A DNA stretch of 35,863 nucleotides, from assembly GCA_947628155.1 (NCBI GenBank), contig CANQYQ010000007.1:1-35863 (forward strand). Reading direction: 5' to 3'. Numbering within the stretch: the stretch's first letter is position 1; every line of letters begins with the position of its first letter. The position numbers were made by a program, and so were the translations under genes. Origin of the DNA: an uncultured Clostridia bacterium (GTDB lineage Bacteria; Bacillota; Clostridia; UBA1381). Under the pieces are notes generated by a model. That model saw only the letters and a program-made list of their open reading frames with translations, was not told the origin of the DNA and ran no database searches. Shown here in pieces: positions 1 to 35,863 of the stretch.

Positions 1-2342
1 CCGCCCGAGCCGAGGAACAGGTAATATCCGTTTTCGGGAAGTCCGCTGCCGTAAGGATAATAGCCGTCGTTTTTGCTCGATTTATCCCTTACGACCACGT
101 TATTGTAATTTGATGTCGAGGTCGATACCTTAAATCCCGTATCGCCTATCGCTGTTTCACCGAGCGGGGAGGTGTCAAACTTCTTCACCTCGTTATACGC
201 GCCGCCGAAGGTGTATTCGGGTTCAGCCGGCTTTGTTTCGTCGTTTTTCTCTATCGTATAGCTTTGCGTTACGTCGCCGCCCGATACCGTAAACTTATTT
301 GACGACGCTTCGCGCGTGCCGATTTTCTTCGCGGTCGATGCGCGGTAGGTTCCGTCTGGCAGGCTTACCGTTATTTTGCCGTCCGCGCCGGTCGTTTGCG
401 TGACCGTATCGACGTTCAGAGCCGTCGCGCCGAGAGCCTCTATCGTAACGTCCATATCGGCGCACGGCTCGCCTTCGCATGTATACGTAAGCTCCACGTT
501 TCTTTTCTCCGATACATCCGGCACGCTCTCATATTCCGCGATCACATTATAGAAGCCGAGCACGCTGTCACCCGTTTCCGCGTCAACGAGAGTCGGAGTA
601 AAGCGCTTTCCGTACATGCAGTCGATCGCCACTACTCCCGCAAGCTCCTCTTTTGTTGTGATAACAACCTTCGTGTTACCGACTATCTCAGCGTTTGTTA
701 CGGTAAGCGTCACGCCTTTTCCGCTGTCCGAGCCGGTGATCTGTCTTGAAGCGCGGTTACGGACTGTAAATTCTTTTGTCAAATCGCCGAGCGCGATTTT
801 ATAACCGCCGCCGCTCACGTTTGTTATGCCTATACGCTTTGTTCCCGTCGCGAGCTTTAATCCGTCCGTATTTTTAAATGTGAGAGTGATTTCGTTTTCA
901 CCCGTCACCGCTGCCGTGTCGATAGTCGGCTCGCGGAAGCTTACGTCAGTTTTGCCGTAAACCACATTTTCCGCCGCGCTTGCCCACTTCTTACCGAGCT
1001 TCACGTTTGACGCGGCGTTATTGTGAATGGTGTCGCCAAGCTCAAACTCGCTTGTGCCGACAACGTAGACGTTATCATACAGTTCTTCATTTTGACGCTG
1101 AATGTCCTTGATAAACGACCATCTGTCAAAGTCGCTGTCCTGGTTCGCGTCGTTGATCTGCGTCGTTATGATCGGCACATCGTCTCCGAAAAACGCGCGC
1201 ATTTCGTCAAATACCTTTTGCTGATTTTCCTTGTACGCGTAGGCAAGGCTGTCCTTGTCCGTGTCGTTGCAGCCCTGGTACCATAAAATACCCTTTACGT
1301 TATGCGACGGCATTTTGTCAAAGCAGGACTTTAAAGCGGCGATCAAGTATCCGCTGTTCGCGTCATTGAGTATTCCGTTAACCCATTGATATGTGTATGT
1401 TCCGCCGACGGACGACTGAACTATTCCGACAGGCACATCCTCGCTCGCGGCTATTTCACGCGCGAAGCTCGTGACCGGAGACGTTCTTACGCCCGTTTTA
1501 AAAAATCTGCCCTCGCCCGCGGGATGGCTCATTTTCTGCCATGTGCAGTCCTCGGGGAAAATTATGTGCATATTATCGTTTATCGGGTCATCCGTATCGG
1601 GTTTAAAATTGTCCGTGACCGCGCCCATATCCGTCATGTTGGATTGTCCCGCGGCGACCCACACGTCGCCTACCGCGACATTTTCGTATTCAGCGATAAC
1701 ATCAGCGCCGGATTTAACCGTTATATTGTGGTGCCCGACCGTAAGCGTTTTTGTGTATGTGAATGTTTTATCGTTAACGGTTACGTCCTCTCCGGCCGCT
1801 CCGTCAACCTCTGCCGTCACCTGTTCACTACCCGTTTCAAGCTTTCCCGAAATCGTAATTTCCGCTTCGTCGTTTTCGCCGCGCTGATAAACCTGCCACG
1901 ACATCGGCGCGCGTGTTATAGCAACGCCGTGTACATATTCCGGCTCCGTACCGAGCGACGCTGTAACCTCCGTGCCGTCGAGAATTTCAATCGCCTCGCA
2001 GTTGCGCGCGTGCTTAAATTCAAGTGTGCCGTTCGATGCGGTTAAGGTTTCCTCTTTTATAACCGTACCGTCCTTCAGTTCCTGCTTAACTGTATAGCTT
2101 TTGCACGCCGTAAGCCCTTCCGCGCGGAACACCGGCTGGTTTATGCGCATACCCTGAATGACCTCCGGGATCTCGGTAATTGTTTTTTCGTCAAGCTCGC
2201 CGCCGCTGTAGCAGGTTTGCGAGCCGACGATGTTCTGATGCTTAAATACAATGCCGTCAGCCGCTGCCGGGGTAACGCGAAACCCCGCGGCTTGTGAACA
2301 CAGCATGGATACTCCAAGCATACATGCAATCAATCTTTTCAT
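1..2342 (-). CDS. Secreted sialate O-acetylesterase-like carbohydrate esterase (3' end outside window)
   Basis: The frame stays open from the ATG at 2342 to the left edge (780 codons), so the C-terminus is missing. The start follows a GGAGG motif and encodes a signal peptide (MKRLIACMLGVSMLCSQAAG). The SASA/DUF303 esterase domain is marked by WVAAGQSNM, with the expected nucleophile at Ser234, and by GILWYQGCNDTD around residues 352-362, the usual second block of the family. Residues before about 220 look like beta-sandwich modules. After the esterase come an Ig-like/carboxypeptidase-regulatory-like module (about residues 605-690) and the start of another domain. The family removes acetyl groups from sialic acids or plant polysaccharides, so export and glycan deacetylation are likely; the substrate is unknown. 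It is divergent from an AraC-type regulator, which suggests sugar-responsive control. Confidence 0.85.
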   Translation of the reverse strand, partial: MKRLIACMLGVSMLCSQAAGFRVTPAAADGIVFKHQNIVGSQTCYSGGELDEKTITEIPEVIQGMRINQPVFRAEGLTACKSYTVKQELKDGTVIKEETLTASNGTLEFKHARNCEAIEILDGTEVTASLGTEPEYVHGVAITRAPMSWQVYQRGENDEAEITISGKLETGSEQVTAEVDGAAGEDVTVNDKTFTYTKTLTVGHHNITVKSGADVIAEYENVAVGDVWVAAGQSNMTDMGAVTDNFKPDTDDPINDNMHIIFPEDCTWQKMSHPAGEGRFFKTGVRTSPVTSFAREIAASEDVPVGIVQSSVGGTYTYQWVNGILNDANSGYLIAALKSCFDKMPSHNVKGILWYQGCNDTDKDSLAYAYKENQQKVFDEMRAFFGDDVPIITTQINDANQDSDFDRWSFIKDIQRQNEELYDNVYVVGTSEFELGDTIHNNAASNVKLGKKWASAAENVVYGKTDVSFREPTIDTAAVTGENEITLTFKNTDGLKLATGTKRIGITNVSGGGYKIALGDLTKEFTVRNRASRQITGSDSGKGVTLTVTNAEIVGNTKVVITTKEELAGVVAIDCMYGKRFTPTLVDAETGDSVLGFYNVIAEYESVPDVSEKRNVELTYTCEGEPCADMDVTIEALGATALNVDTVTQTTGADGKITVSLPDGTYRASTAKKIGTREASSNKFTVSGGDVTQSYTIEKNDETKPAEPEYTFGGAYNEVKKFDTSPLGETAIGDTGFKVSTSTSNYNNVVVRDKSSKNDGYYPYGSGLPENGYYLFLGSG

Positions 2343-2370
2343 AAATAGTCCTCCGTTTCCAAAAAGTGTG

Positions 2371-2410
2371 TAAGCGGCGAAGGGAAAGAGAGAATAGCCT
2401 CCGCCGCTTA
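2371..2410 (-). promoter_or_regulatory. Hairpin in the esterase 5' leader
   Basis: TAAGCGGCG (2371-2379) and CGCCGCTTA (2402-2410) form a perfect 9-bp inverted repeat with a 22-nt spacer. It lies between the probable -10 box of the esterase gene and its ribosome binding site, so it would be in the mRNA leader or act as a DNA operator. Its role is not known. Confidence 0.45.
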
Positions 2411-2422
2411 TCCGTTAATATA

Positions 2423-2428
2423 ATTATA
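2423..2428 (-). promoter_or_regulatory. Probable -10 box of the esterase gene
   Basis: On the minus strand this is a perfect TATAAT, about 80 nt upstream of the esterase start. The matching -35 position (ATAGAA at 17-nt spacing) is poor, which would suit a promoter that needs an activator such as the divergent AraC-type protein. That last point is inference. Confidence 0.4.
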
Positions 2429-2467
2429 CCGCCCGAAAAACAGATTTCTATTATGATTAGTCAGTTC

Positions 2468-2523
2468 TTGTTATCAAAAAGTCAGAATTTTATATTTACA
2501 CGGTATTAAATAAAAGCTATAAT
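2468..2523 (+). promoter_or_regulatory. Overlapping sigma-A-type promoters for the AraC-type regulator
   Basis: Two well-spaced candidates overlap: TTGTTA (2468-2473)-N17-TATATT (2491-2496), and TTTACA (2495-2500)-N17-TATAAT (2518-2523). The first would give a leader of about 40 nt. The second would give only about 12 nt before the start codon at 2542, so the first is the better fit. Confidence 0.5.
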
Positions 2524-2541
2524 TATAATGAGGTGAGGCGC

Positions 2542-3363
2542 ATGGATGTACACAATAAAAATACGCTGTTAAATCAGCGCATATCACGGCTGCAAACGGA
2601 ATTTATATTGATAGACCACGGCTTATGCCCGGATTGGTCGCGTCTCCCGCACAGGCGAAGACGCGACAGCGTTTATCTAATTCTCGGCGGCAAGGGTGAA
2701 ATTGAGATAAACGGACAGAAAATATATCCGACAAAAAACAATATGGTACTTTTGCCGCGCGGGTCGGTGGTGTCGCTGCATTCGGAAAACGAAACCTGCT
2801 ATAATAAATACTGGTGCGATTTTTTGATGCACTTTGACGGAGTGTCGCTGTTTGACGTGATAGATTTTCCGTATATGATAGAGCTTGACGATATTTCCCG
2901 CGCGCTGGATCTGTTCAAATTGCTTGATGAGCTTCATTTAAATACCGACGCTGCGTCGGCGTTAAAGCTTAACGCGGCTTTATTGGAAATAATTTCAATG
3001 TTTTTGGAATATGATCCGCGCGGCGTGAGACACAGCGCAAAGGATAATCCGTTTACAGATGAAATGAAGGCGTTTATAAATGCGCATATAAGCGGCGATC
3101 TGTCGGTCAAGGTACTTGCCGGTGCGATGGGGTTTAACGAAAAATATTTTATCGACCTGTTCCGCCGCCACTTCGGTACGACTCCCGCGAGATATGTTAA
3201 AACCGCGCGCCTTGAGGCGGCAAAGCACGAGCTTTTATATTCCGACAGCAAAATATCGTCTCTTCCGGCAAAAATAGGGTACTCGACCGTTCAGAAATTC
3301 TCGGCGGATTTTAAGGCTTATACGGGATTTACCCCGTCAGAATTTCGCCGGCGGTTTAAATGA
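2542..3363 (+). CDS. AraC-family transcriptional regulator
   Basis: 273-residue protein with an N-terminal cupin-like ligand domain (about residues 35-100, including EIEINGQKIYP and NNMVLLPRGS) and a C-terminal double helix-turn-helix of the AraC/XylS type (about 170-273). The second helix region carries the typical end GYSTVQKFSADFKAYTGFTPSEFRR. I chose the ATG at 2542, which has GAGGTG six bases upstream. A GTG at 2533 would add three residues but lacks a good ribosome binding site. The gene is divergent from the secreted esterase, so it probably controls that gene in response to a sugar; the inducer cannot be read from sequence. Confidence 0.88.
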   Translation: MDVHNKNTLLNQRISRLQTEFILIDHGLCPDWSRLPHRRRRDSVYLILGGKGEIEINGQKIYPTKNNMVLLPRGSVVSLHSENETCYNKYWCDFLMHFDGVSLFDVIDFPYMIELDDISRALDLFKLLDELHLNTDAASALKLNAALLEIISMFLEYDPRGVRHSAKDNPFTDEMKAFINAHISGDLSVKVLAGAMGFNEKYFIDLFRRHFGTTPARYVKTARLEAAKHELLYSDSKISSLPAKIGYSTVQKFSADFKAYTGFTPSEFRRRFK

Positions 3364-3451
3364 CGCGGCGCGCGCGTATTATGCGGAGACATTTTCTCTG
3401 AACGGGATCTACGCTGCCGCCGTATTTATATTTGGAAAGAAATATAAATGA

Positions 3452-3488
3452 AAAATGGTTTGCCGTTTTAAAAACGGCAAACCATTTT
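3452..3488. terminator. Bidirectional intrinsic terminator
   Basis: AAAATGGTTTGCCG (3452-3465) pairs perfectly with CGGCAAACCATTTT (3475-3488). The arms end in T or A runs on both strands. It lies 88 nt after the AraC-type gene and about 210 nt after spoIIIAH, so it can stop transcription from both sides. Confidence 0.75.
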
Positions 3489-3496
3489 AGAGCTCG

Positions 3497-3636
3497 TTCA
3501 CATAAAGCTAACGTCCTCTCGGGAAAATTCAGCTCATGCTTCGTTAAAATCCTTGACTTACGTTAGTAAGTCCGCGGATTTTTGCCGTGTCCGAGCTGAA
3601 TTTACGCTCAAAATTCGCAAATCTATTTTATGTAAA
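3497..3636. repeat. Nested palindromic intergenic element, MITE-like candidate
   Basis: Four concentric pairs of arms share one centre: 3497-3506 with 3627-3636 (TTCACATAAA/TTTATGTAAA, one mismatch), 3525-3535 with 3593-3603 (AAATTCAGCTC/GAGCTGAATTT, perfect), 3546-3552 with 3576-3582 (AAAATCC/GGATTTT), and 3555-3561 with 3566-3572 (GACTTAC/GTAAGTC, 4-nt loop). No ORF in it looks genuine. The architecture resembles a small non-autonomous mobile or dispersed repeat, or a structured RNA. No second copy is visible in this window. Confidence 0.55.
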
Positions 3637-3647
3637 TACGCTTGGTC

Positions 3648-3688
3648 CCGACATTCGCATGGCACGCGCGCCGCCTTTTTAATGTCGG
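3648..3688 (-). terminator. Weak hairpin after spoIIIAH
   Basis: CCGACATT (3648-3655) and AATGTCGG (3681-3688) form an 8-bp stem with a GC-rich loop, starting 10 nt after the spoIIIAH stop codon. There is no T run after the stem on the minus strand, so termination here would be inefficient; the hairpin at 3452-3488 is the stronger stop. Confidence 0.35.
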
Positions 3689-3697
3689 CCGGATCTT

Positions 3698-4384
3698 CTA
3701 TTTTACTTCAATAATTCGTATATTCTGCGCGCCCAGATCCGTTTGGCCGGTAATGATATCGGTAAGCACCGCGACATCGTCCTGTGAGAATCCGTCCTTG
3801 CGAACGGAGACGTTTGCGGTGTCGTCCTCTATATATACGCATATTTCCGCGTAGCCCTTTGACTGCGCAATGCTTTCTATCGCCGTCTCCTTCTCTACGT
3901 TTTCGGCCGCGGATAAAATCTTATCGCCGGCTTTTTTGCGGATTTCTTCGTCAAAGCTTTCGTTCGAGGCGGTCTGGTTCAGAATCTCAAGCGATTTTGA
4001 ACGCGACGTTTCCTTATCGAGCCGAGCCTGCTCGAAATAGCCGCCGGTATCGCTTACCGTTTCGACGGCCGAATCATTTGTTCCGTCGGCGGTTTCGCCG
4101 GCGTTTTCCCCACCGGCCGCGTCCTCGGCCGCCGTTTCCTCCGCTGTGTCGCCGGTGGCTGTTTCATCTCCCTCGGCCGCGGTCTCTTCGGTTTTTTCGG
4201 CGGTATCCTCGACTTCGGAGACACTGCTTACATACTGCGCCTCTCCGAGCTTTTTACCTGTCTCGATATAGCTGCCGCCGTCCTTGACGCTTATCGTATC
4301 CTGATACGACCAGTTCAGATACCCCGCCACACCTATCAAAATCACAAGCGAAGCCGCGATAAGCTCCTTTTTTCTGAGAATCAT
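3698..4384 (-). CDS. spoIIIAH: Stage III sporulation protein AH
   Basis: 228 residues. A short cytoplasmic N-terminus and one membrane helix (about 9-25) are followed by an acidic Thr/Glu/Ala-rich linker (about 55-112) and the conserved ring-building domain, which starts at YFEQARLDKETSRSKSLEIL and runs to the C-terminus. SpoIIIAH sits in the mother-cell membrane and its outer domain binds forespore SpoIIQ, forming the channel that links both cells during engulfment. It is the last gene of the operon, 5 nt after spoIIIAG. The linker looks long and of low complexity; the fold and gene order make the assignment firm. Confidence 0.93.
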   Translation of the reverse strand: MILRKKELIAASLVILIGVAGYLNWSYQDTISVKDGGSYIETGKKLGEAQYVSSVSEVEDTAEKTEETAAEGDETATGDTAEETAAEDAAGGENAGETADGTNDSAVETVSDTGGYFEQARLDKETSRSKSLEILNQTASNESFDEEIRKKAGDKILSAAENVEKETAIESIAQSKGYAEICVYIEDDTANVSVRKDGFSQDDVAVLTDIITGQTDLGAQNIRIIEVK

Positions 4385-4389
4385 TCCTC

Positions 4390-4884
4390 TTATTCCTCCT
4401 TTTTATATATACATACTCTATGTGCAGGTACATCAAGCACTGCCGTTACCGCTTCGGATACCGCTTGACGGACGTACGCCTTATCCGCGCCCTGCGCGGC
4501 AATTATTACACCCTTCACCTCCGGATATGTTTCTTTAACGACCATAGGCTGATTGCCTGTCATGACCGCCCTTTTATCCTCGCTTTCCTCGTTTCCCTCG
4601 TCGCGCCCCACGCTGTTTGTCTTTGTCTCGTAGGCTATGTCCTTTTCGGCGGTGGAGTAATATGTTATCATTACATCCACATCTCCGGCGCCGTCGATCT
4701 GTGACAGAATGGCGGCCAGCCGTTCCTCGTCGTTTGCGTTTGTATGTACTTCATCATCCTTTTTCGGCTTGTTTGCACCTTCGTTTCCGAACGCTGTCAT
4801 AAGTATCGCGCCAATTATAAATATTACGCCCAGAAGCTGAATATGCTTGTTTTTGAGCAGTTTGACAAATTCGCTATTCTTCAT
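4390..4884 (-). CDS. spoIIIAG: Stage III sporulation protein AG
   Basis: 164 residues with one membrane helix (about 15-33) and an outer domain that includes RLAAILSQIDGAGDVDVMIT and a conserved end with VKGVIIAAQGADKAYVRQAV. In the family SpoIIIAG forms a large ring in the intermembrane space of the feeding-tube channel. Its start codon lies inside the end of spoIIIAF (11-nt overlap), which suggests translational coupling. The middle (about residues 75-105, charged, NSVGRDEGNEESEDKR) is the variable loop typical of the family. Confidence 0.92.
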   Translation of the reverse strand: MKNSEFVKLLKNKHIQLLGVIFIIGAILMTAFGNEGANKPKKDDEVHTNANDEERLAAILSQIDGAGDVDVMITYYSTAEKDIAYETKTNSVGRDEGNEESEDKRAVMTGNQPMVVKETYPEVKGVIIAAQGADKAYVRQAVSEAVTAVLDVPAHRVCIYKKEE

Positions 4885-5314
4885 ATATCATATCAACCCC
4901 GTATATGCCGCAAAGCTCGCGCTTTGCCGTTTCGCTGAGCTGTCCGCGCACCGTAATGCGCTCTATGCCCTCTATTTCATTTTTATCGTTTATATTAATT
5001 TCGGCGCGCGCGCGGATATCGGCGTTATATTCGCGTTTCATACGCGCCTCGATATCCTCCTCGACACGCCGCCGCAGCTCATCCGCCACAGCGTTTGCGT
5101 ACGCGTTTTCGTCATAGCTTTGGGATGATGAAATTTCCGGGATTTCAAATCCGCCGCTGTCCGCGAGTAGATCCGTGATGGGCAGGGCGGCGCACGCGAG
5201 GATGATCATACCGGTTACGAGCCTTACGTAGCTCCGCCATTTTTCGGGGGTCATCATTGACGAGAGGGCGGATAACACTGCCGTACCGAGTATCATAAGA
5301 AAATACGCCTTCAT
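4874..5314 (-). CDS. spoIIIAF: Stage III sporulation protein AF
   Basis: 146 residues. The start chosen is the ATG at 5314, which follows AGGAGG; the frame is open further upstream but would run into spoIIIAE. Two membrane helices in the first 55 residues (MKAYFLMILGTAVLSALSSM and VRLVTGMIILACAALPITDL) precede a soluble domain of about 90 residues with many charged residues. SpoIIIAF belongs to the SpoIIIA channel and its soluble domain resembles ring-building domains. It lies 8 nt downstream of the spoIIIAE stop and overlaps spoIIIAG by 11 nt. Confidence 0.9.
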   Translation of the reverse strand: MKAYFLMILGTAVLSALSSMMTPEKWRSYVRLVTGMIILACAALPITDLLADSGGFEIPEISSSQSYDENAYANAVADELRRRVEEDIEARMKREYNADIRARAEININDKNEIEGIERITVRGQLSETAKRELCGIYGVDMIYEE

Positions 5315-5322
5315 ACGACCTC

Positions 5323-6405
5323 CTAAAACCCGGTAGCCGCAAGGATTATGCCGATGTTTATTATAAACAGCACCATGATCATAACCGCCGCCGCAAACAG
5401 TGTCATTACGCTGTCGGATATGTCCCACAGCATATCGGATACTCGCTTTTCCGCAATCGGTTCGGATAAGGCCGCGCCGATTTTTAAGATGAGCTGCATT
5501 ACAAAGATTTTCAGCGCCGGGACAAGGCATATCACGCATATTGCCGTCATGCCCGCTACGCCGACGGCGTTTTTGATAAGCTTAGCTCCGCTCATGACGG
5601 TTGAAAGCGTATCGGATAAAAATCCGCCGACTACCGGCACAAGTGAACCAACCGCGAACTTAACCGCCTTGCCGCCTACCGCGTCAAGCGAAGGCGCGCT
5701 CATTCCGTATGCCGCGCATACCGCCGTGAAAACAGTTATTGCCGCCGCCATTATCCATTTCGCTATCGATTTTAATACACGGCAGAAATTTGAAATCTGG
5801 ACCTTGTCATTAATATTGCCCGCGACGGAAAGCACCGCCGAAAAACAAATCATAGGCACGAGACATTTCTCGACCGCAAGCGATATTACGTATACCGCGG
5901 CGGATAATACCGGCTCAAACGCGGCGGCGGACGCGGTCGAGCCGCACGCGTAAAGAGTCATAATAAGCGCGGGGGTAAGCTTAGTGATAAAGCTGCAGAC
6001 AGCTCCGGTAACGTTCGATACATAGCTAAGCGCAAGGGTGAAGCAGCCTAAGGCCGCCGTGCTCATAAGCGCGAAGCATACGAATCCCGCGGCCTCCGCC
6101 GTGCCCTTTCCGAACGAGTCGGATAGCACGCGAACAAGTCCGGCGAGCGCGGCAATTAATAATATCGCTATTACATATTTTGCGCTCATGCGTATTTCAT
6201 TCGTCAGCCGCCGGCCGAGCTCGTTTATAAGACGCACAGGGCTGAGCGAAAATCCGCCTTCCGCGATTTCTCCGACGGTGTCATTGAAAAAATCCTCTCC
6301 CGCGATACGCGGAGGCTCCGCAATTCGAGTATTCTCCGAAGCAAGGGCGGGGCGGGGGAGAAGCAGCATAATCGTGAAAAGCAAACTAAATACTGTTGAC
6401 CGCAT
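5323..6405 (-). CDS. spoIIIAE: Stage III sporulation protein AE
   Basis: 360-residue polytopic membrane protein. It starts with a signal-like segment ending in PRPALASE (about residue 24) and has about seven further hydrophobic segments, including the conserved FVMQLILKIGAALSEPIAEKRVSDML near residue 300. SpoIIIAE is a core membrane component of the SpoIIIA complex. The start at 6405 has AGAGGTG upstream and overlaps the end of spoIIIAD by 20 nt. Length and order fit the family. Confidence 0.93.
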   Translation of the reverse strand: MRSTVFSLLFTIMLLLPRPALASENTRIAEPPRIAGEDFFNDTVGEIAEGGFSLSPVRLINELGRRLTNEIRMSAKYVIAILLIAALAGLVRVLSDSFGKGTAEAAGFVCFALMSTAALGCFTLALSYVSNVTGAVCSFITKLTPALIMTLYACGSTASAAAFEPVLSAAVYVISLAVEKCLVPMICFSAVLSVAGNINDKVQISNFCRVLKSIAKWIMAAAITVFTAVCAAYGMSAPSLDAVGGKAVKFAVGSLVPVVGGFLSDTLSTVMSGAKLIKNAVGVAGMTAICVICLVPALKIFVMQLILKIGAALSEPIAEKRVSDMLWDISDSVMTLFAAAVMIMVLFIINIGIILAATGF

Positions 6406-6781
6406 TTATACACACCTCTAAAAATTCCTTGATTATCGGGAACGTGATGTATAATATCATCGCCTTTCCCGCAAGCTCCACCTTGGATGCTATCGAACCC
6501 TGCTCCGCGTCCTTTAGAACCTGCGCGGCAAATTCCGCGATATACGCGATCCCCAGGGTTTTTACGACTACCTCTATGTACTCCCGCCTTATTCCCGTCA
6601 TATTCGCCAGCGACGCAAAATCCGCGATTATGGAGGATAATATATTTATCGCCGGCACAAGCAGCACGGCTGTCGTAATAAGCGCTGTGAGCATGGCGTA
6701 TTCCCTGCGGTAATCCTTTAAAAACAGCGCAAGCGTGCCGCCCGTAAGCGCGATGCCGATTATTTTGAATATATCCGTCAT
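6386..6781 (-). CDS. spoIIIAD: Stage III sporulation protein AD
   Basis: 131 residues with four hydrophobic segments. Characteristic parts are the N-terminal IIGIALTGGTLALFLK and the region YIEVVVKTLGIAYIAEFAAQVLKDAE. SpoIIIAD is a small membrane component of the SpoIIIA channel and resembles SpoIIIAC with an added half. Its ATG overlaps the spoIIIAC stop (ATGA), so the two are probably translated together. Confidence 0.93.
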   Translation of the reverse strand: MTDIFKIIGIALTGGTLALFLKDYRREYAMLTALITTAVLLVPAINILSSIIADFASLANMTGIRREYIEVVVKTLGIAYIAEFAAQVLKDAEQGSIASKVELAGKAMILYITFPIIKEFLEVCINAVNSI

Positions 6782-6972
6782 AGTCCGAATATCTGCTTTA
6801 TGGAATCAAATAAATCGCCTATTTCACCGGTTATAATAAACAACACCGCTATAAGTCCGGCAATCGTTACCATAAGCGCTTGCTCGTCGCGCCCGGCGCG
6901 GGATAACAGCTGGTACAATACCGCTACGACGATCCCGACGCCCGCTACCTGAAAAATTAAATCTATATTCAT
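6778..6972 (-). CDS. spoIIIAC: Stage III sporulation protein AC
   Basis: 64 residues, two membrane helices (about 5-23 and 34-54) joined by the conserved loop SRAGRDEQALMVT. This is the usual size for SpoIIIAC, a membrane subunit of the engulfment channel. The gene is separated from spoIIIAB by 64 nt, much more than other junctions here. That gap holds three copies of GGGGACACTAAAA, the last of which runs directly into the ATG. Its GGGG may therefore act as the ribosome binding site. Confidence 0.92.
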   Translation of the reverse strand: MNIDLIFQVAGVGIVVAVLYQLLSRAGRDEQALMVTIAGLIAVLFIITGEIGDLFDSIKQIFGL

Positions 6973-7021
6973 TTTAGTGTCCCCATTTTAGTGTCCCCAT
7001 GCGCGGAGTTTTAGTGTCCCC
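6971..7021 (-). repeat. Triplicated GGGGACACTAAAA repeat between spoIIIAB and spoIIIAC
   Basis: On the minus strand three copies of GGGGACACTAAAA occur at 7021-7009, 6998-6985 and 6984-6971; the last two are direct 14-nt tandem copies including a following T. CATGCG/CGCATG flank the outer copy in inverted orientation. The middle copy creates ATG-GGG-ACA-CTA-AAA-TGA, whose stop overlaps the spoIIIAC ATG. Such short G-rich repeats resemble dispersed REP-like elements, but that is inference. Confidence 0.75.
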
Positions 7022-7036
7022 GCATGACTTGCGTTA

Positions 7037-7540
7037 TCATATCAGCAGCAGCGCGGCAAGCGCGCCGCAAAGGATGCCGCAGCCGCGGAATAAACGCCCA
7101 TTTTTATCGTACGCTTCGTGCGCTTGGGCACGGCGCGCTGACAGCGCGGCAAGAACGGCGTCGATATTGCGCTTTTGATCCTCCGCGTCGGTAAGCCCGA
7201 GACGGTTCCCGAGAGCGGAAACGGTTTGAACATCGGCCGCTGTCAGGCATAGAGTATCCGCGCTGTTGATTACCGCGTGCCGCCATGCCTTTTTTATCCC
7301 GTCCGCGTTCATATTATCCGCCGCCGAATAAAAGATTCGTCCGTCATTCATCATATCGCCTGCCGCGCGAAGCGCTTTTTCAAGCGCGGTATCGGCAAAG
7401 CATATCCGTGTTTTGAGATACTCGAGCGCCGAGGCAAATCCGTCGAGACTGTCCGCGCGTTTTTTCAGACGCGAGCTCATATACACGCCGGCCGCGGCGG
7501 ACGCGGACATAAGCATGAGCGCGCCGATAATACGTATCAT
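7037..7540 (-). CDS. spoIIIAB: Stage III sporulation protein AB
   Basis: 167 residues. An N-terminal hydrophobic segment (3-19) is followed by the conserved region GFASALEYLKTRICFADTAL and a C-terminal membrane helix ending the protein. SpoIIIAB is a membrane partner of the SpoIIIAA ATPase and resembles type II secretion F proteins. Its ATG overlaps the spoIIIAA stop (ATGA). The stop is followed by the repeat-containing gap before spoIIIAC. Confidence 0.9.
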   Translation of the reverse strand: MIRIIGALMLMSASAAAGVYMSSRLKKRADSLDGFASALEYLKTRICFADTALEKALRAAGDMMNDGRIFYSAADNMNADGIKKAWRHAVINSADTLCLTAADVQTVSALGNRLGLTDAEDQKRNIDAVLAALSARRAQAHEAYDKNGRLFRGCGILCGALAALLLI

Positions 7541-8457
7541 CTCATCGTCACGTCCTCAATTGTTCCCGCGCCCAGCCGCTTGCTCATTGTAATTATAACG
7601 TCGAAAAAATCTGACAAAGCGCCGCATCTGCGGCGGGCTTGCGACGCGTTTTTGCCGTGCACCGACGCGATTACCGCGACGCCGCAGCTTAACAGCTTTT
7701 CAACCGCTTTAAAGTCCTCATCCGCGCCAAGCTCGTCCGTTATGATAATCTCCGGCGACATTGACCGCAGCAGCATAAGCATACCGTCCGATTTATTCAC
7801 GCCCGACAGCACGTCGCAGGATGGCCCGAGATCAAACGGACTTTGTCCGCCATACATCGCGGCAATCTCGCGGCGCTCGTCGATTACGCTTACGCGAAAG
7901 CCAATGTTTGAGAGCTGCCGCGCCGTATCGCGTAAAATCGTTGTTTTTCCGGCGCCCGGCGGCGAAACGAACAGCACGTTCTTTATATTTTCACCGTCGG
8001 TGATTTTTTCGATAATCTTGTCCGCCGCGCCGATTTTTTCCGATGCGATACGATAATTAAGGGAAGCTATATCTTTTACGAAGGAGACTTTCCCGCCGCG
8101 TATAACCGCGCTCCCGGCGATGCCTACGCGATGACCGCCGCGAATCGTGACGAATCCGCCGCACAGCTCGTTTTTTACCGAATACACGGAAGCGTCGGTG
8201 ATGAGTTCGAGAGCGTTTTCTATATCCCCGCGTGTTACCGTAACGCCTTCAGCGGGCAATTTGGTCAGGATCCCGCGCTGCGTTACGAAGTACCGACCGT
8301 CGGGATAGTAGACCGCGAGCGGCAGTCCCGCGCCGAGATGTATCTCATACGCGCCTGATAAGCTGACGCTGTACAAATACCGCCGCAGCCGCCGAGGCAG
8401 ATACGATAGTATTGTAAGCGGCGGATCGTATGCCGCTGTACATGTTGCTATATACAT
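7537..8457 (-). CDS. spoIIIAA: Stage III sporulation protein AA, secretion-type ATPase
   Basis: 306 residues from the ATG at 8457, which follows a strong AAGGAGG. An upstream in-frame ATG at 8511 lacks such a site. The ATPase core shows Walker A PPGAGKTT (166-173), the RE-rich VIDERREIAAMYGG, Walker B EIIITDELG (236-244) and VHGKN. SpoIIIAA is a cytoplasmic ATPase related to type II/IV secretion ATPases and is thought to power the mother-cell side of the engulfment channel. It is the first gene of the eight-gene operon. I could not identify a convincing sigma-E promoter upstream. Confidence 0.94.
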   Translation of the reverse strand: MYIATCTAAYDPPLTILSYLPRRLRRYLYSVSLSGAYEIHLGAGLPLAVYYPDGRYFVTQRGILTKLPAEGVTVTRGDIENALELITDASVYSVKNELCGGFVTIRGGHRVGIAGSAVIRGGKVSFVKDIASLNYRIASEKIGAADKIIEKITDGENIKNVLFVSPPGAGKTTILRDTARQLSNIGFRVSVIDERREIAAMYGGQSPFDLGPSCDVLSGVNKSDGMLMLLRSMSPEIIITDELGADEDFKAVEKLLSCGVAVIASVHGKNASQARRRCGALSDFFDVIITMSKRLGAGTIEDVTMR

Positions 8458-8494
8458 AATTTTCCTCCTTTTGTGATAGTGTGTTTTTAAAGGT

Positions 8495-8551
8495 CCAAGG
8501 ACGCGGCTCATTTGCCGCCGACTGCTGCCCGGCGGAAAATGAAAGCCTTGG
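8495..8551 (-). other. Imperfect hairpin between the GerMN gene and spoIIIAA
   Basis: Three paired blocks are visible: CCAAGG/CCTTGG at the base, CATTT/AAATG in the middle and CCGCCG/CGGCGG at the top, with internal loops. It sits in the 136-nt gap between the two minus-strand genes. There is no T run after it, so it may be an attenuator, a processing site or a weak terminator. Confidence 0.4.
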
Positions 8552-8593
8552 TTTAGTTATAACTATTAAAAAATGGACAGGTTTAGAACAAAT

Positions 8594-9091
8594 TTATACC
8601 ACCTTTTCAAACGCGAACGCGCCGCGCATATCCATGTATCCCATAAAATCACGGCGGATCTTACCGTTAATGGTAAACTGCACATTTTCGATGCCGCTGA
8701 TGCTTGTTAATGAGTTAACAACAGAATAAACGGTCAGGCGTTCAAGGTCGCGGCCGTCGGGATGATTTTTAATCATCGCCTCGGAAATATTCACATACGC
8801 GGTATTGCCCTTGACCTTTACGCTCATACAGCCGCGTATTTTCGGTATCAGCCGGCGTATTTTCGGATTGTCGTCGAATCCGCGTATAAGCGCGGCTATA
8901 ACGTCGCTTGCCGCGCCTTGGACATCGGTTTTGCGGACGGTTATTTCCGTCGGGATAAGATGAAGCATCTCCGCGTCAACTATGTATAGCTTAAGTGTTT
9001 CGGCGGGTTTGTCCTTATCCAGCGAAAAAAATATTGCCGCCGCGCAGACAAGAATCAGTGTACAAAATACAAATTTTTTCATGATTTCCAT
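8594..9091 (-). CDS. GerMN-domain membrane-anchored protein
   Basis: 165 residues from the ATG at 9091; an ATG at 9082 is also possible. One membrane helix (about 5-22) is followed by a single GerMN domain (about 34-160), with PTEITVRKTDVQGAASDVIAALIRG, VKVKGNTAYVNISEAMIKN and TVYSVVNSLTSISGIENVQFTING. B. subtilis GerM has two such domains and acts in sporulation and germination, at the engulfment channel. This shorter protein lies directly upstream of spoIIIAA on the same strand, which fits a sporulation role. That role is inferred from context. There is no clear lipobox. Confidence 0.82.
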   Translation of the reverse strand: MEIMKKFVFCTLILVCAAAIFFSLDKDKPAETLKLYIVDAEMLHLIPTEITVRKTDVQGAASDVIAALIRGFDDNPKIRRLIPKIRGCMSVKVKGNTAYVNISEAMIKNHPDGRDLERLTVYSVVNSLTSISGIENVQFTINGKIRRDFMGYMDMRGAFAFEKVV

Positions 9092-9097
9092 AGCCTT

Positions 9098-9154
9098 TCC
9101 GCCCACAATATTAATGAAAAATATAACGCCTGTATCGTGGGCGGATAAGGCGTT
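9098..9154 (-). promoter_or_regulatory. Two competing stem-loops in the GerMN gene leader
   Basis: TCCGCCCAC/GTGGGCGGA (minus-strand arms 9145-9137 and 9106-9098) form a perfect 9-bp repeat. AACGCC/GGCGTT (9154-9149 and 9130-9125) form a second stem whose loop contains the first arm. The two cannot form as simple nested hairpins, so they would switch or make a pseudoknot. The downstream arm ends 7 nt before the start codon and covers the GGCGGAAAGG likely to bind ribosomes. Confidence 0.4.
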
Positions 9155-9205
9155 AACGGTGATTGCCGGACAGTATCGGAAACGTCGATCATCGGGATTT
9201 ACACG

Positions 9206-9254
9206 CAAAAAAACCTCCAATACTATGCGTGATAACACAGTATATGAAGGTTTT
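9206..9254 (-). terminator. Intrinsic terminator of the TSCPD gene
   Basis: On the minus strand AAACCT and ATACT (9254-9249 and about 9243-9239) pair with AGTAT and AGGTTT (9225-9221 and 9217-9212), and the stem runs into a seven-T stretch. It lies about 100 nt after the TSCPD gene and upstream of the GerMN gene leader. Confidence 0.6.
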
Positions 9255-9350
9255 GCGGTATTTATGTTTTGAATTTATATTACGTTTGCATTACGGAGGC
9301 CGCGCCGCATTTGGTTTAGGGCGGCCGTCCGAAGCATAGGCGCTGTCGGG

Positions 9351-9605
9351 TCACGCGTCCTTGCTTGCGATAAGCGCGCTGGCAAGCTGGTCGGGGCAGG
9401 ATGTGCCTCGGCCGCGGCAATCAATGCCCTTCAAGCGCTTTATCGCTTCGTCGCGGTCCATGCCTTCGATAAGCGCCGATACGCCCTGTGTGTTGCCGCT
9501 GCAGCCGCCGGTAAACTTCACGCCTGTTACGCGGTTGCCGTCGTCCACAGAAAACGTTATCATCTGCGAGCATACGCCGGTAGGCTGATATGAATATTTT
9601 TGCAT
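9351..9605 (-). CDS. Small TSCPD-domain protein
   Basis: 84 residues from the ATG at 9605, which has a strong AAAGGAGG. The protein matches the stand-alone TSCPD family: Cys12 in PTGVCSQ, the signature GGCSGNTQGVSALIEGM (33-49), Cys63 and the eponymous TSCPD (68-72). TSCPD domains also form the C-terminus of vitamin B12-dependent ribonucleotide reductases. The four conserved cysteines suggest metal or Fe-S binding or redox chemistry, but the function of the stand-alone family is not established. It has its own terminator downstream, so it is probably a single-gene unit. Confidence 0.85.
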   Translation of the reverse strand: MQKYSYQPTGVCSQMITFSVDDGNRVTGVKFTGGCSGNTQGVSALIEGMDRDEAIKRLKGIDCRGRGTSCPDQLASALIASKDA

Positions 9606-9653
9606 ATTACCACCTCCTTTGGATGGGATGAAATTAAATTTATGTTTATATGA

Positions 9654-9672
9654 CCGCGCCGGTTCGGCGCGG
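9654..9672 (-). terminator. GC-rich hairpin after the acylation module
   Basis: CCGCGCCG (9654-9661) and CGGCGCGG (9665-9672) form a perfect 8-bp stem with a 3-nt loop, starting 10 nt after the DHHW gene. The following bases on the minus strand are AT-rich (TCATATAAAC) but lack a T run, so termination may be partial. Confidence 0.45.
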
Positions 9673-9681
9673 CCATACACC

Positions 9682-10779
9682 TTATTCCAGCATATTTATA
9701 TCGGTCGTTTCGGCCACAGTGGAGAGGCCGTAGACCATTAAGATCTCATCGTAATTCTCTTTTTCGCAAAGTGATGTCACGGTGTCGGTAAAGTACCGCA
9801 AATCAACCATATCCACAACATTGTAATGGCGCGCGAGGAACGGTGCGAGAGAATTTCCGTAGGAGTCCTTAATTATCAGCAGCCGCCCGCCGTCCGCGTT
9901 CGCGTTTTCGATCCGCGTATACGCGTGATTGCCATTGAGGAATACAGGGTATTTGTCGGCCTTTTCAAGATGCTCGCGGAAAAACATATCGGAATATGTA
10001 TTCTCGGCGCCGCCGTCGGATATTGTCACGCTTATATCTGCCGGATATGTCCATAGCTCCATATCCTCGGGCTTTTCCGCCCAAAGCGCGCTTTTGGAAT
10101 ATGATGTGCCGCTGAACCCGCCGTGTGTTTCAATTTCGAAATCCGCACGGTCAAACGCGTCGGGTACGAGTGATTTATAGGCCTCGTACGCGCCGAGACT
10201 TGTCCAGTGGTGGTCGGTTTTATAATATAGCTGTTCGGCATCCTTTAAGCCGCCGAATACGGAGAACAGGTCGATTGTATGCGCGGTTTTACCCAGCTTG
10301 TCATGTGCGCGCGAAATCAAGCCGCGATCGGGATACGGCGCGTGATTTAGCGGAAGCTTGTCCTCCATTACCGCGCCGACGGTCGGTATTATCATAACGG
10401 TTACGGGCGCCATTGCTGTTTTCACAAAATCGGCAATGGCGGCGGTGTTTTTTTCAAAGCTTGGCGTGGTAACGGGAATATTTATCAAATATCCGTCCTT
10501 GCCCTTGTAAACGCCGGAAACGCCGTTTCTGCCGGTCGCGAGCTCAAAATATGAATTTGCCGCGACAAATACGTCGCGGAACGGAAGGTTATCGGTAAGG
10601 TAGTCTTCCGTTTCCGTTTCAAACGAGCCGTTTAACACGTTTTTTACGCTAAATTCCGGAGGTTTTGCGAGCGCGCGTTTTTCGTTTGCGGAAAAATCGG
10701 ACTTCGGGAGAAGCATGAACAGGATAAGCATAATGAAAATAAACGCCGTAAACAGTACGGTCATGATTTTATCACGCAT
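9682..10779 (-). CDS. DHHW-family (AlgX/AlgJ-like) extracellular protein
   Basis: 365 residues. One N-terminal membrane helix (about 5-24) anchors an extracellular SGNH-like domain. The name-giving DHHW is at 189-192 in YYKTDHHWTSLGAYEA, and a candidate nucleophile is Ser306 in IIKDSYGNSL. In alginate and related systems AlgX/AlgJ proteins work with an MBOAT acyltransferase to acetylate polysaccharides outside the membrane, using Ser and a DxH pair. The gene follows the MBOAT gene by 12 nt, in keeping with such a partnership. The acceptor glycan is unknown. Confidence 0.87.
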   Translation of the reverse strand: MRDKIMTVLFTAFIFIMLILFMLLPKSDFSANEKRALAKPPEFSVKNVLNGSFETETEDYLTDNLPFRDVFVAANSYFELATGRNGVSGVYKGKDGYLINIPVTTPSFEKNTAAIADFVKTAMAPVTVMIIPTVGAVMEDKLPLNHAPYPDRGLISRAHDKLGKTAHTIDLFSVFGGLKDAEQLYYKTDHHWTSLGAYEAYKSLVPDAFDRADFEIETHGGFSGTSYSKSALWAEKPEDMELWTYPADISVTISDGGAENTYSDMFFREHLEKADKYPVFLNGNHAYTRIENANADGGRLLIIKDSYGNSLAPFLARHYNVVDMVDLRYFTDTVTSLCEKENYDEILMVYGLSTVAETTDINMLE

Positions 10780-10791
10780 TTTTCTCCCTCC

Positions 10792-12183
10792 TTAGAATCT
10801 AAAATACAAAAACGGGTTGTAGCTTTGACTTACAAGCGCCGCTGTGCACAGTATCAGCGCGGCTGCTGCCGCCGCCGTTTCCATAACCGCCGCAGCCTTG
10901 CCGCCGCGCGATTTCAGCCAGATGCTTTTCGCGGCCGGTGTGGACGCAAATACAGCCGCCGCGAGCAGCGGAATGTATGAAATAATCGTGCTTAACGCCG
11001 CCGCGCCGATCACACCGTCCGACAGCGTGAACAGCCGAGATATATACCCTGCCAGCGAGGGGATATCCTCGAAATAAAATATCACCCAGCCGATTAGTAT
11101 GAAAAACAGCGCGTATACGTGCTTTAAAGCGGACGGCAGCTTGTTTAAGAAGCGGCCGTAAACATATTTTTCCAGTACGAGCAGAACGAAGTAATATATG
11201 CCCCACAGCACGAAATTTAAGCTTGCGCCGTGCCATAAACCCGTAAGCGCCCATACGGCAAACAAATTGAATATTATACGCGGCGTGCTGCGGCGGTTGC
11301 CGCCGAGAGGTATATAGACATAGTCCCGGAACCATGTGCTTAAGGATATATGCCATCGCCGCCAAAACTCTGTTATGCTCTTTGAAATATAGGGATAATC
11401 AAAGTTTTTTATAAACTCAAATCCGAACATTTTGCCAAGTCCGCACGCCATATCGGAATATCCGGAGAAGTCGAAATAAATCTGGAAAGCATATGCGATA
11501 ATTCCGACCCACGCGCCTATTATTCCGCTGTTTTCGGCGCGCAGCGAGTCAAACAGCATACCCGTCTGGTTCGCGATAAGCACCTTTTTTGACAGTCCGA
11601 TTGCGAACAGACGCACGCCGTCGGCAAACTGATGTATATTTTCGCGGCGGTTGTCAAGCATATCCTCGATATCGCGGTATCGGACGATAGGCCCGGCGAT
11701 AAGCTGCGGAAAGAATGAGATATACGTTCCGAAATTGATAAGGCTTCTCTGTGCCTTTGTATCGGCGCGGTAAATATCAATGATATACGATACCGCCTGG
11801 AATGTGTAGAATGATATGCCTATCGGCAGTGCGATGTCAATATGGGGCAGCCCGGAAAAGGGCGGTATTTGCCGCAGTAGATCCGATACAAAACCCGCGT
11901 ATTTGAATATGCCGAGCAGCGCGAAGCTTATTACAAGCGCAAAAACAACAAACGTCCTTGAAAGACGTTTGTTGTCTCTGTATTTTTCTATTAACAGTCC
12001 GAATATGTAATTGCTGACGATCGACGCGGCCATTATCAGCACGAATACCGGTTCGCCCCAGCCGTAAAACACAAGATTCGCGATAAGCAAAAACGCGTTG
12101 CGGCACCGGTGCGGTATGATATAGTATATTCCCAGTACCAAAGGCAGATAAAGAAATATAAATATCAGGCTTGAAAAGTTCAC
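10792..12183 (-). CDS. MBOAT-family membrane O-acyltransferase
   Basis: 463 residues with about ten membrane segments. The family signature is present: YAFQIYFDFSGYSDMACGLG (231-250), RRWHISLSTWFRDYVYIPLGG (275-295, His278) and the catalytic region TGLWHGASLNF with His318. AlgI/DltB/PatA-type MBOAT proteins move acyl groups, often acetate, from cytoplasmic donors to partners outside the membrane. Between a lipoprotein gene and a DHHW gene it most likely modifies a cell-surface polymer. It is not DltB, since no dltA, dltC or dltD is nearby. Confidence 0.93.
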   Translation of the reverse strand: MNFSSLIFIFLYLPLVLGIYYIIPHRCRNAFLLIANLVFYGWGEPVFVLIMAASIVSNYIFGLLIEKYRDNKRLSRTFVVFALVISFALLGIFKYAGFVSDLLRQIPPFSGLPHIDIALPIGISFYTFQAVSYIIDIYRADTKAQRSLINFGTYISFFPQLIAGPIVRYRDIEDMLDNRRENIHQFADGVRLFAIGLSKKVLIANQTGMLFDSLRAENSGIIGAWVGIIAYAFQIYFDFSGYSDMACGLGKMFGFEFIKNFDYPYISKSITEFWRRWHISLSTWFRDYVYIPLGGNRRSTPRIIFNLFAVWALTGLWHGASLNFVLWGIYYFVLLVLEKYVYGRFLNKLPSALKHVYALFFILIGWVIFYFEDIPSLAGYISRLFTLSDGVIGAAALSTIISYIPLLAAAVFASTPAAKSIWLKSRGGKAAAVMETAAAAAALILCTAALVSQSYNPFLYFRF

Positions 12184-12198
12184 TTTATCTTATGCTCC

Positions 12199-12738
12199 TT
12201 ACTCCGCGTCTTCCGCGATTGCGGTGAGAATATTACGAATCGTGGCCGACGGGTCCTCGCTTACGCATACGACTATGCAGTCAGTACCCTCGAGCGGCTC
12301 CGCGACCGCGTCGTCGAGCTTTGGAACCTCTCCGGGCGCGTATGAGGCGTAATTGGTTTTCTGCGATTCTATTCTTGCGTTGACCGCTTCCATCACCTTA
12401 TCGGCGTCCTTCGTTTCAAATACCGCGATTTCATCAACAACCGCGGGCGTACCGGCAAAACCGGCCGCGTTGGTCACAGTCTCGCCGTCAAGTCCGTAAC
12501 GGCGCATGACAGCGTCGGGGGACATTTCCGTAAGCTCCTCCGTAAAGTGAGCCGTTTCGTTTAAAATAGCCGCGATCCTTGACGCGCTTGTGTCGCCTAC
12601 TGGGGCGGCTTCGGACTGAGCTGTATCAGCCTGAGCCGTATCGGGTGTTTGGGTATCATCCGTGTTCTTTCCGCCGCCGCATGACGCGAGCGCGATTACG
12701 CACGACAGCGCCGCGGCAGTCATTAATATTTTTTTCAT
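12199..12738 (-). CDS. Lipoprotein, DUF4358-type
   Basis: 179 residues. A lipoprotein signal peptide ends in LASC, giving acylated Cys20. A Thr/Asp/Gln/Ala-rich linker (about 25-52) precedes a compact domain of about 125 residues. The domain pattern (FTEELTEMSPDAVMRRYGLD, then AVFETKDADKVMEAVNARI) fits DUF4358, whose function is unknown. It lies between an SGNH-like gene and the MBOAT gene with gaps of 3 and 15 nt. It would be matured by Lgt, encoded 3 kb away. It may be an assembly or scaffold factor of the module, which is inference. Confidence 0.8.
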   Translation of the reverse strand: MKKILMTAAALSCVIALASCGGGKNTDDTQTPDTAQADTAQSEAAPVGDTSASRIAAILNETAHFTEELTEMSPDAVMRRYGLDGETVTNAAGFAGTPAVVDEIAVFETKDADKVMEAVNARIESQKTNYASYAPGEVPKLDDAVAEPLEGTDCIVVCVSEDPSATIRNILTAIAEDAE

Positions 12739-12741
12739 TGA

Positions 12742-13572
12742 TTAACCTCCTTGTTCCTGTATATATTTTAAGCATTTTATATAATAATCCTCACCGAAGT
12801 GCACACCGTCCGTGGCGGCGCTGTCGGGCAGATATCCGTCGTTCCCGACCAATACGGAAAATAAATTAATATATGTCGAGCCGGTGTTTTTCGCGACGGT
12901 TTTTATACCGGAATTGTAAGCCTTGATTTTATCTATATTCAACCCGTCCACGTTTTGGTCGGAGAGTTCATGGGATATGGGCGTTATGGACAGCAGATAT
13001 ATTTTCGCGTCTGGCTGACTGAGCTTGATTTTTTTGATCATTGCCTCGTATTGCTCAAAAAACGCGTCTCCTACCCAGCCTATCTCGTTCTCGCCGAACA
13101 TCATAAATATTTTATCGTACTTCCGCCCCGAAGCAAATTCCTCGGCCGCAGGGACAGTGCCGGTGTCGGTAGGCTCGGAAACGGCCTGCGAAACCGTCAT
13201 GCCTACCTTCGAAATATACTCCGTATCCGATGGTACAAGCTCGTATACCTTCATGGCTTCAATAAAGGAATTGCCGAAAAACGCGCTGTTGGAAAAAAAT
13301 GTCTCGTTTATCCCGTATTCGTTGAGTACCGGCGCGGGCGACGGTGTTGGCTTTGCCGCTTCCGCCGCCGCGATACGCGCCGCCTCTTCGGCCTTTTTCG
13401 CCTGCATATCCTTCACGCAGCCTCGTATTCCCAAAATCACCGCGATGATCAGACCAATCGCCGCGAGCGCCAATAACGCGCGCCGCAGCATATATATTTT
13501 GCGTTTAGCCGCCTTTTCGCGCTGCTCCTTACGTTTTTGTATTTCCAATATTTTTTTTCTATCTATCGCCAT
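12742..13572 (-). CDS. Membrane-anchored SGNH/GDSL-like hydrolase
   Basis: 276 residues from the ATG at 13572, preceded by GGAGGAG at a slightly long spacing; upstream ATGs lack a site. A strongly basic cytoplasmic start (1-30), one membrane helix (31-49), an Ala/Glu- and Pro-rich linker (57-82) and an extracellular SGNH domain follow. Block I reads FGNSFIEAM with Ser102, where GDS is usual. Block III is FGENEIG (Asn162) and block V DGVHF (Asp255, His258). The catalytic Ser, Asp and His positions are kept, so it could deacylate or transfer acyl groups. It is the first gene of the MBOAT module. Confidence 0.82.
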   Translation of the reverse strand: MAIDRKKILEIQKRKEQREKAAKRKIYMLRRALLALAAIGLIIAVILGIRGCVKDMQAKKAEEAARIAAAEAAKPTPSPAPVLNEYGINETFFSNSAFFGNSFIEAMKVYELVPSDTEYISKVGMTVSQAVSEPTDTGTVPAAEEFASGRKYDKIFMMFGENEIGWVGDAFFEQYEAMIKKIKLSQPDAKIYLLSITPISHELSDQNVDGLNIDKIKAYNSGIKTVAKNTGSTYINLFSVLVGNDGYLPDSAATDGVHFGEDYYIKCLKYIQEQGG

Positions 13573-13622
13573 AGCTATGTCCGCTCCTCCGGCTTGTATG
13601 CCGATTGCCTTATTATAATTAA

Positions 13623-13651
13623 ATTTTATCATACTTGCAAATTGCCGTCAA
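13623..13651 (-). promoter_or_regulatory. Sigma-A promoter of the acylation module
   Basis: On the minus strand TTGACG (13651-13646), a 17-nt spacer and TAAAAT (13628-13623) make a near-consensus promoter. Transcription would start about 45 nt before the SGNH-like gene at 13572. Confidence 0.65.
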
Positions 13652-13686
13652 GTCATTTTGGACTCATTAAATAAATTTTAACAAAT

Positions 13687-13717
13687 TTGACGGTAAAATA
13701 TAATTGCGGAATATATT
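13687..13717 (+). promoter_or_regulatory. Candidate promoter upstream of spoIIA
   Basis: TTGACG (13687-13692) is followed by AATATA at 17 nt or TATATT at 19 nt, so the -10 part is weak. Its TTGACGGTAA mirrors the -35 region of the divergent acylation module (TTGCCGTCAA, 13642-13651, 9 of 10 paired). The expected sigma-H promoter was searched for between here and 13889; AAAGGAAAA at 13763-13771 resembles a sigma-H -35, but no good GAAT -10 follows. Confidence 0.35.
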
Positions 13718-13889
13718 TTTATGCAATTTACGGGGTTTCGGCAAAACTTCCGAAATTTCAACAAAGGAAAAATAAGGAAAAAAGCAGTAGTTAAAAATGC
13801 GGATAAATAATCGGGGTATCGCGCGGGAGCTTGATAAAACTGCGTTGGTTTGTTCCTGTGAGATACCGCCGCGGAAAGGAGAGGGAAAT

Positions 13890-14237
13890 ATGGAGATGAC
13901 GATCATGGGTAAATACAGAACGCTTGTAATACGTCCGGACAGCGAGCTTGACCAGCACACGGCGGAAAAGATACGTCAAAGCGCGGACAAGCTCCTGAAA
14001 AAAACGGGTTTGAAAAATGTCGCCTTCGATATGCGGCGGGTACGTTTTATGGATTCGTCCGGCATAGGAGTTATAATGGGCCGCTACAGAACGGTATGTA
14101 CAATAGGCGGGAGAGTAGCGGTGTTCGGCATGTCGCCGTATGTGGAACGGCTCGTGTCAATGTCGGGAATACGTGAGATCGTGATAACGGCGGACAGACT
14201 GCAGGATGCGTTGGAGGAGGTGTCGGGCATATGCTGA
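13890..14237 (+). CDS. spoIIAA: Anti-sigma F factor antagonist
   Basis: 115-residue STAS-domain protein from the ATG at 13890, preceded by AAAGGAGAGGG; a start at 13896 is also possible. The regulatory serine lies in the conserved FMDSSGIGVIMGRY. SpoIIAA in its unphosphorylated form takes SpoIIAB off sigma F; SpoIIAB phosphorylates it and SpoIIE removes the phosphate. It is the first gene of the three-gene spoIIA operon, and its stop overlaps the start of spoIIAB. Confidence 0.95.
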   Translation: MEMTIMGKYRTLVIRPDSELDQHTAEKIRQSADKLLKKTGLKNVAFDMRRVRFMDSSGIGVIMGRYRTVCTIGGRVAVFGMSPYVERLVSMSGIREIVITADRLQDALEEVSGIC

Positions 14238-14662
14238 GGAACAGTATGAAGGTGGAATTTGACGCGATAACGGATAACGAGCGGTTCGCGCGCGGAGCCG
14301 CGGCGGCGTTTGTGGTAGGACTCGATCCGACAGTGGACGAGCTGTCCGAGATAAAAACCGCTATATCCGAGGCTGTGACCAACGCGATAATCCACGGCTA
14401 TGACGGCAGGGCCGGGAAGATACTTATGGAAGGCGCGATATATGATGAATTTGTGGAGTTTTCCGTATCGGACGAGGGCGTAGGAATATCCGATATACGA
14501 CGCGCGCGTGAGCCGCTGTATACCGGGAAGCCGGAGGATGAGAGATCGGGTATGGGATTTACTATAATGGAGACATTTATGGACAGCCTTGATGTGGAGA
14601 GCGAGCGGGGACGCGGTACGCGCGTCACGATGACGAAGAATATAAAGCGGAGGGAAATGTGA
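14231..14662 (+). CDS. spoIIAB: Anti-sigma F factor, serine kinase
   Basis: 143 residues of the GHKL ATPase fold: N box EAVTNAIIHGYD, G1 box SDEGVGISD and G2 box RSGMGFTIMETFMDSLDVES. SpoIIAB binds sigma F and holds it inactive, and phosphorylates SpoIIAA. The start at 14231 has GGAGGAGGTG upstream and overlaps the spoIIAA end by 7 nt, so the two are made in a fixed ratio. The end overlaps the GTG start of sigF. Confidence 0.96.
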   Translation: MLRNSMKVEFDAITDNERFARGAAAAFVVGLDPTVDELSEIKTAISEAVTNAIIHGYDGRAGKILMEGAIYDEFVEFSVSDEGVGISDIRRAREPLYTGKPEDERSGMGFTIMETFMDSLDVESERGRGTRVTMTKNIKRREM

Positions 14663-15387
14663 AGGAGGATGTTTCCTCGGCAAATGCCGCGCTTATTGAG
14701 CGTATGAGTCACGGCGACAAGCAGGCGAAAAATGAGCTTATAGAGCGCAATATGGGCCTGGTATACAGCGCGGCAAAGCGGTTTTCGGCGCGCGGATATG
14801 ATTTGGAGGATATAGTTCAGATAGGCGCGATAGGACTTATAAAGGCGGCGGAGAAGTTCGACGTATCCTTTGGCGTGCGGTTTTCCACATACGCCGTGCC
14901 GATGATAGTAGGTGAAATAAAGCGGTTCATACGCGATGACGGCGCGGTAAAAATAAGCCGCACTCTTAAGGAGGCGGCTCTGAAAGGTTGGCGGACCGAG
15001 GAAATACTGCGGCGTCGGTTCAACCGTGAACCGACAATAAATGAGATAGCGGCGGAATGCGGAATCGCGCCGGAAACGCTCGTCGAGGCCTTCGATGCCG
15101 CGTCGCCGCCCGATTCATTGTACGCGGAATCGTACGGTGGCGGAACGAAGCCGGTCGCGCTGATCGATACGATATCCGGAGGCGATATGGAGGAAAGCGT
15201 AATAAACCGTGTGATGGTGGATGAAATTATGGAAAGCTTGTCGGACCGCGAAAAGCAGGTGATGATAATGCGGTATTTCCGTGGGAAAACACAAGCCGAG
15301 GTCGCAAAGGACTTTGGCGTGTCGCAGGTCCAGATCTCAAGGATCGAGAAAAAGGCGATGGATAAGCTGCGCTCGCTAATCCCTTGA
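14659..15387 (+). CDS. sigF: RNA polymerase sporulation sigma factor SigF
   Basis: 242 residues, usual for the family. The start is GTG at 14659, overlapping the spoIIAB stop, with GGAGGG upstream. Region 2 contains YDLEDIVQIGAIGLIKAAEKFD and FSTYAVPMIVGEIKRFIRDD. Region 4 ends in KTQAEVAKDFGVSQVQISRIEKKAM, the form typical of sigma F/G. SigF is the first forespore-specific sigma factor. Position after spoIIAA-spoIIAB separates it from SigG. Its last 12 bases overlap the end of lgt on the other strand. Confidence 0.96.
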   Translation: MKEDVSSANAALIERMSHGDKQAKNELIERNMGLVYSAAKRFSARGYDLEDIVQIGAIGLIKAAEKFDVSFGVRFSTYAVPMIVGEIKRFIRDDGAVKISRTLKEAALKGWRTEEILRRRFNREPTINEIAAECGIAPETLVEAFDAASPPDSLYAESYGGGTKPVALIDTISGGDMEESVINRVMVDEIMESLSDREKQVMIMRYFRGKTQAEVAKDFGVSQVQISRIEKKAMDKLRSLIP

Positions 15388-16176
15388 GCAAGCGAGGGAT
15401 CTGTGCCGCGTGACATGTATAAACAGAGCGATCGAAAATGCCATTGCGGCAAGAGCGACAGCTTGGGAAATCCCTAAAACTCCGGGCACGAGGTACAATA
15501 TATACATCGGGTCGCGCATGCCCTCGAGAAAGAAACGGCCGAATGAGTACCAGAATACGTAAAAGCAGAATAGCTGCCCGTCGGACGTCTTTTTATTTCG
15601 TACCGCAAGCAGTATGATCAGTCCGATAATATTCCACAGCGATTCGTATAAGAATAACGGATGTACCGGTCCGAGACCGTTTATTTCCATACCCCAGGGC
15701 AGATTCGTCGGGCCGCCGTAAACCTCGGCGTTTACAAAATTGCCGAAGCGGCCCGCGGCCTGCCCGATAAACAGCGCGGGTACGCAAACGTCAAACGTGT
15801 TTAAAACGGGGATTTTCATGAGTCTGCAGTAAACAAACGCGGTAACAGTCCCGGCGATTATGCCGCCGTAAATCGCGAGGCCGCCGTTCCATATTTTAAA
15901 TACGTCCCATATGCTTGAAAATTCGCCGAGGGCAAATAAAACATAGTAAAGCCTTGCACCGATTATGCCGAAAAAGAGGGAATAAAGCGCGATATCCCAT
16001 AGATTCTCCCGCTTTAGTCCGCGCCTTTCGCAGTCGCGGAATATGAAAAGAAAGCCTAGCGCAAATCCCGTCAATATAATTAAAGCGTACCAATATATAG
16101 GCTTGGAGCCGATATGGAATGCCTCGGGATCGATCTTCATAGTTATTCCCAGTCCGGGAAAGGATATTACATTCAT
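15376..16176 (-). CDS. lgt: Prolipoprotein diacylglyceryl transferase
   Basis: 266-residue membrane protein with about seven helices. The Lgt signature is GRFGNFVNAEVYGGPTNLPW (142-161), and HPLFLYES follows at 172-179. Lgt transfers diacylglycerol from phosphatidylglycerol to the lipobox cysteine of lipoprotein precursors, the first step of lipoprotein maturation. The start at 16176 follows AAGGGGACATAATA. The gene is convergent with sigF and the two coding ends overlap by 12 bp, with no room for a terminator between them. It appears to be a single-gene unit. Confidence 0.95.
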   Translation of the reverse strand: MNVISFPGLGITMKIDPEAFHIGSKPIYWYALIILTGFALGFLFIFRDCERRGLKRENLWDIALYSLFFGIIGARLYYVLFALGEFSSIWDVFKIWNGGLAIYGGIIAGTVTAFVYCRLMKIPVLNTFDVCVPALFIGQAAGRFGNFVNAEVYGGPTNLPWGMEINGLGPVHPLFLYESLWNIIGLIILLAVRNKKTSDGQLFCFYVFWYSFGRFFLEGMRDPMYILYLVPGVLGISQAVALAAMAFSIALFIHVTRHRSLACSRD

Positions 16177-16270
16177 TATTATGTCCCCTTTTTTGTACCG
16201 TTTTTACAAATTAACCAAAATATTTCTAAAATTTCAGTCATTTTTTTGTAATTAAAATTTAAGATTGCTA

Positions 16271-16306
16271 TTCCAATTGTGTAATGTTTGTGTTACAATA
16301 GTAACA
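16271..16306 (+). promoter_or_regulatory. Extended -10 promoter overlapped by a palindrome
   Basis: TTCCAA (16271-16276), a 17-nt spacer and TACAAT (16294-16299) preceded by TGT make an extended -10 promoter with a weak -35. TGTTAC-AATA-GTAACA (16291-16306) is a perfect inverted repeat laid over the -10 box, the usual place for a repressor operator. The regulator is not known. Confidence 0.45.
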
Positions 16307-16327
16307 TAAACTATATATTGTGTTTTT

Positions 16328-16398
16328 GCATCGGATTTTTACTAAATGTATGAATCTGAGCGATGCCATCCTCTTTTGTATTATAACCTATCGGAGGA
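16328..16398 (+). promoter_or_regulatory. Structured leader with sequestered ribosome binding site
   Basis: GCATCG (16328-16333) pairs with CGATGC (16361-16366), with an inner GATT/AATC stem. Directly after, TCCTC (16369-16373) can pair with GAGGA (16394-16398), which is the Shine-Dalgarno motif of the small ORF at 16402. This resembles a regulatory leader, though no known riboswitch class was recognised. Confidence 0.4.
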
Positions 16399-16401
16399 CG
16401 A

Positions 16402-16488
16402 ATGGCAATAAAAAAACGCAAAAATATTTTTTATAAACAAAATCCTAAAAAAATTGCCGCAAACCTATTGCCTTTTTGGGAGAAATAG
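16402..16488 (+). CDS. Possible 28-residue basic leader peptide
   Basis: ATG at 16402 is preceded by GGAGG at 4 nt and opens 28 codons to TAG at 16486. The peptide is rich in Lys (start MAIKKRKNIFYKQN) and ends with PFWEK. Against it: codons are AT-rich like the surrounding intergenic DNA, and its end overlaps the likely mraZ -35 box at 16468. It could be a leader peptide or chance. No homology can be judged from sequence alone. Confidence 0.3.
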   Translation: MAIKKRKNIFYKQNPKKIAANLLPFWEK

Positions 16489-16496
16489 TGTAAAAT
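16468..16496 (+). promoter_or_regulatory. Probable sigma-A promoter of the mra operon
   Basis: TTGCCT (16468-16473), a 17-nt spacer and TAAAAT (16491-16496) place the transcription start near 16503, about 80 nt before mraZ. The MraZ boxes at 16507-16531 lie just after the start point. Confidence 0.55.
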
Positions 16497-16506
16497 GGTT
16501 ACACAA

Positions 16507-16531
16507 GGGAGTAAAATGGAGTGATTTGGAG
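16507..16531 (+). promoter_or_regulatory. MraZ operator repeats
   Basis: GGGAG (16507-16511), TGGAG (16517-16521) and TGGAG (16527-16531) repeat with an exact 10-bp period, separated by 5-nt spacers. A further TGGGA is at 16477. MraZ in several bacteria binds such TGGGN/TGGWG repeats upstream of its own gene and represses the division cluster. Placement right after the promoter fits autorepression. Confidence 0.7.
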
Positions 16532-16582
16532 TAAAATAACTTCAGTATCCCATAAATTTTCACAGAAGGGCAGGTGTAACGT

Positions 16583-17026
16583 ATGGTCAATTTCGTAGAT
16601 GAATACGAGCGTCAGATAGATGATCACGGTCGTATTATTTTACCGCCGAAAATTCGTGAGGCGGTTTTTGACATAGCGTACGTTACCCAAGCCCCGGCGG
16701 AAAAATGCCTGCATTTATACACGAAGGAAGAGTGGGGGAGGATGAGTGAGAAAATCAACGGACTTCCCACCACGACAGACCGCAACGCGGCGGCGTTCGT
16801 GCGAATGTTTTTCGGAAAGGCTACGGCGGCCGCGGTCGATAAGCAGGGCAGAATAACGCTTGCCAAGCGTCTTATCGAGTATGCGGGACTGAAAAAGGAC
16901 GTGGTACTCGTGGGAGCGAATACGAGGCTTGAGATATGGGACAGCGAGGAATGGCGGACATATCAGAGCGGACTTTCCGATGATATTATGATAGAAGGCA
17001 TTATGGCGTATAACCTTAACATATAG
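16583..17026 (+). CDS. mraZ: Transcriptional regulator MraZ
   Basis: 147 residues with two AbrB/SpoVT-like beta halves, each with the DxxGRI motif: DDHGRIILPPKIRE (13-26) and DKQGRITLAKRLIEYAG (86-102). MraZ forms ring-shaped oligomers and represses the division and cell-wall operon that it heads. The ATG at 16583 follows CAGGTG. Operator repeats lie 52-76 nt upstream. The gene is the usual first gene of the cluster, 17 nt before rsmH. Confidence 0.96.
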   Translation: MVNFVDEYERQIDDHGRIILPPKIREAVFDIAYVTQAPAEKCLHLYTKEEWGRMSEKINGLPTTTDRNAAAFVRMFFGKATAAAVDKQGRITLAKRLIEYAGLKKDVVLVGANTRLEIWDSEEWRTYQSGLSDDIMIEGIMAYNLNI

Positions 17027-17043
17027 ATAAGCGGAGGAGCGGT

Positions 17044-17973
17044 ATGGAATTTAAGCACATATCGGTTTTGCTCAAGGAAAGCGTGGACGCGCTTAATGTC
17101 GGCGGCGGCCTGTACGCGGACGGCACAATGGGCGGCGGCGGGCATTCGTACGAGATATTGTCGCGGAGCCCGGAGGCGAAGCTTATCGGCATAGACCGCG
17201 ACGCGGACGCGATTGCGGCGGCCGTGGAACGGCTGGCGGAATTTGACGGACGATTCGAGACGGTGCACGATAATTTTTGCAATATCGCAAAGATCCTCGC
17301 GGAGCGCGGCATAGGAGAAATCGACGGCGCGGTGCTGGATTTGGGGGTAAGCTCATATCAGCTCGACAATGCCGGGCGCGGGTTTTCGTATATGCATGAC
17401 GCTCCGCTCGATATGCGTATGAATAGAAGAGACGCGCTTACCGCGGCGCGGGTGGTAAACACATATTCCGTTTCGGAGCTCACGCGTATATTTTATGAAT
17501 ACGGTGAGGAGCAGTGGTCGAAGCGTATTGCGGAGTTCATTGTAAGGGCGCGCGGTGAAAAGCCGATAGAAACGACATTGGAGCTTGCGGAGCTCATAAA
17601 GGACGCCATACCCGCGAAGGCGCGCCGCGAAGGAGGCCATCCCGCGAAGCGGGTGTTCCAAGCGATAAGGATTGAGGTAAACGGAGAGCTTAAAATACTC
17701 GAAGGCGCGTTAAAGGATTTTGCGGACGTTATAAAACCCGGCGGAAGACTTGCGGTTATAACGTTCCACTCACTGGAGGACAGGATCGTAAAACGGACAT
17801 TTTCGGATCTCGCGTCCGGATGCGTATGCCCCAAAGATTTTCCGGTATGTGTGTGCGGACATAAGCCGGAGGTAAGAATAATAACTAAGAAGCCGGTGCT
17901 GCCGACAGCGCGTGAACAGGCGGTAAATACAAGGTCGAAAAGCGCCAAGCTTCGGGTAATTGAAAAATTGTGA
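17044..17973 (+). CDS. rsmH: 16S rRNA (cytosine(1402)-N(4))-methyltransferase
   Basis: 309 residues, usual length. The methyltransferase start reads HISVLLKESVDALNV then YADGTMGGGGHSYEIL, the S-adenosylmethionine-binding loop, followed by LIGIDRDADAIAAA. Further conserved parts are GAVLDLGVSSYQLD, GFSYMHDAPLDMRM and LAVITFHSLEDRIVKRTF. RsmH (MraW) methylates C1402 of 16S rRNA at the decoding site. The start follows GCGGAGGAG. The stop overlaps a possible GTG start of the next gene. Confidence 0.97.
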   Translation: MEFKHISVLLKESVDALNVGGGLYADGTMGGGGHSYEILSRSPEAKLIGIDRDADAIAAAVERLAEFDGRFETVHDNFCNIAKILAERGIGEIDGAVLDLGVSSYQLDNAGRGFSYMHDAPLDMRMNRRDALTAARVVNTYSVSELTRIFYEYGEEQWSKRIAEFIVRARGEKPIETTLELAELIKDAIPAKARREGGHPAKRVFQAIRIEVNGELKILEGALKDFADVIKPGGRLAVITFHSLEDRIVKRTFSDLASGCVCPKDFPVCVCGHKPEVRIITKKPVLPTAREQAVNTRSKSAKLRVIEKL

Positions 17974-17984
17974 GGGAAATCACT

Positions 17985-18479
17985 GTGGAATACGGAAATC
18001 TTGCGATAGACGAGAGTTATGATTATCGTCACGAAAGAAGAAGGAAAAAACAGGATAATAATAAGAAAAGCAAGAGGAATCAGGAACAAATGCTTAACAG
18101 GAAAAAGAATATCCGAAGGATAATCGCCGTTGTGGCGATGTCTTTATCCGCGGGATTTATGATTTCCGAATTTGTTACGGTTCATGAGACGCGCCAGCAG
18201 CTTGCTGCGCTGAATAAGGAGCTTTCGGAGCAGGAAGCCGTTACGAGTCAGAAGGTATTTGAGCTTGAGCAGAGCATAGACCTGGATGAAATTGAACGGA
18301 TAGCGACTACCCGCTTGGGTATGCAGCGGCCGCAGAGTCACCAGGTGATATACGTAAATGTAAAATCGGAGGATGTTACCGAAACGACGGCGGGAGACGT
18401 TGAGGGCGTGGGTAATTCGCTTGCGGCGTTCTTTAAAAGCGCGGGCAGTCATATTGTGGACTTTTTCAGCATAGAATGA
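17985..18479 (+). CDS. ftsL: FtsL-like cell division protein
   Basis: 164 residues from GTG at 17985, preceded by GAGGG at 8 nt; GTG at 17970 would add five residues but has a weaker site. A long, highly basic cytoplasmic tail (15-45), one membrane helix (46-61), a coiled-coil stretch (65-97) and the typical IERIATTRLGMQRP (103-115) follow. FtsL works with DivIC and DivIB and activates the septal synthase FtsW-PBP. Sequence is poorly conserved in this family, so the call rests on topology, the LGM motif and the place between rsmH and the PBP gene. Confidence 0.87.
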   Translation: MEYGNLAIDESYDYRHERRRKKQDNNKKSKRNQEQMLNRKKNIRRIIAVVAMSLSAGFMISEFVTVHETRQQLAALNKELSEQEAVTSQKVFELEQSIDLDEIERIATTRLGMQRPQSHQVIYVNVKSEDVTETTAGDVEGVGNSLAAFFKSAGSHIVDFFSIE

Positions 18480-18535
18480 CAAGTGAAGCCGATAAAGGAA
18501 ATCGTATAACCTAATATAAAAGGAATGGTAATGTA

Positions 18536-20857
18536 ATGGCAATACCGGCGTTGAATGATGTAAAAAAGCGTTCGAGGGCGATTGTAGTAATTGCGCTTAT
18601 ATGTTTTGCGGCGCTTATAATGAGGCTGTGCTATTGGCAGATCATCCGAGGCGAGGAGCTTAGCGCGATCGCAAAAAATCAGCAGCAAAACGCATCGACG
18701 GTAATGACGACGCGGGGCAAGATTTACGATCGTAACGGAAAGGTCATGGCCGAAAGCGCGTCGGCGTATAATCTTGTGTGCAATCCGCAGGATATAGAAA
18801 GCCCGGAAGCCGCGGGAACGGCTGCGGACAGGATTGCGCTCGTGCTTAATATGGACAGAGACAAGGTATACCGGCAGCTGACCTCGGATTCGCGGTATCA
18901 GTCTATAAAGAAACAGCTTACTACCGAAGAAACAAACCAGATCCGTACTCTGATGGATCCGGAGAATGACGAAGCGCTGGCGAAAGCGTTTTCGGGGATT
19001 TATCTCGAGGACGGGACCAAAAGATATTATCCGTATAACGTTGCCGCCACGGTACTCGGCATTGTAAATAATGACAACGAGGGTACGAGCGGCGTAGAGC
19101 GTACGTTTAATGACGCGCTGCTGGGGAAACCCGGATTTATAACATCCACCCGCTCCGCGACGGGCGGCACGCTCGCCGAGCAGCAGGAGGAATATCTGAC
19201 CGCGGCGCAAAACGGCGCGGACGTAGTGCTTACGATAGATGAAACGATACAGCATTTTCTTGAATCGCAGCTCGAGACGGCCGTTAAGGACTGCGAGCTG
19301 AAGGAAGGCGCGGCGGGCGTCGTCATGAATCCGAAAACGGGTGAAATATTGGCGATGGCGACAAAGCCGGATTTTGATTCGAACGATCCGTACAATGTTG
19401 ACGCGTTTTATGAGTATCTTAAAGAATATGACAGCGATCTGCTTGACGAGGACGATAAGGATGAGGAAGAATCGGAAGAGAGCCCGGACGCCTCATCGAG
19501 TCCGAAGCCGACCGCCGAGCCGAAGACAGGGGATCCGAGCAAGCTGACAGATGAGCAGATCTCCGTGCTTAGGTCTAAAATGTGGCGAAATAAAGCCATA
19601 TCCGATTCGTATGAGCCGGGTTCGACATTTAAGATAATAACCGCCGCGGCGGCCTTGGAGGAACATATAGTAGACGAAAATTCACAGTTCTACTGCCCCG
19701 GCTTTAAAATTGTCGCGGACAGGAATATTTCCTGCGCGAGCAAAAGCGGCCACGGCCCGCAGAATTTCCGCCAGGGCGTGCAAAACTCATGCAACCCGGT
19801 GTTTATGGAGCTTGGCATGAAGCTTGGCTCGGATAAATTCAAGGAATACTTTAACGCGTTTGGTTTAGGCGAGCCGACGGGCGTGGAGCTCGGCGGAGAA
19901 TCGACAAGCATATCTTATTCGGGCGACATGAGCGAGGTAGACCTTGCGACGAGCGCGTTCGGTCAAGGTATTCAGGTCACGCCGATTCAGCTTATTACCG
20001 CGATTTCCGCGGCGATTAACGGCGGCGTGAGAATGAAGCCGCATATTGTGCGGGAGATAAGAAGCGACGAGGGTGTTATAAAGAACTATGAGCCGGAGGT
20101 TGTAAACCGTGTAATATCGGAAGAGACCTCGGCGAAAATGCGCGATATTCTCGAGTCGGTAGTATCGGACCCGGAGGCGACGGGACGAAACGCATATGTA
20201 AAGGGTTACCGCATAGGCGGCAAAACGGGAACGTCCGAGAAGGGCAACAGAGATGAACATAAGCGTATTGCGTCGTTTGTGGGATTTGCCCCGGCGAATG
20301 ACCCGGAGGTCGTATGCCTTATAATGCTCGATGAGCCGCAGGTGGATAATTATTTCGGCGGCACGATTGCCGCGCCGCTGACGGGAGAATTGATTGAACA
20401 GATTTTAGACTATCTTGGCGTGGAGAAGCAATACAGCGATGAGGAAGAGCCGGACGCCGTAACGGAAGTGCCGGACGTGCGCGGCAGCGATGTTGCGGAC
20501 GCCGAAGCGAAGCTTGAAGAGGCGGGATTTAACATTCGTACCGTCGGAGAAGGCGACGAGGTTATCGAGCAGCTTCCTCAGCCGGGGAATATGCTCGGCG
20601 AGGACGCCACGATAATAATTTATACAGAGGACGCCACAGATGAGGATATGCTGGTAACTGTTCCGGATGTTGTAGGCGCGACAGCGTCCGACGCAAAGGA
20701 TATACTTCAGGCGTACAGCCTCAATTTCGAGGTTACCGGCGCGGGGCACGCGTATGCGTACGGGTCATACTCGGTCAAACAGAGCGTCCCGGCGGGCGAG
20801 GAAGTGCAGCGCGGCACGGTTATAGGCGTGGAGTTTAGGCAGGTAGCGTCAGACTAA
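18536..20857 (+). CDS. ftsI: Class B penicillin-binding protein (FtsI/SpoVD type) with two PASTA domains
   Basis: 773 residues: membrane helix (14-33), PBP dimerisation domain (about 55-220), transpeptidase domain with SxxK Ser363-Thr-Phe-Lys366, SCN 418-420 and KTG 563-565, then two PASTA domains (about 643-698 and 706-768). It forms peptide cross-links in septal or spore peptidoglycan outside the membrane, with FtsW as glycan polymerase. Residues 296-345 are an acidic, Ser/Pro-rich insertion just ahead of RNKAISDSYEPGSTFK, where relatives have only a short link. Two PASTA domains recall B. subtilis PbpB, while SpoVD has one; in Clostridia one protein may serve both jobs. Confidence 0.94.
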   Translation: MAIPALNDVKKRSRAIVVIALICFAALIMRLCYWQIIRGEELSAIAKNQQQNASTVMTTRGKIYDRNGKVMAESASAYNLVCNPQDIESPEAAGTAADRIALVLNMDRDKVYRQLTSDSRYQSIKKQLTTEETNQIRTLMDPENDEALAKAFSGIYLEDGTKRYYPYNVAATVLGIVNNDNEGTSGVERTFNDALLGKPGFITSTRSATGGTLAEQQEEYLTAAQNGADVVLTIDETIQHFLESQLETAVKDCELKEGAAGVVMNPKTGEILAMATKPDFDSNDPYNVDAFYEYLKEYDSDLLDEDDKDEEESEESPDASSSPKPTAEPKTGDPSKLTDEQISVLRSKMWRNKAISDSYEPGSTFKIITAAAALEEHIVDENSQFYCPGFKIVADRNISCASKSGHGPQNFRQGVQNSCNPVFMELGMKLGSDKFKEYFNAFGLGEPTGVELGGESTSISYSGDMSEVDLATSAFGQGIQVTPIQLITAISAAINGGVRMKPHIVREIRSDEGVIKNYEPEVVNRVISEETSAKMRDILESVVSDPEATGRNAYVKGYRIGGKTGTSEKGNRDEHKRIASFVGFAPANDPEVVCLIMLDEPQVDNYFGGTIAAPLTGELIEQILDYLGVEKQYSDEEEPDAVTEVPDVRGSDVADAEAKLEEAGFNIRTVGEGDEVIEQLPQPGNMLGEDATIIIYTEDATDEDMLVTVPDVVGATASDAKDILQAYSLNFEVTGAGHAYAYGSYSVKQSVPAGEEVQRGTVIGVEFRQVASD

Positions 20858-20880
20858 AGATTGAAAGGGGAAAAAGTAAA

Positions 20881-22323
20881 ATGTTATGCAGCGAACTGAT
20901 AGGCGAGGATTGGCTCAAGGAGCACGATGATATTGAAATAACCGGAATTGCTTACGATTCGAGAAATGTGGCGGAGGGAAATATTTTCGTCTGCCTAAAG
21001 GGATTTGAAACAGACGGACACAAATTCGCGAAGAAGGCGGAGGAAAACGGCGCGGCGGTAATTATTGCCGAGACACCCGTAAATGTTTCCGTGCCGGTAT
21101 GGTATGTTGATAATTCAAGGCAGACAATAGCATCGCTCGCGGCAACATTTTACGGCGATCCGTCAAAAAAGTTCAAGCTTATCGGCGTAACGGGAACTAA
21201 CGGAAAAACCACGATCACGTACCTTGTAAAAGGCATATTGGAGGCGGCGGGCAAAAGCGTCGGCATAATAGGAACAAATCAGAACATTATAGGTGATAAG
21301 GTGCTTATGACAAAGAGCACGACTCCGACTACGCCGAATGCGCTGGAGCTTCAGCAGCTGTTTGCGGAAATGGTCGAAGGCGGCGCGGAGTATGTTGTTA
21401 TGGAGGTATCGTCGCACGCTCTTGCGCTTGACAGGGTGTACGGATGTCATTTTGACGTGGGTATTTTCACCAACCTGACGCGCGACCATCTTGATTTCCA
21501 CGGCACAATGGAGAATTATCTGCTGGCAAAGGCGATGCTGTTTGATATAAGCGAAAAGGGTGTTGTAAATTATGACGACGCCGGCGGACGCCAAATCGTC
21601 AGCGAGAAGAACTGCGACTTTTTGACCGTGGGATTTGGCGAGGGATGCGATCTTCGCGCGTCAGATATGAAAATAACAGCTCGCGGCGATGAGTTTAACG
21701 TTACGTATAAGGGAGAGACGTATCCGGTAACTATACAGATCCCCGGCAAATTCAGCGTATACAACGCTGTCTGCGCGGCCGGCGCGGCCCTGCAGCTGGG
21801 CTTCGATATGGATACAATACGCCGCGGCCTTTCCGAGGCAAAGGGCGTGCTAGGACGTGTCGAGGTGGTCCCGACAGATACGGATTATACTGTAATTATT
21901 GACTACGCGCATACGCCGGACGGACTTGAAAACATAATAAAATCAGTTAAGGAATTTGCGCGCGGCCGAGTGATAACGCTGTTCGGCTGCGGAGGTGACC
22001 GTGATTCGACGAAACGGTCGATAATGGGTGAAATCGCGGGCAAATATTCCGATTATTCGATTATCACCTCCGATAATCCGCGTACGGAGGATCCGATTTC
22101 GATCGTCGCGATGATCGAGCGCGGAATGAAGGAATCGGGAGGAGAGTATACGGTAATCGTGGACAGACGAAAGGCCATCGCTTACGCGCTTGATTTCGCC
22201 CAAAAGGACGATGTTATAATCCTTGCCGGCAAGGGTCAGGAAACGTATCAGATCATAGGCAAGGAAAAGCATGATTTTGACGAAAGGGTAGTCGTTTGGG
22301 ATTATCTTAACAATAAACGGTAA
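20881..22323 (+). CDS. murE: UDP-MurNAc-L-Ala-D-Glu:meso-diaminopimelate ligase
   Basis: 480 residues. The ATP-binding loop GTNGKTT is at 105-111, and the central part shows MEVSSHALALDRV and FTNLTRDHLDFHGTMENY. The C-terminal domain carries YAHTPDGLE and the specificity motif DNPR (398-401), which marks meso-diaminopimelate rather than lysine ligases. MurE adds the third amino acid to the peptidoglycan stem peptide in the cytoplasm. The start follows AAAGGGG, 23 nt after the PBP gene. Confidence 0.97.
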   Translation: MLCSELIGEDWLKEHDDIEITGIAYDSRNVAEGNIFVCLKGFETDGHKFAKKAEENGAAVIIAETPVNVSVPVWYVDNSRQTIASLAATFYGDPSKKFKLIGVTGTNGKTTITYLVKGILEAAGKSVGIIGTNQNIIGDKVLMTKSTTPTTPNALELQQLFAEMVEGGAEYVVMEVSSHALALDRVYGCHFDVGIFTNLTRDHLDFHGTMENYLLAKAMLFDISEKGVVNYDDAGGRQIVSEKNCDFLTVGFGEGCDLRASDMKITARGDEFNVTYKGETYPVTIQIPGKFSVYNAVCAAGAALQLGFDMDTIRRGLSEAKGVLGRVEVVPTDTDYTVIIDYAHTPDGLENIIKSVKEFARGRVITLFGCGGDRDSTKRSIMGEIAGKYSDYSIITSDNPRTEDPISIVAMIERGMKESGGEYTVIVDRRKAIAYALDFAQKDDVIILAGKGQETYQIIGKEKHDFDERVVVWDYLNNKR

Positions 22324-22342
22324 TTGAGAAGGGATTTGATCT

Positions 22343-22372
22343 AAGGGCGGTTTCCGGCAGGAATGCGCCCTT
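22343..22372 (+). other. Hairpin between murE and murF
   Basis: AAGGGCG (22343-22349) and CGCCCTT (22366-22372) form a perfect 7-bp stem followed by a mildly T-rich GTTATCTT. It may lower read-through within the operon or shape mRNA stability. Confidence 0.4.
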
Positions 22373-22397
22373 GTTATCTTAAAAAGGAGAATTTTCA

Positions 22398-23804
22398 ATG
22401 CAAAAGCTGACAATTTCAGACGTCATATCGGCGGTCGGAGGCACACCGGCTGTGAACGGGGGATATATAAACGGGGACACTAAAATCACGGCTGTCGTCA
22501 CAGATTCGCGCGAGGTTACGGAGGACGCCCTGTTTATAGCCATAAAGGGCGAAAATAACGACGGACATAAATATATAGACGCCGCCGCGAAAGCGGGAGC
22601 CGCGCTTATAATCTCACAGGAGGATAAAATTGCGGCCGCGCCCGTGATAACGGTGGATGATACAGTCAGAGCGTACGGCGATATAGCGCGGTATTACAAG
22701 GAAATGTACGATCTCCCGACTGTTTCCGTAACGGGAAGCGTCGGCAAAACTACGACGAAGGATATGATATATTCCGCCATTGCCGCCGACAGGTGTGCGG
22801 TGAAAACCGAGAAGAATTACAATAATCATCTCGGCGTACCGCTTACCGTGCTGACGATTGAAAAGGAGCATAAAACGGCGGTAATTGAAATGGGCATGAA
22901 CCATTTTGGGGAAATAGACTATCTTGCGTCTATTGTGAAGCCGGATATCGCGGTTATAACAAACATAGGCATGTCACATATAGCGAATCTCGGTTCGCGG
23001 GAGGGCATTTTCAAAGCGAAGCTTGAAATTACCGATTATTTTGACGGCCATAACACACTTATCGTAAACGGTGACGATAAATTCCTGGGAACGCTGAAAG
23101 CTGATCCCGCGCCGTATGACGACAGGCCGGGGACACAAAAGTGCAGGATCGTGACATACGGCGTTAAAAATCCGGACTGCGACGTGACGGCGCATAATGT
23201 TGTCGGTCACGGTCTTGACGGAGTGGAGTGCGATATAACCGCCGACGGAAAGGATTATCACGTATACGTCGATATCCCCGGCGTACATAACGTGTATAAC
23301 GCGCTCGCGGCGTTTGCGGCCGCGAGAGAGCTTAATATAAAGCCGGAAACGGCTATTCGCGGAATAGAGCACACCGAGCTTACCGAGGGACGGCTTGAGA
23401 TCGCGGATGTGAACGGCATGCGTATAATAAAGGATTTTTATAACGCGTCGCCGGACTCGGTGAAATCGGCGCTTTCAATATTGGCGTGTGCTGATGAAAA
23501 GCGAAAAATCGCTGTTTTGGGCGATATCCTGGAAATGGGCGGTTTTGCGGCGGACGCTCACGCGGCGCTCGGCGATGAGGTTGTGAAAAACGGGGTGAGT
23601 ATGCTTATAACGGCCGGTGAAAACGCGGCGCGTATAGCGGCTCGCGCGAAGGAGCTCGGCATGTCGGAGGTTTATTCGTTCAACACGACAGACGAGGCGG
23701 CGGAGTTTGCAAAGGCAGCCGTAAGGCCTAAAGACGCGGTTTTAATAAAGGCGTCGCATGGGATGCATTTTGAGAAGATTTTTAAGGCGTTATCGGATAA
23801 ATAA
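22398..23804 (+). CDS. murF: UDP-MurNAc-tripeptide:D-Ala-D-Ala ligase
   Basis: 468 residues. N-terminal TDSREV...DALFIAIKGENNDGHKY, ATP-binding loop GSVGKTTTKDM (113-123), then EKNYNNHLGVPLTVL, VIEMGMNHFGEIDYLA and DFYNASPDSVKSAL support MurF. The enzyme adds D-Ala-D-Ala to complete the UDP-MurNAc-pentapeptide. The start follows AAAAAGGAG. Two places in the gene resemble the spoIIIAC repeat: an exact GGGGACACTAAAAT at 22473-22486 (residues 26-30) and GGGGACACAAAA at 23129-23140. Confidence 0.97.
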   Translation: MQKLTISDVISAVGGTPAVNGGYINGDTKITAVVTDSREVTEDALFIAIKGENNDGHKYIDAAAKAGAALIISQEDKIAAAPVITVDDTVRAYGDIARYYKEMYDLPTVSVTGSVGKTTTKDMIYSAIAADRCAVKTEKNYNNHLGVPLTVLTIEKEHKTAVIEMGMNHFGEIDYLASIVKPDIAVITNIGMSHIANLGSREGIFKAKLEITDYFDGHNTLIVNGDDKFLGTLKADPAPYDDRPGTQKCRIVTYGVKNPDCDVTAHNVVGHGLDGVECDITADGKDYHVYVDIPGVHNVYNALAAFAAARELNIKPETAIRGIEHTELTEGRLEIADVNGMRIIKDFYNASPDSVKSALSILACADEKRKIAVLGDILEMGGFAADAHAALGDEVVKNGVSMLITAGENAARIAARAKELGMSEVYSFNTTDEAAEFAKAAVRPKDAVLIKASHGMHFEKIFKALSDK

Positions 23805-23818
23805 AAGGGAGAAGGAAA

Positions 23819-24853
23819 ATGGAGATTGTTAAACAATTCACAATGTTGTCGTTCCTGCCGTTTATAATCGCGTTCGCGGTAACAGCGGCGGCGGGCCCGG
23901 TGTTTATACCGTGGCTCAGGAGGCTCAAATTCGGGCAGGAGATACGAGAGGAAGGCCCGAAATGGCACCAAAAAAAATCCGGTACGCCGACGATGGGCGG
24001 AATAATGTTTATAGCCGGAATAGGGATCGCGGTAATAGTATCGACGGTATTCGCTGCGGTCAAGGGCAATTTTGACGCTAAGGCGGCGAAGGGTATAGTA
24101 ATATTCGCGGTGTCGCTGCTGTTCGGTATAGTCGGGTTTATAGACGATTATATTAAGGTGGTAAAAAAGCGCAATTTAGGCCTTACGGCGATACAGAAAT
24201 TCGCGCTGCAGTTGCTTTTCGCGGTTATCTATGTTATCGCGATGTATTTTATCGGCGGGATCGACCTCGATATGAAAATACCGTTTGTAAATCACTGGGT
24301 ACATGTGCCGATGTGGGTTTATGTTCCGTTTGTGCTGTTTGTTGTAGTGGGCGTGGTAAACGCCGTAAATCTTACCGACGGGCTTGACGGCCTTGCGACG
24401 GGCGTAACGTTCGTCGTCGGACTGTTTTTCGCCGCCGTGTCGTTCATGCCGTTTGACGCTGTGGGCGATACGGTGTTTGCGGCCGCGCTCGTGGGCGGCA
24501 TGCTCGGATTCTTTATATTCAACCATCATCCGGCAAAGGTATTTATGGGCGATACCGGCTCGCTGTTTTTGGGCGCGGCGGTAGCGCTTATGGGAATCGA
24601 TCTGGGAATACCGGTATTTCTGATAATCGTCGGGTTTGTGTATTTCTGCGAAACGCTGTCGGTAATTATACAAACGACATATTTTAAATATACTAAGAAG
24701 AAGTACGGCGAAGGCCGCCGAGTGTTTAAAATGACGCCGATACATCATCATTTCGAGATGAGCGGATGGAACGAATGGCAGATAGTAGGCGTGTTCACGC
24801 TTGTCACGGCTGTTTTATGCGCCGCGGCGTACGCGATGATACTGTTCATGTAA
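23819..24853 (+). CDS. mraY: Phospho-N-acetylmuramoyl-pentapeptide transferase
   Basis: 344-residue membrane protein with about ten helices. Catalytic and binding motifs are the DD pair at 109-110 in GFIDDYIK, NLTDGLDGLA (184-193), MGDTGSLFLG (243-252) and the HHH at 309-311 in MTPIHHHFEMSGW. MraY links the UDP-MurNAc-pentapeptide to undecaprenyl phosphate, giving lipid I. It lies 14 nt after murF. The next gene is ftsW rather than the usual murD. Confidence 0.97.
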   Translation: MEIVKQFTMLSFLPFIIAFAVTAAAGPVFIPWLRRLKFGQEIREEGPKWHQKKSGTPTMGGIMFIAGIGIAVIVSTVFAAVKGNFDAKAAKGIVIFAVSLLFGIVGFIDDYIKVVKKRNLGLTAIQKFALQLLFAVIYVIAMYFIGGIDLDMKIPFVNHWVHVPMWVYVPFVLFVVVGVVNAVNLTDGLDGLATGVTFVVGLFFAAVSFMPFDAVGDTVFAAALVGGMLGFFIFNHHPAKVFMGDTGSLFLGAAVALMGIDLGIPVFLIIVGFVYFCETLSVIIQTTYFKYTKKKYGEGRRVFKMTPIHHHFEMSGWNEWQIVGVFTLVTAVLCAAAYAMILFM

Positions 24854-24888
24854 TATGATTACCGATTTGATTTTTGGGAGGGAATATA

Positions 24889-26088
24889 ATGCCCGCTAAC
24901 GTAAACGTAAAAGGACGCGGACGGCGTAAAATATCCGCGGAGGACGTTAAGAAAATGAAACCGCCGATCATAAAGGTCAGGCGCGGGGATATAGATTATA
25001 CGTTTTTGTTTATGGTCGTGCTGGTGCTGTCGGTAGGCCTTGTAATGCTGCTGTCGGCGTCCGCGCCCGAAGCGAAGCGGCTTTATAACAATTCATATTA
25101 TTTCTTTTTCAAGCAGTGCGTCTGCGCGGCGATAGGATTGGCCGGAATGTATGTAATGTCAAAATGGGACTATTCGGCGTATAAGAAATACGTGCCTACG
25201 GCGCTTGTGATATGCGTTATTGCGCTTGTGCTCGTGCTTTTGCCGGGTACGGGCGTATCGCTGAACGGTTCGCGCCGCTGGCTTAATACGCCGTTGGTGC
25301 AATTGCAGCCGTCCGAGTTTATGAAGCCTATCATCGCGATGTATTTCGCGATGCTTATCGAAAAGGGAAAATATGACTTGAAGACGCTGAAGGGACTTTT
25401 GCCGTTTGCCGGGGTTATGATTATAGTTCTCGGCCTAATGCTCATGGAAACTCATTTGTCGGGAGCTATCGTTATCGCGGGCATAGGCATGGTCGTGCTT
25501 ATAGCGGGCGGAGTTCCGGTTAAACCCATAATAGCCGGCGGTCTTATAATCGGAGTGGTCGGAATATTTGCGGTTCGGCAGTTAAGTGAGGTCCGCTGGA
25601 ACAGGATCGTAAGCTTTATGGACCCGTTTTCCGATTTGCAGAATACGGGATATCAGATTTCGCAGGGTTTATACGCTATAGGCTCGGGAAAGCTGTTCGG
25701 ACTGGGACTCGGGCAGAGCGTACAGAAATATACATATCTGCCGGAGCCGTATAACGATTTCATTTTCGCCGTAGTGTGCGAGGAGTTGGGGTTGTTCGGA
25801 GCGACATGTGTCATAATATTGTTCGCGGCGCTTATTCTCCGCGCGGTGCGCATAGCGTCATACGCGCCGGATTTGTATTCGACGCTTGTCGCGACGGGAA
25901 TCACGGCACATCTGGCAATACAGACAATTTTTTATATTGCCGTGGCGACATCCTCCGTACCGAATACCGGTGTTTCGCTGCCGTTCTTCAGCTATGGAGG
26001 AACGTCGATAATAACACTGCTGCTGGAAATGGGAATTTTACTGAATATTTCAAGATATGCGGTCAAACCGAAGAAGGAGAAGCTATGA
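24889..26088 (+). CDS. ftsW: SEDS-family peptidoglycan glycosyltransferase FtsW/SpoVE
   Basis: 399 residues from ATG at 24889, preceded by GGGAGGG. A long basic N-terminal tail (1-35) precedes about ten membrane helices. SEDS motifs include LNGSRRWLN, QPSEFMKPIIAMY, PEPYNDFIFAVVCEELG with the conserved Asp thought to be catalytic, and NTGVSLPFFSYGGTS. In place of the common QPDxGT this protein has METHLSG, close to the EPHLSG seen in some Clostridia. FtsW polymerises lipid II into glycan strands at the septum with its class B PBP. Its stop overlaps the murG start (ATGA). Confidence 0.94.
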   Translation: MPANVNVKGRGRRKISAEDVKKMKPPIIKVRRGDIDYTFLFMVVLVLSVGLVMLLSASAPEAKRLYNNSYYFFFKQCVCAAIGLAGMYVMSKWDYSAYKKYVPTALVICVIALVLVLLPGTGVSLNGSRRWLNTPLVQLQPSEFMKPIIAMYFAMLIEKGKYDLKTLKGLLPFAGVMIIVLGLMLMETHLSGAIVIAGIGMVVLIAGGVPVKPIIAGGLIIGVVGIFAVRQLSEVRWNRIVSFMDPFSDLQNTGYQISQGLYAIGSGKLFGLGLGQSVQKYTYLPEPYNDFIFAVVCEELGLFGATCVIILFAALILRAVRIASYAPDLYSTLVATGITAHLAIQTIFYIAVATSSVPNTGVSLPFFSYGGTSIITLLLEMGILLNISRYAVKPKKEKL

Positions 26089-27200
26089 GAGTGATTTACG
26101 CGGGCGGCGGTACGGGCGGTCATATAAACCCGGCCATATCGGTCGCCGACTACGCAAAAACGCGGGATAAGGAGCATGAGGCGCTGTTTATCGGCACAAA
26201 AAGCGGACTTGAGACGCGCCTTGTGCCGAAGGCGGGTTATGATATAGAATATATAGATATTCAGGGCTTTGACAGAAAAAAGCTGTGGCGCAACGCGGCG
26301 ACTGTCGCTAAGCTTATAAAGGCGCGCGCGGATTGTAACAGGATCATAAAGGAATTTAAGCCAGACTGCGTTGTCTGCACGGGCGGTTACGTGAGCGGGC
26401 CGGTAATGATGGCGGCCGCGAAGCAGGGCGTGGCGGCGCTTATACACGAGCAAAATGTTTATCCCGGCCTGACGGTTAAGGGTTCGGAAAAATACGCGGA
26501 GTATCTCGCGCTCAGCTTTGACGAGACGATAAATCATATGACCGCGAAGGAAAAATGCGTAGTTACGGGCAATCCTGTCAGGATGCAGATCATAAACGCG
26601 GACAGGAAGGCTGCGCGGAGGAAGCTTAACATAAAGCGCCCGTTCGCGCTTATTTTCGGCGGATCGCTCGGAGCGCAGAAGATCAACGATACCGTTATAG
26701 ATATGCTTGACCGCGTGATAAAAGATGATAAAATCGAGCTGATGTTCGGTACGGGTGAGAGAAATTACAAGGCGGTCACGGAGGAAATAGAAAAACGCGG
26801 GATAAAGCTGAACGAGCATGTTCGGGTGCTGCCGTATATCGACGACATTGCCGATGTAATGGCGGCGGCGGACGTGGTCGCGGCGCGTTCCGGCGCGATT
26901 ACGGTGAGCGAGATCGCGGTACTGAAAAAGCCGTCGATATTAATTCCGTCGCCAAATGTTGTACGCAATCACCAGGAGCAGAATGCGCGCGAGTTTGAAC
27001 GTCACGGCGCGGCGGCGGTTATTACCGAAAATGAGTTGACGGCGGACGTTTTATATGATAAAATGCAGAAAATGCTCGATGATAAAAAAGCGCTTGCGAG
27101 AATGTCGGCGGCCTTGGAACCGCTTGCGAAGACGGATGCGCTTGAAAAAATTTATGAGCTGATGCTCAAAATGAGCGAAAAGACAAATAAAAAGAGGTAA
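26085..27200 (+). CDS. murG: UDP-GlcNAc:lipid I N-acetylglucosaminyltransferase
   Basis: 371 residues from ATG at 26085, with AAGGAG upstream; the frame is open further upstream but would lie inside ftsW. The N-terminal loop YAGGGTGGHINPAI (5-18) binds lipid I, and the GT28 C-terminal domain shows FGGSLGAQKIN, ARSGAITVSEI and PSPNVVRNHQEQNA. MurG is a peripheral membrane enzyme that makes lipid II. It lies 5 nt before hisS and is translationally coupled to ftsW. Confidence 0.97.
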   Translation: MRVIYAGGGTGGHINPAISVADYAKTRDKEHEALFIGTKSGLETRLVPKAGYDIEYIDIQGFDRKKLWRNAATVAKLIKARADCNRIIKEFKPDCVVCTGGYVSGPVMMAAAKQGVAALIHEQNVYPGLTVKGSEKYAEYLALSFDETINHMTAKEKCVVTGNPVRMQIINADRKAARRKLNIKRPFALIFGGSLGAQKINDTVIDMLDRVIKDDKIELMFGTGERNYKAVTEEIEKRGIKLNEHVRVLPYIDDIADVMAAADVVAARSGAITVSEIAVLKKPSILIPSPNVVRNHQEQNAREFERHGAAAVITENELTADVLYDKMQKMLDDKKALARMSAALEPLAKTDALEKIYELMLKMSEKTNKKR

Positions 27201-27205
27201 GGTAC

Positions 27206-28417
27206 ATGAAAAAAACACCCGTAAGGGGCACGAATGATTTTCTGCCCGAAGAGGTCAGGTTAAGGGATTATTTGCAGAATAAAATACTTGAAACATATAT
27301 AAACAGCGGTTACGAGCGCATCATGACGCCGGCTATCGAGGACGCGGAAAATCTCGATAAAAGCGACGGCGGGGACAATTTGAACCTTGTGTTCAATATC
27401 ATGAAGCGCGGGGATAAGCTTTCAAAGGCGATGGAAAACGGCGGCAAGCTCTACGATATGGGATTGCGCTACGATTTGACGCTGCCGCTCTCGCGCTATT
27501 ACGCGAACAACCGCGACAAGCTTATAATGCCCGCCAAATGTATACAAATCGGCAGTGTGTACCGTGCGGAGCGTCCGCAGAAGGGACGGTTACGGGAGTT
27601 TACGCAGTGCGATATTGACGTAATAGGGTCGTCCTCGTACACGACCGAGGTGGAGCTTATATATACGACCGCGAAGGCGCTGCTATCGCTAGATATAGGC
27701 GCGTTCACGGTGCGTATTAACGATCGGCGCATTTTGCGCTCGATGCTTAAAAATATAGGCTTTGCGGAGGATACGCTCGACAGCGTATGCGTAAGCTTTG
27801 ATAAGCTCGATAAGATAGGCGCGGACGGCGTAACGGCGGAGCTTGGCGATAAGGGATTCCCGCCGGAGGCAATAGAGAAATTTGCGGAAATTACCGCGAA
27901 TCCGATAACGCTTGATACGGCGGCGCAGATCGCCGACGCTGACGCGGTTGAAAACGTGAAGAAAATAATCGCGGCGTCCGAGGATTTGGCGCGCGGAAAA
28001 TATAAAATCGAGTTCGATATATCGCTCGTGCGCGGTCAGGGATATTATACCGGCACGGTATTTGAGATCGTGTCGGATAAATTCAGCGGCTCTGTCGCGG
28101 GCGGCGGCCGATACGATAATCTTATCGGCAAATTCACGGGCGAAAATGTGAGCGCGGTCGGATTCTCGATAGGCTTTGAAAGGATATTCGCGATTTTGCG
28201 CGATGAGGGCTACAAAATCCCCGACGCGAAAAGGCATATCGCGCTGTTGTATGCGCCGGAGGAAATTACCGGCGCTATACGCCGCGCGGAGGAATTGCGT
28301 AAGGAATACGATGTGACTCTGTATGAAAAACCGAAGAAGCTGTCAAAATTCCTGGACAGATTAAAGGATTATTACGGCTTCACCTTTACGGACGGAGATA
28401 TAAAGGAATTACAGTAA
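27206..28417 (+). CDS. hisS: Histidyl-tRNA synthetase family protein
   Basis: 403 residues. Class II motif 2 reads YRAERPQKGRLREFTQCDID (119-138), and the histidine-binding region is SLVRGQGYYTGTVFEI, followed by GGGRYDNLIGKFTG and motif 3 GFSIGFERIF. HisS charges tRNA-His; the related HisZ is a regulatory subunit of short HisG. Intact motif 2 favours HisS. The C-terminal anticodon-binding part (about 343-403) is short, and GQGYY replaces the common GLDYY, so a HisZ-like role is not excluded. It closes the mra operon, 5 nt after murG, and is followed by a strong terminator. Confidence 0.85.
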   Translation: MKKTPVRGTNDFLPEEVRLRDYLQNKILETYINSGYERIMTPAIEDAENLDKSDGGDNLNLVFNIMKRGDKLSKAMENGGKLYDMGLRYDLTLPLSRYYANNRDKLIMPAKCIQIGSVYRAERPQKGRLREFTQCDIDVIGSSSYTTEVELIYTTAKALLSLDIGAFTVRINDRRILRSMLKNIGFAEDTLDSVCVSFDKLDKIGADGVTAELGDKGFPPEAIEKFAEITANPITLDTAAQIADADAVENVKKIIAASEDLARGKYKIEFDISLVRGQGYYTGTVFEIVSDKFSGSVAGGGRYDNLIGKFTGENVSAVGFSIGFERIFAILRDEGYKIPDAKRHIALLYAPEEITGAIRRAEELRKEYDVTLYEKPKKLSKFLDRLKDYYGFTFTDGDIKELQ

Positions 28418-28476
28418 ATGCCAAAGCGACGGGGCGCGGGGATAATATACGAGATGACATAGAACGTAATTTTATT

Positions 28477-28513
28477 AAAACGAGTCTGCTGATGTATGCG
28501 CAGACTCGTTTTT
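28477..28513 (+). terminator. Intrinsic terminator after hisS
   Basis: AAAACGAGTCTGC (28477-28489) pairs perfectly with GCAGACTCGTTTT (28500-28512), with a 10-nt loop and a T run. It separates the mra-hisS operon from the histidine biosynthesis genes. Confidence 0.85.
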
Positions 28514-28582
28514 GATATGTAAAGTTAACATACGGTTCACAAAATATTTACTAAAAATACGATGTTTTATTTGGTTAAAGAC

Positions 28583-28611
28583 TTGATAAAAGCGGATAAA
28601 CGTGGTATTAT
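28583..28611 (+). promoter_or_regulatory. Sigma-A promoter of the his genes
   Basis: TTGATA (28583-28588), a 17-nt spacer and TATTAT (28606-28611) are near consensus. The leader to hisC would be about 32 nt, too short for a T-box or peptide attenuator. Confidence 0.7.
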
Positions 28612-28649
28612 AGCATATTAGAAAGAAATTTCGGAAAGGATTTACATAC

Positions 28650-29708
28650 ATGAACAGCGAGAACTTCAGAAAAATCGAGCCGTATGTGCCGGGCGAACAG
28701 CCGCAGGATAGAGACAGAGTAAAGCTCAACACGAACGAGAACCCGTATCCGCCGTCCCCGTACGTTCTGCGCGCGGCGAAGGAGATGAACGCGTCCGCGC
28801 TGAATCTCTATCCCGACCCGGAGGCGCGGGAGCTTGTGCAGTCGATCGCGGACTATCACGGCGTTGGTTTTGACAACGTATTCGCGGGAGTCGGCTCGGA
28901 CGACGTTATAGCGATGTGCTTTATGGCGTTTTTCAATTCCGAAAAACCGATACTTTTTCCCGATATCACCTACGCGTTTTACGACGTGTGGGCGGAGCTG
29001 TTTAAGATAAGCTATGAAAAAATACCGCTTGACAAAAATTTCACAATCGTTAAGGAGGACTATTTCCGTGAAAACGGCGGAATAGTTTTCCCGAATCCCA
29101 ACGCGCCGACGGGCATATGTATGGGGCTTGACGATATACGCGCGATAATTGAGCATAATAGAGATACGGCGGTAATAGTGGACGAGGCGTATATCGACTT
29201 TGGCGGTGAAAGCGCGGCGGATATGATAAACGAATACGACAACCTCATCGTTACGCGCACGTTCTCGAAATCGCGCTCCATGGCGGGCATGAGAATCGGC
29301 TACGCGATAGCGGATAAGGCGCTGATTGCACAGCTTAAAACGATAAAAAATTCGTATAATTCATATACCTTGTCAACCGCAGCTATAAAGCTCGGCTCGG
29401 CGGCGATAAAGGACGAGGAATATTTTATTGAAACGGTCGCGAAAATCGTAAAAACACGGGAAAATACGGCGCAAAGACTAAAAAAACTCGGCTTTTCCAT
29501 GACCGATTCAAAAAGCAATTTCCTGTTCGTGACGCATGAAAAAATGCGCGCGGCGGAAATATTTGAAAGGCTTAAGGAAAAACGTATCTACGTGCGGTAT
29601 TTTAACAAGCCGCGAATTGACAATTACCTGCGTATAACCATAGGCACGGACGCGGAAACAGACGCGCTTATCGCGGCGCTTACGGAAATATTGGAGGGTG
29701 CGAAATGA
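28650..29708 (+). CDS. hisC: Histidinol-phosphate aminotransferase
   Basis: 352 residues of the class I/II aminotransferase fold. Conserved parts are KLNTNENPYPPSP (25-37), FAGVGSDDVI, FPNPNAPTG (147-155), VIVDEAYIDF (176-185) and the pyridoxal phosphate lysine Lys207 in RTFSKSRSMAGMRIGYAI. HisC converts imidazole-acetol phosphate and glutamate to histidinol phosphate. GGAAAGG lies upstream of the start. It heads the his operon and its stop overlaps the next start (ATGA). Confidence 0.95.
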   Translation: MNSENFRKIEPYVPGEQPQDRDRVKLNTNENPYPPSPYVLRAAKEMNASALNLYPDPEARELVQSIADYHGVGFDNVFAGVGSDDVIAMCFMAFFNSEKPILFPDITYAFYDVWAELFKISYEKIPLDKNFTIVKEDYFRENGGIVFPNPNAPTGICMGLDDIRAIIEHNRDTAVIVDEAYIDFGGESAADMINEYDNLIVTRTFSKSRSMAGMRIGYAIADKALIAQLKTIKNSYNSYTLSTAAIKLGSAAIKDEEYFIETVAKIVKTRENTAQRLKKLGFSMTDSKSNFLFVTHEKMRAAEIFERLKEKRIYVRYFNKPRIDNYLRITIGTDAETDALIAALTEILEGAK

Positions 29709-30505
29709 TATCCGATTTTCACACACACTCGTATTTTTCCGGCGACAGCTCGGAGAACCCGGAAAAAATGGTTGAAACGGCGATCGGCCTCGGCATGGAG
29801 CGGTTCTGCTTCACAGACCATCAGGATTTCGACTATAATTACGACGAGCTTGATTTTACGCTCGATCATGAACGCTATTTTGCCGAAATATCGGATTTAA
29901 GAGAGCGGTACGCCGATAAAATCGACGTGCTTATCGGCGTGGAAACGGGACTGGAGCCGCATTTGTCGGACAGGCTTTGCGAATTTGTCAATAAAAATCC
30001 GTACGATTTCGTGATAGGCTCGACGCATCTTGTAAACGGCGTCGATCCGTGGTATCCGGAATATTTCGCCGAGCACGGCGAGAAAAAGGGCTTTGAGATG
30101 TATTTTGATTATATACTGCGATCGCTCGCAGTGTGCTCCGATTTTGACGTTTACGGGCACCTTGATTACATTGTCCGCTACGCGCCGAATAAGGATAAAT
30201 ATTTTACGCGGTCGGATTTTGCCGAGGTGATCGACAAAATTTTAACAAAGCTCGTTTCCATGGGCAAGGGAATCGAGCTTAACACCGGCGGAATGTATAA
30301 GGGCATGAACCGCACGAATCCGCATCCCGATATAGTACGCCGCTACCGCGAGCTTGGCGGCGAGATGATCACGGTCGGTTCGGACGCGCACACGGCGGAC
30401 AGGATAGGCTGCGGATTTGACGCGGCGCGTGAAATACTTAAAAACGCGGGATTTGAATATTACACGGTTTTCAAAAACAGAAGGCCGGAATTTATAAAGC
30501 TTTAA
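29705..30505 (+). CDS. hisJ: Histidinol-phosphatase, PHP family
   Basis: 266 residues, close to B. subtilis HisJ. PHP metal-binding motifs run through the protein: DFHTHSYFSGDS (4-15), FTDHQDFD, GVETGLEPH, IGSTHLV, YGHLDYIVRY and GSDAHTADRIG. The enzyme removes phosphate from histidinol phosphate, the step between HisC and HisD. The gene order hisC-phosphatase-hisD with a 4-nt overlap to hisC supports this over a polymerase-type PHP role. Confidence 0.9.
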   Translation: MISDFHTHSYFSGDSSENPEKMVETAIGLGMERFCFTDHQDFDYNYDELDFTLDHERYFAEISDLRERYADKIDVLIGVETGLEPHLSDRLCEFVNKNPYDFVIGSTHLVNGVDPWYPEYFAEHGEKKGFEMYFDYILRSLAVCSDFDVYGHLDYIVRYAPNKDKYFTRSDFAEVIDKILTKLVSMGKGIELNTGGMYKGMNRTNPHPDIVRRYRELGGEMITVGSDAHTADRIGCGFDAAREILKNAGFEYYTVFKNRRPEFIKL

Positions 30506-30517
30506 AGAGGTACAAAT

Positions 30518-31816
30518 ATGAGAATAGTAAAATTAACGCCCGACGCAATAGAGGGCATTTTGGAAAACATGTTAAAGCGCAGTCCGTCAAGCTACGGAAG
30601 CTATGAGGCGGACGTCGCGGCGATACTGGACAACGTATGCAAAAACGGCGATGAGGCGGTATTTGAATACACAAAAAAATTCGACGGCTTTGATTTAAAC
30701 GCCGCGAATATACGTGTGACGGATGAGGAAATCGAAGACGCGTATAAGGAAATCGGCTCAGAGCTGCTGGAAATAATACGTAAATCCAAGGAAAACGTAC
30801 GCGCGTATCACGCGCGGCAGCTTCAGAACAGCTGGTTCACCACCACCGACGCGGGAACATTGCTCGGGCAGAAGGTAACGCCGCTCGATAAGGTAGGCGT
30901 ATACGTACCCGGCGGAAAGGCGGCGTATCCGTCGTCGGTCATTATGAATATCGTACCGGCGAAGGTCGCGGGCGTGAACAGGATCGTGATGACTACTCCG
31001 TGCAATAAGGACGGAAAGGTCAATCCGGCTGTGCTTGCCGCCGCGAAGGAAGCGGGCGCGGACGAGATATATAAAATCGGCGGCGCGCAGGCGATAGGCG
31101 CTTTGGCGTACGGAACTGACAGTGTTCCGAGGGTAGACAAGATCGTCGGCCCGGGAAATATTTACGTTGCGCTCGCCAAAAAGGCGGTTTACGGTTATGT
31201 TAATATCGATTCCGTCGCGGGGCCGAGTGAGATACTTGTAATCGCGGATGAAACGGCGAACGCGGAATACGTGGCGGCGGATCTGCTGTCGCAGGCGGAG
31301 CATGACGAGCTTGCCTCGGCGGTATTGATCACCACGTCGCGGGATTTGGCGGAGAAGGTCAGCGCGGAGGTTGACCGGTTTACGGCGGAATTGGAGCGTA
31401 AGGACATAATCAAGAAATCGCTTGACGCGTTCGGGTATATCCTTGTCGCGGACACAATGGACGACGCTGTAAAAACGGCGAATGAGATCGCGCCGGAGCA
31501 TATGGAGATAATCACGAAAAACCCGTTTGAGGTCATGACGAAAATAAAGAACGCGGGCGCGATTTTCATAGGCGAATACAGCTGCGAACCGCTCGGGGAT
31601 TATTTCGCCGGGCCGAACCATGTGCTGCCGACAAATGGTACGGCCAAGTTCTTTTCGCCGCTGTCGGTGGACGATTTTATAAAGAAATCGAGCGTGATTT
31701 ATTATTCAAAGGACGCTTTGGAAAAGGTACACAAGGACGTTATAAGGGTTGCCGAATCGGAGCGGCTCACCGCTCACGCAAATTCCATGGCGGTAAGATT
31801 TAAGGAGAAGGATTAA
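30518..31816 (+). CDS. hisD: Histidinol dehydrogenase
   Basis: 432 residues, usual length. Family motifs are GVYVPGGKAAYPSSVIMN, IYKIGGAQAIGALAYGT, KIVGPGNIYVALAKK, VAGPSEILVIADE, LLSQAEHDELASAV and a C-terminal EYSCEPLGDYFAGPNHVLPT. HisD oxidises histidinol to histidine in two NAD-dependent steps with a zinc ion. It starts 12 nt after the phosphatase gene and ends 2 nt before hisB. Confidence 0.97.
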   Translation: MRIVKLTPDAIEGILENMLKRSPSSYGSYEADVAAILDNVCKNGDEAVFEYTKKFDGFDLNAANIRVTDEEIEDAYKEIGSELLEIIRKSKENVRAYHARQLQNSWFTTTDAGTLLGQKVTPLDKVGVYVPGGKAAYPSSVIMNIVPAKVAGVNRIVMTTPCNKDGKVNPAVLAAAKEAGADEIYKIGGAQAIGALAYGTDSVPRVDKIVGPGNIYVALAKKAVYGYVNIDSVAGPSEILVIADETANAEYVAADLLSQAEHDELASAVLITTSRDLAEKVSAEVDRFTAELERKDIIKKSLDAFGYILVADTMDDAVKTANEIAPEHMEIITKNPFEVMTKIKNAGAIFIGEYSCEPLGDYFAGPNHVLPTNGTAKFFSPLSVDDFIKKSSVIYYSKDALEKVHKDVIRVAESERLTAHANSMAVRFKEKD

Positions 31817-31818
31817 TT

Positions 31819-32403
31819 ATGAGAGAGGCGTCAGTACAGAGAAAAACGAATGAAACGGATATTGATTTAAAAATAAATCTCGACGGCGGCGGAAAATACG
31901 ATATTGTAACGGGCGTGGGCTTTTTCGACCACATGCTCGCGGGATTTGCGCGTCATGGATTGTTCGACATTGATTTAAAGGTCAAGGGCGATTTGGAGGT
32001 GGACGACCACCACACGATCGAGGATACGGGCATAGTTCTGGGAGAGGCGATAAAAAAGGCGCTCGGCGATAAGAAGGGGATACGCCGTTACGGTCATTGC
32101 GTTTTGCCGATGGACGAGGCGCTTATACTGTGTGCCGTGGATTTATCCGGCCGCGCGTATTACTCATCCGATTTGACGTTTACGTTTGATAAGATGGGCG
32201 ATATGAATACGCAGATGGTGCGCGAATTTTTTTACGCGGTATCCTCGGCCGCGGGTATGAATCTGCATTTTAAGCAGTTATCCGGACTTAACGATCACCA
32301 CATAGCCGAGGGCGCGTTCAAGGCGTTCGCGAAATCGCTCGATATGGCGGTATCATACGACGCGCGCATAGACGGTGCGCTCACTACAAAGGGAGTAATA
32401 TAA
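31819..32403 (+). CDS. hisB: Imidazoleglycerol-phosphate dehydratase
   Basis: 194 residues, the monofunctional form. Metal-binding histidine clusters are VGFFDHMLAGFARHG, DDHHTIEDTGIVLGEA and LNDHHIAEGAFKAFAK. The enzyme makes imidazole-acetol phosphate, the substrate of HisC. The ribosome binding site AAGGAGAAGG lies within the end of hisD. Other his genes (hisG, hisH, hisA, hisF, hisI) are not in the window. Confidence 0.97.
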   Translation: MREASVQRKTNETDIDLKINLDGGGKYDIVTGVGFFDHMLAGFARHGLFDIDLKVKGDLEVDDHHTIEDTGIVLGEAIKKALGDKKGIRRYGHCVLPMDEALILCAVDLSGRAYYSSDLTFTFDKMGDMNTQMVREFFYAVSSAAGMNLHFKQLSGLNDHHIAEGAFKAFAKSLDMAVSYDARIDGALTTKGVI

Positions 32404-32421
32404 TAAATCGGGAGTTACAAT

Positions 32422-33048
32422 ATGACGCAGAAAAGCAAATTCAGGTTCACGTTTCAAGTGATAGCAGCGGTAATCGTTATTCTTGTGGTGCTTGCGGTTG
32501 TATGGGCGCTGCACAGGGGTGTGCTGTCATCGCAGGACGCGTTTGTGAATTTTATAAAATCGACGGGAAGCTTCGCGCCGATTGCGTTTTTAATAATAGA
32601 AACGATTTCGGTGGTTATATTAATATTACCGTGCGCGGTCGGATACCCTGTTTCAACCGTAGCGTTCGGCCCGTTTTGGGGTTTTATTTTAAACGCTATA
32701 GCTACGATCGCGGGTTCGCTTATAATATTCGCGATCGTGAAAAAATGGGGCAGACCGATAGCGGAGGCGGTAGTGGAAAAAAAGCATTTTGAGAAGTACA
32801 AACGGTTTACGAGCAGCGTGAGTCTTTTTGAGAAGCTTCTCGCGGGTATACTTTTAGTACCGTTTCTGCCGGATAATGTGCTGTGCTATATTGCGGGACT
32901 GACAGAAATGAAGTTCAAGAGGTTCGCGATAATAGTAATATTATTTAAACCATGGAAGATTTTGTTTTATACATACGGCTCCGATTTCTTTATCGACAAG
33001 TTCGGATATCTATGGGGAGCCGCGTGTCAGCTGATAGATAAAATTTAG
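32422..33048 (+). CDS. TVP38/TMEM64-family (VTT domain) membrane protein
   Basis: 208 residues with about five or six membrane helices. The VTT-domain core includes GYPVSTVAFGPFWGFILNAI, TIAGSLIIFAIVKKWGRP and VPFLPDNVLCYIAGLTEMKF with the re-entrant PFLPDNV loop. Relatives of this superfamily (DedA, TMEM41B, VMP1) move or scramble phospholipids or support envelope homeostasis; the exact role of bacterial TVP38 proteins is not settled. It starts 18 nt after hisB, so it can share the his transcript, with no obvious metabolic link. Confidence 0.85.
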   Translation: MTQKSKFRFTFQVIAAVIVILVVLAVVWALHRGVLSSQDAFVNFIKSTGSFAPIAFLIIETISVVILILPCAVGYPVSTVAFGPFWGFILNAIATIAGSLIIFAIVKKWGRPIAEAVVEKKHFEKYKRFTSSVSLFEKLLAGILLVPFLPDNVLCYIAGLTEMKFKRFAIIVILFKPWKILFYTYGSDFFIDKFGYLWGAACQLIDKI

Positions 33049-33060
33049 GAGGTATGTGAT

Positions 33061-34173
33061 ATGAAATGCCATAACTGCGGCAGTGAAATTCCGGAGCAGA
33101 GCCTATTTTGCGGGATGTGCGGCGCGAAGGTCGCGCAGGATGTTTCGTCAGCCGTAACAAATGCTGATGCTCCGGCGTCGGAGGCCGGCGAAACGCCGGA
33201 ATGGACAAATATGTCAATCGAACCGGATACACCGGTTGAGCCGATAACCGAACCGGATTTTCCGAATGAACCGGGTATTCCGCATGCGCCGGGTATTCCG
33301 AATGAACCGGGTATTCCGGATGAGCCGGACATTCCGAATGAACCGGACATTCCGGATGCGCCGGACATTCCGGTAACGGAACCTGAGCCAAGGATTGACG
33401 AACCGGCGAGCATACCGGTAACAGAACCGGAATTTGCGCCGGATATTCCGGATGTGCCGGACGTTGCGGATGGGTCGGCGGCGACAAATGAGCAGCATAA
33501 TTCCGCGTTCGGCGGCGGTGTCGAAGCGACGGCTTATGAGAGTACGTCATATTCCGAATCGGATCCGGGACAGGCGTGGGAGCATGGAAGCGGTACGGAG
33601 TATGTTCCGCCGTCGGGGACATGGGATCAGGGCGCGGCAAAGAATACGGTGATACGTCATTGTCAGCGCTGCGGCGCGGTACTTATGGAAGGCGCGAAAT
33701 TCTGTTCCAACTGCGGAGGCGGCGTAACAGCGTACGAGCCGCCGAGGCGGGAAAAGAGCGTCGGGAAGCTGATAGCGTCTATCGTGGCTGTGATAGCGCT
33801 GCTCGCAATAATTTCGGGTATAACCGTTACCCTGGAAGGTCATGACATAGAGGGCGAATGGGTGGTCGAGAACAATGATGACATGTTCGGCGGCATGTTC
33901 GGCGAGTCGTATCTGGACTTCGACGACGGAACAGCGCTTTATTATAACGGCTTGTTCAGCGCACAGCGCTACACTTATTCGTATAACCGATTTACGAAAA
34001 TACTGACGCTTCAGGGCAAGGGCACGGACGAGTATACGAGCGTGCATGTGGAGTGGCACGGCAGCAATACGGTAGTTTTGCCGGAGCTTGATATGACGAT
34101 CACGCGCATCGACGATATCCCATACGAATACAGTGACGAGGAATATGACAGCGACGATGTAATTCAGTTTTAG
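33061..34173 (+). CDS. Zinc-ribbon membrane protein with Pro-rich tandem repeats
   Basis: 370 residues. An N-terminal zinc ribbon (CHNCG...CGMCG, residues 3-21) and a second one (CQRCG...CSNCG, 201-219) bracket a Pro/Glu/Asp-rich spacer. Within the spacer, residues 68-103 are six tandem hexapeptides of the type PNEPGI or PDEPDI, encoded by 18-bp units. A membrane helix (about 235-256) leads to an external domain of about 100 residues (GEWVVENND, LDFDDGTALYYNG, ILTLQGKGTDEY) resembling small beta-barrel or lipocalin-like domains. No specific function is recognised. GGAGG lies upstream of the start. It is last in the his transcript. Confidence 0.8.
   Translation: MKCHNCGSEIPEQSLFCGMCGAKVAQDVSSAVTNADAPASEAGETPEWTNMSIEPDTPVEPITEPDFPNEPGIPHAPGIPNEPGIPDEPDIPNEPDIPDAPDIPVTEPEPRIDEPASIPVTEPEFAPDIPDVPDVADGSAATNEQHNSAFGGGVEATAYESTSYSESDPGQAWEHGSGTEYVPPSGTWDQGAAKNTVIRHCQRCGAVLMEGAKFCSNCGGGVTAYEPPRREKSVGKLIASIVAVIALLAIISGITVTLEGHDIEGEWVVENNDDMFGGMFGESYLDFDDGTALYYNGLFSAQRYTYSYNRFTKILTLQGKGTDEYTSVHVEWHGSNTVVLPELDMTITRIDDIPYEYSDEEYDSDDVIQF
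33262..33369 (+). repeat. Six in-frame 18-bp tandem repeats
   Basis: Units such as CCGAATGAACCGGGTATT follow one another without gaps; each codes for P-[NDH]-[EA]-P-[GD]-I. Differences between units fall at the same positions (GGT/GAC, GAA/GAG/GCG), which points to repeat duplication and slippage. Confidence 0.85.
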
Positions 34174-34181
34174 TAATAAAA

Positions 34182-34230
34182 AAGCTGTTGGTGATGAGCT
34201 TAAACGTTCATTCCCAACAGCTTATTTTTT
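34182..34230. terminator. Bidirectional terminator between zinc-ribbon gene and rnfB
   Basis: AAGCTGTTGG (34182-34191) pairs with CCAACAGCTT (34214-34223), with T runs after the stem on both strands (ATTTTTT on plus, TTTTTTA on minus). It lies just after the plus-strand gene and 2 nt from the rnfB stop. Confidence 0.85.
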
Positions 34231-34231
34231 A

Positions 34232-35092
34232 TTATACGCCGACGGGCGTTTGCTCCGGACTTTTTGCCGCGTCAACGGCAGGCTTTGCGCCCGGGCGCGG
34301 TTCAGCGTGTATTACGCCGCGTGGGCATTTTTTCGCGCAGAGACCACAGTTTTTGCACTTGTCATAGTCGATGACCGCGTGGTTATTAACAACGTGTATC
34401 GCGTCGAAATGGCACGCCTTCTCGCACAGCTTGCAGCCTATGCAGCCCTTCTTGCAGTATTGGTTAACATATCTGCCTATCTCCGGATTTGAGCAAAGCA
34501 CCCAATGGCGATTGCTCCGCGGAACAAGCTGAATAAGGTTTTTCGGGCACGATTTGACACATGCGCCGCAGGCCTGGCACTTTTCCGCATCCACGACGGC
34601 TACGCCGTCCACGACGCTTATCGCGCCGAATTTGCACACGCTTACACAATGCCCCAACCCAAGACAGCCGCTTTCGCAGCGCTTTAATCCGCCCGCGTAG
34701 CGCGCCGCCGCAACGCAGTCGTTAACGCCCTCGTATTCATATTTGTAAACGGAGTTCGCACAGTCGCCGCCGCACATTACGCGCGCGACAACGTCCTCGA
34801 CCTCGCCGGCCTCCGTGCCCATGATCGCGGCTATTTTTTCCGCGACGGGTGCTTTTCCGACGGTACAGCCGTTGACCGGCGCTTCGCCGTCAGTGACCGC
34901 CTGTGCGTACGCGCTGCAGCCGGCATATCCGCACGAGCCGCAGTTAGCGCCGGGCAGACATTCGAGTATTTTTTCCGTTCTTTCATCGACTTCGACCGCG
35001 AACACGTGCGACGCGAACGCGAGCAGCAAGCCGAAAACAAGACCAGTGCCGCCTACGACGCATATCGCGGCTATTATATTTGTAAAATCCAT
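34232..35092 (-). CDS. rnfB: Rnf complex subunit B, polyferredoxin
   Basis: 286 residues: one N-terminal membrane helix (about 7-30), the Fe-S domain CLPGANCGSCGYAGC (45-59), then several 4Fe-4S ferredoxin motifs, including CESGCLGLGHCVSVC, CQACGACVKSCPK, CIGCKLCEKACH and CKNCGLCAKKCP. RnfB receives electrons from reduced ferredoxin and passes them into the Rnf complex, which reduces NAD and pumps Na+ or H+. It is the last gene of the rnf operon, 15 nt after rnfA, as usual in Clostridia (order C-D-G-E-A-B). Confidence 0.96.
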   Translation of the reverse strand: MDFTNIIAAICVVGGTGLVFGLLLAFASHVFAVEVDERTEKILECLPGANCGSCGYAGCSAYAQAVTDGEAPVNGCTVGKAPVAEKIAAIMGTEAGEVEDVVARVMCGGDCANSVYKYEYEGVNDCVAAARYAGGLKRCESGCLGLGHCVSVCKFGAISVVDGVAVVDAEKCQACGACVKSCPKNLIQLVPRSNRHWVLCSNPEIGRYVNQYCKKGCIGCKLCEKACHFDAIHVVNNHAVIDYDKCKNCGLCAKKCPRGVIHAEPRPGAKPAVDAAKSPEQTPVGV

Positions 35093-35107
35093 CTTTTGCG
35101 CCCTCCT

Positions 35108-35692
35108 TTATATCGAGAATCCCGAAAAGCCCATGAACGCGATTGACATAAGTCCCGCCGTAATGAGCGCGATAGGGAAGCCCTTAAAATGCTCCGGAAT
35201 GGCCGATTCGTCCATCGCCTCGCGTATACCGGCCATAAGCACAATCGCGAGCGTGAAGCCCAGCGCGGCGAATATTCCGTACAGGAGCGCGAACAGGAAG
35301 CTGTCGGGATAGTTCTGAACGTTTAAAAGCGTTACGCCCAGCACCGCGCAGTTGGTGGTTATAAGCGGAAGATATATGCCGAGCGCGCTGTAAAGCGACG
35401 GCATCGACTTCTTAATGAACATTTCCACAAACTGCACCAGCCCGGCGATTATCAGAATAAACAGAATCGTCTGCAAATACTCAAGCCCGAACGGGATAAG
35501 CAGGAACTTGTTCGCGAGCCACGTAATCGCCGACGCGAGCGCCATAACGAACGTGACCGCCATGCCCATGCCGAGCGCCGTGTCAACCTTTTTCGAAACG
35601 CCCAGGAACGGGCAGATTCCGTAGAATTTCACCATTACGAAGTTTTCCGTCAAAAGAGCGGAAAGTAAAATTGAAATAATCTGTACAGCCAT
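35108..35692 (-). CDS. rnfA: Rnf complex subunit A
   Basis: 194 residues, six membrane helices, usual length. Conserved parts are [23 protein letters not shown] near the N-terminus, with a membrane cysteine, and [16 protein letters not shown], with a second. These two cysteines are known to hold an Fe-S centre in the membrane between RnfA and RnfE. The gene starts 3 nt after the rnfE stop. Confidence 0.96.
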
Positions 35693-35695
35693 TTT

Positions 35696-35863
35696 TTACT
35701 CCCCCTTCTTTCGTCTTGAAACTATGTAGTTTATCGTTCCTACCAATAATCCCAGCACGATGAATCCGCCCGGCGCCATAATCATGATTGTCGCGGGCTG
35801 AACGTGCGTGCCGTATAATTCTATTCCCATGATCGAGCCCGCGCCCAAAAACTCGCGTATCGC
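35696..35863 (-). CDS. rnfE: Rnf complex subunit E (C-terminal part only)
   Basis: The frame is open from the right edge to TAA at 35698-35696, giving 55 residues. AIREFLGAGSIMGIELYG and a final membrane helix (IMIMAPGGFIVLGLLVGTIN) followed by a basic tail match the end of RnfE/RnfD-like NqrD-family proteins. RnfE pairs with RnfA in the membrane. The gene continues outside the window. Confidence 0.88.
   Translation of the reverse strand, partial: AIREFLGAGSIMGIELYGTHVQPATIMIMAPGGFIVLGLLVGTINYIVSRRKKGE

Follow-up and report, generated by a model that had tools for sequence, protein, structure and literature searches.

The question raised by this locus is what a set of four adjoining genes, lying next to sporulation genes, does in an uncultured Clostridia bacterium, and what part a lipoprotein of the family DUF4358, which is barely studied and has no assigned function, plays in it. 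The window, that is, the whole stretch of DNA analysed here, is 35,863 nucleotides of contig CANQYQ010000007.1. The earlier note had described four closely spaced genes for an SGNH-like hydrolase, a DUF4358 lipoprotein, an MBOAT acyltransferase and a DHHW protein, and this description holds: all four ORFs are present, the intergenic gaps are 3, 15 and 12 nt, and all Pfam cut-offs are passed (Table 1). Together they are probably a kit that attaches small acyl groups to a sugar polymer outside the cell.

Table 1. Positions of the four genes and of two associated sites in the window.
Feature	Position	Strand	Remarks
SGNH/GDSL_2 protein	12742..13572	-	276 aa from ATG at 13572; Pfam Lipase_GDSL_2
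DUF4358 lipoprotein	12199..12738	-	Pfam DUF4358; lipobox
MBOAT acyltransferase	10792..12183	-	Pfam MBOAT; His278, His318
C-terminal acyl-shuttle motif FLYFRF (FxYxxF) of MBOAT, Tyr460	10795..10812	-	Sequence motif
DHHW/PatB1-type acyltransferase	9682..10779	-	Pfam DHHW; N-terminal membrane helix
Promoter-like site TTGACG-17-TAAAAT	13623..13651	-	Upstream of SGNH gene; consensus scan; TG precedes second hexamer

The longest SGNH ORF opens earlier, at 13632 (296-aa numbering); since a GGAGGAG ribosome site lies ahead of the ATG at 13572, the latter, where the earlier note had ended the cluster, is the likely start. A single promoter for the cluster is a reading that the promoter-like site can only suggest, because 14 such sites were found in the region, some of them within genes, against 7.3 expected by shuffling.

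The MBOAT protein (Pfam MBOAT 114.1 bits, cut-off 27) has DltB chains as its PDB relatives, and with 157.6 bits it misses the DltB equivalog cut-off of 375. Both His278 and His318 are invariant in the 98 DUF4358-linked relatives, and Tyr460 is conserved in all 98 as well. The C-terminal FxYxxF tail was present in 99/99 DUF4358-linked MBOATs and 27/27 other MBOATs (all at least 430 aa), and its Tyr has an acyl-shuttle role according to the relevant part of PMC12148441. The DHHW protein (Pfam DHHW 108 bits, cut-off 25; ALGX 37.1 bits) has 4nzk and PatB1 (5v8d) as PDB relatives. It carries the motifs TDHHW (188-192), KDS (304-306) and DLRY (326-329) with the putative catalytic residues Asp189, His191, Ser306 and Arg328; Asp, His and Ser were each kept in 85/85 relatives and Arg in 83/85. 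The near-invariant catalytic residues of both proteins, including the C-terminal Tyr, argue that the core works like PatA1/PatB1. The sequences support the envelope acylation that had been proposed for the pair, with all tested motifs present.

From the Tyr-shuttle chemistry (treated in part of PMC12148441) and the PatB1 chemistry (likewise, PMC9487903) we infer a route for the acyl group: it would pass from a donor to MBOAT His318, then to Tyr460 and to DHHW Ser306. The DHHW protein, once loaded on Ser306, would pass the group on to an envelope glycan at one of its hydroxyls, and this glycan would be the polymer. DUF4358, as a small membrane-anchored surface protein, would be the third core subunit, an adaptor docking DHHW to its partners and to the polymer. 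SGNH, where present, would be kept beside DHHW by DUF4358 and would have the same acyl esters as substrate; of its two possible roles, editing esterase and second transferase, we favour the first by a small margin. We consider this model of surface acylation, with a DUF4358 adaptor and an optional SGNH, somewhat better than an even guess as a whole.

The genes of the set are linked far beyond the window, and DUF4358 accompanies the MBOAT-DHHW pair in many gut bacteria. Of 291 genomes sampled from the class Clostridia, 63 carry DUF4358; sequences were retrieved for all matches but the four weakest (G011:C294, G049:C17, G015:C59, G057:C381). DHHW was also present in 60 of these 63 genomes where 30.3 were expected (hypergeometric P 2e-19, uncorrected for phylogeny), which is far beyond chance. 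The earlier note had proposed to check whether the four genes stay together in many Clostridia, and the order SGNH-DUF4358-MBOAT-DHHW does recur widely, in 25 of 75 DUF4358-anchored loci; these are 23 loci plus L038 and L052, counted despite an extra or doubly labelled DUF. The order counts come from the first HMM set, in which fusion proteins in the seed alignments led to false double labels such as that of L052; later profile results come from HMMs rebuilt with seeds free of fusion proteins. The module as first conceived stands in part: DUF4358, MBOAT and DHHW form a conserved core, and SGNH is an optional and not a fixed member. Thirteen genomes had DUF-MBOAT-DHHW sets with no adjacent SGNH, and eight of these had no strong SGNH relative genome-wide, which shows that the core can do without SGNH. 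One genome (G026) has two strong SGNH relatives though it has no DUF4358.

MBOAT-anchored loci were sampled as the best 80 of 583 candidates, which biases them to relatives of the window. In these 80, DHHW was nearby in 78, and DUF4358 was on the same strand in 50 and on the opposite strand in 3; in the other 27 DUF4358 was absent from the surrounding 3.5 kb, in some cases just because the contig ends there. The genome of the window itself has a second MBOAT-DHHW pair, without DUF4358. It means that MBOAT-DHHW can stand alone. On the MBOAT tree, the DUF4358-linkage label needs 19 changes against 32.4 when shuffled, pointing to repeated loss or gain of DUF4358. Same-strand SGNH occurred in 18 of the best 80 of 583 loci, and all 18 had DUF4358. 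This nesting refers to same-strand neighbours only; L161 has an opposite-strand SGNH with no DUF4358 seen, near a contig end.

A single DHHW-SGNH-DUF4358 polypeptide is encoded directly after the MBOAT gene in six genomes, four of them confirmed by Pfam, and in one genome the SGNH-DUF4358 pair and the MBOAT-DHHW pair lie apart. Linkage and natural fusions thus back the suggestion that DUF4358 is a new partner of MBOAT-DHHW. In the literature searched, DUF4358 is named in one paper and no published link between it and MBOAT-DHHW was found; a paper in mBio from 2025 (PMC12345273), which deals with the acetylation of lipoproteins, proved, in its relevant part, unrelated. A wider proposal, which we put forward tentatively and rate just short of even, is that the common MBOAT-DHHW machines of Clostridia and some Bacilli have a third core subunit that has gone unrecognised, DUF4358. 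It would be an adaptor with its own fold that took AlgF's part by convergence, an optional SGNH would plug into it, and in one lineage the adaptor and both enzymes would have merged into the single polypeptide.

The DUF4358 protein (Pfam DUF4358 63.1 bits, cut-off 25) has the lipobox LASC with Cys20 at 12681-12679. A lipobox was matched by pattern in 94 of 127 relatives, a pattern that missed some obvious ones. SLH anchors were present on 2 DUF4358 and 4 SGNH proteins, which places these proteins at the cell surface. The predicted model (mean pLDDT 84.3) is one compact alpha/beta domain of residues ~50-179 and gives no functional hint. The sequence had only weak matches in the PDB, most of which fell in the signal peptides of other lipoproteins, and for the fold Foldseek returned nothing at E 0.001 or better. 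The search of plasmids gave no match to DUF4358 of the window.

It is possible, but in our view rather doubtful, that the DUF4358 lipoprotein serves in glycan binding or sensing, presenting or sensing the acceptor polymer and bridging no enzymes. Its anchoring at the surface by lipid, helix or SLH would suit this role, as would its other fusions to transglutaminase-like and Big_2 domains. The best VIA-align match of the model also was an extracellular sensor domain, that of PknH (Z 6.6, rmsd 5.0, 122 aligned), but this is below the trusted level and a Z under 8 may reflect a mere common arrangement. Sequence conservation is very low, with one alignment column at 90% or more, which leaves no obvious binding site. 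The best reading of DUF4358 is that of an adaptor at the surface, which by analogy would be AlgF-like in role and not in predicted fold.

The SGNH protein (Pfam Lipase_GDSL_2 55.1 bits, cut-off 32.9) has an N-terminal membrane helix and a predicted model of SGNH fold (mean pLDDT 87.7). Its putative catalytic residues are Ser102, Asp255 and His258 (Ser122, Asp275 and His278 in 296-aa numbering), kept in 48, 51 and 47 of 51 relatives, respectively. Esterases came first in the fold matches (best Z 20.2, rmsd 2.4, ~172 aligned) and C. jejuni PatB behind them (Z 16.4, rmsd 2.7, 170 aligned); a fold match of a predicted model does not tell esterase from transferase. The Block II residue, Gly in 35/51 and Ser in 11/51 relatives, does not separate them either. 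Four SGNH copies of one genus, all adjoining DUF4358 but away from MBOAT, have lost catalytic residues, and a purely enzymatic role does not account for these copies. SGNH could instead be the terminal transferase of a two-step relay from MBOAT to DHHW to SGNH to polymer, with DUF4358 in AlgF's place; by analogy, a relay of this kind has been proposed for AlgI-AlgJ-AlgX, and the part list is the same as that of AlgIJFX (from part of PMC10641220). The DHHW-SGNH-DUF4358 fusions suit consecutive steps better than opposed ones, the restriction of same-strand SGNH to loci with DUF4358 agrees with it, and Ser, Asp and His are intact in 38/38 SGNHs of MBOAT-containing loci. We still think the relay unlikely: the eight genomes lacking any strong SGNH relative speak against it, SLH-anchored SGNHs would be placed away from the membrane, and a PatB1-type DHHW passes acyl to glycan unaided, as stated in part of PMC9487903.

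The neighbours sigF, spoIIIA and GerMN adjoin the set in the window, and GerMN and TSCPD lie near it in one genome of the same genus (L050), as if the module acted in spore formation. This tie, drawn in the earlier note, did not survive and is very improbable. The spo neighbours are not conserved elsewhere, the promoter-like site is of sigma-70 type, and Spo0A was found in 48/63 genomes with DUF4358 against 181/228 without (Fisher p 0.60). A Spo0A match was absent from 15 of the 63, and the whole four-gene set occurs in five genomes without one (G122, G146, G169, G190, G284).

Dependence on SLH or the S-layer was also rejected as a general rule, with SLH in 39/63 DUF4358 genomes and 157/228 others (Fisher p 0.36). 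Some module members do carry SLH anchors all the same. No csaB or S-layer gene was found beside the set among the ORFs at ~5.3-18 kb, and the pyruvyltransferase-family matches of this genome are on other contigs. Clustering of neighbours for a conserved flanking polymer-synthesis gene gave only generic or lineage-bound clusters, named by eye: an ABC transporter (21 loci), a sigma-factor-like (9) and a recombinase-like protein (8).

Enzyme pairs like the MBOAT-DHHW core are known; the DUF4358 partner is new. PatA1/PatB1, which serves O-acetylation of the secondary cell wall polysaccharide in Bacillus cereus, likewise has an MBOAT and a DHHW-family partner with KDS, TDHHW and DxRY, and PatB1 is a sequence relative of our DHHW protein. 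Unlike our set, PatB1 adjoins csaB and S-layer genes, and DUF4358 and SGNH are not described in the part of PMC9487903 on that system. AlgI-AlgJ-AlgF-AlgX likewise joins an MBOAT to a pair of SGNH-superfamily proteins and a single small accessory protein. The latter role falls to AlgF, described as an interaction mediator and built of two beta-sandwich domains (both from part of PMC10641220), whereas the DUF4358 model has one mixed alpha/beta domain; our second enzyme is GDSL_2 and optional, and no polymer synthase was seen beside the set among the ORFs at ~5.3-18 kb. CcsH/CcsI of the clostridial cellulose locus is also an MBOAT-DHHW pair in Clostridia, but has CcsA, CcsB and CcsZ alongside, none of which we noticed among the same ORFs, and the pertinent part of PMC7710045 does not name DUF4358. 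PatA/PatB of peptidoglycan O-acetylation and DltB/DltX/DltD share the MBOAT His, the FxYxxF motif and a Ser-Asp-His partner (from part of PMC12148441); our partner is of the DHHW family, and FxYxxF is on the MBOAT itself and not on a DltX-like microprotein.

Tying the function-less DUF4358 to known chemistry would give it a testable role and would identify which components of an acylation machine lie outside the cell in common gut bacteria, the named strains Flavonifractor plautii, Intestinibacter bartlettii and Blautia sp. An81 among them. Surface acyl groups can alter lysozyme resistance and immune recognition, as part of PMC12148441 describes. The natural single-chain fusion would be a ready construct for acyl movement between two SGNH-type active sites.

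Four consecutive genes in the window are separated by gaps of 3, 15 and 12 nt. In 5' to 3' order they code for an SGNH/GDSL_2 protein whose N-terminus forms a membrane helix, a lipoprotein of the DUF4358 family, an MBOAT and a DHHW protein, each scoring above its Pfam cut-off. The ATG at 13572, where the earlier note had placed the start, is the most likely start of the SGNH gene, because it has a ribosome site, while the longer reading frame from 13632 begins inside a promoter-like site. More distant neighbours, named by eye from translations, are presumably spoIIAB, sigF, lgt, mraZ, mraW and spoIIIA.

Features of the window and of compared loci (L)
Feature	Location	Strand	Remark
SGNH-DUF4358-MBOAT-DHHW set	13572-9682	minus
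Promoter-like site	13651-13623
TSCPD protein	downstream of set
GerMN-domain protein	downstream of set
STAS-domain protein	upstream of set		divergent
DHHW-SGNH-DUF4358 fusions	L049, L059, L067, L069, L071, L076
SGNH without catalytic Ser and/or His	L068:6935-7930, L081:5504-6493, L091:5412-6491, L093:5448-6563		adjoin DUF4358
SGNH, Intestinibacter bartlettii	L126:5600-6388
Second MBOAT-DHHW pair, window genome (contig C29)	L199:328-2913		no DUF4358 or SGNH; tail YNPFLYFRF
Transglutaminase-like domain fused to DUF4358	L101:4098-5756, L127:9636-10730
DUF4358 with three SLH domains	L105:6626-7621, L106:6378-7373		adjoins short DHHW-like protein
1206-aa DHHW protein	L134:8368-11988		~830 N-terminal residues without Pfam family match

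In a sample of 291 genomes of the class, DUF4358 was present in 63 and DHHW in 140; 60 of the 63 also had DHHW, against a chance expectation of 30.3. Together with the window, 74 stretches taken around the matches gave 75 DUF4358-anchored loci. By our own count, slightly blurred by the HMMs, 25 of them had the complete order, which the earlier note had proposed checking in many genomes, 11 had DUF-MBOAT-DHHW without SGNH and 13 had SGNH-DUF alone. In an independent MBOAT-anchored scan of public genomes (80 loci, the best 80 of 583 candidates), DHHW lay within 3.5 kb of MBOAT in 78, and DUF4358 was on the same strand in 50 and on the opposite strand in 3; all 18 loci with a same-strand SGNH also had DUF4358. 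On the MBOAT tree (133 rows) DUF4358 linkage was clustered (19 changes vs 32.4 shuffled), yet it was gained or lost many times.

A tie to sporulation, raised by the sporulation genes beside the set, is not supported by the wider sample: Spo0A was found in 48/63 DUF4358 genomes vs 181/228 others, and among other loci GerMN lay near the set only in L050, of the same genus, and TSCPD in L050 and L078. Sigma-factor matches in four other loci (28-41% identity) are only candidates for sigF. This adjacency is a local one.

MBOAT residues His278, His318 and Tyr460 (window numbering) were invariant in 98/98 DUF4358-linked rows, and the FxYxxF tail occurred in 99/99 DUF4358-linked and 27/27 other MBOATs. 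According to PMC12148441, PatA acetylates itself on the Tyr of the FxYxxF motif, and PatB then takes the acetyl from this residue. The window DHHW protein carries KDS, DxRY and TDHHW, the three motifs of PatB1, which also has an oxyanion hole Arg (PMC9487903, in part); Asp189, His191 and Ser306 were kept in 85/85 and Arg328 in 83/85. By homology, with strong motif support, the acyl group would pass from a donor to MBOAT His318, Tyr460, DHHW Ser306 and then the glycan. CcsH/CcsI (PMC7710045) is a known clostridial MBOAT-DHHW pair and resembles the window set in this respect.

In six genomes a single protein of 738-823 aa, encoded directly after MBOAT, contains DHHW, SGNH and DUF4358 domains in this order, all confirmed by Pfam in the four scanned (L049, L067, L069, L071). 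The MBOATs of the six loci form one branch (support 94), so the fusion may be a single event. In L102, DUF4358 is joined to an ALGX/DHHW-like domain. These natural fusions are direct evidence that the three domains work together.

Eight genomes were inspected for MBOAT/DHHW genes away from their SGNH-DUF4358 pair. Four (G207, G228, G246, G265) had an MBOAT-DHHW pair of the set's kind at another site, G208 had a separate pair with its own weakly scoring DUF4358, G078 had DHHW apart, G151 had a pair more distant in kind, and G289 had DHHW-like genes only, within the stretches taken. An SGNH search recovered 5/5 positive controls. Among 13 genomes with DUF-MBOAT-DHHW but no adjacent SGNH, a strong relative lay elsewhere in five (G202, G097, G035, G247 and G118, where it belongs to a second, complete set) and was not found genome-wide in eight. 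Of ten genomes without DUF4358, G026 had two strong matches (contigs C18, C19) and G025 weaker ones. Therefore DUF4358 accompanies either SGNH or MBOAT-DHHW, and SGNH is optional. The fusions and this pairing with either enzyme suggest that DUF4358 would be an adaptor.

The predicted DUF4358 structure is of good quality (mean pLDDT 84.3; at least 93 per block of ten over residues 71-170) and has a single alpha/beta domain. Foldseek gave no match at E 0.001 or better, and a second structural comparison ranked the extracellular domain of PknH first (Z 6.6, rmsd 5.0, 122 aligned), a score in the tool's stated noise range. AlgF has two beta-sandwich domains (PMC10641220, in part), so a likeness of DUF4358 to AlgF would be one of role at most. 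In the open-licence literature searched, seen in part, DUF4358 is named in a single paper and PF14270 in none; we found there no description of DUF4358 as an MBOAT/DHHW/SGNH partner in Clostridia, which is not proof of absence.

The predicted window SGNH is a standard SGNH hydrolase, a fold shared by esterases and transferases alike. It might pass the acyl group onward, as its fusion to the transferase DHHW favours, or remove it. An editing esterase is slightly preferred here, because 8/13 genomes have the set but no SGNH and four SGNHs bear SLH wall anchors (L064, L084, L088, L090), both of which speak against onward transfer. Catalytic Ser, Asp and His were retained in 38/38 SGNHs from MBOAT-containing loci, and some were lost in 4 of 13 from loci without MBOAT; these four come from a single genus within the window's family and have neighbour genes in common. 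These degenerate members are kept with their partner DUF4358, which suggests a non-catalytic role. The I. bartlettii SGNH is open over its full length without ATG, GTG or TTG 5' of the catalytic part, and likely starts at a rarer codon.

DUF4358 was not enriched with SLH across the class (SLH in 39/63 DUF4358 genomes vs 157/228 others), and neither csaB nor S-layer genes were seen beside the window set. The window genome has many SLH domains, two pyruvyltransferase-family genes, one TagB/F-family gene and two sulfatase-family genes whose length resembles that of LTA synthases. On this basis either teichoic acids or pyruvylated wall polysaccharide could be the acceptor.
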